Shown: positions 1 through 64,000 of the stretch, in pieces
Numbering within the stretch: position 1 is the stretch's first letter
Layout of the letters: the number at the start of each line of letters is the position of its first letter
From: Thiotrichaceae bacterium
GTDB lineage: Bacteria; Pseudomonadota; Gammaproteobacteria; Beggiatoales; Beggiatoaceae
Direction: 5' to 3'
NCBI GenBank assembly: GCA_011391085.1
Contig: JAABRD010000026.1
Coordinates: forward strand, 1-64,000
Length of the DNA: 64,000 bases
Notes under the pieces: model-generated
Databases searched by the model: none
Seen by the model: only the letters and a program-made list of their open reading frames with translations
What the model was told of the DNA's origin: nothing
Position numbers and translations under genes: made by a program

Positions 1-249
1 GCCCCCCCGCACGCGGGGGGGAGTCATCCACGCCGCGGGGAGAGTCACCCCCCCGCGTGCGGGGGGGCTGGGGGGGGTACAAATGGATAGGAATATCACT
101 ATACAACAAATATCAGTCAAGGTAAGGAGAGTCCCCCCCGCGTGCGGGGGGAGCTGGGGAGAGCCCCCCCCCCGCGTGCGGGGGGGCTGGGGGGGGTACA
201 AATGGATAGGAATATCACTATACAACAAATATCAGTCAAGGTAAATTAA
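1..249. repeat. Direct repeat with C/G-run palindromes upstream of cas4
   Basis: Two copies of a roughly 70-base unit lie 119 bases apart (about 55-125 and 174-244). Each joins a C/G-run palindrome (CCCCCGCGTGCGGGGG type, family G) to an AT-rich tail containing GGAATATCACTATAC. The second copy ends six bases before the cas4 start, so it must carry or replace the cas4 leader. Similar C/G palindromes occur at about 24565-24640 and 54570-54610, and the GGAATATCACTATAC core recurs near 60500. No T-tract follows the palindromes, so they do not look like simple terminators. Confidence 0.75.
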
Positions 250-250
250 G

Positions 251-811
251 ATGAACCACGAACTTTTTGCTATTCTTTGTAGTGAGGCTGAACACCGTCA
301 TATCCACGGTCTTCTCTTCCAACATATTGTTTTGTGTCCGACGCGGGCTTGGTTACATTATCACCGGGTGGATTGTTATCATTTGAATCGGCACATGAAG
401 ATGGGGTTGTGGTTACATGAGACGGCTTATGGAGGAGAGAGTGCAGAACCGTATTTTGGGGCTGGGATTGCGCCGGATATGTTGGATTTTGTGAAACGGG
501 AAGTCAGTGAGGTGAAGAAGTCGAAATCGCATGAGGCGGCGGCTATTTCTCAGTTGCGTTTTTATGTGGCGGTGATGCAGGAGGTGACGGGGGAACCGTG
601 GGTGGGGATGTTGCGTTATCCCAGTGCCAAGCGGACGAAGCGGGTGGTGTTGGATGGGCCGGCGCAGTTGGAGTTGTTGGAGGCGTTTGCGCAAATTAAG
701 GCGGTGATTGAGTTGCCGGTGCCGCCAGCGAAGGTGGAGAAGAAGATTTGTGCGAATTGTTCTTATCGGATTTTGTGTTGGGGGTTGGGGACGGAGGATG
801 AGGATTATTGA
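251..811 (+). CDS. cas4: CRISPR-associated exonuclease Cas4
   Basis: 186 residues, normal for Cas4, a RecB-type Fe-S nuclease that trims and orients prespacers for Cas1-Cas2. Visible motifs are an N-terminal cysteine (C29, in CPTRAWLHYHR), a PDMLDF aspartate region followed by the ExK of SEVKKS, and a C-terminal cysteine cluster C167, C170 and C176. Together these give the four cysteines of a 4Fe-4S site. The ATG lies directly after the upstream repeat. cas1 follows after a 375-base repeat-filled gap, so the adaptation genes are not tightly packed. Third codon positions are rich in G and T, as in cas1 and cas2 but unlike the csm genes. Confidence 0.9.
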   Translation: MNHELFAILCSEAEHRHIHGLLFQHIVLCPTRAWLHYHRVDCYHLNRHMKMGLWLHETAYGGESAEPYFGAGIAPDMLDFVKREVSEVKKSKSHEAAAISQLRFYVAVMQEVTGEPWVGMLRYPSAKRTKRVVLDGPAQLELLEAFAQIKAVIELPVPPAKVEKKICANCSYRILCWGLGTEDEDY

Positions 812-1186
812 TTTATTTGGGGAAACGCTGGAGTAGAGGCTTTAGCTGCAATGCCATTAAGTTAAGAAATTAAAGTGGCTAAGGAATTAAAATAGCGTTG
901 GACTAGAGGCTTCAGCCGGTGGGTGCAGAACATAATTGAAATCGCAGTGCCCCACCCACCGGCTAAAGCCTCTAGTCCACCTGTCGATTAATTTTGGGGG
1001 GCTGTTTTCCTTAACTTAATGGCATTGAGGCTTTCGCCGGTGGGGGCCGAACAGAATTAAATGGCCGGGAACGGCCACCGGCTGAAGCCTCTAGTCCCGC
1101 CGCCGGTGGTGTTGGCACGTCACCGGCTGAAGCCTCTAGTCCCGTTGGGGGAGGTTATTATTCATTATTCATTATTCATTAAAACC
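812..1186. repeat. Family A dispersed repeats between cas4 and cas1
   Basis: No gene is seen here. The stretch holds several family A half-sites (CTAGAGGCTTTAGC and CCGGCTGAAGCCTCTAGTCC) in both orientations, at about 829-865, 899-981 and 1025-1143, with the commonly associated segment ATGCCATTAAGTTAAG. A short run of TTCATTA repeats (about 1160-1180) precedes the cas1 start. An open frame runs from 1061 through the repeats into cas1, but its first 42 codons are repeat-derived and were not used. Confidence 0.8.
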
Positions 1187-2167
1187 ATGGATACATTATA
1201 TTTACTTAACAATACGAAAATCAGTCGTCATGATAACACGTTGCGGGTTGCGCCTGAGGAAGGGAAGGCGCGGAATTTTCCCGTGGAGGCGTTGAAACAT
1301 ATCATTGTGATTGGGAGTACCACGTTTAATACGGAACTGGCTACCTTTTTGGGTAAGAATGATGTGCGGGTGTCGTTTTTGGATTTTTATGGGAACTTTT
1401 CGGGGTCGTTGGAAGCGGCCACTCCTTATGCGTCGGGGAAGGTGCATTTGGCGCAGGCGCAAATTATTTTGGAGGAGGAGAAGCGGTTGGCTTTGGCGAA
1501 GTTGATGTTGGGTGGGGCGTCGCAGAATTTGTTGAATAATCTGCGTTATTATGCTTATCGTGGGAAGGAGGAGGTGAAACCTATCATTGAGGAGGTGCAG
1601 GCGCATCGGACTTTGTTGTTGGCGGCGAAGAGTATTGAACAGTTGATGGGGTATGAGGGGATGGCGCGACAGGCTTATTATTCGGCGTGGGGGTTGATTA
1701 ATCCGTTGTTGAAGATTGAGAAGCGGACGAGGCAACCGCCGACGGACCGGATTAACGCCCTCATTTCGTTTTGTAATGGGTTGGTGTATAGTGTTTGTAA
1801 GCATCAGTTGTCGCAAACGCATTTGGATTTGACGTTGAGTTTTATTCATGCGCCGACGCAGGCACGGGCTTCGTTGTCGTTGGATTTGGCGGAGATTTTT
1901 AAGCCGGTGGTGGCGGATAAGTTGTTGATATTTGGGATGGTGAATCGGCACATGTTGGGGGATGGGGATTTTGATGAGAAGGTGGGTATTTGTTTGTTGA
2001 GTGAGACGGGGCGTCGGAAGGTGGTGGAGGAGTTTCGGGAGAAGATGGATAAGGAGGAGGTTGAGGGAATGCGGGGTTGGAAGGCGGTGATGTTGCGGGA
2101 GGCGTTTCGGTTGCAAGCGCATGTGTTGGGGATGGAGTTGTATTCTCCGTATATTCATAGGGTGTAG
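1187..2167 (+). CDS. cas1: CRISPR integrase Cas1
   Basis: 326 residues. Cas1 is the metal-dependent integrase that inserts prespacers at the leader-end repeat in complex with Cas2. The likely active site is E157 (in YEGMARQAYYSAWG), H221 (in FIHAPT) and D233 or E236 (in LDLAEIF). The spacing of about 64 and 12-15 residues matches the family. The ATG at 1187 begins MDTLYLLNN, the expected start of the N-terminal beta domain; the 42 upstream in-frame codons translate repeat DNA (HRLKPLV). cas2 begins four bases after the stop, so the two genes are probably cotranscribed. Confidence 0.95.
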   Translation: MDTLYLLNNTKISRHDNTLRVAPEEGKARNFPVEALKHIIVIGSTTFNTELATFLGKNDVRVSFLDFYGNFSGSLEAATPYASGKVHLAQAQIILEEEKRLALAKLMLGGASQNLLNNLRYYAYRGKEEVKPIIEEVQAHRTLLLAAKSIEQLMGYEGMARQAYYSAWGLINPLLKIEKRTRQPPTDRINALISFCNGLVYSVCKHQLSQTHLDLTLSFIHAPTQARASLSLDLAEIFKPVVADKLLIFGMVNRHMLGDGDFDEKVGICLLSETGRRKVVEEFREKMDKEEVEGMRGWKAVMLREAFRLQAHVLGMELYSPYIHRV

Positions 2168-2171
2168 CGTT

Positions 2172-2450
2172 ATGTTTGTGGTGGTGTTTTATGATGTGCC
2201 TGCGAAGCGCACGAATGTGTTTCGGAAGTTGTTGTCTAGGTATTTGACTTGGCGGCAGAATAGTGTGTTTGCGGGGGATTTGACGGAGGCGTTGTATAAG
2301 AAGATGCGGCATGAGATTGATAAGGTGCTTAAGGATGAGGATAGGTTGGCTTTTGTGACGACGGCGAATCGGCATAATATTGCTGTGGAGATGTTGGAAC
2401 AGGGGATTTCTGGGCAGGATGATTCGCATCAAGGAAGTGCGGTGATGTAG
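2172..2450 (+). CDS. cas2: CRISPR adaptation protein Cas2
   Basis: 92 residues, the usual Cas2 length. Cas2 dimers bridge two Cas1 dimers in the spacer-integration complex. The protein begins MFVVVFYDVPAKRTNVFRKLL: a ferredoxin-like first strand ending in the conserved aspartate D8, then the basic helix. Earlier in-frame codons overlap the end of cas1 and were rejected because this ATG fits the family start exactly. It is the last gene before the array, which starts 249 bases downstream. Confidence 0.95.
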   Translation: MFVVVFYDVPAKRTNVFRKLLSRYLTWRQNSVFAGDLTEALYKKMRHEIDKVLKDEDRLAFVTTANRHNIAVEMLEQGISGQDDSHQGSAVM

Positions 2451-2699
2451 GGGGGTTGATAAATTGTGTAGGAGGTCTTATATTAGATGACGATTCATTA
2501 GCTAATTAGGCATGAAGGGTATATGGGTTTTATATAAATTCCATATAATATGTAGAGGACTACAACCTCCGGTGAGTCGAAAATGCTGGGGGGTCGTAGT
2601 AAAGTTGGAGGCGGTTCCTGCTGATTTGACGTATGATTTTGACTGCATTGACGTATTTGAAATCTTTCACTTATCGTCGGGAACCGCATTGAATGGAGG
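2451..2699 (+). promoter_or_regulatory. Candidate CRISPR leader / array-flanking region
   Basis: No gene is seen between cas2 and the first repeat. The region has an AT-rich part (about 2465-2560, including TATATAAATTCCATATAATATG) and a unique segment touching the array. That segment has an 8-base inverted repeat, GCGGTTCC at 2611-2618 and GGAACCGC at 2680-2687, enclosing two TGACGTAT copies. Position next to cas1-cas2 favours a leader on this side. However, the repeat read on the minus strand ends in CTTGAAAC, a common 5-prime crRNA handle form, which would put the leader at the other end. Array polarity is unresolved. Confidence 0.5.
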
Positions 2700-5600
2700 G
2701 TTTCAAGTTCCCATTAGGGGTAGAAAGATTTCCGCTTGGTGGGTCAAAAAAAATTGGTAGGAAGGTTTCAAGTTCCCATTAGGGGTAGAAAGCGTCTAAA
2801 AGAAAAACTTTTTGCAATAGATAAAAATGTTTCAAGTTCCCATTAGGGGTAGAAAGCCCACAATGAACCCGTCCACCGTCCACCCGTCCACCGTTTCAAG
2901 TTCCCATTAGGGGTAGAAAGGCTATGTCGTTAGATCGCTCAATCGGAATACACAGTTTCAAGTTCCCATTAGGGGTAGAAAGTGAGTAAACTTAGGCGTT
3001 TTTGCGGCAATTATAACAGGTTTCAAGTTCCCATTAGGGGTAGAAAGATGTAACCACGAGAGATCACCAATGACTATGTCGTTCTGTTTCAAGTTCCCAT
3101 TAGGGGTAGAAAGCCGCACTCAAAACAGTGTTCAAGTGCTTTCATTCAAGTTTCAAGTTCCCATTAGGGGTAGAAAGAGTGGCTTATTGGGGTAGTGGAC
3201 TAAGTAGATATTGTTTCAAGTTCCCATTAGGGGTAGAAAGTATTCTTTTCTATTTCAAGACCGTCTAAAAGAAAACTGTTTCAAGTTCCCATTAGGGGTA
3301 GAAAGGCACGGCGTGACTTTTTAAAAGCAATGATCTGAGGGGGTTTCAAGTTCCCATTAGGGGTAGAAAGACCGCCGATAAGGAAAGTCACCGCGTTGGA
3401 CATGGTGTTTCAAGTTCCCATTAGGGGTAGAAAGGCGGGGAATAACTGCACTGGTATCATCGTTGTCAGTATGTTTCAAGTTCCCATTAGGGGTAGAAAG
3501 TGCACCATGTAGAAGTATTAACGGGCGTTGCCATTGTTTCAAGTTCCCATTAGGGGTAGAAAGATACTGCGGCACTCAATTCATCCTTACTAGGCTGTGT
3601 TTCAAGTTCCCATTAGGGGTAGAAAGGTTGTCGAACAATTGAACCCGCCACTTGTTTTCATTGTTTCAAGTTCCCATTAGGGGTAGAAAGACCAATTTAT
3701 TGCAACGAGAAACGGCCGCGACCGTGTTTCAAGTTCCCATTAGGGGTAGAAAGAAAACCGTTTAGCAATGAAAAAAGGGGGTTGTTTGGGTGTTTCAAGT
3801 TCCCATTAGGGGTAGAAAGTCGCATTCTGCAAGTGTGGCTTTGTCGTCGTGGTTGTGTTTCAAGTTCCCATTAGGGGTAGAAAGCCTCCAGTTGCTTACT
3901 CACGGCGTACCAATAAGCACGTTTCAAGTTCCCATTAGGGGTAGAAAGTCAAGACGAACTATCTAGGCACTGGCGGATTAACCGCGTTTCAAGTTCCCAT
4001 TAGGGGTAGAAAGTCCATAGATGAACTCATGGAGTTAGATTTAATCGGGTTTCAAGTTCCCATTAGGGGTAGAAAGAGTATCAACTGTGCCTGGTATTAA
4101 ATTTGGTGTTCCTGTTTCAAGTTCCCATTAGGGGTAGAAAGACTGAGACAGCAATCAACTTGACTATCACTCAAATGGTTTCAAGTTCCCATTAGGGGTA
4201 GAAAGATACTGCGGCACTCAATTCATCCTTACTAGGCTGTGTTTCAAGTTCCCATTAGGGGTAGAAAGGTTGTCGAACAATTGAACCCGCCACTTGTTTT
4301 CATTGTTTCAAGTTCCCATTAGGGGTAGAAAGAAAGAATATGGGTACATGTATAGTTGTCGACGCGGTGTTTCAAGTTCCCATTAGGGGTAGAAAGTATT
4401 CTGTCAGTGGGGGGATGAGTCGCATGGGGGTGTTTCAAGTTCCCATTAGGGGTAGAAAGAATTTGAAGAGAAAAAAAAAAGTGCCTACTGTAGCCGTTTC
4501 AAGTTCCCATTAGGGGTAGAAAGCCTCCATTGAGGATATGGACTGCATCCTCACCTAACAGTTTCAAGTTCCCATTAGGGGTAGAAAGAGATTCAACGCG
4601 CTTTATCGTGTGCCGCGGGGGGACGGTTTCAAGTTCCCATTAGGGGTAGAAAGATCCGTACCCAAAACTCGTCTGTGCCCATAGAATCCTGTTTCAAGTT
4701 CCCATTAGGGGTAGAAAGGTTACAGATGCGGGCACGAGGGATGGCATTAAGGGACTGTTTCAAGTTCCCATTAGGGGTAGAAAGAATAGTTCCTACCACG
4801 TTCCCAACCCAGTCTTTTACTGTTTCAAGTTCCCATTAGGGGTAGAAAGTAGCATGCTGGCCAACTGGCTTAAGATGGTATCAGTTTCAAGTTCCCATTA
4901 GGGGTAGAAAGTCAAACCGAACCAAACCCGCATACATCCTTTGAATGGTTTCAAGTTCCCATTAGGGGTAGAAAGCATGGACCTTCTCAAAATCCGAACG
5001 ATAAGGCGACTTGTTTCAAGTTCCCATTAGGGGTAGAAAGAATAACACCATGAGGAGACAAAACAACTCAAACGGTTTCAAGTTCCCATTAGGGGTAGAA
5101 AGCACTGCCGGGACGGACGTAGCGGCCTTATCGCAACGTTTCAAGTTCCCATTAGGGGTAGAAAGTCGGTGGTTTTGAGATTAGAGATACCATTGAGTGG
5201 GTTTCAAGTTCCCATTAGGGGTAGAAAGCTTATATATAGAGGCATGGCAATAATGCCAAAACAAAAGTTTCAAGTTCCCATTAGGGGTAGAAAGTTGACC
5301 ATCATGTCGGTCTCTACTTTAGCGGCCTCTTGTTTCAAGTTCCCATTAGGGGTAGAAAGCTCGTGGTAGAGGTTTATCGAGTGGGGGGTATGGTTTGTTT
5401 CAAGTTCCCATTAGGGGTAGAAAGACAATCCAAATTGACCGCTGGATCAAACAGGTCGTCGGTTTCAAGTTCCCATTAGGGGTAGAAAGAAGATACTTTG
5501 AATCGCCGTGATGACAGAATCGTAGGTTTCAAGTTCCCATTAGGGGTAGAAAGAAATACCATACCAACCTCCATTCCATTCTCAATACGTTTCAAGTTCC

Positions 5601-8600
5601 CATTAGGGGTAGAAAGTATGCCATTCAAAGCCGTCCCCCGAAGCTGACCCAGGTTTCAAGTTCCCATTAGGGGTAGAAAGCCTTTGAGAATCAAGGTGGA
5701 ATGATAGCTTATTAGTTTCAAGTTCCCATTAGGGGTAGAAAGACTGGAATAGAGGACTTGATAGACCATAACATCTGATGTTTCAAGTTCCCATTAGGGG
5801 TAGAAAGAAAACCTTCAGAGGTGGGTGGGGAAGGAGGGACGTGGTTTCAAGTTCCCATTAGGGGTAGAAAGATCTCACGCTAGTGATATACAACATCCCA
5901 AGATAATGTTTCAAGTTCCCATTAGGGGTAGAAAGACACTTGAAATAGATTGTGGCCGATTTGCCCATTTAGTTTCAAGTTCCCATTAGGGGTAGAAAGT
6001 GCAACTTTTGCGACTCTTGAAGAAGCCGTGGCTTCAGTTTCAAGTTCCCATTAGGGGTAGAAAGCGAATCCAATGGACGGTTTTCTAAAACCTGATACGG
6101 TTTCAAGTTCCCATTAGGGGTAGAAAGTGATAATAAACTTAATCCGAATATCGCAATAAATGTTGTTTCAAGTTCCCATTAGGGGTAGAAAGATTGTTTT
6201 TTGTTCCTCTTGTGTGGGAGAGCGACTGTTTCAAGTTCCCATTAGGGGTAGAAAGTTTTACCCATTTACCACCTTTACAATCTGCGCGTGTTTCAAGTTC
6301 CCATTAGGGGTAGAAAGTGGTGATTCCATCCCGCGATGTTTGCGTGGTGGATGTTTCAAGTTCCCATTAGGGGTAGAAAGAATTTAGTGTCAGCATTGGT
6401 CGCTTTTTCGATTTCAGTTTCAAGTTCCCATTAGGGGTAGAAAGCCCAGATTACACCGTAGGGGAGTATCTTTATTCCTTCGGGTTTCAAGTTCCCATTA
6501 GGGGTAGAAAGGTTGACTTTGAGCTCCCATCAGTTGTATCAACATCGTTTCAAGTTCCCATTAGGGGTAGAAAGAACACGATGCGGATTAACCGGTGCAT
6601 AAACACCCCGTTTCAAGTTCCCATTAGGGGTAGAAAGACCACCCCCGTCAACGGACCAACTGGACCTGTTTCGGTTTCAAGTTCCCATTAGGGGTAGAAA
6701 GATGTATTTTCTTCTTGGAATTAGACGACTCTCATGGTTTCAAGTTCCCATTAGGGGTAGAAAGATGAAAGATTCAATCTCTTGTCTGTCATGGTTACAG
6801 TTTCAAGTTCCCATTAGGGGTAGAAAGTTGATGATTGACGCTGCCTATCAATACAGAAAGACGTTTCAAGTTCCCATTAGGGGTAGAAAGTCGTAGAAGA
6901 AGCGGAACAAACGCCGTTTGTGACACTGGTTTCAAGTTCCCATTAGGGGTAGAAAGTTTAACATCGTATCGCGATAGCCGGTCATAGCTTCGTTTCAAGT
7001 TCCCATTAGGGGTAGAAAGCTATACAAATTTTGAAACCCGCATGAATAGGGCATCGTTTCAAGTTCCCATTAGGGGTAGAAAGAAAAAAGAACCAAATAA
7101 AAAACTAACTAACCGCTAGTTTCAAGTTCCCATTAGGGGTAGAAAGTTTGAATAATACCACGCTTCTTAATTGCGGTGGTTTGTTTCAAGTTCCCATTAG
7201 GGGTAGAAAGTGATTTAACAGAATATCAATCCCTGAGAAATGCAGGGTTTCAAGTTCCCATTAGGGGTAGAAAGAAATAAGCTCGCGTGGTGTCGGGCGT
7301 TTTAAAACATCGTTTCAAGTTCCCATTAGGGGTAGAAAGCTCATCAATACCTTTCTTAGGAGGAATTGGACAGTGTTTCAAGTTCCCATTAGGGGTAGAA
7401 AGATTATACATTTTATCCCACGCCCATAATTCTTGCGAAGTTTCAAGTTCCCATTAGGGGTAGAAAGAATGAACACCAACGTACTGCCATCCTCATACTC
7501 TCTTTGTTTCAAGTTCCCATTAGGGGTAGAAAGATGATTGAGTACACGCCCGAAGGTAAAAAGGCATAGTTTCAAGTTCCCATTAGGGGTAGAAAGAAGT
7601 AGAGTTGATAACCATCATTGAGTATTTCATCTGTTTCAAGTTCCCATTAGGGGTAGAAAGATGATGACGGAATCGTAGTCACCTTCATTAAACAGTTTCA
7701 AGTTCCCATTAGGGGTAGAAAGAATTGTTGATTGGCTTTGGCACTTTTCACGCTTAGTGTTTCAAGTTCCCATTAGGGGTAGAAAGGGGTGACTTTGGGG
7801 TAGGTGCTGTCACTGGGGCGGGCGTTTCAAGTTCCCATTAGGGGTAGAAAGATTCTCCCCTTGCTATTCTTGCTGTTTCTTCAGTGGTTTCAAGTTCCCA
7901 TTAGGGGTAGAAAGAGGGGATACATCCAACACCGTCAGGCAATCAAGGTGGTTTCAAGTTCCCATTAGGGGTAGAAAGTAAGGGCGTCTCCGCCTGTAAT
8001 AGATTTGAATACAGAGTTTCAAGTTCCCATTAGGGGTAGAAAGGCTGGGTCGGTGATAGGCATTGCGGCAAAATCATGAGTTTCAAGTTCCCATTAGGGG
8101 TAGAAAGACCATACTATTAACGCACAGGTGTGGAATGTCGTTGTTTCAAGTTCCCATTAGGGGTAGAAAGAGTGATTTCAACTCCTAATGTAGAGGAGAG
8201 AATCGGTTTCAAGTTCCCATTAGGGGTAGAAAGATGTTTAAACCTCCTGTAGTATATAAGGATGCTGTTGTTTCAAGTTCCCATTAGGGGTAGAAAGTTG
8301 GTCAAACCCCTCCGTTGTCCATCCAAACGCGGCGAGTTTCAAGTTCCCATTAGGGGTAGAAAGTCCCGTAATAGATTTGAATACTGATCCGTCCCCTCGT
8401 TTCAAGTTCCCATTAGGGGTAGAAAGCCATAAGGAGTTTAGATACCCCCGTAACATAATTGGTTTCAAGTTCCCATTAGGGGTAGAAAGTGTTTTTTTAA
8501 ATATCAATACACTTTAATAAAAATAGTTTCAAGTTCCCATTAGGGGTAGAAAGTTGTTAGGCAACTTTTGGCGACCCTTGAAAAATTCAGTTTCAAGTTC

Positions 8601-9899
8601 CCATTAGGGGTAGAAAGGCTGACTTGCGTACCAGGGCCTGGCACTGATTGTTGAGTTTCAAGTTCCCATTAGGGGTAGAAAGCTATAAGCCTAACAGCTT
8701 ATGGGGCAATGGAGTGAATGGTTTCAAGTTCCCATTAGGGGTAGAAAGCCGAAAAGGGGCCCGCACCGACGCACTGACAACGCGTTTCAAGTTCCCATTA
8801 GGGGTAGAAAGTTCATATGTGATTTTTTATGACTGTGAATAAGGAAGGTTTCAAGTTCCCATTAGGGGTAGAAAGCCAAATCAAAGAACTAAGCAAAATG
8901 GATTTTGTGCGGGTTTCAAGTTCCCATTAGGGGTAGAAAGAGTTCCTCGCAGAACTGGAGGATTTCTGTCCAAACTGGTTTCAAGTTCCCATTAGGGGTA
9001 GAAAGTTCAAACTCTTCAAATTCTTCGGTATTGGTTTCTTCGTTTCAAGTTCCCATTAGGGGTAGAAAGATCAAATTATCTGCCTGATTATCTTCAGGTT
9101 CATGGGTTTCAAGTTCCCATTAGGGGTAGAAAGGCCGTACGATTCAACCGCGGCAACCATAAAGCACTTGGTTTCAAGTTCCCATTAGGGGTAGAAAGGC
9201 GGTACCGGATAACGTTGCAGTGGAATTTATGGAGTTTCAAGTTCCCATTAGGGGTAGAAAGACCAGATATTCCAGCTGTAACATCTCGGCCTGTCGTGTT
9301 TCAAGTTCCCATTAGGGGTAGAAAGTAACGCCGCGAATGATTGCCGACACCTGCGGTTTGTGTTTCAAGTTCCCATTAGGGGTAGAAAGTAGGATATTCA
9401 ATCAACAAGCATGTGGAAGGGAGACGTTTCAAGTTCCCATTAGGGGTAGAAAGCACTAGGAATACCAAGCCCCAATGGTACCGAAAAAGGTTTCAAGTTC
9501 CCATTAGGGGTAGAAAGCCAAACCAATAGGAATAAAATCAAAAAGTAAGTCGTTTCAAGTTCCCATTAGGGGTAGAAAGACCGGTATTTGTATTCCAAAG
9601 TTTAGCTGTGTTATCCGTTTCAAGTTCCCATTAGGGGTAGAAAGTTTACCTTCTATTGCAACTTTATGACAATAACAAGTTTCAAGTTCCCATTAGGGGT
9701 AGAAAGTTAAACCTCCGAGGTCTATAAGACCTCGGAGGTTTGGTTTCAAGTTCCCATTAGGGGTAGAAAGAAACTTTCGATTAAATAGTTCTATCGTGTT
9801 GTCTGCAGTTTCAAGTTCCCATTAGGGGTAGAAAGTTGGCTGTACAACTTCAACACGCCATCCACGATGTAGTTTCAAGTTCCCATTAGGGGTAGAAAG
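2700..9899. CRISPR. CRISPR array, 113 repeats and 112 spacers
   Basis: A 28-base repeat (starting GTTTCAAGTTCCC, ending GGGGTAGAAAG) recurs about every 64 bases. I counted 113 starts, from 2700 to 9872. Spacers are about 34-38 bases. No repeat variant was noticed, including at either end. The centre CCCATTAGGGG can form a short CCC/GGG stem, and the repeat ends are partly complementary (GTTTC and GAAAG). The array lies between cas1-cas2 and the type III-A effector genes. Notable contents are a duplicated spacer pair (3564-3662 and 4206-4304), overlapping spacer pairs and a palindromic spacer (9707-9742). Direction of transcription is not certain. Confidence 0.98.
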
Positions 9900-9942
9900 A
9901 GGGGTAGAAAGGTGCTCATTCTTCAACTCATATACATCACAG
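9900..9942. other. Array end: partial repeat and truncated flank
   Basis: Directly after the last full repeat, its final 12 bases (AGGGGTAGAAAG) occur a second time at 9900-9911. About 30 unique bases follow before the insertion sequence begins at 9943. The interrupted flank resumes at 11228. The partial copy may be a remnant of a degraded terminal repeat or a small slippage duplication. Confidence 0.8.
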
Positions 9943-11227
9943 CTCACCTTACGCAACCAAACTAAAATAAGGTGTATATTCTGATATATTATTAACTCGT
10001 TTACTTTTTCTTGACACTCTAACTGAAAGGGTATAACCTGTTTGAGGAGTCCAAACTCTTAGAAACTTTGTTACTATTCACACCCCTAAATTGATACGTA
10101 TGAATGCTACGCTACTGGACTTATATGTTGACTATCTAATCAGTTCCTTTGGCGCAACCACGGCCACGGGTCTGTCAAGTTTGTTGGATGGCGAAATCAG
10201 TCATGACAAAATCACTCGTTTGCTGGCGTCACCACCACAAACTTCGATGGATTTATGGTTCGGAGTGAAACCACAAGTTCGACAAATTGAGAGTGAGACG
10301 GGAGTGTTGATTATTGATGACAGCATTAGTCACAAACCCTGTACAGACGAAAACGAGATTGTCTGCTGGCATTACGATCATACCACAGGTCAACTCGTTA
10401 AAGGCATTAATTTTCTGACGGCTTTGTACCAGAGTCAAGAAATTTCATTGCCTGTGGGGGTACAGTTAATTGCAAAAACGGAGTATTACACGGACCCCAA
10501 AGATGGTAAAGAGAAACGTCGTTGTCCTGTGAATAAGAATCAGTATTGCCGCGAACTGATTGCACAAGCCGTCCAGAATCAAATCCAGTTCCAGTATGTG
10601 TTAACGGATGTCTGGTTTGCCACCGCGGAAAATATGAGGTTTATTCGTCATGAAGTCGATAAACACTTCGTCATGCCCTTAAAGACGAATCGTAAAGTCG
10701 CCCTGAGCCTACCAGAGAAACAACAAGGCAAATATGTCAAAATAGAGACCTTATTATTAGAAAAGGATACCACCCGGCAAATCTACTTGGAAGGTGTAGA
10801 TTTTCCCTTCTCATTGGTGAAACAAGTCTTCGTAAACGGGGATGATAGTACAGGTATCCGTTATCTCGTAACCAGTGACCCTAACCTGACATATTCGCAG
10901 ATAACCGCCATCTACCGTAAACGGTGGAACGTGGAATGTTATCATAAATCACTTAAACAAAATGCTTCTTTAGAGCGGTCTCCCACCCAAACGTTAACCT
11001 CTCAAACGAACCATTTCTTTGCCTCTGTGTATGCCTATCTTCGGTTGGAAACCTTGAAAAGGTCGACGAAACTCAACCATTTTGCCCTCAAGAGTAAGAT
11101 TTATTTGACCGCTATCCGGAGTGCGTTTGACGAATTACGTCGGTTAAAATCACCTCTACTCAATGCATAAATTAGCTAACAACATAAATATTATACACCT
11201 TATTTTAGTTTGGTTGCGTAAGGTGAG
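9943..11227. mobile_element. IS4-type insertion sequence with 36-bp terminal inverted repeats
   Basis: A 1285-base element bounded by perfect 36-base inverted repeats (9943-9978 and 11192-11227; outer end CTCACCTTACGCAACC). The flanking bases TCACAG (9937-9942 and 11228-11233) form a 6-base target duplication, so the insertion is probably recent. It carries one transposase gene and sits between the CRISPR array and cas10. Within-superfamily placement (IS4, IS701 or a relative) was not resolved by eye. Confidence 0.93.
10100..11170 (+). CDS. IS4-superfamily DDE transposase
   Basis: 356 residues from the ATG at 10100; an in-frame TTG lies nine bases upstream. DDE transposases cut and join the element ends. 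The first catalytic aspartate lies in VLIIDDSISHK, the second probably in LTDVWFAT. The C-terminal part has the IS4 signature Y-(2)-R-(3)-E-(6)-K in YRKRWNVECYHKSLK. The frame is open throughout and the terminal repeats are intact, so the enzyme may be active. It is the only gene in the element. Confidence 0.9.
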   Translation: MNATLLDLYVDYLISSFGATTATGLSSLLDGEISHDKITRLLASPPQTSMDLWFGVKPQVRQIESETGVLIIDDSISHKPCTDENEIVCWHYDHTTGQLVKGINFLTALYQSQEISLPVGVQLIAKTEYYTDPKDGKEKRRCPVNKNQYCRELIAQAVQNQIQFQYVLTDVWFATAENMRFIRHEVDKHFVMPLKTNRKVALSLPEKQQGKYVKIETLLLEKDTTRQIYLEGVDFPFSLVKQVFVNGDDSTGIRYLVTSDPNLTYSQITAIYRKRWNVECYHKSLKQNASLERSPTQTLTSQTNHFFASVYAYLRLETLKRSTKLNHFALKSKIYLTAIRSAFDELRRLKSPLLNA

Positions 11228-11457
11228 TCACAGTTCAAAAATTGAACCCACATTGCATCACTACCGATTTTTGGATGGATCAACCATTTTCGACGGTCTT
11301 GTGGCGATACTGAAAGACCGCCTGAAACGAGTGAAAATGTCATTGAGGTCGCCACGATTAGCCTTATGTTACGACGTTTGGCCTAAAAAGGAGCTTTTAA
11401 AACCTGCTCTAAACCCAAACCACCACCTAATTACGCCGCTACAAAGTTTAATTAATT
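11228..11457. other. Region between insertion sequence and cas10, with a MITE half-site
   Basis: It starts with the right target-duplication copy, then a lone family F end (ACCCACATTGCATCACTAC, 11246-11264) matching the right arms of the MITE-like elements at 19346 and 49136; no left arm is seen nearby. The rest, up to the cas10 start, contains no convincing gene. A 103-codon open frame beginning inside the insertion-sequence end was rejected. The segment presumably holds the cas10 operon promoter, which I could not identify. Confidence 0.55.
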
Positions 11458-13851
11458 ATGAACCCAACGACTAAACAACCACTCGACACCGTCGTCCTCA
11501 ACGCCTTTCTACTAGACATTGACAAATTTTGGCAACACACCGGCCTCACTCCCGGCTGTTCTCAAATTTTGCACGAACACGCTGATATTCTCACTCTATC
11601 CGCACATGCAGACAAAGTGTGTCAACTAGCCCACCAATTGGCTGGTGCCGAATCCGAAACGTCTGACTCTCATTCTGCAAGTCCTGCCACCTATCTGACT
11701 TCCCTCTTGAGTAAGGTTTCACAACCCTCCTCCAGTCAGTCATGGCCATTATTACCACCAGTGGAACTGACCCTGGAGAAAACGGCCATCTTCCCCATCA
11801 ATTCTGCCAATGTACAGGAATGGCAAGCCGCTTATAGAACCATCGGTAAAGCACTGATACAGGAACTTGAGAAACTCCCTAAAACCTCAACACCTAACCC
11901 ACGTCAACTGGTCTCTCATTTAAAAACCCTCTTTGAACGTTTCCTCGTTCATGTCCCAGCGTTTCCCCATTCCGATGTCTCTCTCTTTGACCACCTGCGT
12001 ATGACTGCTGCCATTGCCGAAGGTCTCTACCGTTATCATGACACTCACGGTGATTGGGAAAAATTAGACGACGATACCCTCCCGAAATGGTCTCTGGTCT
12101 GCGGTGATTTCTCAGGTATTCAAACATTTATTTACCGCCTTACCCAAAAAGGTGCGGCCAAATCTTTACGGGGACGTTCTCTGTATGTACAATTGTTTTG
12201 TGATGCCGTGGCACAATTCCTCATCAGAGAATTAGACCTTTATCCAACCGCCTTGATTTACTCCTCCGGAGGTAAATTCTATTTGCTAATTGCTAAAAAC
12301 CAACAAGAACCATTGCGTCATTTTGTCAATGAAGTCAACAAATGGCTATTGAAAGAATTTCTCGAAGATATTTTTCTAGGTATCGGTGTTGCTGACCTCA
12401 CCGGCGCAGATTTGAAACATCATCGTCTGAATGACAAATGGAAAGAGGCCAACGAATCTTTACAACAAGACCGGTTAAGACGGTTTGCGTTTTTGCTAGA
12501 AGACACAGAGGAGGCTAAAAAGTTTTTTGAACCACAAGAAACCATTACCGCCCCAGAATATTATTGTAAAACCTGCGGCAGAGATGATAAGGGAGTCCGT
12601 TTGCGTCAGAAAGGAAACGACGACGTTGAGGAAACCAGACACTTGTGTCCTCAATGTGACAAACTAGAATCACTCGGTAAGCAACTTACCGAGGCCCAGT
12701 ATTTCCTGTGGGTGTGGGGGGAAGACCGTTACCACCTCAAAGGCAAAGAATTGGGAAGACCAACGTTACAATTTGGCGGTTTAAACTGCGATTTATACGT
12801 GCTAGAAACATACCCAAAATTGGAAACCCTCGTCAACGTTCCTCTTCCTAACACGTTGTTGGAACGCATTAACAACCCAGATTGCCTAGATGGCAACCCC
12901 TTAGGTTATCGTTGCGGCTTTCGATTCATTGGCAAGTGGAATACCCAGAAAACTTACCCAGTCACCGATTCAGAGACCGGGGAAAAAAACCAAGACTGGC
13001 GTTTTGATGCGTTCGCCGCAGAAGCTAAGAACCTCAAATATTTAGGCGTGTTGCGAATGGATGTGGACAACTTGGGAAGTGTCTTTATTCAAGGACTGGC
13101 ACAACCAACGTTGTCTCGAATGGCGACGCTATCGCGCCAACTCAATCTATTTTTTGCCGGGTATCTCAACCAATTACTTAAAGATTTTCCTCGCACCCAA
13201 ATTATTTATTCCGGAGGAGATGATTTATTTCTGATTGGCAGTTGGGACGAGTTACCTTGTGTAGCCTGGCAAATTCGTCAAGAGTTTGCGGAATATTGCG
13301 CCAAAAATTCGTGTTTTACTTTGTCTGGTGGAATGGTCATGGTCAAAGCCACTTATCCAATCACTGTCGCCGCCCGAGAAGCTGGGGAGGCAGAAGACCG
13401 GGCGAAGAAATTGAAATACTCCGAAAAATCCAAAGATGCGTTTTGCTTCTTAGACACGGCCATTCCTTGGGATCGCTATCAACAGATATTGACAGTCCGT
13501 GACTTAATCTGTAGCATAGTTATTGATAGTCACAGTCATGCAATTGTTGACCGCCTACGCACGATTGTGTTAACCATGCAAGAATTTGAACGACGTCATC
13601 AACAGCCACACAAAACTCCAAACGATCTCAGAGAATTGGCACAATGGCAAAAATGGCGGTGGCAGTTGACTTATAATTTGCATCGCATGGCCGTACATCA
13701 ATCCTCTTTGAGGGAAAAGTTAAATACCCTCAAAATGATTTTATTTGAAAATCGGGTGGAGGGGGAGTCCATGTTATTACCTTCCATCCTTGATTGGTTG
13801 CCCTTGTCAGTACGGTGGGCGGAATTTTTGATGAGAAAGGAGAAAATGTAA
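11458..13851 (+). CDS. cas10: Type III-A effector large subunit Cas10/Csm1
   Basis: 797 residues. Cas10 is the large subunit of the Csm complex; on target-RNA binding its Palm domain makes cyclic oligoadenylates, and its HD domain, when intact, degrades single-stranded DNA. The Palm cyclase motif is intact: GGDD at residues 586-589 in YSGGDDLFLIG. A Zn ribbon begins at C370/C373 and continues with a later CPQC. At the N terminus the expected HD of HDIGK reads LLDIDKF, with L19-D20 where His-Asp should be, so DNase activity is probably lost. The stop overlaps the csm2 start by one base, showing an operon. Type III-A is assigned from the csm genes that follow. Confidence 0.95.
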   Translation: MNPTTKQPLDTVVLNAFLLDIDKFWQHTGLTPGCSQILHEHADILTLSAHADKVCQLAHQLAGAESETSDSHSASPATYLTSLLSKVSQPSSSQSWPLLPPVELTLEKTAIFPINSANVQEWQAAYRTIGKALIQELEKLPKTSTPNPRQLVSHLKTLFERFLVHVPAFPHSDVSLFDHLRMTAAIAEGLYRYHDTHGDWEKLDDDTLPKWSLVCGDFSGIQTFIYRLTQKGAAKSLRGRSLYVQLFCDAVAQFLIRELDLYPTALIYSSGGKFYLLIAKNQQEPLRHFVNEVNKWLLKEFLEDIFLGIGVADLTGADLKHHRLNDKWKEANESLQQDRLRRFAFLLEDTEEAKKFFEPQETITAPEYYCKTCGRDDKGVRLRQKGNDDVEETRHLCPQCDKLESLGKQLTEAQYFLWVWGEDRYHLKGKELGRPTLQFGGLNCDLYVLETYPKLETLVNVPLPNTLLERINNPDCLDGNPLGYRCGFRFIGKWNTQKTYPVTDSETGEKNQDWRFDAFAAEAKNLKYLGVLRMDVDNLGSVFIQGLAQPTLSRMATLSRQLNLFFAGYLNQLLKDFPRTQIIYSGGDDLFLIGSWDELPCVAWQIRQEFAEYCAKNSCFTLSGGMVMVKATYPITVAAREAGEAEDRAKKLKYSEKSKDAFCFLDTAIPWDRYQQILTVRDLICSIVIDSHSHAIVDRLRTIVLTMQEFERRHQQPHKTPNDLRELAQWQKWRWQLTYNLHRMAVHQSSLREKLNTLKMILFENRVEGESMLLPSILDWLPLSVRWAEFLMRKEKM

Positions 13852-14222
13852 TGTTCTTCAAACCAGAACAAATTAAGCAGTTTATCCAAACCGACAACTC
13901 GATTCGAGACATGATTCGCGAGGTGGAAAAGTACGGGGGGAAATTGAAAAAAGATGGGTTAAGCACTTCCCAAATTCGCAACGTTTACGGTACAATGAAA
14001 AAACTAGAAATGCTAGGCTGGGATACGCAAACCGAACGACAACTACACCTACTCAAACCGCGTTTGGCTTACGCCGCGGAGAGACATGGCGAGGCGGTCA
14101 AAGACTTAAAGGACGTTATCAGTACCGCCATTGATTCGGTTACAGATGACTCCAGTTTTAAACGTTTTTGCCAATTTTTTGAGGCCATTGTGGCTTACCA
14201 TCGGGCCAGTGGAGGAAAATAA
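13851..14222 (+). CDS. csm2: Csm complex small subunit Csm2
   Basis: 123 residues, normal for Csm2, the mostly helical small subunit (Cas11 type) that lines the target-RNA groove of the Csm complex. Family-like features are the IRDMIREVEKYG segment, LSTSQIRNVYGTMKKLE, and a C-terminal FCQFFEAIVAYHRASGG. The start at 13851 overlaps the cas10 stop by one base, and its own stop overlaps the csm3 start by one base. Earlier in-frame starts lie inside cas10 and were rejected. Confidence 0.93.
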   Translation: MFFKPEQIKQFIQTDNSIRDMIREVEKYGGKLKKDGLSTSQIRNVYGTMKKLEMLGWDTQTERQLHLLKPRLAYAAERHGEAVKDLKDVISTAIDSVTDDSSFKRFCQFFEAIVAYHRASGGK

Positions 14223-15007
14223 TGATGACAACCCTGACTACTGAAGAAACACTGACGCAAAACCACGCCCATATACACTCCAAAGTGTTTATTCGTGGTC
14301 GCATTAAAGTCGAAACAGGATTACACATAGGTGGCAACTCAGTGGGCCTCTCTATTGGCGGCACGGATGCCGTGGTCGTGCGTAATCCTTTCAACAACCA
14401 ACCTTATATTCCAGGGTCTTCACTACGCGGGAAAATGCGTTCTCTCCTAGAAAGGGCTAGAGGAGATGAAAAGAATAATCCAACAGAGGGGGGATTTTTT
14501 TTTAATGACAAGAAGGAAGCCCTTGCCGGTACAAAACCTGCCAGCAAATTGGGCAAGTTGTTCGGTGTGGCGGCTGAGGTCAAGAACAAAACCGCCACCC
14601 GGTTAATCGTTCGAGATGCCCACCTTACCCAGGAGAGTTACGACAAGCTAAAGAATGCACCAAACACGGATATGCCATTGACCGAAGTAAAAACTGAAGT
14701 GTGGATAGACCGTATCACTTCGATGGCCAACCCACGCCAAATCGAACGTGTCCCCGCGGGTTCTGAGTTTAATTTTGAATTGATTCTGACTCTATTGTCG
14801 GATGACAATAGAGAAGAATTTCTCAACTTGATTCAAGAGGGAATGCAACTGTTGCAAGATGACTACTTAGGTGGCAAAGGCAGTCGCGGAAATGGCAAAG
14901 TGACATTTAAGGAGGTCGTGCTGTCAGAAAAAACGGTTGCGCAATATCAAGAGGGAACAACCGCCGCAACTCCAGTTGACGCCCCTCTGTTTGCGGTGTT
15001 TACCTAA
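14222..15007 (+). CDS. csm3: Csm complex backbone RNase Csm3 (Cas7 type)
   Basis: 261 residues. Csm3 forms the crRNA-bound backbone and cuts target RNA every six bases. The catalytic loop is present: D49 in SIGGTDAVVVRNP. The conserved YIPGSSLRGKMRSLLE and a glycine-rich YLGGKGSRGNGKV near the C terminus fit the RAMP fold. A second ATG directly follows the first; the first overlaps the csm2 stop. The intact aspartate suggests that RNA cleavage and therefore signal shut-off still work, although the Cas10 HD site looks dead. Confidence 0.95.
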   Translation: MMTTLTTEETLTQNHAHIHSKVFIRGRIKVETGLHIGGNSVGLSIGGTDAVVVRNPFNNQPYIPGSSLRGKMRSLLERARGDEKNNPTEGGFFFNDKKEALAGTKPASKLGKLFGVAAEVKNKTATRLIVRDAHLTQESYDKLKNAPNTDMPLTEVKTEVWIDRITSMANPRQIERVPAGSEFNFELILTLLSDDNREEFLNLIQEGMQLLQDDYLGGKGSRGNGKVTFKEVVLSEKTVAQYQEGTTAATPVDAPLFAVFT

Positions 15008-15107
15008 GAAACGGAATAAATTCCGGACTCCTTACTCCTTCATTTAGGTGTTGGAGTACGGAATTTATTCCGTGCCTTGTTCATCACCACCTTACCAAGG
15101 AAAAACT
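15008..15107. repeat. Family B hairpin between csm3 and csm4
   Basis: The 100-base gap holds an imperfect inverted pair of family B: ACGGAATAAATTCCGGACTCC at the left, with one changed base, and GGAGTACGGAATTTATTCCGT ending near 15073. This is the only gap in an operon whose other genes overlap. The hairpin could lower downstream expression, but no T-tract is present. A purine-rich AAGGAAAAA precedes the csm4 ATG. Confidence 0.8.
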
Positions 15108-16145
15108 ATGAACCCCAATAAACTTATCGCCTATCGTCTCACCTTTACCAGCCCCTTGCATATTGATCAACGGGGTACTGGCAAATTTGAAACGGTGGAT
15201 TCTTATATTCAGTCCGATCTCCTCAGTGCCGCGATATTGTCTGCCTGGGCCGAAATGGAACCACACCATAAAGAAGAGAGATTTGAAAATCCTCCGTTTC
15301 GGTTGTCTTCCGCCTTTCCTTACTTCGGTGACCTTTACTTTCTACCGCGCCCGATGGGAAGTCGTTCTCTCAGTTTGTCTAAAGAACAACTCTCTGAAAA
15401 TAAGAAGTTGAAAAAAACACAATGGTTGGAGAAAACATTGTGGGAAAAAGTGGCAACCCATGCAGAAAATTTAACCAAAACAGACGAACTGATATTTTTG
15501 ACCAATGGATTGGCGGTTGCCAAAACCAAATTACAGCAAACCCTCGAACATCTTCACCAAATAGATAACAACTATCGAGAAATGATAGAGGGTTTGGTAT
15601 TATGGAAACAAGAAATACTGACTCGTCTGGCCATGAATCGTTTCACTGGCAGTTCCGCCGAAGGTCAATTGTATGACTTTGCAAGGATTTGGTTTGCCCA
15701 ACAAGCAGGGTTATACTTTTTAGCCCGGTTTGACAATCCGCAGCTACATCAATCTCATTTTGAAGCGGCCTTGTCTTGGCTGGGTGACACTGGCATTGGT
15801 TCTGATAGAAGCAGTGGTAACGGGCTATTTAAATGGGAGAAAAAAGACTACCACTTTGACTCCCAACTGGATCTCAAAAAAGCAATTGCATTATCCGTGG
15901 TCATCCCTGACCCCATCGTCGACATACAAGAGGGTTGGTTAACAGAGGCAACCTATGATTTCATGCGGAGGAGAGGTTGGGTAGCCGGCACAACGTGGCG
16001 TAAAGACGGCATCCGAATGTTTAAAGAAGGAAGTGAATTTAACCGCCCGTTACAGGGAAGAGTGGTGAAATTGGGAACTCATCCACAGTATTTTTACCCA
16101 ATTTATCGGGATGGACGAGGATTTTTTGTAGGAGGCAGACAATGA
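15108..16145 (+). CDS. csm4: Csm complex subunit Csm4 (Cas5 type)
   Basis: 345 residues. Csm4 is the RAMP protein that binds the crRNA 5-prime handle and contacts Cas10. The start MNPNKLIAYRLTFTSPLHI gives the first RAMP strand, and LSWLGDTGIGSDRSSGNGLF is the glycine-rich loop typical of the family. The ATG at 15108 has an AAGGA box; 20 earlier in-frame codons translate the family B repeat and were rejected. It overlaps csm5 by four bases, so the pair is translationally coupled. Confidence 0.92.
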   Translation: MNPNKLIAYRLTFTSPLHIDQRGTGKFETVDSYIQSDLLSAAILSAWAEMEPHHKEERFENPPFRLSSAFPYFGDLYFLPRPMGSRSLSLSKEQLSENKKLKKTQWLEKTLWEKVATHAENLTKTDELIFLTNGLAVAKTKLQQTLEHLHQIDNNYREMIEGLVLWKQEILTRLAMNRFTGSSAEGQLYDFARIWFAQQAGLYFLARFDNPQLHQSHFEAALSWLGDTGIGSDRSSGNGLFKWEKKDYHFDSQLDLKKAIALSVVIPDPIVDIQEGWLTEATYDFMRRRGWVAGTTWRKDGIRMFKEGSEFNRPLQGRVVKLGTHPQYFYPIYRDGRGFFVGGRQ

Positions 16146-17758
16146 CATCTTATCTGACTGGACATATTGTTGAAGTATTGACTCCTGTGCATGTTGGCAG
16201 TGGAAAAGACTTGCTTTGCGACTATGACTATTTTATTAAAGGTGCTGGTAAAGATGCCCGTGCCGTGATCGTTGACCAAGCCAGTTTGTTTGAAGAGTTA
16301 GCACAAGACTCCAGTAAGGACATCACTCGCCTATTGTCAGGCACTTCCAACTTGAAAGACTTGGTAGGCGTGGCAAAGAGTGAGGGAACGTATAGCTATC
16401 CTCTCCAACTGTTTGCGGAAAGAGGAGAGATTCCGAAGGATAAGATTCGCGCCCATTTGAAAGATGCGTTTTTTCGTCCTTATCTCGCCGGTTCTTCCAT
16501 TAAGGGTGCGATTCGAACGGCGTTATTGGCTGACAGGATTGAACAACTGGGGGTTCAAAATCCAGAGATTCAAAAGCGACTGCCGATTGAAACAAGGGGA
16601 GGGAAACGGTCGAAACCAGAGAAGAAGGCCGCTGAGGACTTGGTGACATTCTTGTTTTCCAGTCATCCTCAAAAATCCCAGAACTATGATTTTTTAAGGG
16701 CGTTGCAGGTTAGTGATGTCAGTTTCGATAGCAGTCATCTTGCCATTGCTGAAGTACGTTGGTTTAATTTGGTGAATGAAGGTGAACCACCTCAAACCAA
16801 GTTTAAGTGGAGAGATATGGGACGCCGCAAAAGTGTTGGTAAATGGCAGGAGGCTACCGGTGTGTATGCGGAAATATTACGTCCTGCCTGTCAATCTACG
16901 GAATATCCACTGCACTTAAAATTTGACACTTTTCTACTTGCGGATAACACCGCCAAAGAGATTCTCCAATGGAAAGACAAACTCCCAGGTTTTCCTGCGA
17001 TGTCTAATTTTCAGGTGTTAACACGTCTCCTAAATCAACACGCCAAGAGACGTCTGGAAAGGGAACAGGCGTTTTTTCACAAATATGGTTACTTACCTGC
17101 GCAACAGGCGTGTGAAAAACTGCTGAAACAAATGGAGGAAAAACCTGACGCGGGTTATTTACAACTCGGTTGGGCCAGTGGTTGGCGCGGTATGACAGGG
17201 GATTGGATGGATCAACCCACCGAGAAGTTGATGCGTAAACTTTATCAGTTGGGTAAAACTGGGTTTGATTTTCCCAAGACTCGCCGGCTGGTGGTCAAAG
17301 AGGGTCAACCGTGCTTACCCTTTGGGTGGATTCGGATTTGGTCAGACGAATCGTCGGCGCAATTTTTGGAGGAACAAGCGCGTGACAAACAGCGTTATTT
17401 GGCCTTGGAACAAGCTAAACAGACGCAACTTAAAAAAGCCACTGAAGAGGCAGAACAGCGTGTCATCATTGCTGCCAAACAGGCTGCGGAAGAGGCACAA
17501 AGAAGGGCACAACTGTCTCCGCTGGAACGGGAAATGTTAGACTTGAAAGAATCTAAACCTTCTCAAGAAGCCTACGTTACTTGGTTACAAGCGTTGAAAA
17601 GTGGGCATTGGACCACACCTGAAGACCGGCAGGCGGTGGCCCGGGCGATTCAACAGCAAATGCAGAATGCCAAAGTATGGAAAGATAAGACCAGTGCCAA
17701 GAAGCCGGAGAAGGATAAGGATTACCAGAGGACATTGGAGGTCTTGCGGTATCTTTGA
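16142..17758 (+). CDS. csm5: Csm complex subunit Csm5 with C-terminal coiled-coil extension
   Basis: 538 residues, clearly longer than the roughly 350-400 usual for Csm5, the Cas7-like cap at the crRNA 3-prime end that helps recruit maturation nucleases. The family part includes VEVLTPVHVGSGKDLL near the N terminus and FFRPYLAGSSIKGAIRTALL. From about residue 402 there is an extra tail of about 137 residues: a charged Ala/Glu/Gln-rich predicted coiled coil (about 410-460) and a lysine-rich end. The function of the tail is unknown to me; it might dock a trans-acting nuclease. The gene overlaps csm4 by four bases. Confidence 0.9.
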   Translation: MTSYLTGHIVEVLTPVHVGSGKDLLCDYDYFIKGAGKDARAVIVDQASLFEELAQDSSKDITRLLSGTSNLKDLVGVAKSEGTYSYPLQLFAERGEIPKDKIRAHLKDAFFRPYLAGSSIKGAIRTALLADRIEQLGVQNPEIQKRLPIETRGGKRSKPEKKAAEDLVTFLFSSHPQKSQNYDFLRALQVSDVSFDSSHLAIAEVRWFNLVNEGEPPQTKFKWRDMGRRKSVGKWQEATGVYAEILRPACQSTEYPLHLKFDTFLLADNTAKEILQWKDKLPGFPAMSNFQVLTRLLNQHAKRRLEREQAFFHKYGYLPAQQACEKLLKQMEEKPDAGYLQLGWASGWRGMTGDWMDQPTEKLMRKLYQLGKTGFDFPKTRRLVVKEGQPCLPFGWIRIWSDESSAQFLEEQARDKQRYLALEQAKQTQLKKATEEAEQRVIIAAKQAAEEAQRRAQLSPLEREMLDLKESKPSQEAYVTWLQALKSGHWTTPEDRQAVARAIQQQMQNAKVWKDKTSAKKPEKDKDYQRTLEVLRYL

Positions 17759-17949
17759 AAGTGTCGGCGACGCCCTGTAGAAGACCGCCGAGGTCTTAAA
17801 GACTTCGGAGGTCTAACCAAATATCATGTCATAGAGACTCCTAGACTTCCGAGGTCTTTAAGACCTCGGAGGTCTGACCAAATATCATGTCATAGAGACT
17901 CCTAGACCTCGGAGGTCTGCTATTTCACTATTATATCGACGAACTCAAT
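17759..17949. repeat. Family E palindromes in tandem, upstream of the CARF gene
   Basis: The gap holds about five family E half-palindromes (ACCTCGGAGGTCT and CCGAGGTCTTTAAGACCTC). A spacer-like block, AACCAAATATCATGTCATAG, occurs twice (about 17816 and 17877; second copy with one change), giving a tandem unit of about 61 bases. Stem-loops from these lie between csm5 and the CARF gene and may act as transcription attenuators or mRNA-end stabilisers. The same palindrome type occurs as a CRISPR spacer at 9707-9742. Confidence 0.85.
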
Positions 17950-19254
17950 ATGAATATTCAAAAATGTCTGTTAATTTCAGTAGGTGGTACACCTGAACCG
18001 GTGGCATATAGTATTGACCAGCATCAACCGGAAAATGTTATCTTCTTTGCTTCTTCGGAGAGTCGAAAGGAGATTGAGGAGAAAGTGCGTCCGAAAACCA
18101 CTCATAAGTGGAAAGACCAAGAAATTATTACCACTGCGGATCCTCAAGATTTGACGGTTTGTATCGAAGCACTGAATGAAGCTTTGCCAAACAAATTGAA
18201 AGCGTTGAAAGTGGGAGAGGATAATTTGATGATTGACTATACGGGCGGAACCAAAACGATGTCAGCGGCGTTGGTGTTAGCCACCATTGAGTTGCCGGTA
18301 AAGTATAGTTATATCGGGGGTAGAGTGCGATCCAAGGAGGGACTGGGGGTGGTGTTAGACGGGACGGAAGCGAAGATGGTGTTTCCTAATCCGTGGGATG
18401 TCTTGGCTATCAAGGCGGAAAAGCAGTTGGTAAGACAGTTCAATGCGCTACGTTTTATTGAGGCGGCTGATACTGCTGCCAAGGCAGAATCGCAGGTCAG
18501 TGATCGGTTGAAACCACTTTATCGGGTGTATAAAAATTTGTGCGAGGGGTACCGTTATTGGAATGATTTTGATTACAAGCAAGCCTTGGACCGACTCAAT
18601 CGCAGTCGTCGAGAACTGTCGCCTTATGCGGCTGGTGCGAATAAACCGGCGTTGGTGCGTTTGTCGCAAGAGGTGGAGGCTGACATTGCACGATTGGAGA
18701 AGATAGTGAACCTCCATAAAAAGTTAGCTGGCAAAGAGAAACCTGTTGCCGAGAAGATTCAAGAGTTCCGCTTAATGGTGGTTGACCTTGTGGCAAACAG
18801 TCTCAGGACCTGTCGAATTGCCAAGCGTCCTGATGATGGGGTCGCACGGTTATACAGTGCCTTGGAGAAGTTCGCGAAATTTTGTTTGATGGAATATGGT
18901 ATCGACAATAGTCGGACGCAGTTTGAACAAATTCCAGAGTCTCTCCGGGAGGAGTATGTCAGGCGTTATCAAGTCCGGGAGGGGAACTATTTGCAATATG
19001 GTTTACTCGCTTCCTATCGGTTGTTGAATGAACTTCAGCATCCGGTAGGTAAGCACTATCAAACTCAGCAGGCCGAATTGGAGAAGATTTTGGAGATTAG
19101 AAATCACTCGTTGATGGCACACGGTTGGAATCCAATCGGTGCGGAGGTTTTTGAGAAATTGCTGAAAGTAACCTTGGGTTTTTTGGAAATTCGCGAGGTG
19201 GAGGTTCCGACTTTTCCTCAATTAGAGACTGTCTCTAGCAAGTCAGGGGGATAA
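17950..19254 (+). CDS. CARF-HEPN ribonuclease, TIGR02710/Csm6-like
   Basis: 434 residues. CARF-HEPN proteins are type III ancillary ribonucleases activated by cyclic oligoadenylate from Cas10. The N-terminal Rossmann-like CARF domain shows LLISVGGTPEPV and the ligand-loop motif DYTGGTKTMS (T98-G99-G100-T101). The C-terminal helical half ends in R384-NHSLMA-H391, an R-X6-H match to the HEPN active site. It lies on the same strand as csm5 but behind a 191-base repeat region, so it may have its own promoter. With the Cas10 HD motif lost, this enzyme is the likely main effector. TIGR02710 placement is from motif pattern only. Confidence 0.85.
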   Translation: MNIQKCLLISVGGTPEPVAYSIDQHQPENVIFFASSESRKEIEEKVRPKTTHKWKDQEIITTADPQDLTVCIEALNEALPNKLKALKVGEDNLMIDYTGGTKTMSAALVLATIELPVKYSYIGGRVRSKEGLGVVLDGTEAKMVFPNPWDVLAIKAEKQLVRQFNALRFIEAADTAAKAESQVSDRLKPLYRVYKNLCEGYRYWNDFDYKQALDRLNRSRRELSPYAAGANKPALVRLSQEVEADIARLEKIVNLHKKLAGKEKPVAEKIQEFRLMVVDLVANSLRTCRIAKRPDDGVARLYSALEKFAKFCLMEYGIDNSRTQFEQIPESLREEYVRRYQVREGNYLQYGLLASYRLLNELQHPVGKHYQTQQAELEKILEIRNHSLMAHGWNPIGAEVFEKLLKVTLGFLEIREVEVPTFPQLETVSSKSGG

Positions 19255-19675
19255 AAATCGAAGGTCTGGCCGAGGGAGGTCTGGCGGTATCAATAAGTTA
19301 GACCTTGGAGGTCTAGCTAAGTTTGACCTCTAGTTAAGATTTTAGGTAGTGATGCAATGTGGGTGATGACGGAGGACTGGCAGTCCTAATGAGGCTTATC
19401 ACCCACATTGCATCACTACAGGGGTAGTATTTCATGTAGGGTGGATACGCTACGCTTAATCCACCCTACAAATGGAACTAAAATACCAAATTAGTTTTGC
19501 ATAGATACTTAATGTCACTGGTTAAGAGAACTGATTATGACAGTCAGATAGGGTGGAACACGCCGTTTGTCGTTGTCCCATCACTTTGTTAAGAAACAGA
19601 ATTGAGAACGAAGTCCAAAGTGTCACCTGGTCAAGGCACAGACAAAGCAACGCTTTGGACTCTTGGACCTTATTC
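19255..19675. repeat. Mixed dispersed repeats (families E, C, D) at the end of the CRISPR locus
   Basis: No gene is supported in this 421-base gap. It contains family E half-sites (about 19258-19330), the family F element annotated separately, a family C pair (TAGGGTGGATACGC with GCTTAATCCACCCTAC, about 19437-19471) and a degenerate family D pair (GTCCAAAGTG with CGCTTTGGACTC, about 19612-19662) just downstream of purH. Repeats separate the CRISPR locus from the housekeeping gene. Confidence 0.75.
19346..19419. mobile_element. MITE-like element, family F, 74 bp
   Basis: Perfect 22-base inverted ends, GTAGTGATGCAATGTGGGTG plus AT at 19346-19367 and its complement at 19398-19419. The 30-base centre has a small palindrome around GGACTGGCAGTCC. 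It has no coding capacity. A longer relative is at 49136-49293 and a lone end at 11246-11264, so this is a non-autonomous mobile family. Confidence 0.8.
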
Positions 19676-21262
19676 TTAATGCCTAAAGTGTCGCATTCCT
19701 GTCAATACCATCGTCATACCGTGTTCATCAGCCGCTTTTATCACCTCCTCATCGCGCATTGAACCACCGGGTTGAATGACGGCGGTGATGCCGACACTGG
19801 CCGCGTAATCCAGTCCATCTCGGAATGGAAAGAAGGCGTCAGAGGCCATGACGGCGTCTTGCAAGCTGAGTTTTTCATCTTGGGCTTTGAGGGCCGCTAT
19901 CTTGGCACTATAGACGCGACTCATCTGGCCGGCACCGACGCCCAGTGTCATCCCATTTTTGCAATAGACAATGGCATTGGATTTGATAAATTTGACCACT
20001 TTCCAGGCAAACAGAAGGTCTTCCAGTTCCGCGGGAGTTGGTTGACGTTTGGTGACCACTTTAAGGTCGGCTACCATGACCACCCCGCGGTCTCGATCTT
20101 GCACTAGCAGACCGCCTGTGACTCGTTTGAAATCCCAGGTCTCGCCATTTATACTTTTCCTAGAAGGTGCCCCAGTAGCATCCCATTTTCCACAAGCTAA
20201 TACTCTTACATTGACCTTGGTTGCCAAAATTGGTTTGGCTTCCAAGTCGACGTCAGGGGCAATGATGACTTCTACAAATTGGCGATCAATAATTGTTTTT
20301 GCAGTCACCGCATCCAATGGTCGATTGAGGGCAATGATGCCACCAAAAGCCGATGTTGGATCAGTTTGATAAGCACGGTTATACGCCGCCAAAATGTCAG
20401 TTCCAATCGCCACTCCACAGGGGTTAGCATGTTTGACAATGACGCAAGCTGGAGTGTCAAACGTTTTGACGCATTCTAACGCAGCGTCCGTGTCGGCAAC
20501 GTTATTGTAAGACAATTCTTTACCTTGAATTTGAATCGCGGTGGCCACCGCAGGTTCTTGTGAGTAGGATTCGACATAGAAGGCGGCACCCTGATGCGGA
20601 TTTTCACCATAACGCATCGCTTGCTTTTTGTGAAATTGCAAAGTAATGGCTGGTGGAAACTCGGCATTCTCAATGCCAGTCAGGCGACCTAAATAGTTGG
20701 CAATCGCGCCATCATAACGGGCCGTATGAGTGAACACTTTCAAGGCGAATGCAAAACGAGTGGCGTCGGTGACGGCGCCTTGATTCTCGGCCATTTCTTG
20801 AAGTACCTTGGTATAATCGTTACTATCCACCACGACGGTGACGGCGGAATGGTTCTTAGCCGCGGAACGTAGCATGGCGGGGCCACCAATATCTATGTTT
20901 TCAATGGCAGTGGATAAATCACAATCGGGTTTAGCAATCGTTTGTTCAAACGGATAAAGATTGACAACCAATAAGTCAATCGGTTGAATCTGGTGCTGGG
21001 CCATCACCGCTTCATCTAGGCCCCGGCGCCCTAATAGACCGCCATGAATTTTGGGATGCAGGGTTTTGACACGCCCTGCCATCATTTCTGGAAAGCCAGT
21101 ATAATCGGCCACTTCAATGACAGGAATGCCATTGTCAGCCAGTAATTTGGCAGTGCCGCCGGTGGACAAGATTTCTACACCTTGTTGAGTCAAGGCCTGG
21201 GCAAAAGTGACCAGACCCGTTTTGTCAGATACACTGATAAGCGCACGTTGGATGCGGGACAT
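19676..21262 (-). CDS. purH: Bifunctional AICAR transformylase / IMP cyclohydrolase PurH
   Basis: 528 residues, normal for PurH, which catalyses the last two steps of IMP synthesis in the cytoplasm. The N-terminal MGS-like cyclohydrolase domain (about 1-200) has [11 protein letters not shown] and [13 protein letters not shown]; the transformylase domain has the KHANPCGVA motif. The ATG at 21262 has GGAG nine bases upstream; an in-frame TTG one codon earlier is unlikely. The neighbouring cysQ-like gene is divergent, so the 152 bases between them should hold both promoters. Confidence 0.97.
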
Positions 21263-21414
21263 CAAAGAATTCTCCTTAAATTGAGTTTAAATGTTAGATT
21301 TGTTTTTTTGACAACTGGCAGAAATTTGTTTTCTGCCTAACTTTCTTTTGGGTATGCTATCATGTAAAATGTTGACATCCAAATGATCAACCCAAAAAAT
21401 CGAGAAACCACAAA

Positions 21415-22224
21415 ATGTTGTCTAATTCAACTCTCTTAGAATTGTTAGAGGCCGTCCGAAACCTTGCCCAAACTGCGGGGGAACGTATTATGGAAGTTTA
21501 TGCCACTAATTTTGACGTGGAACAGAAGGCCGATAAGACGCCCCTAACCTTGGCCGACATGGCCTCGCATCAAACCATTGTGACGGGTCTCAAACAGTTG
21601 ACCCCTCAATGGCCTGTGTTATCCGAAGAATCCGCCCAATTACCTTACTCAGAACGGGAAACCTGGCCATGTTATTGGCTGGTGGATCCGTTAGATGGGA
21701 CACGGGAGTTTATTAAACGCAATGGCGAATTTACCGTCAACATTGCGTTGATTGAAAACCATAAAACTATCATGGGAGTCGTCTCTGTGCCGGTGACAAA
21801 GATAAGTTATTTTGCTACCATCGGCAATGCGGCTTTTAAACAGTTACCCGACCAATCACCTATTCCAATTCATTCCCGACCTTGTCCCAAAGACCGTTGG
21901 ACGGTGGCAGGCAGTCGATCACATGCAGGAGATACGCTACAAAAGTTTCTGGAAAAATTGGAAGTGGAAGTGGAGTTGGTCAGTATTGGCAGTTCCCTCA
22001 AATCCTGCTTGGTTGCGGAAGGGAAAGTAGATATTTATCCGCGTTTTGGACCCACTTCGGAATGGGACACCGCAGCGGCCCAATGTGTGGTGGAACAAGC
22101 AGGTGGGCAGTTAACCGATTTACAATTGCAATCATTGCGTTACAACACTAAAGAATCTTTGCTGAATCCACATTTCTTGGTATTTGGGGATGCCAGTGTC
22201 GATTGGGCACGATATTTGGGTTAA
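21415..22224 (+). CDS. cysQ: 3'(2'),5'-bisphosphate nucleotidase CysQ-like
   Basis: 269 residues of the inositol-monophosphatase superfamily. CysQ hydrolyses 3'-phosphoadenosine 5'-phosphate formed during sulphate activation. The metal-binding motif DPLDGTREF follows LSEESAQ (first metal glutamate), and the second motif WDTAAAQCVVEQAGG lies near the C terminus. All three fit the CysQ branch better than SuhB. It is transcribed away from purH. The 5-prime region includes GGTATGCTATCAT, a possible -10 box, but no convincing -35. Confidence 0.9.
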   Translation: MLSNSTLLELLEAVRNLAQTAGERIMEVYATNFDVEQKADKTPLTLADMASHQTIVTGLKQLTPQWPVLSEESAQLPYSERETWPCYWLVDPLDGTREFIKRNGEFTVNIALIENHKTIMGVVSVPVTKISYFATIGNAAFKQLPDQSPIPIHSRPCPKDRWTVAGSRSHAGDTLQKFLEKLEVEVELVSIGSSLKSCLVAEGKVDIYPRFGPTSEWDTAAAQCVVEQAGGQLTDLQLQSLRYNTKESLLNPHFLVFGDASVDWARYLG

Positions 22225-22533
22225 TTGCTTTTGGAGTGAGTTAATTGCCCAGAAGTTAATTGCCCAAGAGTCCAAAGCAAAGCTTCGCTTTTTCCTCCTG
22301 AAGTCGTGTTGAGTCAGTTTCAGGTAGGCAAAATCCTTTTCTGCAACCCTAGCTTTGCTTTTTAAGATATTTACTGCTAATGTTATAGATAAGGGGTTGA
22401 GTTAGAGTGTTCAGATAGACCATATAAACAGCGCATATCATAAATATTGTGACCTGTGTGCTTGAATAGACAGGTGGGCCAAGTCACCTTGGCAACCCAA
22501 TTAAGATTCACCTTATTAGGAGGTGTAGAGGTT
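22225..22533. other. Intergenic region with a degenerate family D element
   Basis: No gene is seen. TTAATTGCCCA occurs twice (about 22239 and 22255), followed by a degenerate family D pair (GAGTCCAAAGCAAAGC with GCTTCGCTTT). The remainder is AT-rich and ends in the strong AGGAGG-type ribosome-binding site of the next gene. Confidence 0.55.
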
Positions 22534-22959
22534 ATGAAAAAACTTTTTATTATCATGCTGATACCGCTATTGATGGTAGGACTGGTGGACCAGATGACTT
22601 TGGCTGCCAATCCCACCCATCTGAAAACGTTGAAGGAAACCAAAAAGTGTGTCCGCTGTAATTTAAGTGGTGCGCGTCTGAATGGGGCAAGACTCATACG
22701 CGCCCAATTATCGGGGGCTGATTTAAGTGGTGCTAAATTGAGAGGTGCGAATTTACGAGGTGCCGACCTCAGCGGTGCAAATCTTGCCGGTGCCGATTTA
22801 CGTCGTGCTAATTTACGTGGTGCCAGAATGGGCCGGGCGAATTTGAGGAGTGCTAATCTAGGCGGTGCGAATTTGCGAGGTGCAGATTTGAGTGGCGCCA
22901 ATTTGGGAGGGGCGAATCTCAAAGGGGCAATTACGAATGATGCCAAAGGGGCACCGTGA
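22534..22959 (+). CDS. Exported pentapeptide-repeat protein
   Basis: 141 residues. Residues 1-25 form a signal peptide ([18 protein letters not shown] core). After [13 protein letters not shown] there are about 20 consecutive A-[ND]-L-x-G type pentapeptides ([10 protein letters not shown] and similar), which fold as a right-handed quadrilateral beta helix. The final residues turn polar. The ATG has AGGAGG about 11 bases upstream. Some pentapeptide proteins mimic DNA and inhibit gyrase, but the signal peptide argues for an envelope or periplasmic role here. The exact function is unknown. Confidence 0.85.
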
Positions 22960-23225
22960 CGGACTGGTCAAAGTAAGTTCTAATGCAAAACTCATCTGGT
23001 ATTTGGAATATTTGAGGTCATCAACCCTGAACATTTTCCAAACAGTCACCGTTGGACTAGAGGCTTTAGCCGCAATGCCATTAAGTTAAGGAATATCCAG
23101 CCAATGTAGGGTGGATTAAGCGAAGCGTATCCACCATCTATCAATTTTGGTGGATACGCTAACGCTTAATCCACCCTACATTATCCACCCTACATTGCTA
23201 CCAACGACTTCTGTTTCGCAATTAT
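22960..23225. repeat. Family A and C dispersed repeats downstream of argA
   Basis: A family A half-site (GGACTAGAGGCTTTAGCCG) with its ATGCCATTAAGTTAAGG extension lies at about 23052-23091. A family C inverted pair follows (TAGGGTGGATTAAGCG about 23106, CGCTTAATCCACCCTACA about 23163) plus an extra half-site, ATCCACCCTACATT. The repeats sit between convergent genes, where they could serve as transcription ends. No gene is seen. Confidence 0.8.
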
Positions 23226-24539
23226 CTATAACCTCTTCACAAACACCTTTGACTTCCGTTGATAGTTATACAACGCCCGTCGGGCCATTGGCAAAGACTC
23301 TAATTCCGCTACCACAAAACCACGTTCTTGAAACCAATGGGCCGCATGGGTGGTTAACACAAATAAACGAGTCATCCCTAATTGACGCGCTTCCCTTTCC
23401 AAAAAAGCCAATAACGTATCTCCTCGGTGGGCCCGCCGATAACTGGGATGCACTGCCAAACATGCCAACTCTGCCATCTGTTCGGCCACAAATGGATACA
23501 AGGCCGCACAAGCGACCATCATTCCATCTCGTTCTTGCACAGTAAAATAATTAATTTCCATCTCCAATTTCTCGCGGGATCGACGCACCAAAATACCTGC
23601 CTCCTCCAGCGGCCGAATTAACTCTAACACACCTCCTACATCCTCAATGGTGGCCTTTCGTAAATGTTCAAACGTGTCCACACTGATTAATGTTCCATTA
23701 CCATCACGAGTGAACAGTTCCAATAATAAAGTACCTTCCACTTGCCAAGACACCAAATGCACCCGTTGTACTCCCTGTTGACAAGCCCGTATCACATTTG
23801 CCAACAGGTGACAATGTTCACTCCCCACCTCTCGTTGCACTTCGGTCAACAGACGTTGTGCCTCGAACACGGTCAACTCGCGTATCAACTGGCCTTTTTC
23901 ATCTACAATTCCCTCTGCTTCCGTTAAACAGATCAACTTATTGGCCCCCAGGGCTATCGCCACCTCTGTCGCAACGTCTTCCGTCAATAAATTAAAGGCT
24001 TCCCCTGTCGGAGAATAACCAATGGGACCCAGTAAGACAATACAACCTTCATCTAACCGACGTGTGATGGCAGATACCTCGACTCGACGCACTTCTCCCG
24101 TATATCCATAGTCCACCCCGTCACGAATCCCCACAGGACGGGCTACGATAAAATTTCCAGACGCGGTATTTATCCGCACCTCCGACGCTGGCTGATTCGT
24201 TAAACCACTGGATAACGCGCTTTCAACATCACTTCGCACCTCCCCCCAGGCCGCTTTAACACAATTCAAAGTTGGTGCATCTGTGATTCGCAATCCCTGG
24301 GCATAGCAAGACGGCAACCCGCGTGCCTGTAAATGTTGTTCAATCTGCGGACGAATCCCATGCACAAGCACGAGACGAATCCCTAAACTATTCATCAAAA
24401 CAATATCCTGGAGGAGAGAAGCAAAGTGCGAACTATAAACCACTTCTCCTCCAAAACAGATGACGAAAGTGCGCCCGCGGTGGGCATGAATATAGGGCGA
24501 AACTTGACGGAACCAAGTGACAAAGGGGGAAATATTCAT
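23226..24539 (-). CDS. argA: N-acetylglutamate synthase ArgA
   Basis: 437 residues, normal for the classical ArgA that makes N-acetyl-L-glutamate, the first step of arginine synthesis. An amino-acid-kinase-like domain (about 1-290; VICFGGEVVYS, LVLVHGIRPQIEQ, GYTGEVRRV) is followed by a GNAT acetyltransferase domain (about 300-437; LAVHPSYRRAHRGDTLLAFLER). The ATG at 24539 begins MNISPFVTWFRQVSPYI, the usual family start; earlier codons translate the C/G-run repeat. It is regulated in relatives by arginine binding to the kinase-like domain. Confidence 0.95.
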   Translation of the reverse strand: MNISPFVTWFRQVSPYIHAHRGRTFVICFGGEVVYSSHFASLLQDIVLMNSLGIRLVLVHGIRPQIEQHLQARGLPSCYAQGLRITDAPTLNCVKAAWGEVRSDVESALSSGLTNQPASEVRINTASGNFIVARPVGIRDGVDYGYTGEVRRVEVSAITRRLDEGCIVLLGPIGYSPTGEAFNLLTEDVATEVAIALGANKLICLTEAEGIVDEKGQLIRELTVFEAQRLLTEVQREVGSEHCHLLANVIRACQQGVQRVHLVSWQVEGTLLLELFTRDGNGTLISVDTFEHLRKATIEDVGGVLELIRPLEEAGILVRRSREKLEMEINYFTVQERDGMMVACAALYPFVAEQMAELACLAVHPSYRRAHRGDTLLAFLEREARQLGMTRLFVLTTHAAHWFQERGFVVAELESLPMARRALYNYQRKSKVFVKRL

Positions 24540-24747
24540 GTGTAGATAATGTGATTCCTCATCACTTGTACCCCCCTGCCCCCCGTACACGGGGGGAGTG
24601 ACTCCCCCCCGCGTGCGCGGGGGGGCAGGGGGGGTACAAATTACTATAGAACGGCAAGGAGAAACTCAGTTTCTTCAAGAAACTGAGTTTCTGTGGCAAA
24701 GGCGAGGAGAAATTCAGTTTCTTCAAGAAACTGAGTTTCTCTGGCTA
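24540..24747. repeat. Family G palindrome and paired AAACTCAGTTTC hairpins
   Basis: Between queA (upstream on the minus strand) and argA lie a C/G-run palindrome (about 24568-24640, like 1-190) and two near-identical hairpins built from AGAAACTCAGTTTCTT and AAGAAACTGAGTTTCT (about 24658-24692 and 24708-24742). The hairpins are strong enough to end queA transcription but lack a clear T-tract on the minus strand. Confidence 0.8.
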
Positions 24748-25779
24748 TCAACTCTTTTCCAAAAACATCGCATCCCCATAACTAAAAAAACGATACTCTT
24801 TAGCCACCGCATGACGATAAGCACCCAACACCAATTCAGGTCCTCCAAACGCACAGACCAACATCAATAACGTCGACTCCGGTAAATGAAAATTGGTCAA
24901 CAAAGCGTCGACACAGCGAAATTGAAAACCTGGGGTAATAAACAACCTAGTCTCCCCCTGAAACGGTTTAATCTCCCCATTCAACGCCGCAGTCTCCAAG
25001 GCGCGTACTGACGTGGTACCAATCGCCACGACTCGTCCACCCCGTTGTTTGGTCTCCATTACTTGTTGACAAACTTCGGCTGACACATTCAGCCATTCCG
25101 CGTGCATCACATGTTGATGAATTTCCTCCACTCGCACAGGTGCAAACGTCCCTGCGCCTACATGCAAAGTCACGAATCCCAATTCTACTCCCAGGTCCCG
25201 AATGTGTTTCAACATCGATTCATCAAAATGGAGCCCCGCGGTAGGAGCCGCTACGGCCCCGCGTTGGCGGGCATAGACGGTTTGGTAACGAGTTCTATCC
25301 ATTTCTGTATCAACCCGTTTCATATAAGGAGGTAACGGAACATGTCCAATCTCTTCTAAAATATCCTCCACAGACTTATTTCCCGCCAAGACTTCCAATT
25401 CAAAAAAATGGTCCACCCGTTGCGAGACTTTCAGGTTGACACCATTTTCTAGGTGAATCAAGGTATTGATTTTAAGTGCGTGACTGGTTCGTAACTGTGC
25501 CAACATTCGCTTCTCGTCTAACACCCGTTCAACTAAAATCTCCACCTTCCCACCCGACGGTTTTTGACCAAATAAACGGGCTGGTATCACACGAGTATCA
25601 TTTAAAACTAATAAATCTCCTGTTCTCAAAAAACTTGGAAAGTCGGTGAACTGTAAATCTTGCCAGGTCCCTTTGGCAGAATCTACATATAGCAAACGAC
25701 TCCCAGTCCGCGTTGGGCTAGGCAATTGGGCAATCAAATGCGCTGGCAAATCATAAAAAAAATCGGAAAGACGTGTCAT
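24748..25779 (-). CDS. queA: tRNA preQ1 ribosyltransferase-isomerase QueA
   Basis: 343 residues. QueA transfers and rearranges the ribosyl part of SAM onto preQ1 in tRNA to make epoxyqueuosine. The length matches the family. Recognisable parts are DFFYDLPAHLIAQ at the N terminus, LLVLNDTRVIPARLFG, APTAGLHFDE, VTLHVGAGTFAPVR and TNFHLPESTLLMLVCAFGG. No tgt or yajC follows in this window, so the usual queA-tgt operon is not conserved here. The gene is intact. Confidence 0.97.
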   Translation of the reverse strand: MTRLSDFFYDLPAHLIAQLPSPTRTGSRLLYVDSAKGTWQDLQFTDFPSFLRTGDLLVLNDTRVIPARLFGQKPSGGKVEILVERVLDEKRMLAQLRTSHALKINTLIHLENGVNLKVSQRVDHFFELEVLAGNKSVEDILEEIGHVPLPPYMKRVDTEMDRTRYQTVYARQRGAVAAPTAGLHFDESMLKHIRDLGVELGFVTLHVGAGTFAPVRVEEIHQHVMHAEWLNVSAEVCQQVMETKQRGGRVVAIGTTSVRALETAALNGEIKPFQGETRLFITPGFQFRCVDALLTNFHLPESTLLMLVCAFGGPELVLGAYRHAVAKEYRFFSYGDAMFLEKS

Positions 25780-25836
25780 GGAAACGAAACTCTATAGAAT
25801 TGGTGGAATTGATTGACAAGGTGCCATAACGAGAAT

Positions 25837-25890
25837 TTGGAGTACGGAATTTATTCCGTTTCAATCGACGGAATAAATTCCGTACTCCAA
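25837..25890. repeat. Family B hairpin between queA and a glycosyltransferase gene
   Basis: A 54-base perfect inverted pair, TTGGAGTACGGAATTTATTC and its complement, with stems of about 23 bases around a short centre. It touches the stop codon of the glycosyltransferase gene and is probably part of its transcript end. Confidence 0.88.
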
Positions 25891-27006
25891 CTACCCCCGT
25901 CTAAACCGTTCGATAATCTCCTTATACGTTTCCTGCCACCGATGAATATTCATCGCCATATCAAAATTCTGTTTGACAAACAATTTGGCATTGTCGGCCA
26001 ACGTTAATCGCAATTCGCGATTCTCAATCAGCGTCTTGATGGCTTGATACCAGGCTTTACTCAGCTTCTGCTTCTCCGTCGTGACCAATAATCCGGTCTT
26101 CCCCTCCGTTATCGTCCTAGTATAGGGTTCCACCTGGGAAGCAATTGTGGGGACGCCACAGGCACTGTATTCCAAAAACTTGAGATTCGATTTGCAACGA
26201 TTAAACGGGATGTCCACCAAAGGGGCGAGGCCAATGTCAAATTGGGTCAACATCTTTGGATATTCCAGTCTCTCTTTGACCCAAGGCAGATGGATGAACC
26301 TCTCTTCTGGAATACCTTCCCAAACATAAAAGGGACGGTTTTGAACATTTTTATAATGGCCATTCCAACCACCAATGACGAATTTGGTTTGGGGAAAATC
26401 GCGCAGAATTTTTTTGATGACATCCACAATGATTTGCACATCTGGGACATGACTGACGCCACCCGCCCAGCCTATCCAAATCTCGTCACCATGGTCAGGT
26501 CTCTGGGTATTTTCGGGATTGAAAATCTCATAGTCGAGGCAATTAGGCAACACATAGATATTTTTGTTATACTTGGAATACATCCGTTTGAGAAACTCCG
26601 TTGTCACCGTCATGGCGGCCGCTTCTCGTAAATAAGCGTTGATATTATTGAACCGCTGCGTCTTGGTTTTGGGATCATTATACACGAAATACGCGGGCGC
26701 GTAAGGAGATAAACCATGTAAATAATCGTCCACTTCATAGACACAAGGGACCCGTAACCCCGTTTGCAAGTATCTGAGATTCTGTAGTTGAATGTCCCCG
26801 TATTGCCTTTGATGCACCGTCAGGTCATAGACGTTTTGACGCTGACCCGACGCATCCATGGTGACCCATTCCTCAGGGTGCATATAGTTGTTGTAGGAAG
26901 CGACAATTTCATTCCCACACAATTTATTTAGATATTTTTGAACCTGTTCGACCCGTAGCCAGCCGGGGCCGTCTTGGTCGGATTGCCAGAAATGCACTTT
27001 GTACAT
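25891..27006 (-). CDS. Glycosyltransferase, GT4-like (GT-B fold)
   Basis: 371 residues from the ATG at 27006 (MYKVHFWQSDQDGPG); a longer frame would need a TTG at 27081. The C-terminal half has GT4-type features: IWIGWAGGVSHVPD, TKFVIGGWNGHYKN, and the E-x7-E-like region LKFLEYSACGVPTIAS followed by EGKTGLLV. It probably adds a sugar to a surface glycan or glycoprotein; donor and acceptor are unknown. It stands alone, bounded by repeats on both sides, away from the larger glycan cluster at 41-49 kb. Confidence 0.85.
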   Translation of the reverse strand: MYKVHFWQSDQDGPGWLRVEQVQKYLNKLCGNEIVASYNNYMHPEEWVTMDASGQRQNVYDLTVHQRQYGDIQLQNLRYLQTGLRVPCVYEVDDYLHGLSPYAPAYFVYNDPKTKTQRFNNINAYLREAAAMTVTTEFLKRMYSKYNKNIYVLPNCLDYEIFNPENTQRPDHGDEIWIGWAGGVSHVPDVQIIVDVIKKILRDFPQTKFVIGGWNGHYKNVQNRPFYVWEGIPEERFIHLPWVKERLEYPKMLTQFDIGLAPLVDIPFNRCKSNLKFLEYSACGVPTIASQVEPYTRTITEGKTGLLVTTEKQKLSKAWYQAIKTLIENRELRLTLADNAKLFVKQNFDMAMNIHRWQETYKEIIERFRRG

Positions 27007-27531
27007 GAGTGTAAAATCACTGGAAAAATCAAGATTGTAGATTAAATGGTTTGTTTTAAAAAGTGGCTTGGTTTTTTTCAAAAAACCGAGACTTTTAATT
27101 TTTTAGATGATAAACTATTTTAAATAAATGTGCAAGAGTAAACTTCAATGGATAATGTATAATAGTGAAAAAGGCACCGCTGGACTAGAGGCTTCAGCCG
27201 GTGGTAGGCTACCCCCTTCTTTCGGTCATGTGCCAACCCCCACCGGCTGAAGCCTCAATGCCATTAAGTTAAGGTAGGGTGGATTAAGCGTTAGCGTATC
27301 CACCATCCCCGAAACTGGTGGATACGCTAACGCTTAATCCACCCTACATGGTTAGGATATTTCTTAACTTAATGGCATTGCGGCTGAAGCCTCTAATCCA
27401 GCGGTGCCTGGTTCATGGATAATAATGAAGAAATGTAAGTACCCATAATTAAGATTTCTAACCCTCTGGAACGCAATAAGAATTATTGCGAACGAGGAAC
27501 TCTACAACACCACTAGAGAGTTTAAACATTT
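27007..27531. repeat. Nested dispersed repeats (family C inside family A)
   Basis: No gene is seen. From about 27180 to 27410 a family A pair (GGACTAGAGGCTTCAGCCGG ... GCCTCTAATCCAGC) encloses an inner family A arm, the paired segments AATGCCATTAAGTTAAGG and CTTAACTTAATGGCATT, and in the middle a complete family C pair (27274-27346). This reads as one repeat inserted inside another. A short family J-like hairpin (AACGCAATAAGAATTATTGCG) lies at about 27469-27490. The P-type ATPase gene starts 40 bases later. Confidence 0.85.
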
Positions 27532-29646
27532 ATGATCATCGGACTAATTGTATTAGGAGGTGGGGCCCTGGGGCTAACGGCATACCTGGGCCAGAACAAA
27601 GAGAATGAATTGGTTTTGGCTTCACCTTCTTCATTTCTTCCAGACTCTTCTCGCAACCTATTGGACAAAGCCAAACAATTCGTTACCGACATTGTAGATT
27701 CCGTTATCGGAGAAGAACGTCAAAAACAACAAGTGACTGTTTCAACAGGCGGAAAAAAATGGATTGCAGAATTTAATCAGCTCCTCAACCGTGATTTGGT
27801 TTTATCATTGGCAATCACAGGCATCACGGTGGTTGGCGTGACCCTTTATCCCGTCCTAAGTATCGTAGGTGCCGTAGGTGTGCTATATATCGCCTTACCA
27901 GTCTTTCAGAGAACTTCTCAGGACCTACAAAAAGGTCAAATCACCACCTACTTGATAGACACCATCCTCGTGGTTGGCATGTTGGTAACCGGACATGTCT
28001 TATTGGCTTCATTTGCAGCCGTTGCAGGCAATGTGGTCTTGCAATTGTTAGCAAAAACTGAAAATAACATGCGTCAACATCTGATTGATGTGTTTGACCA
28101 GCAACCGCGTTCCGTATGGGTGCTACAACCAGACACGGTGGAAATAGAAGTCCCATTTGAACAAATCCAAGCAGGAGACATCGTCGTGGTTAATGCGGGG
28201 GAAACTATTCCGGTGGATGGCCTTATCACGACTGGATTGGCAACGATTGACCAACGCATGTTGACTGGAGAAGCCAACCCGGTGGAAAAAGAACCGGGGG
28301 ATAAAGTATTCGCTGCCACAGTAGTTTTAGCTGGACGAATTGGCATCACGGTTGAACAAGCCGGCACCGCCACGGTGGCGGCCCAAATTAGTAAAATTTT
28401 AAATAACACTCAAGATTACAAAGACACTCTGCAAGCCCGTGGGCAGGAGATTGCCAATGATTTTGCGGCCCCCACCTTAATCTTGGGAAGTGTCACTTGG
28501 CCGATCTTGGGATCCACCCAGGCCGTGACTATCCTATGGTCAGGACTGGGATACAGTATGCGGTTTCTGGGGGTCCTAAGTGTTTTGAACTTCCTGCAAA
28601 TTCTCTCCAAACATGGCGTGTTGATTAAAGATGGTCGAGTTTTGGAATCTTTACCTAAAGTGGATACCATTGTCTTTGATAAGACCGGCACGTTGACTTT
28701 GGAACAACTTCAGGTGGGACAACTGTTTTTGTTTAACGATTATCAAGAAGAAGAGTTGCTAATTTATGCAGCCACTGCCGAGTATCGACAGACTCACCCA
28801 GTGGCTAAGGCTATTTTAGCCACTGCCCAAGCCCGTCATCTAGTTTTACCCGCGATTGAGGAGGCTGCTTACAATGTTGGGTATGGAATTAAAGTCAAGG
28901 TCGGTGACCAAGTGATTCGAGTTGGCAGTGCCCGGTTTTTAATCAAAGAAGGAATCAGTCTGCCTACCCAGACGGATACCCTCCAAACCGAAGCGGATCG
29001 GCAAGGATATTTGTTGGTCTATGTGGCCATAGGGGAACAACTGGGTGGAGTCATCGAACTGCAACCGTCCATTCGACCAGAAGCGAAACGTGTTATTCAG
29101 GAATTACGCAGCCGCCATATCGATTTGTATATCGTTTCTGGGGACCATATACAACCGACTCGACACCTCGCCAAAGAACTGGAAATTACTTCTCACTTTG
29201 CAGAAATGTTGCCAGAAAACAAGGCCGATTTGGTTAGCCAATTGCAAGAACAAGGGAAGTTTGTTTGTTTTGTGGGGGATGGTATTAATGACTCGATTGC
29301 CATGAAGAAAGCGAATGTCTCCATCTCGTTACGCGGTGCTTCTACTGCGGCCCTGGACACTGCCCAAATTATATTGATGGATGGCAGTCTGAACCAACTT
29401 GCCCCATTATTTGGAGTGGCCCACGATCTTGAGAAAAATCTACAAACCAATGTGTTGTTTAGTTTCATCCCAGGCGCCATTTGTATTGGTGGAGTGTTGT
29501 TCCTGAATTTTGGATTAGTTGCTGGCATGGCCATCTATTATGCAGGTCTTGCTGGCGGTTTAACCAACACCATGTTGCCATTGTTGAAATATCAGAAGGA
29601 CAGTCACCAAACCAATCAATGGATCACTGAGGAGAAGGAAGTTTAA
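27532..29646 (+). CDS. P1B-like P-type ATPase lacking the CPC motif
   Basis: 704 residues. Catalytic motifs of heavy-metal P-type ATPases are present: LTGEANPVEKEPGD (actuator TGE), phosphorylation site D383 in DKTGTLT, the P1B-type HP in TAEYRQTHPVAKA, and VGDGINDSIAMKKANVSI. Where transport families have CPC or SPC in the membrane, this protein has SGLGYSMRFLG (about 337-347), with neither Cys nor Pro, before GVLIKDGRVLESL. No N-terminal metal-binding CxxC domain is seen. Membrane segments are visible at about 1-20, 93-125, 140-175 and after 640. The substrate cannot be named; it may be a divergent transporter or a regulator. Confidence 0.8.
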   Translation: MIIGLIVLGGGALGLTAYLGQNKENELVLASPSSFLPDSSRNLLDKAKQFVTDIVDSVIGEERQKQQVTVSTGGKKWIAEFNQLLNRDLVLSLAITGITVVGVTLYPVLSIVGAVGVLYIALPVFQRTSQDLQKGQITTYLIDTILVVGMLVTGHVLLASFAAVAGNVVLQLLAKTENNMRQHLIDVFDQQPRSVWVLQPDTVEIEVPFEQIQAGDIVVVNAGETIPVDGLITTGLATIDQRMLTGEANPVEKEPGDKVFAATVVLAGRIGITVEQAGTATVAAQISKILNNTQDYKDTLQARGQEIANDFAAPTLILGSVTWPILGSTQAVTILWSGLGYSMRFLGVLSVLNFLQILSKHGVLIKDGRVLESLPKVDTIVFDKTGTLTLEQLQVGQLFLFNDYQEEELLIYAATAEYRQTHPVAKAILATAQARHLVLPAIEEAAYNVGYGIKVKVGDQVIRVGSARFLIKEGISLPTQTDTLQTEADRQGYLLVYVAIGEQLGGVIELQPSIRPEAKRVIQELRSRHIDLYIVSGDHIQPTRHLAKELEITSHFAEMLPENKADLVSQLQEQGKFVCFVGDGINDSIAMKKANVSISLRGASTAALDTAQIILMDGSLNQLAPLFGVAHDLEKNLQTNVLFSFIPGAICIGGVLFLNFGLVAGMAIYYAGLAGGLTNTMLPLLKYQKDSHQTNQWITEEKEV

Positions 29647-29759
29647 GAGGTGAGAACCACGCACACCGATTCAGGAGTCCAAAACGCAACCGATTCAGGA
29701 GTCCAAAGCGTCGCTTTGTTGGCTTGACAAAGCGACGCTTTGGACTTCGGTGCCGATGG
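29647..29759. repeat. Family D dispersed repeat after the P-type ATPase gene
   Basis: CGATTCAGGAGTCCAAA occurs twice, then a GTCCAAAGCGTCGCTTTGT arm pairs with ACAAAGCGACGCTTTGGACT (about 29696-29743). The stem-loop lies between convergent genes and may end both transcripts. Confidence 0.8.
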
Positions 29760-30676
29760 TTACGAGGATTTCCTGCGAGATTTTTTCTGCTTGGCCAAAT
29801 AGGCATCGATGGCCCCTTGAGGAATGACCTGTAATAATTCTGGGGGCAACGTTTTTATCACTTCCTCTGGTGACAACTCCTTAACCAGCCTCGGCGACAG
29901 TTTTTTCATCATTTTGGGTGGTAAAGATTTCACCACCTCCTCTGGTGAAAACAACTCATTGAGTACCTGCGCGGGTGAAAACGTTTTCCGCGCCAATTCC
30001 TTCTTGACGCTTTTCAGTAACCATTTTCTGGTGTCACTCTCGAAATCAGCCATAGTATAAGGCATAGAGATACCCTCTTGAAAATATCGATGAAACAGTT
30101 GATTAACGACAGAACTCGTGTGCGGGTTCTGCCAGTGATGATGGGTTTTCGCATACGCCACCTGTTCACTGAGATGGCTAAATAAATGCCACAACGTATT
30201 TTAGGCGTCTTGGGTACTTGACTGGTGACAATCAGGCGAACTTGCTTAGAACCCCAGCGGACCCGATAGACACCCTGTTTGACTCGGTACAGTCGATATT
30301 GTTTCTCCAAGGCGTCAGGGAACCGTGTACATACCGCATATAGTTGAAAGTCCCGGGCTGGTAACAGTTTCTTACCCTGTCGTTCATGTTTGCGGTAATT
30401 GACATAATGTCCCAACAGTTCATCTAATGACCAGTCACGTAGCGATTCTTGATGAGATTTATAAGTCAACAAGTTATGGACTTTCAAGTTTTCCAAACCA
30501 TCTGGTAACGGGTCGGGAATGCGACCTTGTTGTTGTTCAAGGATGACCACATCCAAAAATTGTTGTTGGATGGACAAGTCCTTCTCTAACTCCACGCGAT
30601 ATTTGGAATGAGTGAAGTAATCCATCAAAGTGATGCCGAACAAGCGGTGCCAGTCGGTGTATTTGTTCTTTTTCAT
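29760..30676 (-). pseudogene. Rpn/PD-(D/E)XK-like protein gene, frameshifted
   Basis: Two overlapping frames belong together. The first (from the ATG at 30676, MKKNKYTDWHRLFG) runs in good protein to TSQVPKTPK, then shifts. The second continues NTLWHLFSHLSEQVAYAK to the stop at 29760. The break is at the four-base T run 30199-30202; one extra base would join them into about 305 residues. The N-terminal part (YRVELEKDLSIQQQFLDVVILE) resembles the nuclease core of Rpn/YhgA-like proteins, and the C-terminal part has repeated LSPEEVIKTLPPELL units. It may be a decayed gene, a sequencing error or a frameshifted product. Confidence 0.65.
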
Positions 30677-30806
30677 CTGACCGTTTCCTCTGATTTATGC
30701 AGACCCAGGAAGTCCAAAGCGTGGCTTTGCCAGATGACAAACAAAGTTTTGCGCTTTGGACTCCTGGTGTCTGTGTCATGAACTCCCCTGTTTTGGAACG
30801 CCCACT
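30677..30806. repeat. Family D dispersed repeat
   Basis: An inverted family D pair (GAAGTCCAAAGCGTGGCTTT and AGTTTTGCGCTTTGGACTCC, about 30709-30765) lies between the frameshifted Rpn-like gene and the HTH gene. No gene is seen. Confidence 0.75.
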
Positions 30807-31367
30807 TTAGTTTCTAGCAGGTCCTTCCTCCTCCTCCGAGTCAAAAATCATCTTTTTCAAGGTCTCACGAGATACGTTAGTTACTCCACGAAAATAAATT
30901 TCAATTCTGAAGTTTTGGGGATTAATATTATTTGATATTTTGACCAGCGCATCCAAATTTTCCACAGGTAAAGTCACCTCCCCCTCTTGTTGTTGCCCCG
31001 AAGGACACAACTGAACTTTATATCCCGCCTGTTCCAACCACCTAGCAATACTTGACCAATTGTCCAGTTCTTGATTTTCTTTACCCAGTAATCTCTTCGT
31101 ATAAGAATACACGGTTCGGCATAAATCGGACCTGACACTGTCTGGGGTTTTGACGAGTTTGGTAGCCATTTCGTCTGGACTACAACCACAGAGGAGACCT
31201 TGCAAATGCACTTTTTCCATAAACGTCAGTTCCTTTCCGTTGGCCGCGGCCAAGTCGGTATATAAACGTTTCAAGTCCCACATCTGTTCAGCTTGTTGGA
31301 AGGGGTTTTTTCTTTTGGTAGCCATAAATAATTCCCGTTTAGAAGGTTGCCCGTGTAATTGTTTCAT
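30807..31367 (-). CDS. HTH-domain protein of unknown function
   Basis: 186 residues. The segment LTFMEKVHLQGLLCGCSPDEMATKLVKTPDSVRSDL followed by YSYTKRLLG looks like a LuxR/sigma-type helix-turn-helix. It recalls HTH modules found at the N terminus of large cyanobacterial signalling proteins, but here it stands nearly alone. The C-terminal half (about 115-186) has a beta-rich VEIYFRGVTNVS stretch and an acidic end. A second ATG at 31325 (MATKRKNPF) with GGGAA upstream is an equally good start. The function is unknown; DNA binding is inferred. Confidence 0.55.
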   Translation of the reverse strand: MKQLHGQPSKRELFMATKRKNPFQQAEQMWDLKRLYTDLAAANGKELTFMEKVHLQGLLCGCSPDEMATKLVKTPDSVRSDLCRTVYSYTKRLLGKENQELDNWSSIARWLEQAGYKVQLCPSGQQQEGEVTLPVENLDALVKISNNINPQNFRIEIYFRGVTNVSRETLKKMIFDSEEEEGPARN

Positions 31368-31462
31368 TGCTTGCCTGAATCAGAATTTTCAGAATTAGAG
31401 AATTAACAGAATAAACCCTCAACTTATTCCGAAAATTCTAAAATTCTGTAAATTCTGATTTA

Positions 31463-32773
31463 GGGGATTACAATAAATAAATTATCCAATTATGTTGGAA
31501 TGTATGTTAGAATGATAGTCATCTTAATAACCAAAATTCTAACCATGAAACTAACAGATTCCCTCAAACAGCTTTTTATTGAGACGGCGGCAGAATTAAC
31601 GGGAGCCGCCCGTCGTTTATTTATGGCCAAAGTCGTTAAACAACTAGGTTCTGGTGGCCAATCGCAAGCCGAGCCAGAACTGGGCTGGAATCGTGGCACT
31701 CTCCGGAAAGGACTCCATGAGCTAGAAAGTGGCGTGACGTGCCTTGATAACTATTCGGCACGCGGACGAAAACCGTGTGAGACATCGCAGCCGAGGTTGT
31801 TAGAAGACCTCCAAGCTGTGGTTGATGGACAAAGTCAAACCGACCCAACGTTCAAAAGTACTCGTTTGTACGTCAGGCTCAGGGTCCGCGAAATTCGGTG
31901 TCAACTGATTAAACAGAAAGGTTATCTTGGCCAGGAATTGCCCTGTGACGAAACGCTCCGCCAAAAACTTAATGAGTTAGGTTACCATCAACGTCGCGTG
32001 AAAAAAAACCAGGCCTCAAAAAAAAATTCCTGAAACTAATGCCATTTTTGAGCAATTGCAAATGATTAATCAAGAAGCCGATACCAACCCAGACACTTTA
32101 CGAATTTCCATCGATGCGAAAGCTACCGTCAAACTTGGCTCTTTTGACCGCGGTGGCAAAACCAGGGTGTGTACCACGGCTAGTGACCACGATTTTGCGA
32201 CTCAAACCGTCACACCTTATGGTATTTTTATCCCTCAAACGGACGAATTGTTCATGTACTTTGTCTCTTCTAAATTGACTAGCGATTGCATGGTCGATAT
32301 CCTTCCAGATTGGTGGCAAACCTTCCGACCCCGTATGCCTCAGATTCAAACCTTGGTGATTAACCAAGATAATGGTCCTGAGAATAACTCTTCTCGGACC
32401 CAATTTATGAAACGTCTCGTCGAGTTTGCCAAAACCAACCAACTCCAGGTACAATTGGCTTATTATCCGCCCTATCATAGCAAATACAACCCCATTGAAA
32501 GAGTCTGGGCCGTGTTGGAGCATCATTGGAATGGTAGCCTGCTTTCTGACCTGGATACCGCGGTCCAATTTGCCAGGACTATGACTTGGAAAGGAAAGCA
32601 TCCTCTCGTTAAGGTAGTGACTCAAACCTACCAAACTGGGGTAAAATTAACCAAAGTAGCCATGGCGGCCATTGAAAATCAAATTGAACGTTTAACCGAT
32701 CTGGGAAAATGGTTTATCAAAATTGCGGGGCCGACGGAGGCTTAAGATGGACAATTTATTTATTGTAACCCCC
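31463..32773. mobile_element. ISAzo13-family insertion sequence
   Basis: A 1311-base element with 25-base ends, GGGGATTACAATAAATAAAT at the left (31463-31487) and its near-perfect complement at the right (32749-32773; one clear mismatch at position 5 and one more inside). The flanks duplicate TTA. The insertion is confirmed by the neighbouring tandem unit at 32972 onward, which preserves the uninterrupted form (AATTCTGATTCAGACCATTA), equivalent to the flanks joined together. The transposase reading frame is broken by one base. Confidence 0.9.
31545..32745 (+). pseudogene. ISAzo13-family transposase, frameshifted at an A9 run
   Basis: The N-terminal part (from the ATG at 31545) ends in frame at 32033. 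The C-terminal part continues in another frame as KIPETNAIFEQLQMIN through to 32745. The shift is at a run of nine A (about 32018-32026); with eight A the frames join into about 400 residues, the normal size. DDE features include LRISIDAKATVKLG, TLVINQDNGPENNSSRTQF and YYPPYHSKYNPIERVW. Either a one-base insertion has inactivated it, or slippage on the A run restores some full product, as is known for some insertion sequences. Confidence 0.85.
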
Positions 32774-33469
32774 TTAGAGCATTATACGCTTTTGAGTTAT
32801 TAATGTAATTATTATGTAAATCATTATGTACATAAATAGTTTTATTGCTTTAGCACCCTTATATTGGGGGTGGAGTGGCTTTTTGTAAAGCATTTTACAA
32901 CTTATCCATGGCAGTTTGACATAAACTTAATTTGGATGTCAAATTTTTTCCTGACGGGACTAAAATAAGTCAAATTCTAAAATTCTGTAAATTCTGATTC
33001 AGACCATTATACGCTTTTGAGTTATTAATATAATCATTATGTAAATTATTATGTACATAAATAGTTTTATTGCTTTAGCACCCTTATATTAGGGGTGGAG
33101 TGGCTTTTTGTAAAGCATTTTACAACTTATCCATGGCAGTTTGACATAAACTTAATTTGGATGTCAAAAATTTTTCTGACGGGACTAAAATACGTCTATG
33201 AGTTATTAATGTAATCATTATGTAAGTCTCAATGTGTATTGATGGTTTTATTGGTTTAAGATTGCTATATTAACATTTAGATATGGGTTTGTAAAGCACT
33301 GATAGCCTGGCCCACCAGATACACTCTTTTTTATCATATCAAATGGCCGACTATAGTGTTTAGAGTTAATACCATAATTCGCATTTAACTGACAGTGTGA
33401 ATTAGGTATCTTGGGTGGCTAATTGACAAATTAGCCGTATTATTCTCTATTTTCTATGAGGAAGATATT
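32774..33469. repeat. Tandem ~222-bp regulatory-type repeats upstream of the exported-protein locus
   Basis: No gene is seen in 696 bases. A unit running from AAATTCTGTAAATTCTGATT to GACGGGACTAAAATA occurs twice: the first copy is split by the ISAzo13 element (about 31433-31462 plus 32774-32967), the second is intact (about 32972-33192). A diverged third copy of the middle part lies at about 33195-33300. Each full copy holds TTGTAAAGCATTTTACAA, a perfect palindrome, and TTTGACAT ... ATGTCAAA, an inverted repeat containing a -35-like TTGACA. Such duplicated operator-like blocks suggest a regulated promoter region. Confidence 0.75.
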
Positions 33470-33799
33470 ATGACGAAGAACTTGTTGAAGGTCATCTCTT
33501 TGGGTGGTGTGCTTTTGCTGTCGTCGGGCGTGGTGATGGCCAGGGGCGATGGTGAAATGGAGGTCAACGTTGAAAACAGTGTTAAGGGCAATTCTACTGT
33601 TGTCTCTGGTAGCGGATCCCTTGGGATTAGTGCGATTAATGGTGAACTCCAGGGTTCAGGAGGAGTTGGCAACGGTGTGGATGTTAATTGCGGTGGTAAG
33701 CAGAATTGCACCGTTAATGTAACCAACGATGTAACGGGAGACTCCACCGTTATCGGTGACGGCGTGGGTAATGGTGTCAGAATTCGAGGCGGTCAGTAA
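33470..33799 (+). CDS. Small exported repeat protein, candidate fibre subunit
   Basis: 109 residues. A signal peptide spans about 1-24 (KVISLGGVLLLSSGVVMA). The mature part is Gly/Asn/Val-rich with VNVENSVKGNSTVVSGSG and VNVTNDVTGDSTVIGDGVGNG, two copies of a V-N-V-x-N-x-V-x-G-[ND]-S-T-V motif. These resemble short amyloid-type strands but are not a match to the CsgA repeat. Two cysteines lie between them (CGGKQNC). The next gene shares the motif, and a CsgG-like pore gene follows, so secretion as a surface subunit is plausible. I do not recognise a named family. Confidence 0.7.
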   Translation: MTKNLLKVISLGGVLLLSSGVVMARGDGEMEVNVENSVKGNSTVVSGSGSLGISAINGELQGSGGVGNGVDVNCGGKQNCTVNVTNDVTGDSTVIGDGVGNGVRIRGGQ

Positions 33800-33810
33800 A
33801 GTGTAAAAGA

Positions 33811-33841
33811 GACCTTGAAGGTGTTCAAAACCTTTAAGGTC
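33811..33841 (+). other. Intergenic hairpin between the two small exported-protein genes
   Basis: GACCTTGAAGGT (33811-33822) pairs with ACCTTTAAGGTC (33830-33841), one mismatch, with a 7-base loop. No T-tract follows, so it looks like an mRNA-stabilising or attenuating hairpin rather than a terminator. Confidence 0.65.
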
Positions 33842-33875
33842 CCGTAAAGTTGAAACTAACGAGGAAGTTACTGTC

Positions 33876-34208
33876 ATGAAAAAGATTATCACGCTCACAG
33901 TCTTATTTTCTGGATGTCTTGCCATTGCTGCTATCCAAGCGGCTGACCGCTTTGCGCCGGCGGATCCTAATGCTGCCTATCAAGAAATGCAAAAAAGGGC
34001 CGGAGATTCAGGTAGCCTCATTAACTCTGACTATATCAGTGCAAGTATAGCTGGTAAAGTTCAAAGGGAAGTACGTGAAGGTCAAGCAACCATCCCTGAA
34101 CAAGCTGTCGCTAACAGTGTGGTAGTACAACCAGGGGCTAACACAGGCGATATTTATGTGAATATTTCAGTGGAAGGAGACACTACCGTTGTTGGACCAG
34201 GCAGATAG
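33876..34208 (+). CDS. Small exported protein, paralogue-like partner
   Basis: 110 residues. Signal peptide about 1-22 (LTVLFSGCLAIAAIQAA, cleavage probably after AAIQA-A). The middle is charged and helical (YQEMQKRAGDS, AGKVQREVREGQ), and the end DIYVNISVEGDTTVVGPG repeats the V-x-G-[ND]-[ST]-T-V-V motif of the preceding protein. A secretion or nucleation role beside the upstream subunit is an inference from the shared motif and context. No known family is recognised. Confidence 0.65.
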   Translation: MKKIITLTVLFSGCLAIAAIQAADRFAPADPNAAYQEMQKRAGDSGSLINSDYISASIAGKVQREVREGQATIPEQAVANSVVVQPGANTGDIYVNISVEGDTTVVGPGR

Positions 34209-34213
34209 CAGAA

Positions 34214-34253
34214 AAAATCCTGACAGGCTTGTAAAGCCTGGCAGGTTTTCAAA
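34214..34253 (+). terminator. Hairpin after the second small exported-protein gene
   Basis: AATCCTGACAGGCTT pairs with AAGCCTGGCAGGTTTT (about 34217-34250) with a GTA loop and one mismatch, ending in a four-T stretch. It is a weak intrinsic terminator or attenuator that would leave less transcript for the CsgG-like gene than for the small proteins. Confidence 0.6.
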
Positions 34254-34304
34254 TACGACTCACTTGATGGAGTGAGTAACCAACTCAAGAGGAAATATCA
34301 TATT

Positions 34305-35618
34305 ATGAATGGCAAGGTAATATTTTATACCTTTATTACATTATTTGTTTCCGGTTGTGCAATAGAAAAGATTTCTACTGTCAATGAACCCATTTCACTT
34401 CCTCTGCCAGTCAAAAGTAAAACCATATTGACAGGGGAACTGGTCTGTTTTGGCGATATGCTTGCCGATTACAGATACGTTGCTGGTTATTTGGATGGGA
34501 ACGCCAAGGTAAAACCACTGGTCGTCTCCTTGCAATCAGTCAAGGATGCTACAGGCATTTCTAGCGAGTCTAGTCGAGAAATTCCTCCCGATATGACTGA
34601 TATGGCTACAGGAGTAGTTTTAAATGTTGGGGGCCCATTACGTGTGGCCCATATTCCAGGTAGTCAAGAACGTTTGGATGCCATTAATGCTTTCCAGATA
34701 AACCAACAGATCAGGTCTATGTCTCCCTATTTCAGATTTAAGCAATATTGGAAAGGCGGGATGGTTTTATATGGAGCACTGACTGAATATGACAGAACCT
34801 TTGGAAATGACAAAGATTCCTTGGACATGAAAGCCGATTTTGGGGGAGGTAGAGGAGAAACTAACTTCAGCGCATCTCATGAAGACATTGTTAATCGATC
34901 CAGAATGACTATGGACTTCAGGGCTATTGATACATCCATGGGGGATGCTGTCAATTCTGTCAGTTCCACCAATACGGTATGGCTTTACCAGTACGGTAGA
35001 GATAATTCCTTTGGGTTAAGTGTGAATGGCAACTCTATCGGTTATGCTAAATCCATTACGGAAGTAGATGCAAGACATGCCGCGATTAGATTGTTAATTG
35101 AATTGGGACTCATCCAAACAATTAGCAAATATGAACGGATTCCCTATTGGAAGTGTTTGCCTGGGGCAAGCAAAGAGGGTTACACTCGTTTCATAGATGT
35201 GTTGAAAGGGCAGAAACAAGAACCAAACGACTTGCGGGATGCCGATGTAATTATGGATGTCAAGCGTGACTTTGAATATGGTGACTACATCAATCCCACC
35301 GGTTATGTTCTTGAATACAAAAGGAGAGATTCACAAAAAAGTGAAATAGAGTTTTCTTCCTTACCAGAGAACCATCCTTTGAAAAAACAAACCATTGCAG
35401 GAAAGATTGATAAACTTGTCGCGGTTCTTGCGTTACATCAAAAAAATAACCTAAGTTTGCCACATGATCCTTTCCTTGCTTTGAAAACTCTCTATGAAAA
35501 ATTTCAGCAAGAGGGGGTCATACCGGTCAATGATACTGGAGGCTATTCCGGTACAAATATGTACCTCGCCCTCTGGTTAAATGTGCCAGTTAAACCAAAT
35601 GCGAGGTGGATACCGTGA
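34305..35618 (+). CDS. CsgG/HfaB-like outer-membrane lipoprotein
   Basis: 437 residues from the ATG at 34305. The signal peptide ends in a lipobox (LFVSGC). The middle part follows the CsgG pattern: VLYGALTEYDR, then VNRSRMTMDFRAIDTSMGDAVNSVSS, then ARHAAIRLLIELGLIQTISKY, comparable with the strand-strand-helix end of curli and holdfast pore proteins. About 150 extra residues follow, ending in a domain of unknown type. If right, it would form a secretion pore for the two small exported proteins upstream. Sequence similarity judged by eye is modest. It overlaps the next gene by four bases. Confidence 0.6.
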   Translation: MNGKVIFYTFITLFVSGCAIEKISTVNEPISLPLPVKSKTILTGELVCFGDMLADYRYVAGYLDGNAKVKPLVVSLQSVKDATGISSESSREIPPDMTDMATGVVLNVGGPLRVAHIPGSQERLDAINAFQINQQIRSMSPYFRFKQYWKGGMVLYGALTEYDRTFGNDKDSLDMKADFGGGRGETNFSASHEDIVNRSRMTMDFRAIDTSMGDAVNSVSSTNTVWLYQYGRDNSFGLSVNGNSIGYAKSITEVDARHAAIRLLIELGLIQTISKYERIPYWKCLPGASKEGYTRFIDVLKGQKQEPNDLRDADVIMDVKRDFEYGDYINPTGYVLEYKRRDSQKSEIEFSSLPENHPLKKQTIAGKIDKLVAVLALHQKNNLSLPHDPFLALKTLYEKFQQEGVIPVNDTGGYSGTNMYLALWLNVPVKPNARWIP

Positions 35619-36214
35619 CGAAGACGAAAATTTCTGCCATCCTGTTTGGGTGGCTTGTTGCTGTCTTATCTTATTCCGGTTCTGTTCCCGCGGAGGAGAT
35701 ACAGGAAAAAATTGTTTCTCTTCCACGAACCACAGAGAATGTTGAGATTAGGGGGCTTTTTGAAGTAAAATTGTCGATAACGACAGGAGATTCCTCGCTA
35801 GTTATTTCTTCAGAAGCCTCTAATCTTCCCAAAATCATCGTGGACGTTAATGACGAAACTGTTTTTGTGCATACGAAAGGTCGCATTTTATCTGATATTA
35901 TGCGTCCAAAAGTGGTTATCAAAATTCCACAACTCGTCACTTACACTTCGTCTGGAACAACCGATTCCGTGCTACGTGTCAATGTTCGCGGCCCACTAAC
36001 CATTAAGGCTGCTGGGGTTTCTAAAATTAACCTATATGGTTATGCTGATACCCTCAACATAGATGCCTCTGGCACCTCCAAGATACATGCTGACACTTTT
36101 AATGTCAATGAAGCGACAGTGAAATTAAAAGGGATCTCTTTTGCCTATTTCAAGCGCACTACAAGAGTTTCTCAACAATTGTCAGGAGTGAGTAAAGTCT
36201 ATTTACTCGATTAG
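35615..36214 (+). CDS. Exported DUF2807-like (GIN-domain) protein
   Basis: 199 residues from the GTG at 35615, which overlaps the preceding TGA as GTGA and has GAGGTGG eight bases upstream; a GTG at 35606 is also in frame. The signal peptide is about 1-27 (ILFGWLVAVLSYSGSVPA). The mature part shows the alternating beta pattern of the head-GIN/DUF2807 family: VEIRGLFEVKLSITTGDS, then repeated blocks SGTTDSVLRV, AAGVSKINLYG, DASGTSKIHAD, KGISFAYF. Such proteins form beta-solenoids in the envelope. The tight coupling to the CsgG-like gene suggests a shared role at the cell surface. Confidence 0.75.
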   Translation: MTKTKISAILFGWLVAVLSYSGSVPAEEIQEKIVSLPRTTENVEIRGLFEVKLSITTGDSSLVISSEASNLPKIIVDVNDETVFVHTKGRILSDIMRPKVVIKIPQLVTYTSSGTTDSVLRVNVRGPLTIKAAGVSKINLYGYADTLNIDASGTSKIHADTFNVNEATVKLKGISFAYFKRTTRVSQQLSGVSKVYLLD

Positions 36215-36248
36215 GTAACACTATTTACGACGAGAAAGGTTAAAAGTT

Positions 36249-37064
36249 ATGACTAAAAAATTGTTGATAGTCTCTTTACTACTACCGCCAGTTCTGCTGT
36301 TATCTGCTTGTTTGGGTGGAGGTACGCAACCAGCGGTTGATACCTCCTCCAAAGCACCAGAGGTTGCCAAATCGGAAACGTCCGACGGCAAGGCAGAGGC
36401 TACGACAACAGAAACTGCCAATTCCACTGCGGCAACCACCGGCGAAGTTTCAGAAACCCAGCAAAGTAATGCCTCCAAAACATCAGAAGTTGCCAAATCA
36501 GAAACGACTGCTGGCGGTGAGAAAACTTGTTCAGAAAATCCCATCACTGACCCAAATATATCAGGTGAGTACAACGGCGAATGTCAAGATGGATTGGCTG
36601 AGGGAAGTGGGGTAACGAAGGGAAAAGATCGTTACGATGGTCAATTCCACAAAGGCATGATGAATGGCAAAGGTACCTATACTTGGGCCAACGGCGATAG
36701 ATATGACGGCAACTTCGTGAATGACAAGAAGCATGGAGAAGGCGTGTTTTATGACGCTAAAACGAATAAGTTGTCCGTCGTCGAATTTCGAAACAATGAG
36801 AAGATTGGCAAAGCCACTACCCCAGAAGTGATTAGTCGGCCTTCGGTATCCTCTACAGAAAAAGGATTGTCATCGTTTCGAGACAATCTGCGTCCAGGCA
36901 TGATGACTATGCAAGGATTAGTGATCGAAGTGAAAACGCCTGAACGAATAGCCAAAGTCCAAACAGAAGGCAGTGTCGTGTCAAGCGATGGAAGAGTGAG
37001 TTTTGGCCTAGTAGAGAAATGGATACCTTTTGAAGAAATATATCCGTTGAGAGAGGATTTTTAA
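36249..37064 (+). CDS. MORN-repeat lipoprotein
   Basis: 271 residues. The lipobox LLSACLGG gives an acylated cysteine at about 21. A low-complexity Ala/Thr/Glu linker (about 25-95) carries a duplicated EVAKSET segment. About two to three MORN-type repeats follow (SGEYNGECQDGLAEGSG, DRYDGQFHKGMMNGKGTYTW, DRYDGNFVNDKKHGEGVF). The C-terminal 80 residues are unrecognised and end in IPFEEIYPLREDF. It is probably the last gene of the exported-protein locus: a terminator lies about 110 bases downstream. The role, perhaps envelope anchoring, is inferred. Confidence 0.8.
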   Translation: MTKKLLIVSLLLPPVLLLSACLGGGTQPAVDTSSKAPEVAKSETSDGKAEATTTETANSTAATTGEVSETQQSNASKTSEVAKSETTAGGEKTCSENPITDPNISGEYNGECQDGLAEGSGVTKGKDRYDGQFHKGMMNGKGTYTWANGDRYDGNFVNDKKHGEGVFYDAKTNKLSVVEFRNNEKIGKATTPEVISRPSVSSTEKGLSSFRDNLRPGMMTMQGLVIEVKTPERIAKVQTEGSVVSSDGRVSFGLVEKWIPFEEIYPLREDF

Positions 37065-37171
37065 ATAGGAAGTCAAGAGAACCGAAATTTCTCTATGCTT
37101 CGCTGGAAAACACCACCTAAGATCCAGCGGTGTTGACTCATTCGCACTCGGTAGCCATTCTGTCTTCAACA

Positions 37172-37208
37172 AAGCAGTTTGTCCCACTCCAGGGCAAACT
37201 GCTTTTTT
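37172..37208 (+). terminator. Rho-independent terminator after the exported-protein locus
   Basis: AAGCAGTTTG (37172-37181) pairs perfectly with CAAACTGCTT (37195-37204), with a 13-base loop and a six-T run at 37203-37208. It closes the plus-strand genes ending at 37064. Confidence 0.88.
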
Positions 37209-37313
37209 ATGGCCCGAAGAACTGGTAAAGAATGAAGATTGATGCTATATTACTTATCACCTTCAAATAAACAGAGTCTAACAGAAAGAATCCTCTGATT
37301 TCACATTGGTTTA

Positions 37314-37799
37314 GTGGCCGATCCGTTTACTCTTTGGCAACAAATTTTGGAGATGCAACGTATGGACGTTTATGAACCCGGCCAACACGAGGCCGTTATC
37401 CCTTATATTGAACGTTATTTTCAAGCCTATCCAGAGGATTTGAGACGCTTGTCGATGACCCATGCGCTACTAGCCGAACAGCTACAGCAAGGTAGGCAAC
37501 AAGGAATGCAACAAGGAATGCAACAAGGAATGCAACAAGGGATGCAACAAGGAATGCAACAAGGAATGCAACAAGGGATGCAACAAGGAATGCAACAAGG
37601 AATGCAACAACAAACCAAGAAACTCTTGCTACGACAATTACAACTGAAATTTACCGCTATTCCAGACGCGGTTAGACGGCGGGTTGAAACTACCGAGAAT
37701 CTGGAACTGTTAGAAACTTGGCTGACTCAAGTGATGATGGCCAATTCGCTGGCGGAAACCGAGTTAGGGAATGGTACTTCCCAGGAGTCCAAAGCGTAG
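37314..37799 (+). CDS. DUF4351/Rpn-type C-terminal fragment with GMQQ minisatellite
   Basis: 161 residues from a GTG. Residues about 62-99 consist of nine tandem GMQQ units encoded by a 12-base repeat. The C-terminal LLRQLQLKFTAIPDAVRRRVETTENLELLETWLTQVM matches the pattern of the short domain that follows Rpn/YhgA-like nuclease cores. The nuclease core is missing, so this is probably a 5-prime-truncated relic or a small derivative. The DNA tandem repeat makes its length changeable. Upstream bases show no strong ribosome-binding site. Confidence 0.6.
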   Translation: MADPFTLWQQILEMQRMDVYEPGQHEAVIPYIERYFQAYPEDLRRLSMTHALLAEQLQQGRQQGMQQGMQQGMQQGMQQGMQQGMQQGMQQGMQQGMQQQTKKLLLRQLQLKFTAIPDAVRRRVETTENLELLETWLTQVMMANSLAETELGNGTSQESKA

Positions 37800-37884
37800 C
37801 TTTGTCACTCAACTTCCCAGGAGTCCAAAGCGCAACTTTGCCAGGTGACAGACAAAGCTGCATTTCGGACCCCTGGATTATTTT
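37780..37884. repeat. Family D dispersed repeats
   Basis: Two direct copies of CCCAGGAGTCCAAAGCG (about 37780 and 37807) face a degenerate inverted arm, ACAAAGCTGCATTTCGGACC. The first overlaps the end of the preceding coding region, supplying its last codons (SQESKA). It lies between convergent genes. Confidence 0.78.
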
Positions 37885-38655
37885 TTACAACTCCACTATC
37901 CATTGTTCCAAATCACTTCTGCTTTGGGGAACACACTGTCGATTCTCAACGAAAATCAGATGATCAATCCCCATCAAATCCAAATCACCCAAATGATGAT
38001 GGGTCACCCAAATTAAACAACGTTGCCCCGGCTGAGTTTCTACCCAACGTCTTAGCACACTCATCACTTGTTTGCGAGTGTGTAAATCCAACTGTCCCGT
38101 CGGTTCATCAGCAAACAGCACGTAAGGGTCGTGAACCATCGCCTGGGCTAAGGCCACGCGCTGGCGTTGGCCGCCTGACAATTGGGTAGGAAAACTTTGG
38201 AGTACGGAATTTATTCCGCGTTCCGTGGGAAGGAGAACCTCGTTGAGAACCAGTTTCGCCCGTGCCGTTGCCTCCTCCCACGGTTGATTTTGCAGTGTCA
38301 GTGGATAAGCGACATTCTCTAGCACCGTCAAATAGGGTGACAACGTACTATTCTGAAATGCAAAACCAAAGTAATCGCGACGTAAAGCAACCATATTATC
38401 CACCTGCCTCGTGGCTTCCCATGCAAATTGGTTACCGTCCGGAAAGGTCCAGGTAATTTTCCCCGCCGTGGGCCACTTCAAGGCCGCTAACAGGTACAAC
38501 AAGGTGCTTTTGCCTTGTCCACTGGGTCCCATCAGAGGAAACATGAATCTGGTGGAGGACACTGGTAATTGAAGATAAATATCTTGCAAAATGGGTTTGC
38601 CAGAGGTGCCCCATTGTGCCGTGACCTGGTTAAGTTCGACGCCCCACTGACTCAT
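37885..38655 (-). CDS. ABC transporter ATPase (LolD/MacB-like) with a repeat-derived insertion
   Basis: 256 residues. Walker A GPSGQGKST, signature LSGGQRQRVALAQAM, Walker B YVLFADEPTGQLD and H-loop WVTHH are all intact, so ATP hydrolysis is likely. The closest pattern is the LolD/MacB export group. Just before the signature motif, LLPTERGINSVLQSFPTQLSGG contains a peptide encoded by a family B half-site (38199-38218) inserted in frame. No permease gene is next to it; instead it is translationally coupled by ATGA overlap to the secreted vWA gene upstream. The partner permease is unknown. Confidence 0.85.
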   Translation of the reverse strand: MSQWGVELNQVTAQWGTSGKPILQDIYLQLPVSSTRFMFPLMGPSGQGKSTLLYLLAALKWPTAGKITWTFPDGNQFAWEATRQVDNMVALRRDYFGFAFQNSTLSPYLTVLENVAYPLTLQNQPWEEATARAKLVLNEVLLPTERGINSVLQSFPTQLSGGQRQRVALAQAMVHDPYVLFADEPTGQLDLHTRKQVMSVLRRWVETQPGQRCLIWVTHHHLGDLDLMGIDHLIFVENRQCVPQSRSDLEQWIVEL

Positions 38656-40994
38656 GGTAAAAACTCCGTGGGTAGCCAATAAATCACCTGGCCACGGAAG
38701 GACCGATCATATCGATACTCCTCCGTCGGCCCCAATTTTTGCGGTGGGTCAAACACCAATTCAGGAATCTTTTTGCCCTTCTCACTGGCCAATGGGCATT
38801 GTGTGGACGAATAGGGTTTCAGGGTAAAAGATACCTTCAAAGTCGACGAACTTTTGACGTTGTTTAACACCTGATGAATCGACCCAACCCAGGTAACCAG
38901 ACGACGCAATTCACAGCGTTGCATGGTCTCAATATCCTTCAAACCATATTGCAACAACGGACTGTGTTCACGGATAGGGAAACCCGCTTTGCGTTTAATC
39001 AACTCGCCTAGCGTCTTCTCCTCATCACTGTACACTGGTGGCTTGCCTAACAAATCTTGAATTTCTTGACGCAAAATCTTGATAAACTCCTGGCGTTGGT
39101 CCTCTTCTGGACGCAGTTTCACATCACCTAACCGCCGCAGAATCGCCCGCCAATCATCCAATTGCACTGCCGTCATCCGAAACTCTTCGATGGCTTTGTT
39201 GTTGATAGGAACATAAGCATCAATCACGCGATGGTCCACGGTATTTTGACATTGTTCGCCCAAAGTTTGACAAGCGGTTTTATCTAACAATTGCCAATAT
39301 AATATCGGCATATCGCCCTTTTCCATCCACTTGGCGATGATGTTTTCCAACGAATCGCCACCGCGAACTTGTTGAACCACTTCGTTGACTATCGCGCTTT
39401 CGGAATAGACTTTGACCACGTCCCGAATTTTGTCAATCAACTGTTTTTCGTTCAGGGAGAGGAGATATTCTTGACGGTCAATTTGCTTCCCCTTAAACTC
39501 CGCAGGAATCAATTTGTTAATCACCGTTTGCGCTTGAATTTGAAACCGGCCATAGGCCTGTCGATAAGCCTCTGAACTACGGGCTTGTTTGTCATTGGAA
39601 GGGGTTTGAATGAAAAACACGATGAGACGACTGAATTGGTTATTCAAACCTTCTAACAGACGGTTGGGCAGTTGCGGATTTTTATCACCATGGTCGCCAA
39701 TGACAAATAGCAACTTGGTGCGGTCCTTACAACTGGCCAAATCTTGAATCCCTTGAATGAGACCCGCCGCCACTTGTTCCGGGTAATCATCATTCTCCTC
39801 CTGCGTTTCTTTGACTTGCCCAATCTTCTCATTGAACTGATTCCAGTTCTCATACGTGGCGTTACTGTCCAACTGACAAGTGGAGGCAGATAACGGTATC
39901 CCTTCACAAACACCACCATGACAGTTGGAATTGAGTTTATCAGCGAAGTCATCTCGATAGACGCGAAAGCCGAACCGAAAGGACGTTTCGCGAAAATTCA
40001 CATCGTTGCGCAACGTGTTGACAATTTCTTTCGCAGCTTCTGTCGCTGACTTAATATAGGGTCCCATACTGGCGGTGCCATCGAGAACAAAGAACACATC
40101 GGCTTGTTTCAGTTGTTCTAACACTTTAGTATTGACCTCCTCAAAACCTTTCACACCAATACCAGAAGCGGCCACATGATAGTAACCCGCGGTGGTATCA
40201 ATCTCTAACAAAGGAATCCGTTCGGCAATTTTGGTGCGGTCGTACCAAATTTTGCCCCCCTGAATTTCTATTTTTTCCTGGTCCTTTTGATCAGGTTTGG
40301 TAGGAATGTGTGGATAGGCGACAATGTTGTCATTAGGACGTAACCCTAACACGGTATTCCAAGGAATCCCTTTGTCATAGTCCACCCAACCGACTAACGG
40401 TTTGTCTCCCAAGGTGATGTCATACTCGTCGACCAACAAATAGCGTCGATTCTCAACATCCTCAGCGAAGATAAAATAGAGTTCAAACCGCGACAGTTGT
40501 TTGCAGACGAGGTTCTTGGCAGGGTTACACTCGTTCCCTTGAGGAGAAGGATACGCAGTGACACTTTGCGGACTTTTTTCCGTACTAGGCGGCGTCTTGA
40601 TAAACAATTTGCGTTCAATTCCTTTGTCGTTGACCAGGGGACTAAACGCGCATAACAAATCCGTCGCGACCATCCATCCCAAGGGTTTGGTGGAATCGGT
40701 TTTCATCACCTGGAGACGTTGAAAATTGTTGCTGAGTTTGACCGGTTCCAAACTGACACCGAAATTCAGTTGGGTGACTTGTTGATTTCCATTCGCATCT
40801 TTATACACGGGTGCCCCCTGTCGCAACACGCGCACTGCCAGCGTCGTGCTGATGGTGCCATCACTTTTAAGAAGCGGTGGTTGGAAGTAATTGACGCAAG
40901 TGCCTTGATTAGGGGCAGCGTGAATGGGGAGAGAAGGGATAATCAGGTTTATCCCAAAACAAATGGTAAGAGTGAGGCGTGGTAGTGTGAACAT
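38652..40994 (-). CDS. Secreted vWA-domain protein
   Basis: 780 residues from the ATG at 40994, giving a signal peptide (TICFGINLIIPSLPIHA). Residues about 30-120 look SH3-like (LAVRVLRQGAPVYKD, LGWMVATDLLC). The vWA domain starts near residue 300 with VFFVLDGTASMG, a D-x-T-x-S metal site at about D305, and continues to LLFVIGDHGDK. The rest is alpha-helical with scattered cysteines. It may bind or organise protein partners in the periplasm. The stop overlaps the ABC ATPase start (ATGA), so the two are made together. The exact role is unknown. Confidence 0.8.
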   Translation of the reverse strand: MFTLPRLTLTICFGINLIIPSLPIHAAPNQGTCVNYFQPPLLKSDGTISTTLAVRVLRQGAPVYKDANGNQQVTQLNFGVSLEPVKLSNNFQRLQVMKTDSTKPLGWMVATDLLCAFSPLVNDKGIERKLFIKTPPSTEKSPQSVTAYPSPQGNECNPAKNLVCKQLSRFELYFIFAEDVENRRYLLVDEYDITLGDKPLVGWVDYDKGIPWNTVLGLRPNDNIVAYPHIPTKPDQKDQEKIEIQGGKIWYDRTKIAERIPLLEIDTTAGYYHVAASGIGVKGFEEVNTKVLEQLKQADVFFVLDGTASMGPYIKSATEAAKEIVNTLRNDVNFRETSFRFGFRVYRDDFADKLNSNCHGGVCEGIPLSASTCQLDSNATYENWNQFNEKIGQVKETQEENDDYPEQVAAGLIQGIQDLASCKDRTKLLFVIGDHGDKNPQLPNRLLEGLNNQFSRLIVFFIQTPSNDKQARSSEAYRQAYGRFQIQAQTVINKLIPAEFKGKQIDRQEYLLSLNEKQLIDKIRDVVKVYSESAIVNEVVQQVRGGDSLENIIAKWMEKGDMPILYWQLLDKTACQTLGEQCQNTVDHRVIDAYVPINNKAIEEFRMTAVQLDDWRAILRRLGDVKLRPEEDQRQEFIKILRQEIQDLLGKPPVYSDEEKTLGELIKRKAGFPIREHSPLLQYGLKDIETMQRCELRRLVTWVGSIHQVLNNVKSSSTLKVSFTLKPYSSTQCPLASEKGKKIPELVFDPPQKLGPTEEYRYDRSFRGQVIYWLPTEFLP

Positions 40995-41230
40995 ATATAA
41001 TAGAAAATAAAAAATGAAAAATTGCTGGTGGACTAGAGGCTTTAGCCGGTGGAAGTGGCACGTCACCCGGCTAAAGCCTCTAGTCCGGCGCAGTGTTACG
41101 AGGGTGGACTAGAGGCTTCAGCCGGTGAATGGGGCACGTTCTCCGGCTAAAGCCTCTAGTCCACCGTAGTTTTACTATTATCCACTATCCATTATCCATT
41201 ATCCACTATCCACTATCCACTATCCATCCA
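40995..41230. repeat. Family A pairs and a CTATCCA minisatellite
   Basis: Two family A inverted pairs lie at about 41032-41083 and 41104-41162, followed by a run of TATCCACTATCCATTATC-type tandem repeats (about 41170-41240) that reaches into the end of the glycosyltransferase gene. No gene is seen. Confidence 0.85.
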
Positions 41231-42169
41231 CTATCCATTGTCATCCGATTTTTCCCAGTCAATTAAGTAACTAGGACGTTGCTTGACTTCTTCGTAAATG
41301 TGGGCAATATAGACACCCATGATGCCTAATGCTATCATTAGCAAACTGCCGATTAATGAAATCAGCAAAATCACCGTGGTAAAACCATTGATGGCTACCC
41401 CCGTGAATTTTTGATATAGTGCTAGTGTACCAAATATGAGGCTGATTAGCAAGGACGTTAGACCCAATAAGGTGATGAGATGTAAAGGGGCAGAGGAGAA
41501 CGAAGTGATGGCGGTCAATGACAGTTTGATTAACCGTAAGTAGGACCAAGCGGTGGCACCGTGGGGACGTTCTGGCACGGTGAAAGGGATTTGTGCAGAA
41601 GTGAATCCTAGCCAAGGAATGATGCCGCGGAAAAAGCGTTTGCGTTCTGGTAAGGCACAATAGGCCGCGACTACCTTTTTATCAAGGAGTTTGAAATCGG
41701 AATGGTTTTTGATATTCATTCCTGCTAAACTGTCAAATAAATGATAGAAGGTATGTGCCAAAAAACGTGACGTCGAGGATTCTTGACCTCGTGACATTTT
41801 ATAGGCTTCTACCACAGGAATACCTTGTTGCCACAACTGAATCATTTGCGGAATGAGTTGGGGAGGATGTTGTAAGTCACTGTCCATCACAATTACCGCC
41901 TCCGTTTCGGTTGACACTTGGGCAAGTCCTGCCTGAATAGCCGCTTCTTTTCCAAAATTGCGGGTGAGATTGCGAAAGTGCAAGTTGGGATATTGTTTGC
42001 AAAGGGAACGCAGGGTGGAAACGGTGTTATCAGTGGAACCGTCATCAATGACCAATACTTTAAAAGTGATGTTGTGAATCGTTTCCAGTTGTGCGAAAAT
42101 CACAGGGAGATGCTGATCAAGGACGGCACCTTCATTGAACACGGGGATGATGAGGGTGATGGAGTGCAT
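41231..42169 (-). CDS. Membrane-bound GT2 glycosyltransferase (DPM1/GtrB-like)
   Basis: 312 residues. The GT2 catalytic domain shows ITLIIPVFNEGAVL, VLVIDDGSTDNTV and VIVMDSDLQHPP (DxD-type metal site). Two C-terminal transmembrane segments (about 225-250 and 262-290) and the end YEEVKQRPSYLID match the GtrB/DPM group that loads a sugar onto polyprenyl phosphate at the inner membrane. It probably feeds a surface glycan pathway with the methyltransferases and the large glycosyltransferase downstream. The last codons overlap a minisatellite. Confidence 0.92.
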   Translation of the reverse strand: MHSITLIIPVFNEGAVLDQHLPVIFAQLETIHNITFKVLVIDDGSTDNTVSTLRSLCKQYPNLHFRNLTRNFGKEAAIQAGLAQVSTETEAVIVMDSDLQHPPQLIPQMIQLWQQGIPVVEAYKMSRGQESSTSRFLAHTFYHLFDSLAGMNIKNHSDFKLLDKKVVAAYCALPERKRFFRGIIPWLGFTSAQIPFTVPERPHGATAWSYLRLIKLSLTAITSFSSAPLHLITLLGLTSLLISLIFGTLALYQKFTGVAINGFTTVILLISLIGSLLMIALGIMGVYIAHIYEEVKQRPSYLIDWEKSDDNG

Positions 42170-42171
42170 GG

Positions 42172-42461
42172 GGGTTGGGGTCTCTTAGGAGTACGGAATT
42201 GATTCCGCCCCTGGAAACGGAATAAATTCCGTACTCCAACTTATATGTTACCTTGGAGTACGGAATTTATTCCGCCCCTGGAAACGGAATAAATTCCGTA
42301 CTCCAACTTAACTACTTCGGGGTTGGGGTCTCTTAGGAGTACGGAATTGATTCCGCCCCTGGAAACGGAATCAATTCCGTACTCCAACTTATATGTTACC
42401 TTGGAGTACGGAATTGATTCCGCCCTGGAAACGGAATCAATTCCGTACTCCAACTTAACTA
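42172..42461. repeat. Four family B hairpins arranged as a duplicated pair
   Basis: Four inverted pairs (GGAGTACGGAATTGATTCCG type with CGGAATAAATTCCGTACTCC type) stand in series. Alternating linkers, CTTATATGTTACC and CTTAACTACTTC, and the repeated GGGTTGGGGTCTCTTAG (about 42175 and 42319) show that a two-hairpin block of about 144 bases was duplicated. Arms vary between TTTATT and TTGATT with matching changes in several partners. The last copy touches the stop codon of the methyltransferase gene. Confidence 0.9.
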
Positions 42462-43342
42462 CTTCCCATCTCAAAACGCGCCGCTACTGCAAACATCGTC
42501 GCAGGCAACCACACTGGGTATTTGGCTAACCACTTCGGTAACGAAAGACCCAATTGTTTGATTATCATACCCAAAGGAAACGCATGAGGATAAGGTAAGG
42601 TGACAGTGTGAGTGGCACCGGCACGTTGAAATAGGTCGGTTAAAGTTTTTTGGTCATAATAACTGATATGTTCAGGAATCTTAAACGAGGGCCACTGTTG
42701 GCCTTGTAATTTAAACCAAACACTATTCATTTGCGGGGTTGCCAAAATCAACCAACCTTCTGCATGTAAATGTTGACGTAATTGCTGAATAAAAGCCAGT
42801 GGGTGATAAACATGTTCAATCACGCCAGTGGCTAAAATCACTTGGTATAATTGCGATGCTGGGAGATTCTGGGCACCACCATGAATACCTTGATAACCTA
42901 ATTTTTGAACTTGGGCAATGGCTGTTGCATCAAAATCGGTCCCTGTGACGGAATCAAAAAAGGGAGCCGCGGCTTGCAAGAGGAAACCATAACCACAACC
43001 GACTTCTAGTAAATGACCCCCCGTCATGCCACGGCGTTGTAATTGTCGAATAAATTTGTTAAAAGTCAGTCGCAAAGAGTGTTCTTGGTCAACATAAGAA
43101 CCTTGCTGATGCGAATAACCATAATCACTTCCCCCTTGAAAATAATGGGGGTCAGCATATACTTTTAACATCTCTTCCTCACGCAAACGCGGTGACAAAT
43201 ACCATAATTGACATTGGGTACATTGTATCACACCAAATGGCGGAAACGCAAATCGTTTTCGTGGATGAGGTTTGTCGACGCCACAGAGAGGACAGGTCGG
43301 GTATTCTAGGGAGTCGGGAGGAATGGGGGAAGAATTTTTCAT
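42455..43342 (-). CDS. SAM-dependent methyltransferase with zinc-ribbon N terminus
   Basis: 295 residues. The N-terminal CPLCG ... CTQC segment is a Zn ribbon, typical of one family of class I methyltransferases in glycan clusters. The SAM site is LLEVGCGYGFLLQAA, with VTGTDFDATAI after it and VILATGVIEHV at motif IV. The acceptor is unknown; a sugar or surface polysaccharide is likely from the neighbours. The end (RFEMGSS) lies at the border of the family B cluster, so the original C terminus may have been altered. Confidence 0.85.
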   Translation of the reverse strand: MKNSSPIPPDSLEYPTCPLCGVDKPHPRKRFAFPPFGVIQCTQCQLWYLSPRLREEEMLKVYADPHYFQGGSDYGYSHQQGSYVDQEHSLRLTFNKFIRQLQRRGMTGGHLLEVGCGYGFLLQAAAPFFDSVTGTDFDATAIAQVQKLGYQGIHGGAQNLPASQLYQVILATGVIEHVYHPLAFIQQLRQHLHAEGWLILATPQMNSVWFKLQGQQWPSFKIPEHISYYDQKTLTDLFQRAGATHTVTLPYPHAFPLGMIIKQLGLSLPKWLAKYPVWLPATMFAVAARFEMGSS

Positions 43343-43459
43343 AATGTTGAGTAGGGTGGATTAAGCGAAGCGTATCCACCATTTATGGACTGACCAAGGT
43401 GGTGGATACGCTTCGCTTAATCCACCCTACGATTTTTTTTAAATTTGTCACATTTCACC
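43343..43459. repeat. Family C inverted pair between divergent methyltransferase genes
   Basis: TAGGGTGGATTAAGCGAAGC (43352 onward) pairs with GCTTCGCTTAATCCACCCTA (to about 43430), with a short unique loop. It sits between two divergent genes, so it lies in their shared promoter region. Confidence 0.88.
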
Positions 43460-44326
43460 ATGAAACTCAAACAATTTCACCACCAACAAGATTTTCAACA
43501 TTTTTTAACTCAGCATCCAAAAGTGCAAAAACATGTTCAAATAGAAACCGCTATCATGTCTCATCGCACCCAGGAACAGCGTTTTTACTTAGATGGCTAT
43601 TGTCACGTTTGTGAACAGCCTACCCAATTTTTAATAGATAAGCAATATGGTGCCGAGGAGACTTCTCAAGGTTGGCTTCCGAATTGGCGCGAACGTTTGG
43701 CTTGTGTGCATTGTCAATTGAATAATCGGCAACGGGCCATTTTACATGCACTGAAAGAAGCAGTCAAGAAGCGCACATCGCAAGTTTTATCTATCTATGC
43801 GATGGAACACGTTTCGCCGACGTTTCATTGGTTAAGTCAACATTTACCCCAGGTGACTTGTATTGGAAGCGAATATCTTGGCGACCAAATTCCAGGGGGG
43901 ACGCTAGTGAACGGGATTCGCCATGAGAATGTAGAAGCATTGAGTTTGGCAGACCGTAGTATTGACCTCATTCTGTCCAACGATGTATTGGAACATGTCA
44001 ATTTACCTGAACTCGCTATGGCAGAAATGTACCGCGTTCTCAAACCTCACGGCGAAATTTTTGTCACCATTCCGTTTCATCTCAATACGTTCGAGAATAC
44101 TCGTCGTGCCCACTTGACACAAGGTGTCTTGACGCATTTGTTGCCACCCATGTATCATGGCAACCCGTTATCTGAAGCAGGTTCTCTGGTCTTCAACGAC
44201 TTCGGTTGGGAATTTGTAGAACAGTTGAAAACAGCGGGATTTCAAGACGTTTCTCTGTGCCACTATTGGTCTTATTTACATGGCTATTTAGGGGAACCTT
44301 TGTATTATTTTTGGGCTTATAAATGA
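43460..44326 (+). CDS. Class I SAM-dependent methyltransferase
   Basis: 288 residues from the ATG at 43460; a TTG 15 bases earlier is also in frame. The N-terminal part has two cysteine pairs (CHVCEQPTQF and LACVHCQLNNRQRA), a probable Zn site. The methyltransferase core shows VTCIGSEYLGDQ, ALSLADRSIDLILSNDVLEHV and AEMYRVLKPHGEIFVTIPF, matching the Methyltransf_11 pattern, although the first glycine motif is weak. It probably modifies a surface glycan; the target is unknown. Confidence 0.82.
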   Translation: MKLKQFHHQQDFQHFLTQHPKVQKHVQIETAIMSHRTQEQRFYLDGYCHVCEQPTQFLIDKQYGAEETSQGWLPNWRERLACVHCQLNNRQRAILHALKEAVKKRTSQVLSIYAMEHVSPTFHWLSQHLPQVTCIGSEYLGDQIPGGTLVNGIRHENVEALSLADRSIDLILSNDVLEHVNLPELAMAEMYRVLKPHGEIFVTIPFHLNTFENTRRAHLTQGVLTHLLPPMYHGNPLSEAGSLVFNDFGWEFVEQLKTAGFQDVSLCHYWSYLHGYLGEPLYYFWAYK

Positions 44327-44525
44327 AAGGAAAAAAGCCCCTGAAATGAATCGCCAGGTGGACTAGAGGCTTTAGCCGGAGGGGGGCAGAAGATAATTGA
44401 AATCGCAATGCCCCTCACCGGCTAAAGCCTCTAGTCCCGCGGAGTCACCGGCTAAAGCCTCTAGTCCCGCGGAGTCTAGTCCAGCGCGTTCTCTCACACA
44501 TATCACATACATCACAATTCACATC
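44327..44525. repeat. Family A repeats upstream of the large glycosyltransferase gene
   Basis: A family A inverted pair (44358-44434) plus two direct half-sites (CACCGGCTAAAGCCTCTAGT, 44415 and about 44447). An open frame crosses these repeats into the next gene; its 43 repeat-encoded codons (PAKASSPAES) were rejected as an N terminus. Confidence 0.82.
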
Positions 44526-47500
44526 ATGCCAAAAATTTATCACCCTCGTAATCTTTCTCCAACCTTATCCATTGCGATTATCGTTCGCACCAAAGACCGT
44601 CCTCATTTACTCACTCGTTGCTTACAAAGTTTAGTCGAACAAAAGCGCCGGCCCGATGAAGTTATCGTCGTCAATGATGGCGGAATACCTATTGATGACC
44701 TCCTCCAGAACTTTTCAGAATTGACTCTACATTTGATTCATAATGAGACCAATCAAGGCCGGGCGCGGGCTGGAAATCAAGGAGTGCAAGCGGTTCAAAG
44801 TGAGGTCATTGGTTTTTTGGATGACGATGATCGTTACCTGCCAGACCATTTGCAACGGTTGGAAACAGCAATGTTGCATTTTGATACCCAAGTCGCTTAT
44901 TCAGGGTGTCGGCTGGTGCAACAAGATATGTTGGGGGACACGGCGGTTTTGCGTGAACAAGCCATTGGTGAATTTAACGACCCTTATGACGCCCAGCGGT
45001 TACGTTATGAGAATTATATCCCGTTGATTAATTTGTTGATAGACCGCCAGTTATGGTTAGAAGTCGGTGGTTTTGACGAAGCCTTTGAGATTTTTGAGGA
45101 CTGGGATTTGTTAGCCCGTCTTTCGGCACGTACGTCTTTTTATCATGTACAACGGTTAACGACGGAATATACCATTTGGGGAAGCGGTCAAATCACGCGG
45201 GCTACCGATAAGGAACGGTGGTTTGCAGCCTATCGACAATTTTTAGAAAAGCATCTCCTCCCTTTGCCAGACGCAGAGAAAATACCATTATTAACCGAAT
45301 ACTGGCGCATCAGTCAGGAACGACGTGGGATTATGCGGGAAACGACGGAAGATAAGCGGACTTTGCAATTACAATTGTTGCAAAATCAGCAGACGGTGGA
45401 GGAGGCACAACGTCATCTAGCTGGTTATCAAAGTCGTCACACGCAGTTGCAACACGAATATGCCCAATTACAATCAGATTGGACGAGGAAGCATGAACAA
45501 CTGCAAGCCGATTATGCTAAATTACAATCCGAGTGGACCTGGAAGTATGAACAATCGCAAACCGATTGGAATAAGAAACTAGAACAGGTGCAGGGCGATT
45601 GGGCGAGACGACATGAACAATTGCAAGTGGAATCGGCACAAGTGCAGTCGGATTGGAGTCGGAAGTATGAACTCTTGCAAACTCAGTATGCCAGTTCCCA
45701 GGCGGAATGGAATCGGAAGCAGGACCAATTGCAAACTGATTGGGGAAGGAAGTATGAACAATTGCAAACTCAGTATGCCAGTGCGCAACAGGAGTGGAAT
45801 CGGAAGCAAGAACAGTTGCAGGCGGATTGGACCAGGAAATATGAACAATTGCAGGCAGATTGGGCCAGGAAGTATGAACAGTTGCAAGTGGAGTATGGCA
45901 AGATGCAAGCCGAGTGGCGTAGTCAATATGAACAGAAGCAAGCTAACCATGCGCAAGAAATTGCCCAAATACATTTGAACTGGCGTGCGCAATATGAACA
46001 ATTGCAACAAGACAGTGCGCGTCAATATACCCAGTCGAAAGCCGCTTGGGAACAGCAAGAAGCGCATTTTAAGCAACAGCAAAGCGAGATGTTGCGAGAC
46101 ATTGATAGAAATATCTCTCTGTACCGAGAGTTACAAAGTGCCACTCAATTGGACAAGGAATGTTGTCAGACGTTGTTTGGACGCCTGTCAGAACTGCACC
46201 ATCAGTCGGTGTTGGGGTTGACGCAAGGAACGTTGGAACGGGTGTTAGTAGCCCAGTTACCTCGTCCTTGTAAAGAAGATTTGCCACCAGCGGACCTTTG
46301 GATCAATTATCAACGATTGGTGACTTGGGTCGAGAAGCGTACCGAGGTGTGGCAGGAGGAGAGGCAACGGCAAGCGGAGGAATCTCAGCAACGCATGGAG
46401 GCATTGCAAACGCACTGGGAACGGGTGCAAGAGGAGAGTCAGGAATTACGTCAGGCGTTGCGTAGTGTAACAGAGAAGGCAGCAAAGTCACGGTGGTTGC
46501 ATTATGGCGGATATGTGAAAGCGTTAGACCATATTAATGGGTTAGCAGAGACGCTTTGGCAGGAGACCTGCGGGGTCTCGAAGACCCCGCAGGTCTTGGA
46601 CACCGCGACGGTTTCTAGCGTGGCCGAGATACCACCACCACGTCCCTTATCCGGTTGGTATCCCACTGTGAAAACGTTTGCCAGTTCTAATACACAACCG
46701 CAAGTGATGGAAGAGGTAAGTGGGTTAGGAAATCTTCCATTTCATTTGGGACCTGCTACCGCGTTGGTGTTCACCACCTATTGCACCTTGAATCATTTTT
46801 ACCGATTTGACATTGCGTTGGCCACTTATATGCGAATCAATGCGTGTCATCTACGGGTCATCTTGCGTGAAGTGGGGGCAACTACGCCATTACGAGTGAT
46901 GGAAATCAATGCGTTGGGAGTATTAGACAACGGGTTTCATACCATCACTTTTGCACCTCTTGAGGACTCTGCCGGGAAGACGTACCAAATTGAAATCGAC
47001 TCTCCCGATGCCAATGATGAGAATGCAGTAGCGGTTTGGTGTTATGCAGTGGCCCCACCTCAGCAATGGACTGTTCCTGTGAAAAAGGAGATTCCTTTGC
47101 CCACCGTGTTACCGGATTGGTTGCATCAAGGATTGTTTGATGCCCCCTTGTCTCCGCGGCTGACGACGTTGGACGAAGAATTGATATTTGTGGTTGGAGG
47201 AGTTGGCGAGTTATTGCGGTTGCAAGTGTGGTTAAGGCGGGTGGATAGGATATTGGAGGAGACGCAGAAGACGGGACGGGTGATAGTGTGTGGGGAGGTC
47301 AATGAGGAAGTGAGACGTTATTGTCAGCGGCAGGGGATAAGGATAAACGCCGAAAGTCCGATGTTGTCGGCATCCCGGTTACCGGCTGAAGCCTCTAGTC
47401 CGGTGTTACCCCTTTTTCCGGCTGAAGCCTCTAGTCCGGTGTTACCCCTTTTTCCGGCTGAAGCCTCTAGTCCGGTGTCAATTTCAACCACCGTCTGGGT

Positions 47501-49103
47501 GAGTGATGTTCATGTCATTCCGCAACCAGAGATGATTGAACGTGTGGAGGAGGTGTTGGCAGCTTGTCCAAAAGCGGCGATGGTGGTACCATTGCAAGTA
47601 CAGACCAATGGCATTATCAGTGCCGCTTACGCGCTGTTAGACCAGTATGGAAACTTGCATAACTTCCCCGTCGGGGCGCTGGCCAATCATCCTTCTCATG
47701 GTTATCGCCGAGTGATAGACGCGGCCAGTAGCACGTTAGTGGTGATGAGACAAGAATGTTTGACCAACGTAGCAGAAGAGGTATTGCAGCAATATAAAAC
47801 ACCTTTGTATCAATTGACCGAATTGATTTGGCAGTGGCGGGCGCAAGGGTTGGAAACGGTGTATGAATCGGCCTTTTCCTATACCGTGGAAGGACCGTTG
47901 TTCTCCCTGGAGATGTCGCAATACGAAGCGGACCGGCAACTGTTTTGCCAACGTTGGCAAGCAGAGTTGGTGAAACAGACAGGGTTGTTAGTGAGTCAAT
48001 ATGCGTTGTTGAATCCGAAACGGTTGCCCACCGTGTTAATTATCGATGCGACCTTACCAGCCTACGATGAAGATTCGGGGTCTTTACGTTTGTTCACGTT
48101 GATGAAAATGTTGATAACTCTGGGTTATCGAGTGACCTTTTTTCCAGACAATCTGGACAGTCAATTTAAATATTGCCATGCCTTGGAAGCCCTGGGAGTG
48201 GAAGTGTTTCACGCGCCTTATAATATTACGGAAGCGTTGACTCATCGCGCCTTTACTTTCGCCATTGTGTGCCGCGTGGATATTGGACAACGGTATATTC
48301 CATTTTTACGGTTAGTCAGTCCCAAGACGCGCATTTTCTATGATACGGTGGACATCCACTATATTCGTGAATTACGTCAAGCTGAGATTGAGAATAACCC
48401 TCAATTAGCCATTCGGGCGCAGGAAACGCGCCGAAAGGAATTGGCAAATTGCATGTTAGCGAATTGCACGATTACGGTGACTCAGGACGATGCCCGGCAT
48501 TTACAGGAGGAGTTACCGCAGTTAAACTATGCAGTCATTCCCAACGTGCATCTCCTCCAGCCAGTGCCAGAAACGAGTTTTGACGAACGCGAGGGATTGG
48601 TGTTTATTGGTAATTACAATCACCAACCGAATGAAGACGCGGTCTATTTCTTTATCCAAGAAGTATTGCCTCACATTCATGCCCAATTGCCAGACTTGAA
48701 TTTTTACGTGTTGGGGAGTAACATGAAAGAGAAGATGAAATCACTGGCCAGTGACCGAGTCAAGATAGTGGGTTGGGTGGACCAGGTGGAGCCTCATTTT
48801 GCCCAACGACGAGTATTTGTCTCCTATTTACGCTATGGGGCGGGCATGAAAGGGAAGTTAGGTCAAGCATTATCATTAGGCTTGCCCGTGGTGACGACGA
48901 GTATTGGGGCCGAAGGAATGGGGTTACAAGAGGCGGAAACGGCATTGATTGCCGATACCTCAGAACAGTTCGCGAAAGCCGTGTGTCGGTTGTATCGGGA
49001 GAAGGAGTTATGGGAAAAATTGTCTAAGCAAGGGCGAGAATATATTGAGGGACAGTTTGGAGAAGGGGCCGTGCGGGAGAGGTTAAGGGAGTTGTTAGCA
49101 TAG
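44526..49103 (+). CDS. Large fusion: GT2 glycosyltransferase, coiled coil, GT4 glycosyltransferase
   Basis: 1525 residues from the ATG at 44526. Residues about 15-265 are a GT2 domain (SIAIIVRTKDRPHLLTRCLQ, EVIVVNDGG, VIGFLDDDDRYLPDH). About 280-525 is a long coiled coil of an 8-12 residue unit (EQLQADWTRKY). A middle region follows, then from about 1165 a GT4 domain (TVLIIDATLPAYDEDSG, FIGNYNHQPNEDAV, VKIVGWVDQV, GAGMKGKLGQALSLGLPVV). Two kinds of dispersed repeat are translated inside: an E-like palindrome at 46565-46595 and three 36-base family A units at 47382-47478. It probably acts in surface glycan assembly, with the coiled coil spacing the two enzymes. Confidence 0.88.
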   Translation: MPKIYHPRNLSPTLSIAIIVRTKDRPHLLTRCLQSLVEQKRRPDEVIVVNDGGIPIDDLLQNFSELTLHLIHNETNQGRARAGNQGVQAVQSEVIGFLDDDDRYLPDHLQRLETAMLHFDTQVAYSGCRLVQQDMLGDTAVLREQAIGEFNDPYDAQRLRYENYIPLINLLIDRQLWLEVGGFDEAFEIFEDWDLLARLSARTSFYHVQRLTTEYTIWGSGQITRATDKERWFAAYRQFLEKHLLPLPDAEKIPLLTEYWRISQERRGIMRETTEDKRTLQLQLLQNQQTVEEAQRHLAGYQSRHTQLQHEYAQLQSDWTRKHEQLQADYAKLQSEWTWKYEQSQTDWNKKLEQVQGDWARRHEQLQVESAQVQSDWSRKYELLQTQYASSQAEWNRKQDQLQTDWGRKYEQLQTQYASAQQEWNRKQEQLQADWTRKYEQLQADWARKYEQLQVEYGKMQAEWRSQYEQKQANHAQEIAQIHLNWRAQYEQLQQDSARQYTQSKAAWEQQEAHFKQQQSEMLRDIDRNISLYRELQSATQLDKECCQTLFGRLSELHHQSVLGLTQGTLERVLVAQLPRPCKEDLPPADLWINYQRLVTWVEKRTEVWQEERQRQAEESQQRMEALQTHWERVQEESQELRQALRSVTEKAAKSRWLHYGGYVKALDHINGLAETLWQETCGVSKTPQVLDTATVSSVAEIPPPRPLSGWYPTVKTFASSNTQPQVMEEVSGLGNLPFHLGPATALVFTTYCTLNHFYRFDIALATYMRINACHLRVILREVGATTPLRVMEINALGVLDNGFHTITFAPLEDSAGKTYQIEIDSPDANDENAVAVWCYAVAPPQQWTVPVKKEIPLPTVLPDWLHQGLFDAPLSPRLTTLDEELIFVVGGVGELLRLQVWLRRVDRILEETQKTGRVIVCGEVNEEVRRYCQRQGIRINAESPMLSASRLPAEASSPVLPLFPAEASSPVLPLFPAEASSPVSISTTVWVSDVHVIPQPEMIERVEEVLAACPKAAMVVPLQVQTNGIISAAYALLDQYGNLHNFPVGALANHPSHGYRRVIDAASSTLVVMRQECLTNVAEEVLQQYKTPLYQLTELIWQWRAQGLETVYESAFSYTVEGPLFSLEMSQYEADRQLFCQRWQAELVKQTGLLVSQYALLNPKRLPTVLIIDATLPAYDEDSGSLRLFTLMKMLITLGYRVTFFPDNLDSQFKYCHALEALGVEVFHAPYNITEALTHRAFTFAIVCRVDIGQRYIPFLRLVSPKTRIFYDTVDIHYIRELRQAEIENNPQLAIRAQETRRKELANCMLANCTITVTQDDARHLQEELPQLNYAVIPNVHLLQPVPETSFDEREGLVFIGNYNHQPNEDAVYFFIQEVLPHIHAQLPDLNFYVLGSNMKEKMKSLASDRVKIVGWVDQVEPHFAQRRVFVSYLRYGAGMKGKLGQALSLGLPVVTTSIGAEGMGLQEAETALIADTSEQFAKAVCRLYREKELWEKLSKQGREYIEGQFGEGAVRERLRELLA

Positions 49104-49338
49104 GGTGAATCACGGGGTTGGGAGTCAAATTTTTGGTAGTGATGCAATGTAGGTGATATTCATGTTGCCCTCACCTTAGGCCCCTTTCCCTACGGGCGTG
49201 GGACGAACACCACGGATTCCACCTTTCCCCCCTCTCCCTCTCTCCGAGGGGCTGGGGGTGAAGGTAAACATATCACCCAGATTGCATCACTACCCAATTA
49301 TTCATTAGACCAGAAAATTTCTGTTTCAGTATAACCTC
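49104..49338. other. Intergenic region dominated by a MITE-like element
   Basis: Between convergent genes. Apart from the family F element at 49136-49293 nothing is recognised. The element centre holds C/T-rich CCCTCACC and GAGGGGCTGGGGGTGA blocks able to pair with each other. Confidence 0.6.
49136..49293. mobile_element. MITE-like element, family F, 158 bp
   Basis: Inverted ends of 24 bases (49136-49159 and 49270-49293; GTAGTGATGCAATGTAGGTG outer part) with two mismatches. No coding capacity. The ends match the 74-base element at 19346 and the lone end at 11246, but the centre differs, which is usual for MITE subfamilies. Confidence 0.8.
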
Positions 49339-50553
49339 TCATTTTCTTCGCATCGTTTTTAAAAACACATTCTCCTCCTCATTTCTCTTTTCCGACGCCT
49401 CCACATTCTCCGGTTTCTCCTCCGATACCACTTGATTTGGCTTTCCCCCCTGCTTAAAAAATACCGATTCCTCAATACGGCCTAAATGGGGTTTTGACAC
49501 CTCAGACGACGCAGCGGAAGGGGTCACTGCTAACCAAGGTTTCACTGAACTGCTGGAAGGAGGCGTTGTTGATACTTTCGATTCACGCTTCTCAATAGGT
49601 AACTGAGATACTTTTGGCAATTTTCTGGGCGAGATCGAAGGCGTGGTAGTCACTGCTGTTTGAGGAGGTGATACAGGGATAGCAGTCGTCGTCGTGGGCC
49701 AAGTGGGGGGAACCCAAATCACCCGTGAGGAGACTGGGTGCGTAGAAGGATTGGCTTCCGCAGAAATATGGGCCGTTAAATGAATACGTCTTTTTATCAG
49801 AGTGGTGTTCAGATATAAATGACCATACAATGAAGTATCCTGACGCAATGGATCAATCTTAATCTCAATCTCCCTTGGCCCTGCGGCAAGCACTGTAGGC
49901 GTTAAGTGCAGACCATAAATCGCCGATTCGATAGAACAAGGAGTAGGAATCATGATTCTTAACCGAAAACGATGTGTTGTCTCTTTGGCTAACTTGCCTA
50001 AATGTAACGAAAGCGGATATTGCCATTCTCCAGATTCTCCTTGAATACCAAGGACTTGCCCACGAACTTGGACGTTTTCAAAATGGACCGAAGCAGAAGA
50101 ATCAACACATAAGGCGCATTCTTCAGAACCATTGGCAAAGGTTTCCCCAGTCACTTCGATATTGATATTTTTCAAAGCCACCGTAGGTGCTTGAATGTGC
50201 AAGACAGGACCTTTAAACGCCCATAACGTCGCGCCTTGACCATCAATAATCATAGGTTTCTTAATAAACAGTGGACCTGGATATTCTTGAGGCACCAGTT
50301 TTATCACTTGCCGAGAAGGTGGATTGTCAAACAACGTTTGTATATCTTGTCGCATTCTTTCTTGATAAGATTTCACCGGCAGAGGTTGTGGCCGTCTGGG
50401 AGAAGCGTCGTCAATGAAGTTGATCGACGCTGATTTTGCGACAGGTTCAGTTTCCTCAGCAAGTGCTACAGGTTCCACATATTTATCTGGTTCTTTTGCC
50501 ACGGTTTCTGTTGCACCATTTGTGGTGAACCATCTGACGAATTTCTTTAACAT
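49339..50553 (-). CDS. Beta-helix-type protein linked to the TerY-triad region
   Basis: 404 residues. No signal peptide. After a low-complexity start, residues about 80-150 (VIKLVPQEYPGPLFIKKPMI, IDGQGATLWAF, VLHIQAPTVALKNINIEVTG) have the turn pattern of a right-handed parallel beta-helix as in pectate-lyase-like folds. Residues about 160-265 look Ig-like and beta-rich. The C-terminal 130 residues are Pro/Ser/Thr-rich and disordered. It is the most downstream gene of a minus-strand row with the kinase, phosphatase and TerY genes, suggesting a cytoplasmic partner or target. The function is unknown. Confidence 0.6.
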   Translation of the reverse strand: MLKKFVRWFTTNGATETVAKEPDKYVEPVALAEETEPVAKSASINFIDDASPRRPQPLPVKSYQERMRQDIQTLFDNPPSRQVIKLVPQEYPGPLFIKKPMIIDGQGATLWAFKGPVLHIQAPTVALKNINIEVTGETFANGSEECALCVDSSASVHFENVQVRGQVLGIQGESGEWQYPLSLHLGKLAKETTHRFRLRIMIPTPCSIESAIYGLHLTPTVLAAGPREIEIKIDPLRQDTSLYGHLYLNTTLIKRRIHLTAHISAEANPSTHPVSSRVIWVPPTWPTTTTAIPVSPPQTAVTTTPSISPRKLPKVSQLPIEKRESKVSTTPPSSSSVKPWLAVTPSAASSEVSKPHLGRIEESVFFKQGGKPNQVVSEEKPENVEASEKRNEEENVFLKTMRRK

Positions 50554-50874
50554 AAAATTAATTTTCTATCTTTAAAGGTTTCCCTATTCCTACGCAGTAG
50601 AGAGAATTTGCGGGACTAGAGGCTTTAGCCGGAATCTGCGGGACTAGAAACCAGCGGGACTAGAGGCTTTAGCCGGAATCTGCGGGACTAGAGGCTTTAG
50701 CCGGTGGGGACTGAACATAATTGAAATCACGGTGCCCTGCCCCCGGCTAAAGCCTCTAGTCCACCGCTATTTTAATTCTTTGGCCACTTTAATTTCTTAA
50801 CTGAATGGCATTGCGGCCTAAAGCCTCTAGTCCGGCCCTTTCCTGTCACCGTCTAAACCGCAGTTCTCTTCCTT
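50554..50874. repeat. Family A repeats
   Basis: Three direct GGGACTAGAGGCTTTAGCCGG-type half-sites or fragments (about 50611-50702) face inverted arms (CCCGGCTAAAGCCTCTAGTC about 50741, and CCTAAAGCCTCTAGTCC about 50817), with the associated CTTAACTGAATGGCATTGCGG. No gene is seen in these 321 bases. Confidence 0.85.
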
Positions 50875-52305
50875 CTAAACTCCCCCAATCATACTCACTT
50901 CCGCAAAACATCCATGTGCCTCTTGAGATAACCGAATTTTAACGCCAGCCTTGAGTTCCAAGGCTTTCCCAATGTCAACTCGATTCCCATTGGGGGAGGT
51001 CAAGGAAGTGAGAGTTTGGTTAATCAGTAACCAACGATGGTGGTGAAAGGAAAAATATGCTTGCGGTTCACGGTCCACATCTGGGCCTGGGAACACGTTG
51101 TCAAACACATGCCATTTAAACAACCGTTGACCATGATAAATGACCAATTGACCTTCTGGCAACCAATGTCCGGGCCGCTTTTCACTGCGTAACGTCAACA
51201 ACGGAATCGGCTGGTGAATGGCCATTTGACAGAAGGGACACCGAATGGTGTTCTCCTCTGGGAGGACGACAAACCATTGATGCGTGCATTTGGGATTAGG
51301 ACAGGGATGTAGCATATTCCAAGTTTTGATTAACCCTCGTTCCCATTCGTATGCCGTGGGTCTCTCATAAGGAGAGTGTAACCCTTTGATAAAGGCTTTA
51401 TAAAACAGTTCTGTTAACGTCGTTCCCAGCGCGGTGACGGGAATGGGCAACCCTTCTTTCGGACGATTGGAGGTGTCTTGAGGATGTTCGATAAATAACG
51501 CTTTTTCACCCATACTCAATTGTTCATCCTCCTCCGCCGACCGGGTGGAATGCACTTTCGGGCCACGGAGAGGATGACGACTCAACAAATATTCATAAAT
51601 CAATACCGCTAAAGCATGTTGATCAGTTCGGATATTGGCCAATTGTTTGCGGGTGTCCAAAACCCGCAAGGCAGCCGTCGCAAGCACTTCAGGCGCAATG
51701 TAGCCAGGAGTGCCATCCACGTCGGGCGGAAAAATTTGGGGGACGACCAGGGAGTCAATATCAATCACCAAGGCTTGTCCTGAAGCGGGGTCAATCAACA
51801 CGTTGTTATCCGACAAATCTGAATGGGCGAGACCTTCGGTGTGTAAACGTCTAACTGCACGGGCCAGGATAATGCAAATTTTAAAATAATTGATCCAAGA
51901 ACCTTGTTCTTCTACCGGTAACAGTTGTCGTAATTTGGGACTGACAAACCAACGTGCCTTTTTCTCCTTTCCTTTCCAACGTCCAGAGGCAAAAAAATAG
52001 TTACTGGGATAGACGGGGGTTATCACGCCCAAGCGTGGTTTAACAATAATTCCAGTCGGCCAACAGAAGAGTTTTGCCCAATAATCCGCATGTTTCTTAT
52101 CGCCCACCGAGGGGTTAAATTTTTTCAAAATATCCCGGAGACGTTCCAACCGCTTAGGGTCGATTTTATTGATGTCACCTTTGTAAAAACAGAGAACCGA
52201 TTCGCGGTCCTGCGTAAAATAAACTTCTTTCATCGTACCCTCCCCAATGGGTTCTGGGAGGTATTCAATGGTACGACCATTTTCTAAATAGGCAGTTTCT
52301 GTCAT
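50875..52305 (-). CDS. TerY-triad protein kinase with Zn ribbon
   Basis: 476 residues. A Ser/Thr-kinase-like domain (about 15-330) has IGEGTMKEVY as glycine loop, catalytic HSDLSDNNVLID (HRD reads HSD) and DIDSL at the DFG position. It is followed by a Zn ribbon (CPNPKCTH ... CPFCQ, about 335-365) and a beta-rich C-terminal domain resembling an FHA-type fold (LTSLTSPNGNRVDIG). This layout is known for the kinase of the TerY-phosphorylation triad, which acts with a PP2C phosphatase and a vWA protein. Both partners lie just upstream. Confidence 0.85.
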   Translation of the reverse strand: MTETAYLENGRTIEYLPEPIGEGTMKEVYFTQDRESVLCFYKGDINKIDPKRLERLRDILKKFNPSVGDKKHADYWAKLFCWPTGIIVKPRLGVITPVYPSNYFFASGRWKGKEKKARWFVSPKLRQLLPVEEQGSWINYFKICIILARAVRRLHTEGLAHSDLSDNNVLIDPASGQALVIDIDSLVVPQIFPPDVDGTPGYIAPEVLATAALRVLDTRKQLANIRTDQHALAVLIYEYLLSRHPLRGPKVHSTRSAEEDEQLSMGEKALFIEHPQDTSNRPKEGLPIPVTALGTTLTELFYKAFIKGLHSPYERPTAYEWERGLIKTWNMLHPCPNPKCTHQWFVVLPEENTIRCPFCQMAIHQPIPLLTLRSEKRPGHWLPEGQLVIYHGQRLFKWHVFDNVFPGPDVDREPQAYFSFHHHRWLLINQTLTSLTSPNGNRVDIGKALELKAGVKIRLSQEAHGCFAEVSMIGGV

Positions 52306-52525
52306 GGGGGGTTAATGAGTAATGAATGATGAGGAATGGAGAATGAATAATAAGAAAACCAAAGGTGGACTAGAGGCTTTAGCCGGTGACGTGCCACTGC
52401 CACCGGCTAAAGCCTCTAGTCCACCATGATATGGTCCGGTGACGTGCCACTGCCACCGGCTAAAGCCTCTAGTCCACCATGATATGGGAAAGCCTCTAGT
52501 CCACCATGATATTTTTCATTTTCTA
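52306..52525. repeat. Family A repeats
   Basis: A family A pair (GGACTAGAGGCTTTAGCCGG at 52364, inverted arm to about 52423), followed by a direct duplication of about 65 bases (GGTGACGTGCCACTGCCACC at about 52380 and 52438) and a third fragment. A TATCCATT run precedes the phosphatase stop. No gene is seen. Confidence 0.83.
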
Positions 52526-54508
52526 TTATCCATTCTTAAAGAGTATCACCAATGTTCGGTCATCAAAAGAACCTCTGACTTGGTAACTATCTAACCAGGT
52601 TTGCAAACGTTCTTCGTAAGTGAGACCATTCTTCTTAATGTCTGCCGGAACCCCCGCTGTTAATAACCATGGGGAGGCTAACAACTGTTCCAATGACAAG
52701 TTCAAAAGGTTCGCATAAGGGGTGCTGGAACACACTGGGGTAGGATGCGGTCCTGCTTCCAAAATTCGTTCTTCAAGACTCATATATTCGTGTTTCCTAC
52801 CTTGGAGGCGATTCAACTGGTCTTCTGTCAAGGGGGCAGCAGTCGTCGTTACCTCTGGCAAAATCCCATTGAGAACCATATCGCCCCATAATCTTAACAT
52901 ACCTTGGGCCGGTGGAAAATAGTCATCTGCCACCCCATCGGTCATCACCATCAGGACCCGCATGGGGCCGAAAAAGGGATACGTTTTGCTGGAGAGATAA
53001 TCTCTTTCCAACTTCCTGGCTGAAGAAGTGAGAAATTCAGTCTCGCCACCGAAGCCATGTTTTTCCAAGTCACTTAACACACTGGCTTCCGCCTTGTTTT
53101 GATACAACGCAGCAGTTAAACCGTCGCCAATTTGACAAGTTAAGACAAAACTGTAATGCACGTCTTTGAAAGTCACGACGGTATGAATCGCTAACAACAA
53201 CGTGGAAGCAAAATCACTGAGTTCCAAATCGCGGTTGCCGAGGGCTTTATAATAATATTTCGAGTCATCTCGCGCCAGATGGGCTTTGGCCACCGCTTGA
53301 TAAGCGATTTGCATAGCTTCATGTAAAAATTGTTGCGTCAATTCCAAATCTGGTTCTTTAAAACGATAACTGTCGTCACGGGCAAAGGTGTCTGCCGACC
53401 AATGGGTACGAGGTGAAATTTTATGTGTTGACAATTTTTCTGTCAAGTAGTTGATGGCTGTTTGACAAGCCACCCGTGCCCCAATTCTGGAAAATAATTT
53501 GGAACCAGCACCGTCGGCTACAGCAATGATACCCCAATCTCCACTATGGGCGATCTCAAACCAGTCATCGCAATGAGTTCCTTCATGTTTATGTTTTTTA
53601 CCTCGCACTCGGGCCGCGATAAGTGTACAGCCAGCGGGCAAGGTCAGACTGTGATGCGCATATTCAGGATGGTAGTCTCTTCCCTCTGGAAGCGGTTGCC
53701 AGCGCCATTTGGGGGAAGGAAACCGCGGTTTCGAAAGAGTCATTGGGGGAGAAGAGTCAACTGGTGTGACTGCGGTGGATTCTACGTTTTCGGACCGCAG
53801 AGGATAGTTTTGTTTAGGAAAGTCTAAATGTCTTTCAAGATAGACCGCCGTCTCCTGAATAACCGTGTCAATTAAATGCGGATGCAAATGAGTGTGCAGG
53901 TATTGGGTCAACTGTTCCCAAAACCGAGTAGCCTGGCGTTTTTTCTTACTGTCCATATTATCCGTGAATAGCATTTTCAATTCATCAGAAACCAGCGGTT
54001 TGCTGATTTCTTCAAGTAAGCGGTTGAGATGGTTGGCATTTTCCGTCAACCAATTTTCTAAAAACTGTCGTTTCGAACGCGGTTCACTGTCAGGGTGTTC
54101 ATTCCACAAATAGAGTCGTTTGCGAATTTGAGAACAAATCACGTCTTCTAAGTTTTCAGAAGAATTGGCCAAATTTTGCGTAACCCACTGAGTCGCTTGC
54201 CGAATAATAACTTCTGCCACATTCGTTTTAGTCTGTTGGACAAAATGCACCAACTTTATCCATCTGGAAAAGGCTTCGGTATAGTGTTCACTGTGAGGAC
54301 TGCGCTGCGGACTGAGGAGGACATTGAGTTCTGCTTTAGTCATGGCGCAAGACATGACCGTGACTAATTTTTCCAAATGGTCATTTTGTAGCAACCAAGT
54401 GTGAATCAGAGGCCATTGTTGTTGGGCCAAAGCCAAATCGGCACTCGACAGTTTAGCACCCAGTTTCCAAGACAGGGCGAGGGTAATGGGGTGATTAAAG
54501 GGGGTCAT
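52526..54508 (-). CDS. PP2C-family protein phosphatase of the TerY triad
   Basis: 660 residues. The PP2C domain is in the C-terminal half: HCDDWFEIAHSGDWGIIAVADGAGSKLFSRIGAR gives the metal-binding aspartates, and VLMVMTDGVADDYF and GSFDDRTLVILF the later ones. The N-terminal 270 residues are helical and unrecognised. It would reverse phosphorylation by the neighbouring kinase; the usual third member, TerY, is the next gene upstream. All lie on the minus strand separated by repeat-filled gaps of 200-300 bases, so cotranscription is uncertain. Confidence 0.87.
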   Translation of the reverse strand: MTPFNHPITLALSWKLGAKLSSADLALAQQQWPLIHTWLLQNDHLEKLVTVMSCAMTKAELNVLLSPQRSPHSEHYTEAFSRWIKLVHFVQQTKTNVAEVIIRQATQWVTQNLANSSENLEDVICSQIRKRLYLWNEHPDSEPRSKRQFLENWLTENANHLNRLLEEISKPLVSDELKMLFTDNMDSKKKRQATRFWEQLTQYLHTHLHPHLIDTVIQETAVYLERHLDFPKQNYPLRSENVESTAVTPVDSSPPMTLSKPRFPSPKWRWQPLPEGRDYHPEYAHHSLTLPAGCTLIAARVRGKKHKHEGTHCDDWFEIAHSGDWGIIAVADGAGSKLFSRIGARVACQTAINYLTEKLSTHKISPRTHWSADTFARDDSYRFKEPDLELTQQFLHEAMQIAYQAVAKAHLARDDSKYYYKALGNRDLELSDFASTLLLAIHTVVTFKDVHYSFVLTCQIGDGLTAALYQNKAEASVLSDLEKHGFGGETEFLTSSARKLERDYLSSKTYPFFGPMRVLMVMTDGVADDYFPPAQGMLRLWGDMVLNGILPEVTTTAAPLTEDQLNRLQGRKHEYMSLEERILEAGPHPTPVCSSTPYANLLNLSLEQLLASPWLLTAGVPADIKKNGLTYEERLQTWLDSYQVRGSFDDRTLVILFKNG

Positions 54509-54733
54509 GGTGTTTTTAGTTAGGACTTACGCCCTCACCCCTCCCCAACCCTCCCCGCACGCTGGGAGGGAGTGATTCCCCCCCGTGTACGGGGGGGATA
54601 GGGGGGGTCAACTCAAAGAGTTACAAACACGGTTGCGTAAGTCCTGTTAGTATTTCCTGGAACGATATTTTCCAGGAGTCCAAAGCGTAGCTTTGTCCGG
54701 ACAAAGCTGCGCTTTGGACTCCTGGTTTGCTAT
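54509..54733. repeat. MITE-like element with AGGACTTACGC ends, plus family G and D repeats
   Basis: AGGACTTACGC (54522-54532) and its complement GCGTAAGTCCT (54635-54645) bound about 124 bases with a C/G-run palindrome inside (about 54555-54617). A family D pair (CCAGGAGTCCAAAGCG and CGCTTTGGACTCCTGG, 54671-54725) follows. No gene is seen. Confidence 0.75.
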
Positions 54734-55372
54734 TTAAGGCACAATCTGAATTTGCGGCGGTGGCGGTGGCAAATCAATTGGCGTTTCTTGCGCCATGACT
54801 TGGACACTTTTACCGGTGCGCACTATCGATTGACTCATCCATTTGAAGAACGCTTTCAAGGCGCCGGGGGAGAGTTCATCTGATTTTAACACAATTTCGG
54901 TAATCCGTTTTAAGTTATTCACATCGGCCCCTGGACCTGCGGCAAAGGCAATGATATTGGCAATTTTTTGTTGCTTGAGGTCATCAGCAGCAGCTTCCCA
55001 AGAGTCGGTTGGCATTCCATCCGTCATCAGAAACACCAACGGTTTCCAATCGCCCTTTTGGTCTATAGTATTTTTCCGTACTTCTTTGTTGAGGCAGTCT
55101 TTTAACAACCGTAAGGCGGCGCCTAAGGCGGTGGCCCCACTGGCTTGAATTTGGGGTTCTTTAAACTGCATCAGTTCGGTTAAGAGGATAACTTGTTGGG
55201 CGGTGCTATTGAACGTGACAACCGATAAATAGACGGTTTCAATGGCCATGGGTTCGGTACTCAAGTCGTCTAACAAAGCACGAATACCTTGGCGGACTTG
55301 TTCAATCGGTTGTCCCGTCATGGAGGAGGAACAATCGAGGAGGAGATAAACGGGGAGTCGGCGTATGGACAT
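54734..55372 (-). CDS. terY: TerY-like vWA-domain protein
   Basis: 212 residues, typical of TerY. The vWA metal-ion site is DCSSSMTG (D-x-S-x-S) at about 13, with later metal residues in ASGATALGAAL and MTDGMPTDSWE. The protein is cytoplasmic with a proline-rich tail (DLPPPPPQIQ). In the Ter-associated stress systems TerY works with a kinase and a PP2C phosphatase; both are encoded downstream here. No TerC or TerD homologue is present in the window, so the metal-resistance part of such systems is not shown. Confidence 0.87.
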   Translation of the reverse strand: MSIRRLPVYLLLDCSSSMTGQPIEQVRQGIRALLDDLSTEPMAIETVYLSVVTFNSTAQQVILLTELMQFKEPQIQASGATALGAALRLLKDCLNKEVRKNTIDQKGDWKPLVFLMTDGMPTDSWEAAADDLKQQKIANIIAFAAGPGADVNNLKRITEIVLKSDELSPGALKAFFKWMSQSIVRTGKSVQVMAQETPIDLPPPPPQIQIVP

Positions 55373-55614
55373 AAATTAAAATTCCTAAAGTTGAGAGGTT
55401 GGTCAGTTAAAGTTTAATTGTAGGGGATGGATTTGTCAAGGAATTAAAGGGGCCAAAAAGTTAAAATAGCGGTGGACTAGAGGCTTTAGCCGGAGGCGGG
55501 GCCCCGCGATTTCAATTATGTTCCGCCCCCACCGGCTAAAGCCTCTAGTCCACCTATCCATTAATTTCTCTCGTTCCCACGCGCCAGCGTGGGAACGTCA
55601 TATTGACTACCTGA
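55373..55614. repeat. Family A pair and family I hairpin
   Basis: A family A inverted pair at about 55471-55553 and a family I hairpin, CGTTCCCACGC / GCGTGGGAACG (about 55571-55598), followed by TCATATTGAC. The hairpin directly follows the xisI stop on its strand and may end that transcript. Confidence 0.83.
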
Positions 55615-55953
55615 CTAATTAACCGCGGCAAACTTGGTAAACGGACGCAGATACGGGGGTTGAAACCCCAAAACAATATCTTCTCTCGCAACTCCCATTT
55701 CAATCAGTTCATCACCAATATCAACTTCCGTGCCATTGTGTTGAATCCAAACTTTATTGTTTTTAATATCAATGTGCATCGGGCAACCATGAATACGAGT
55801 CTCATTTTCCCAGCCGACATTAACCAATTGATAATGGTTATGTACTTCATCAAAAATGGTTTCCACTTCTATCTCACCGTGGGCCGGCTTATAAGCGGAA
55901 TATCTGATCATGAGTTGTTGTACCAGTTGGCGATAATGACTTAGTTTATCCAT
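55615..55953 (-). CDS. xisI: XisI family protein (orphan)
   Basis: 112 residues, the full family length. The pattern is characteristic: MDKLSHYRQLVQQL at the start, the VETIFDEVHNHYQLVNVGWE core, RIHGCPMHIDIKNNKVWIQH, and VAREDIVLGFQPPYLR. XisI was first found as a factor for fdxN-element excision in heterocyst cyanobacteria and occurs widely, normally next to XisH. No xisH is seen here. It lies between terY and a vWA gene with hairpins on both sides, so it may have been inserted as a cassette. Its role here is unknown. Confidence 0.92.
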   Translation of the reverse strand: MDKLSHYRQLVQQLMIRYSAYKPAHGEIEVETIFDEVHNHYQLVNVGWENETRIHGCPMHIDIKNNKVWIQHNGTEVDIGDELIEMGVAREDIVLGFQPPYLRPFTKFAAVN

Positions 55954-56117
55954 TTGACAATCTCCTGTTGTGGAACACTGTAAACGATTGAGTTTTCTCT
56001 CGTTCCCACGCGCCTGCGTGGGAACGTCATATTAAAAAACTAAGTTTAACAAACATTCAAACGGTTGTCAATAAAATTGCAGTTACTATACGTCAACCGC
56101 AAAATCTGAACTATCCA
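55954..56117. repeat. Family I hairpin
   Basis: CTCGTTCCCACGCGCC with its complement GCGTGGGAACG (about 55995-56023) and the same TCATATT tail as the copy at 55571. With that copy it brackets the xisI gene. A purine-rich GGAGATTGT precedes the xisI start on the minus strand. Confidence 0.8.
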
Positions 56118-57176
56118 TCACACCGTTTGCCTAATCCGTTTCCCCATCACCTCCAATTCAAACCATTTGGTTGACGATGGCAGGTCGATAACCACTTTAG
56201 CAGGTAAACCATCAGCAAATTTTTTCACCAATTGGCCGCTGGAATCGTACACCGCGGCGGTGGGGGCAACCATCTGATTCTCATCTACCAATTCGGCAAA
56301 TATTTCAATCAAATCGCGCATATTGGCGGCTATTTTGTGGTCCCAAATATCCACTTCGGTGCCGGTGTCCAGGTCATCCAATTCTATCATTTGCTTCTCT
56401 TCCACTTCATTACCCACGCCAATCAGGATGCACTTGACAGGGTTCCGTTGCCCGGCTTGAATCTCTTTGGCCACTTGCGTGGTGTAACGTTTCACTTCCT
56501 CCAAATCGTCCAGACGCCCGTCCGTGATGAAAATATACATCCCCCGTTGGGCTTCTAAAAAACGTTGGATAAAATATTCCATAGCCGGTTTTAAGAACGT
56601 TTTGACACCCAAGCGTTGCGTTTTGGGACCTGGTAGGAGAAGGTTATCACATTCTTCGGCCCGAATATCACCTACCACTTCGTATTTGCTACCATCCCCA
56701 CAAGCCCAATAAATAACCGTGGTGCCGCCATCCACATCTAAATGACTGGCCAAATAGGCAATAAATTGCCGGGCAATGGGTTGCACCACGTTGTCGGTAT
56801 ATTTGAAGTAACCTTTTTCCAAGGCGTCTTCCACCGCGATTTTTTCAAAAATGCGGAATCGTTGCCCATCTTCTTCTTGATGACGCACCCAGCCTTTTTT
56901 CTCATAGTCTTTAATCGCTTTGTCAGGCAAGTCGCCTTTGAGTTCGCGACCATAAGCGGTGGTCATGGAAGAACTGGCATCTAGGGCCACGCCCGTTTGC
57001 CACCCTTCGGCTTGTTGACCTTCGGGTTCCATGAGGATGGTGAATTGCACTTGCATTTTGTCCTTCGTTTTGCGGACATAGACTTTGCCAAATTCTTTGG
57101 TAGTGTCATGGGAGGCTATCGTGTAATCTTGGGCGGTGCCGGGTTTTTTGCCAAAATAAGAGTCAAATAGGGACAT
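56118..57176 (-). CDS. vWA-domain protein, TerF-like group
   Basis: 352 residues. The metal site is ALDASSSMT (D-x-S-x-S) at about 65, with GGTTVIYWACGDGS and MYIFITDGRLDDL as later vWA elements. No signal peptide. The C-terminal 60 residues are beta-rich (VVIDLPSSTKWFELEV). It shares its domain order and closing phrases (LIGVGNEVE, ELVDENQMVAP, DGLPAKV) with the next gene, so the two are paralogues. Presumably they act with the TerY, kinase and phosphatase set; the exact partner is not known. Confidence 0.8.
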   Translation of the reverse strand: MSLFDSYFGKKPGTAQDYTIASHDTTKEFGKVYVRKTKDKMQVQFTILMEPEGQQAEGWQTGVALDASSSMTTAYGRELKGDLPDKAIKDYEKKGWVRHQEEDGQRFRIFEKIAVEDALEKGYFKYTDNVVQPIARQFIAYLASHLDVDGGTTVIYWACGDGSKYEVVGDIRAEECDNLLLPGPKTQRLGVKTFLKPAMEYFIQRFLEAQRGMYIFITDGRLDDLEEVKRYTTQVAKEIQAGQRNPVKCILIGVGNEVEEKQMIELDDLDTGTEVDIWDHKIAANMRDLIEIFAELVDENQMVAPTAAVYDSSGQLVKKFADGLPAKVVIDLPSSTKWFELEVMGKRIRQTV

Positions 57177-57270
57177 AAGGTTATTTCCTTTTTTGTTTTT
57201 AGATTTGACAACTTTTGAAAAGTTGTCAAATCTAGTTCAAATCTAGTTTGAAAGGTTGTGAAATCGTTTT
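57177..57270. repeat. Small palindrome between paralogous vWA genes
   Basis: GACAACTTTTGAAAAGTTGTC (57207-57227) is a near-perfect palindrome, followed by two direct TCTAGTT[CT]AAA copies. It could be an operator or a hairpin; no other signal is seen. Confidence 0.5.
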
Positions 57271-58188
57271 TCAAACGACCACTTCCGAAATATCTTGAAC
57301 AATCGTATGTTCACCTGCGGTTATCACAAATTGCGTTTCTCCTTTAGGCAGTTTGAACCGGAATTTGCCAGGCAGGCCATCAGTCCAAGAAGCTAATAAG
57401 TTCCCTTGACTATCGCGCACGTCACCAAGAGGGGCGACGACGGTGTTTTCATCGATTAACTCGCCATACAGCACGTTGAGAATGTCGGTTTCTTCGCGCA
57501 TCGAATAGGCAATGCCGGTGGACCATAAATCGACTTGGAGGTCGGTGCCTTCAAACATGTCGTCAAACCGTTCTAATTGTCCTTTGTCAATTTGTTTGCC
57601 TACTCCAATAAGGATAAGTTTGACTGGATGACGTTTGCCGGCGGCAATTTCTTTGCCGATTTTCAGACAAAAGTTGAGGCACTCTTTTTCATCTTCAATG
57701 ACGCCATCGGTGATAAACACGCCCATGGCCCAGTCGGCGTCTTTGGCGATTTTTTCGACACAGTAGCGCAATGCAGGAAGTAATTTTGTGCCCTTGCCCC
57801 AGACATTTTTGCGAGGACCTGTGATAGCGACTTGCGACCAGCCAGTTTCATCAAATTCGCCAATCTCTTCCAATTGACTGCCATCGTGACTGACCGCCCA
57901 ATAGATGCCGGTGGCCAATCCCGTTTTGGTGATTTCGGTCAACAAGGCACCCACTTTGCGGGCGACTAATTCGACAAAATTGGGGGCGCCTCCAAAGGCG
58001 CCGCCATAGCCATATTCGCCACGCAGAGAAGCGGAAGCATCGAGGGCTAACATGGCTTTGGAGTTGCCTTCGCCGACAATGAGAACGGGGTCGGGCATAA
58101 AGCAGGCAACCACTTCATAGCTTCCTTCTTTTTGAGGGATGACGTTGACATCCGCAAGGGGACGAGTGGGACTAGCAATTTTGGGCAT
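57271..58188 (-). CDS. vWA-domain protein, paralogue of the downstream gene
   Basis: 305 residues from the ATG at 58188, with AAGGAA upstream; an earlier in-frame start lies in repeat DNA. The metal site is LALDASASLRG (D-x-S-x-S). WAMGVFITDGVIEDEKE and LILIGVGKQIDKGQ follow, then ELIDENTVVAPLGDVRDSQGN, TDGLPGKFRFKLP. About the same layout as the 352-residue paralogue downstream. Cytoplasmic. Part of the TerY-linked row. Confidence 0.8.
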   Translation of the reverse strand: MPKIASPTRPLADVNVIPQKEGSYEVVACFMPDPVLIVGEGNSKAMLALDASASLRGEYGYGGAFGGAPNFVELVARKVGALLTEITKTGLATGIYWAVSHDGSQLEEIGEFDETGWSQVAITGPRKNVWGKGTKLLPALRYCVEKIAKDADWAMGVFITDGVIEDEKECLNFCLKIGKEIAAGKRHPVKLILIGVGKQIDKGQLERFDDMFEGTDLQVDLWSTGIAYSMREETDILNVLYGELIDENTVVAPLGDVRDSQGNLLASWTDGLPGKFRFKLPKGETQFVITAGEHTIVQDISEVVV

Positions 58189-58268
58189 AAGTGAAAATTC
58201 CTTGGTGTTAAAGGAGTCCAAAACAGGTTTTGGATTTTAGGTTTTGGACTCCAGGTTTTGGACTTCAA
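58189..58268. repeat. Family D-like repeat
   Basis: AGGAGTCCAAAACAGGTTTTGGA and its inverted arm TTTTGGACTCC (about 58211-58252), then a direct AGGTTTTGGACTTC copy. It separates the TM-protein gene from the vWA gene. Confidence 0.72.
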
Positions 58269-58928
58269 TCATTGTTTCAATTTATTGGCTACCGCCATCA
58301 TCGCACTCTCCCGTTGCTTCTCCAATTCTAACAGCTGTTGACCAATGGTCGTCCAAGTGGTCTCGGTGCCAACGGCAGGTGGGGGAGGCACCGACGGTTC
58401 AGACGTGGTTGTCATGGTTTTTGCTAATGCTACTTTTTCTTCAGAGGCAGTCACATTATTTTGAATCTGATCAGGATTGGATTGTGAAGGCGGTGGTAGT
58501 TGTTCTGCCAACAACTCGATAATCGCGGCCCGTTCTGTTTCTAGGTCTAACAACTGTTGAGTCAGTACCGACCAATACACATTGGGTGGCAGCGGTTTCG
58601 CTTCTTCTGGCAAGGATGGTTTGAGAATACGTTGGTCACTTTCTGCTTCGGAAACTTCTTGAGTCGAAGCAGACTCTTCGGAACTCGACTCCGACGTGGT
58701 AGTAGAGACGGGAGGACGAGACTTAGAGTGAATAGTAGGTGACGGCGCGATTAACCAGGCTAACGGGGCCGCAATGATGAAGATAATAACCAAAATGGGT
58801 ATCATCGGCAATACGAATCTTCTCAGAAACACGCTGTGGGGTTTCCCCGGTTTTTCGATGAATTCAGTTTTCGGTGCGGGTGCCTTGTCTTGGGGCGTAC
58901 CCGGTTTTTCAGGGGGTTTAGTGTTCAT
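58269..58928 (-). CDS. Single-TM protein with two QQLL-LE repeats
   Basis: 219 residues. A Pro/Lys-rich cytoplasmic start (about 1-35), one transmembrane segment (about 39-62, VLPMIPILVIIFIIAAPLAW), then a Ser/Glu/Thr-rich linker. Two copies of a short helix follow: WSVLTQQLLDLETERAAII at about 120 and WTTIGQQLLELEKQRESAM near the C terminus. No known family is recognised. It may tether the vWA proteins or form a membrane partner of the TerY-linked system; this is inference from position. Confidence 0.7.
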   Translation of the reverse strand: MNTKPPEKPGTPQDKAPAPKTEFIEKPGKPHSVFLRRFVLPMIPILVIIFIIAAPLAWLIAPSPTIHSKSRPPVSTTTSESSSEESASTQEVSEAESDQRILKPSLPEEAKPLPPNVYWSVLTQQLLDLETERAAIIELLAEQLPPPSQSNPDQIQNNVTASEEKVALAKTMTTTSEPSVPPPPAVGTETTWTTIGQQLLELEKQRESAMMAVANKLKQ

Positions 58929-59015
58929 ATTGTCTCCAATTATTTTAACAAATGAGAAGGCTATATTTTAACCAGGAGGACAAAGCTAACGCTTTTTCTT
59001 CCTGATTTATCTTCA

Positions 59016-60095
59016 CTATTCACTGTATCTTTGCAAGTTATCCAGTAATGCCCGAATTTCTTCCTCTTGGTTCGCAATACCGGTGATAATCTTTTGTAAT
59101 TCTAGCAAATCGGTGAGATTGTTCAACTCCGTGATATGTTCTTTTCTCATTAGGGCCACATTGGCTGCTTGTTGGTATAATTGGGCGTTGATACCTAAAA
59201 AATAGAGAAGCAGTCCAACCTTTTCAGAATAATCTTTGAGTTTCGTTTCCAGTAATCTTTGAGTTTCGTCAAACGATTCCCAATTTTCTTGCTGTTTTTT
59301 TAGCTTTTCGAGGATGCCATTATACACTTCTATGGCAAATTTTTCTTTCTGCCGGTCCACCGCTGATAAGGAAGTATCCGCTTGTTTAGTTTGGGCACTG
59401 GCGCGAAGGTCAGAATATTTTTGTTGATCTTGTTTCAGTTTTTCGATCTGGTTTTGAGTCTCCTCCTTGAGACTGTCTAACGCTTTGAACTGATTCTGAT
59501 GAATCGTCATAACCTCTTCAGTTTGGGCCGCAATCTCTTTATATGTTTGAGTGACAGCAACCAATTCGGCTATCGCTTTTTCTATCACCCGGTCTATGGT
59601 TTGGGTCTGCACTTCCGTATGTAACTGTTTAAATTCATTGAGTTTGTCGCTAATTTTGACGTATACTTTTCGGGTGCCCTCTTTGAGAACTGTTTTGGTC
59701 ACTTCAATCAGACGAGTTTTGATTTCGCTAAAAAGACTAGAGGAGGTAACTTTAACCTGTACGCCTTTTTTAGTGGTACGGTTATCAGAGGAGAAATGAA
59801 TGAAAATACTAGAACCTCTGATGGTAAAGGTTTCATCCAATGAACCGCTGAGACGACGAACTACCTTTTTGTTACTGTCATAGATCACCAGAAAATCGTA
59901 ACCCTCTTCGGTTTCCCCTTCTATGGTCACCTCCAGGGCCTCGGCCTCCGGGATACTTAACATTTTGTTAAGATTTAGGTTATCGAGATAACTGTCATTG
60001 TTGTTATTCGCATATCTCCCCACTGTAAAAGAATTGCTGGGAAGTTCTGCCGCTTGAAGGGCAGTCATCAGGAATAGCAAATTGAGGATAGTCAT
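59016..60095 (-). CDS. Exported CUB-like and coiled-coil protein
   Basis: 359 residues with a short signal peptide (MTILNLLFLMTALQAA). Residues about 20-115 have a CUB-like pattern (LEVTIEGETEEGYDFLVIYDS, then IFIHFSSDNRTTKKGVQVKV). Residues about 150-350 are a long coiled coil rich in Glu, Lys and Gln. It is the first gene of the minus-strand row that includes the TM protein, vWA proteins and TerY triad. It would be the periplasmic or surface component if these genes act together. No named family is recognised. Confidence 0.72.
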   Translation of the reverse strand: MTILNLLFLMTALQAAELPSNSFTVGRYANNNNDSYLDNLNLNKMLSIPEAEALEVTIEGETEEGYDFLVIYDSNKKVVRRLSGSLDETFTIRGSSIFIHFSSDNRTTKKGVQVKVTSSSLFSEIKTRLIEVTKTVLKEGTRKVYVKISDKLNEFKQLHTEVQTQTIDRVIEKAIAELVAVTQTYKEIAAQTEEVMTIHQNQFKALDSLKEETQNQIEKLKQDQQKYSDLRASAQTKQADTSLSAVDRQKEKFAIEVYNGILEKLKKQQENWESFDETQRLLETKLKDYSEKVGLLLYFLGINAQLYQQAANVALMRKEHITELNNLTDLLELQKIITGIANQEEEIRALLDNLQRYSE

Positions 60096-60689
60096 AAAAT
60101 ATCAATTAATTTAATTATTTAGGTTTGGAAACTATCAAACCCAGGACCCCAAAGCGCAGCTTTGTCAGACCCCTGGCAAAGCTACGCTGTGGACTCCTGA
60201 ATCGTTGTACATAATACAAGTCAAGTGGTTTCGTTGTCAAGTGATAAAGCCACGCTTTGAACTCCTGGGGCGTCTGGAGGCCAGGGGCTTGGGTGACAAT
60301 GTTAAAATTAATCGGTATAGTTATAGTAATATTCGTATAATTTTGTACATATCTGCTGGAGCGCAATCAGAATTATTGCGTCGTTCGCAGTTCTGCTGGA
60401 GCGCAATCAGAATTATTGCGCTGTGCGCCCGCTATGCTACGGCGCGAACGGTGCAATAATTCTAATTGCGTGTAAGTGGGAACTGTACAGATTTGAAGGA
60501 ATATCACTATACCATTTTGTCCATGAGTCCAAGGCATTATATCTAGGAGTTCAAAGCTATGCTTTGGACTCCTGGATTTGAATTTGGACGCCCGGATTTG
60601 ATTCCTAAATCATTTATCCTTGTTTCAATTTATTCTAACTGGTAAAATTTTCTTTAAACTTTAACAATGGCCATTTTTTAAGGACTGCT
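60096..60689. repeat. Repeat-filled gap upstream of ileS (families D and J)
   Basis: No gene is supported in 594 bases. Family D pairs lie at about 60141-60199, 60240-60275 and 60528-60580. Two direct family J copies (CTGCTGGAGCGCAATCAGAA, 60353 and 60393, 40 bases apart) and an inverted arm (GCAATAATTCTAATTGCG, about 60453) form a palindromic set. GGAATATCACTATAC near 60500 repeats the core seen at 91 and 211. An AT-rich stretch (about 60610-60680) before ileS should hold its promoter, which I could not fix. Confidence 0.75.
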
Positions 60690-63509
60690 ATGAAAGACTA
60701 CAAAGACACTTTAAATTTACCGAAAACCGATTTCCCCATGCGTGGGAATTTGCCAAAACGTGAACCCGACATTCTCAAACATTGGCAAGATGTAAATATC
60801 TATCAACGACTTAGACAGCATTGTCAAGGTCGCCCCACGTTTATTTTACATGATGGTCCACCCTATGCCAATGGCGATATTCATATCGGTCATGCCGTCA
60901 ACAAGGTACTGAAAGACATCATTGTGAAGGCACGTACTTTGGACGGCTTTGATGCGCCTTATCTGCCCGGCTGGGATTGCCATGGACTGCCCATTGAATT
61001 ACAAGTGGAAAAAACCGTCGGTAAAGTCGGCAATAAAGTCGACGCCCGCCAGTTTCGAAAGGCTTGTCGCGATTACGCAACCCAACAATTGGACCGGCAA
61101 CGGACGGATTTTAAACGTTTAGGGGTACTGGGTGAATGGGAGAATCCCTATTTGACCATGAATTTTCAGACTGAGGCGAATATTATCCGCGCTTTAGGTC
61201 GAATTATCGCCGCCGGGCACGTTGAAAAGGGTGTAAAACCGGTGCATTGGTGTACCGATTGTGGTTCGGCTTTGGCAGAGGCGGAAGTGGATTATGAGGA
61301 CAAAGATTCGATTGCGGTTGATGTGCGCTTCCACGTCTTAGATGAGGAGGCGTTCTTAAAACGGTGTCATTATGTCCCCAATCATCTAGGAACAGGTCCT
61401 TTGTCAGTGGTCATTTGGACTACTACCCCGTGGACCTTGCCTGCTAATCAAGCGGTGGCACTTCATGCGAATTTGGAATATTCCATTGTGCAATGTGAAG
61501 AAGGACAATATGGTCCAGAACGTCTGGTCGTGGCGGAAGCCTTGTTGAAAGATACCATGTTTCGTTATGGAGTGGAACGTTACCACGTCGTGGCTTATGG
61601 TTTAGGCAAACAGTTGGAAGGTATCTTATTGCAACATCCTTTCTATGACCGTCACGTCCCCATTATTCTCAGTGATCATGTCACCACGGAGACGGGGACA
61701 GGCGCGGTTCATATTGCCCCAGGACATGGTTTAGAAGATTATGTGGTGGGCAAACGGTATGGATTGCTGGTTGATAATCCGGTAGATGGGGAAGGCAAAT
61801 TTTTACCTGATACCAAACTGTTTGCGGATCAACATGTTTGGAAGGCCAATGGGCAAATCATCAAGGCCCTTCTCGCCCGTGGCAACCTCGTCCATGAACA
61901 TCGTATTCGTCATAGTTATCCACATTGCTGGCGTCATAAAACGCCCATCATTTTCCGGGCGACGCCGCAATGGTTTATCAGTATGGATAAACATCAGTTG
62001 CGGGCGAACGCTTTGGAAGCTATCAAAACGGTTAAATGGACGCCCGACTGGGGGCTACAACGAATTGAAGGGATGGTTGCCAGTCGTCCCGATTGGTGTA
62101 TTTCGCGCCAACGCGCCTGGGGTGTTCCCATTGCCGTATTTATTCATAAAACCACGGGGGAACTGCATCCTCGCACAGCCCAGTTGATAGAAGCCGTGGC
62201 CCAACAAGTGGAACAGGGAGGGATTGATGCTTGGTTTGAACTGGACCCAGCAACGTTGTTAGGGCCAGAGGAGGCGAATCAATATGACAAGGTGACTGAT
62301 ACCTTAGATGTCTGGTTTGATTCAGGAGTCACCCATGCGAGTGTGTTAGAAAATCATCCTCTCCACCGAGTACCTGCGGATCTCTATTTAGAAGGGTCAG
62401 ATCAACATCGTGGTTGGTTTAATTCTGCCTTGATCACCTCTGTCGCCATGCGCAATGGGGCACCGCCTTACCGCGGGGTTCTCACTCATGGTTTCACCGT
62501 GGATGCCCAAGGTCGGAAGATGTCAAAATCGTTGGGTAATGTGGTGGCCCCCCAGGAAGTTATTCAATCTCTCGGTGCCGATGTCCTTCGCCTATGGGTG
62601 GCGGCCACCGATTACCGCGGGGAGTTGGCCATTTCACAAGAGATTTTAACTCGCATTGCTGACACGTATCGACGTTTACGCAACACGGCCCGCTTCTTAT
62701 TGGCCAATATTTATGACTTCAATCCTGCTACCGACTGCGTTCCACCGGACCAAATGTTAGCCCTCGATCGCTGGGTAGTAGACCGGGCCTGCACCCTTCA
62801 ACAAGAAATTATCAAGGACTACCAAGATTATCTCTTCCATTTGGTTTATCAGAAACTCCATCAATTCTGCACGGTGGACTTGGGTAGTTTGTATTTGGAC
62901 ATTATCAAGGACCGCCAATATACTTGCAAGACTCACAGCCGCGCCCGCAGGTCGGCCCAAACCGCTTTGTATCATATTGCAGAAGCCCTAGTGCGCTGGA
63001 CGGCACCTCTCCTCAGTTTCACGGCAGAAGAGATTTGGCAATATTTACCTGGGCAACGCAGTGAGTCGGTGTTATTAGAAACTTGGTACCCTAACCTCGT
63101 TCCCTTCCCAGACCGGGCCGATTTGTGGCAAGCCATCTTTGTGGTGCGCGAAGCAGTCAATGGGGTATTAGAAAAACTGCGAATCGCTGGCACCCTCGGC
63201 GCATCCCTGGATGCCGAAGTAGATATTTACTGTGATGGTGAGTGGTATACCCATCTCACGACGTTAGGCGATGACCTTCGGTTTGTCTTTATCACTTCCT
63301 ACGCCCGTGTTCATCCACTGTCCTCGAAGCCTGATCAAGCGGTGGATTATAAAGACTTCTGGATAACTGCCACTCCCTCTACGCACCCCAAATGTATTCG
63401 GTGCTGGCATCATCGAGAGGATGTTGGCAATCATCCAGACCATCCCCACATTTGTAGTAGATGTGTAGAAAACGTTACTTCTGAAGGTGAACAACGTCGC
63501 TATGCCTAA
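60690..63509 (+). CDS. ileS: Isoleucyl-tRNA synthetase
   Basis: 939 residues, the normal size for bacterial type 1 IleRS, which charges tRNA-Ile and edits valine. The class I motifs are present: HIGH as [12 protein letters not shown] (about 57-68) and KMSKS at 610-614. The CP1 editing domain has [13 protein letters not shown] and [12 protein letters not shown]. The C-terminal Zn finger is CIRCWH ... CSRC. The gene overlaps lspA by eight bases, the common ileS-lspA arrangement. It is intact. Confidence 0.98.
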
Positions 63510-64000
63510 CTTATTTAACCCGTTTCAACCTTTTTCAGCCTCTGAGTTGCCAAATGAATCCGCTGGAGGAGGTAAGAATGCACGTATTTGGCTTTGGTTA
63601 TCGTTGGCGGTCATTATCTTAGACCAACTGACCAAAGTCTGGGCCAACACGGAATTGACTTATCATCAATCCGTACCCATCTTTCCTGGCTTGAACTTCA
63701 CTTTGATGTATAACACCGGCGCCGCCTTCAACTTTTTGGCCGATGCCGATGGTTGGCAACGTTGGTTCTTAGCTGGTTTGGCCATCCTCGTCAGTGGGTT
63801 TATCATCTTCTGGCTAAGTCACTTGAAGCGTTCACAATGGTGGTTAGCAGTGGCACTGGCCTTTATTTTAGGAGGCGCCTTGGGGAACTTGATAGACCGG
63901 TTATGGTATGGTTATGTCATTGATTTTATTGATTTTTATTACCAACTTTGGCATTGGCCCGCGTTTAACATAGCAGACAGTGCAATTACCGTGGGTGCGA
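63502..64000 (+). CDS. lspA: Lipoprotein signal peptidase LspA (runs off the window)
   Basis: 166 codons visible, truncated at the window end. LspA is the inner-membrane aspartyl protease that cuts prolipoprotein signal peptides. Visible family features are [12 protein letters not shown] in the first TM segment, [11 protein letters not shown], the first catalytic aspartate region [18 protein letters not shown] and the second in [11 protein letters not shown]. The N terminus is about 25 residues longer than usual. The start ATG lies inside the end of ileS. It would process the lipoproteins encoded at 34-37 kb. Confidence 0.95.

Follow-up and report, generated by a model that had tools for sequence, protein, structure and literature searches.

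A candidate CsgG-type fibre-secretion operon, distinct from curli, in a Thiotrichaceae bacterium

CsgG pores, which underlie the biology of curli (type VIII secretion, CsgA-G), also find use in nanopore sensing. The larger family to which CsgG belongs extends beyond curli: 171 of 601 matches to the Pfam model PF03783 were assigned to curli by Dueholm et al. 2012, who considered the non-specific matches likely paralogues belonging to a larger family (PMC3521004, in its accessible part), and a broad CsgG-like structural family found across phyla is described in the available portion of NanoporeDB (PMC13397529). In the holdfast system, the curlin-like HfaA and HfaD require the CsgG-like HfaB for surface localisation, according to the accessible text of PMC6707917; a large catalogue of curlins, mined with curli profiles, is presented in the available part of PMC10192328. 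Here an operon located in a window of 64 kb (the whole stretch of DNA that was analysed) is compared with these systems. The module formed by the relatives of its core genes in sulfate-reducing, methane-oxidising and other bacteria is not yet described as a system in the open-access literature, where nothing was found on CsgG together with DUF2807, nor on CsgG together with Methylomicrobium buryatense.

Layout of the operon

Five same-strand genes run from 33470 to 37064 (+) and are followed by a strong hairpin and a T run; the five ORFs and their order are as given in the preliminary description, made from the sequence, and its end coordinate of 37208 fits this hairpin and T run. The features are the following, signal peptides being assigned by eye from the sequence, without a predictor:

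33470..33799, + strand: P0001, 109 aa, two imperfect repeats behind a signal-like N-terminus
33811..33841, + strand: hairpin between P0001 and P0002, -18.3 kcal/mol, z -6.3
33876..34208, + strand: P0002, 110 aa, signal-like N-terminus, S family
34211..34250, + strand: intergenic (P0002/P0003) hairpin with a T run, -17.9 kcal/mol, z -3.8
34305..35618, + strand: P0003, 437 aa, lipobox VSGC, predicted CsgG-like outer-membrane channel
35615 (alternative start 35606)..36214, + strand: P0004, predicted exported DUF2807 protein
36249..37064, + strand: P0005, 271-aa lipoprotein with two MORN repeats
about 37171..37208, + strand: terminator candidate, strong hairpin with a T run behind it, z -3.4 (146-nt region)

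The first hairpin is a possible transcript stabiliser or attenuator, and the last is the probable terminator of the operon; for the hairpin at 34211..34250, 1 of 200 shuffles was equally good. None of the three is listed by a simple terminator scan (4 sites found, 4.5 expected), and the promoter scan was uninformative (16 found vs 12.3 expected). P0004 may start at GTG 35606 (202 aa) or at GTG 35615 (199 aa), both of which overlap P0003, as had been claimed. The start at 35615 is the more likely; it overlaps the stop codon TGA of P0003 as GTGA, with GAGGTGG five bases upstream, and through this overlap the translation of P0004 is probably coupled to that of P0003.

The channel protein and its CsgG-like fold

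P0003 had been labelled CsgG/HfaB-like, a label for which the profile search of the protein itself gave no support: when scanned directly it has no match to Pfam CsgG (PF03783), which is without a match in the whole 5.77-Mb assembly, and no CsgG was found among the PDB sequences either by phmmer with P0003 or by hmmsearch with profile A5 (48 of 50 full-length channel proteins, two near copies being left out). Structure prediction and related sequences, on the other hand, uphold it. The AlphaFold model of P0003 (48 homologues) has a predicted CsgG fold with two membrane beta-hairpins (residues 152-179/186-209 and 218-240/243-252), confidence being low at residues 111-150 and 295-361. When this model was compared with the PDB by Foldseek, ranks 1-25 were all CsgG or curli-complex chains (best E 1.7e-9), with modest TM-scores to CsgG of 0.34-0.54, normalised by target length; in the VIA comparison CsgG reached Z 13.6 over 216 aligned residues of 257, with a large rmsd of 8.1 and an alignment spanning both hairpins, while the runner-up fold reached Z 8.4 (rmsd 3.3, 143 aligned).

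Membership of P0003 in a wider channel family was computed with an HMM built without the window (E 4.2e-36), and the lipobox VSGC, with Cys18, is nearly invariant in 49 sequences, marking a lipoprotein; the LPAM_1 model scores 12.6 bits on P0003, under its cut-off of 20. Scanned singly, 11 of 49 family members match CsgG with an E of 0.1 or less, the best of them reaching 0.0016, and the remote relatives P0008 and P0009 lie above the Pfam CsgG cut-off. A profile-profile comparison of the P0003 family with seven Pfam-CsgG proteins gave E 1.8e-5 over 217 columns, a value that is partly circular because the seven were first found with a profile containing P0003; set A10 comprises seven of ten weak-match loci, two having no suitable ORF and one being too short. 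Since profile A5 missed the CsgG-positive relatives in genomes G017 and G057 at E 0.001, the link to such relatives rests on weaker evidence. Taken through relatives, profile-profile comparison and modelled fold, the kinship of P0003 with CsgG is supported.

The small proteins and the recurrent module

Relatives of the channel were found in 55 named loci, belonging by recorded names mainly to sulfate reducers, methanotrophs and Nitrospira-like bacteria, among them the strains Methylotuvimicrobium buryatense 5G, which is genetically tractable and has its CsgG-like gene at 7001-8542 of L035, Desulfobulbus elongatus DSM 2908 and Desulfobulbus alkaliphilus DSM 24258. The many Desulfobulbaceae names had suggested a link with cable bacteria, which was rejected: none of the 55 loci carries the name of a cable bacterium, and no link between cable bacteria and CsgG was found in the open-access literature. 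The usual order is one or more repeat proteins, a protein of about 110 aa (S), the channel and often a DUF2807 protein. Of the 51 loci whose upstream sequence spans 600 nt or more, 49 carry S; of the 48 that extend 1500 nt or more downstream, 21 have DUF2807, in all 21 on the channel's strand; upstream repeat proteins, with a main unit of 36 aa, occur in up to 47 of 55 loci, an upper bound given that the composition filter admitted unrelated ORFs (e.g. caspase-like). At the position of P0001, the repeat proteins of other loci (16 of them, hand-chosen, form set A7) are uniform, bear a signal and reach about 380 residues; one was modelled as a regular seven-coil beta-solenoid (mean pLDDT 94), for which the VIA list holds generic beta-helix matches and does not list curli, an outcome uninformative either way. 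The possible new curli- or holdfast-like system of the preliminary description is upheld in part, as a divergent member of a system recurring in 55 loci and not as a local curiosity. Within the R-S-C module, the window has S directly upstream of the channel and a channel of the right subfamily; 36-aa repeats were not found in the upstream protein, P0001. The weak match to CsgF of a small neighbouring protein in L055 (E 0.16) looks like chance, and nothing in the window clearly belongs to the family of that protein (best E 0.12).

P0001, P0002 and P0003 gave no useful match when scanned directly against Pfam and NCBIfam. P0002 was recovered as a member of the S family among 416 ORFs (E 1.1e-7, HMM built without the window); in alignment A8 (28 S proteins of the 55 loci, P0002 and one protein of L006) the family has the tail NSVV...G...GDI...GDxTxV. 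Among 369 class genomes the family is represented in 4, always directly upstream of a CsgG-like gene, and homologues of P0002 in unrelated contexts, named beforehand as counter-evidence, were absent from these 369. P0002 is probably a channel partner or nucleator. When all 64 kb are translated in six frames, the motif V-x-G-[ND]-[ST]-T-V-[VI], said to be shared by the two small proteins, turns up exactly three times, at 33581 and 33731 (P0001) and at 34170 (P0002), and in no other protein; its chance rate is 0.00015 per shuffle (20,000 shuffles of mature P0001). P0001 carries a weak internal duplication (self score reached by 3 of 500 shuffles) and resembles P0002 locally (4 of 500). It is homologous to two tandem paralogues that hold the corresponding position in L006 (for each, 0 of 500 shuffles); a clear homologue was not found within the 55 loci. 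Homology of P0001 with the 36-aa repeats was dropped, the HMM of 170 repeat units from other loci giving E 6 with P0001, which occupies the subunit position in the operon: position and duplication fit, but sequence does not. The role of main exported (fibre) subunit probably falls to P0001, given its position, the duplication in L006 and the motif that it shares with P0002.

The DUF2807-like nature claimed for P0004 is confirmed by Pfam (PF10988, E 8.8e-12, 45.6 bits vs a cut-off of 24.2); it is the sole DUF2807 match in the assembly, and is recognised at E 1.9e-18 by an HMM of the DUF2807 neighbours of other loci, the window being left out. As a diagnostic marker DUF2807 was rejected: it turns up in 51 of 369 class genomes, in 46 of them above the cut-off, and in G156 it and the channel are on different contigs. 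Of the 51 genomes, 47 lack a strong match to the channel, and DUF2807 is absent from G028. The MORN lipoprotein P0005 (E 2.4e-15) does belong to the gene run as described; its place as a core component was rejected, no relative being found in the 55 loci.

Proposed secretion system, alternatives and known relatives

We consider it fairly probable that the operon encodes an outer-membrane system of CsgG type (type VIII-like) for the secretion of fibres, one distinct from curli and possibly akin to Hfa, for which we infer pore function, export, fibre formation and a role for each small protein. The lipoprotein P0003 would oligomerise into an outer-membrane pore to which each subunit contributes two beta-hairpins; P0001 and P0002 would reach the periplasm through Sec and the surface through the P0003 pore. 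P0001, with its imperfect repeats rich in V, N and G, would form the bulk of a beta-solenoid or amyloid-like fibre, and P0002, conserved beside the channel, would probably be its cap, nucleator or tether. P0004 may play an accessory part at the surface or in the periplasm, its synthesis being matched to that of the channel, and P0005 a lineage-specific passenger or envelope factor.

It is unlikely, in our view, that P0003 is instead a non-secretory outer-membrane ring or scaffold of CsgG-like fold with the small proteins as periplasmic structural partners. Envelope proteins of related fold (HpaA, FlgT, TraT and LptE) do score Z 7-8, PG_binding_1 is matched at E up to 0.1 in 20 of 49 family members and over its cut-off in L007 and L033, and the channel has OmpA-domain proteins in its neighbourhood in L030, L031 and L033; yet CsgG stands well clear in the structural comparison (13.6 vs 8.4), with an alignment covering both hairpins, and long, signal-bearing beta-solenoid repeat proteins upstream suit cargo better. 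The same repeat proteins, uniform and of up to about 380 residues, one with a beta-solenoid model, argue against soluble secreted factors (e.g. antibacterial peptides or signals) in place of fibre subunits, as does the tandem arrangement of similar subunits in L006 (two copies) and in L037 (three); this explanation, which would suit mature small proteins of only about 85-100 residues in the window and in L006, seems to us very improbable.

An arrangement resembling a holdfast anchor, in which the CsgG-like protein and the small surface proteins would fix a polysaccharide and form no free fibre, could draw on the ORF at 41231-42169 on the other strand, which we take to be glycosyltransferase-like. 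It would also agree with the dependence of HfaA and HfaD on the CsgG-like HfaB (PMC6707917, accessible text) and with the similar operon size; against it, none of the five operon ORFs is a polysaccharide gene and P0001 and P0002 have no holdfast-family match in NCBIfam or Pfam, where models of HfaA and HfaD may be absent, and we judge it, too, rather unlikely. The fibre-secretion reading, if true, would provide an exportable fibre, built on a simple coil of 36 residues, and a new channel-partner protein, besides a candidate polymer for the surface of environmental bacteria that have been little studied.

To a wider reading we give even chances: the fibre systems of CsgG type may include a second large class, set apart from both curli and Hfa and distributed among several phyla, which exports uniform beta-solenoid repeat proteins with 36-residue units, along with a dedicated partner of about 110 residues and often DUF2807, the lineage of the window having replaced the long subunit by a short two-repeat one while keeping channel, partner and DUF2807. 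By recorded names, its carriers comprise Methylococcaceae, Desulfobulbaceae and other sulfate reducers, and Nitrospira-like bacteria. Such a class, if real, would represent a family of bacterial surface fibres that is so far undescribed and may matter in communities fed by sulfide and methane.

Among the systems already known, the paralogues of Dueholm et al. share with this locus a CsgG relative outside curli, but no operon of the window's type is named in the accessible part of that work and PF03783 misses P0003 (PMC3521004). NanoporeDB likewise covers CsgG-like pores as a broad structural family, but assembles pores by structure, with the operon, S and the repeat protein unmentioned in its available portion (PMC13397529). 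With curli the locus has in common a lipoprotein channel of predicted CsgG fold whose operon also holds the genes of small, putatively exported repeat proteins. It differs in that the assembly gave 0 matches over 5.77 Mb to the curlin repeat (PF07012) and to CsgF (PF10614), both controls being positive in E. coli, as well as to Pfam CsgG, which bears out the absence of CsgF and curlin (CsgB-type) matches in the preliminary description; CsgE has no Pfam match among the five operon proteins, and no CsgE/F-like helper was identified within these respective scopes. It differs, moreover, in the extra C-terminal part of the P0003-type channel and in the repeat unit of the relatives, mostly of 36 aa and in one case modelled as a beta-helix-like solenoid. 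We know of no curli counterpart of the S protein or of DUF2807. The HfaABD holdfast anchor of Caulobacter resembles the operon in combining a CsgG-like protein, HfaB, with two small surface partners (PMC6707917, accessible text), whereas in the module found here the conserved partner is the S family.

The operon and its surroundings

The + strand carries a co-oriented run of five genes at 33470-37064, as read from the open reading frames of the window:

P0001 and P0002, + strand: small proteins with signal-like N-termini
P0003, + strand: lipoprotein of 437 aa
P0004, + strand: DUF2807 protein (E 8.8e-12)
P0005, + strand: MORN-repeat lipoprotein

The motif V-x-G-[ND]-[ST]-T-V-[VI], by which the preliminary description linked the two small proteins, occurs three times across the six frames of the 64 kb, exclusively within P0001 and P0002; the overlap it reported between P0003 and P0004 is equally real, the GTG at 35615 sharing GTGA with the P0003 stop, and since GAGGTGG lies five bases ahead of this GTG, the probable start of P0004, translation of the two genes is likely to be coupled. 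When folding was compared with shuffled sequences, a hairpin was found 3' of P0001 (z -6.3) and another, with a T run, 3' of P0002 (z -3.8), while a strong hairpin with a T run lies past P0005, at about 37171-37208; a consensus terminator scan of the window lists none of the three. With the two inner hairpins, subunit could be made in excess of channel.

About 0.7 kb 5' of the operon ends an element (31462-32774), which we take to be IS630-like, whose 27-nt terminal inverted repeats (93%) enclose two same-strand ORFs, 31500-32033 and 32056-32745, resembling one transposase split in two. Upstream of P0001, at 32776-33272, a 196-nt sequence stands in duplicate (95%, spacing 225) together with a third copy that has decayed, forming a possible duplicated promoter or operator region; elsewhere in the assembly this repeat has one match, a 72% partial copy at G000:C69:37764-37876. 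Of the other ORFs, that at 37314-37799 carries a long QQGM repeat run mid-protein, and that at 42241-42474 (- strand), made of near-identical LEYGIDSVSR/GGINSVL units, is probably a repeat in the DNA that happens to read as protein.

The putative channel protein and its relation to CsgG

P0003 matches no family in Pfam and NCBIfam except for a weak lipoprotein signal, and the PF03783 profile finds zero matches in the window's assembly; the earlier CsgG/HfaB-like label is thus not upheld by the Pfam profile on P0003 itself, while the predicted fold is CsgG-like. The model, built with 48 channel proteins of the 55 loci described below, has a mean pLDDT of 65.7 (per ten-residue block, 62-92 for residues 41-110 and 151-290 and 46-64 for 111-150), shows two long hairpins, and is poor over the last 150 residues. 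Against the PDB, CsgG/curli-complex chains take all of ranks 1 to 25 (E 1.7e-9 at best; TM-scores, normalized by target length, of 0.34-0.54), and the VIA comparison gives Z 13.6 with CsgG (rmsd 8.1, 216 aligned) and 8.4 for the next fold.

Stepwise collection within the same taxonomic order gave a close homologue in genome G028 (44% identity), a middle one in G013 and remote ones in G017 and G057, of which the last two score 28.1 and 30.9 bits with Pfam CsgG, above its cut-off of 20.8. A profile-profile comparison of the P0003 family with seven proteins each matching Pfam CsgG gave E 1.8e-5 over 217 columns, a result that is not independent, because the seven were first found using a profile containing P0003. 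In single-sequence scans, 11 of 49 family members, P0003 not among them, have a CsgG match with E no higher than 0.1, the best being 0.0016. Against the CsgG link, the family profile A5 (48 of the 50 full-length channel proteins of the 55 loci) misses the G017 and G057 relatives at E 0.001 and recovers no CsgG from PDB sequences. In P0003 relatives the C-terminal part often resembles PG_binding_1 (20/49) or DUF4384 (6/49).

A recurrent gene module and its distribution

A domain profile of P0003 and the four homologues picks up, at E 0.001, 17 genomes among the 369 of the class, seven of them strongly (below 1e-20), namely the window's own and six others; a contig scan of genomes using three of this strong-match set yielded 55 named loci, across which the channel gene (C) lies within a recurrent gene order. 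Of the 51 loci that extend 600 nt or more upstream of C, 49 have a partner of about 110 aa (S) immediately 5' of it (49/55 overall). In alignment the mature S protein begins with a DLDDGI-like stretch, and many members have the tail NSVV...G...GDI...GDKT; 5' of S lie repeat proteins (R), with 275 units in 70 ORFs at up to 47 loci, 215 of these units being 36 residues long. On the 3' side recur a small protein (21/55), an LPP20-like family (24/55; 26.3 bits vs a cut-off of 25.9 for the one member scanned) and a small membrane protein (30/55), and a DUF2807 protein is found in 21 of the 48 loci that reach 1500 nt or more beyond C, in all 21 on the strand of the channel and 605-2039 nt past it. 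HMMs built from the 55 loci only, with the window left out, and run on 416 ORFs (the window plus L006-L009) place P0002 in the S family (E 1.1e-7) and P0003 in the C family (E 4.2e-36), and assign P0004 to the DUF2807 group (E 1.9e-18).

The small membrane protein of these 30 loci forms a membrane-anchored family, T (...GRYQISAWG...GAFVVDTATGETK...; e.g. L055 5805-6104), close 3' of the channel, and the window has no clear member. An OmpA-domain protein occurs near C in L030, L031 and L033, and presumably caspase-like proteins lie near channel genes at L031 1890-3191 (Methylotuvimicrobium) and L033 6071-7801 (another gammaproteobacterium). Within the window's taxonomic order there is also another CsgG-like arrangement (L008 2195-6358, L009 892-3211): two or three small repeat proteins (GDIEA/NANA-type units) and then a Pfam-level CsgG; L008 also encodes a 437-aa protein, possibly an outer-membrane barrel, which has no Pfam match. 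At L007 7688-12278 (G013), several small ...GNNxMxIxFDNxIALG... proteins precede a channel with PG_binding_1 and DUF4384 domains.

Searched against the 369 class genomes, the S profile has four matches, each immediately 5' of a channel gene. S is present in four of the seven genomes with a strong channel match; in G076 the contig breaks off just upstream of the channel and no S is seen, and in G156 and G271, where S was not found, the small proteins are of different appearance. DUF2807, present in 51/369, is less specific for channel loci than S: among the same seven it occurs anywhere in four and adjoins the channel in three, P0004 being the sole match in the window's assembly and a search of G028, which has the closest channel, finding none. 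The distribution of the system is patchy, as A5 matches strongly in three of 42 genomes of the window's order and weakly in one. The 25 genera of that order all fall in one family, which would fit Beggiatoaceae as an abstract describes it (PMC11172852).

Possible assembly and comparison with known systems

With the R repeat profile P0001 gives E 6, no match; clearly related to it are two tandem paralogues at the same position in L006 (0/500 shuffles each). For the R protein of L055, a model built from 16 hand-picked aligned sequences shows seven coils of 36 residues forming a regular beta-solenoid (mean pLDDT 94.4) and resembling generic beta-helix or pentapeptide-repeat folds in the PDB, where no structure matches at a Foldseek E below 0.001. 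Since R genes form near-identical tandem copies in some loci (three in L037) and P0001-like genes are tandem in L006, a role of both as bulk fibre subunit fits. P0002/S, as the window's only small protein conserved alongside the channel across the loci, would be the best candidate for a nucleator, tether or gate. P0001, P0002 and P0004 would reach the periplasm via Sec, and P0003, once lipidated, would move to the outer membrane and oligomerize; P0001 and P0002 would then cross its pore unfolded and assemble outside the cell, where the DUF2807 protein, of a beta-solenoid family, may cap or decorate the fibre.

The nearest described systems are curli and Hfa. Of the new curli- or holdfast-like system proposed initially, the CsgG-like fold is supported by structure prediction; membership in curli fails, the window's assembly having no match to the curlin repeat or CsgF, and a place in Hfa is possible. 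The 2012 curli survey classed 171 of 601 PF03783 matches as curli and regarded non-specific CsgG matches as likely paralogues (PMC3521004); the 2023 curlin catalogue was compiled by mining with curli HMM profiles (PMC10192328). No paper in the open-access library searched names CsgG together with DUF2807. The wider family may well deserve a name of its own.
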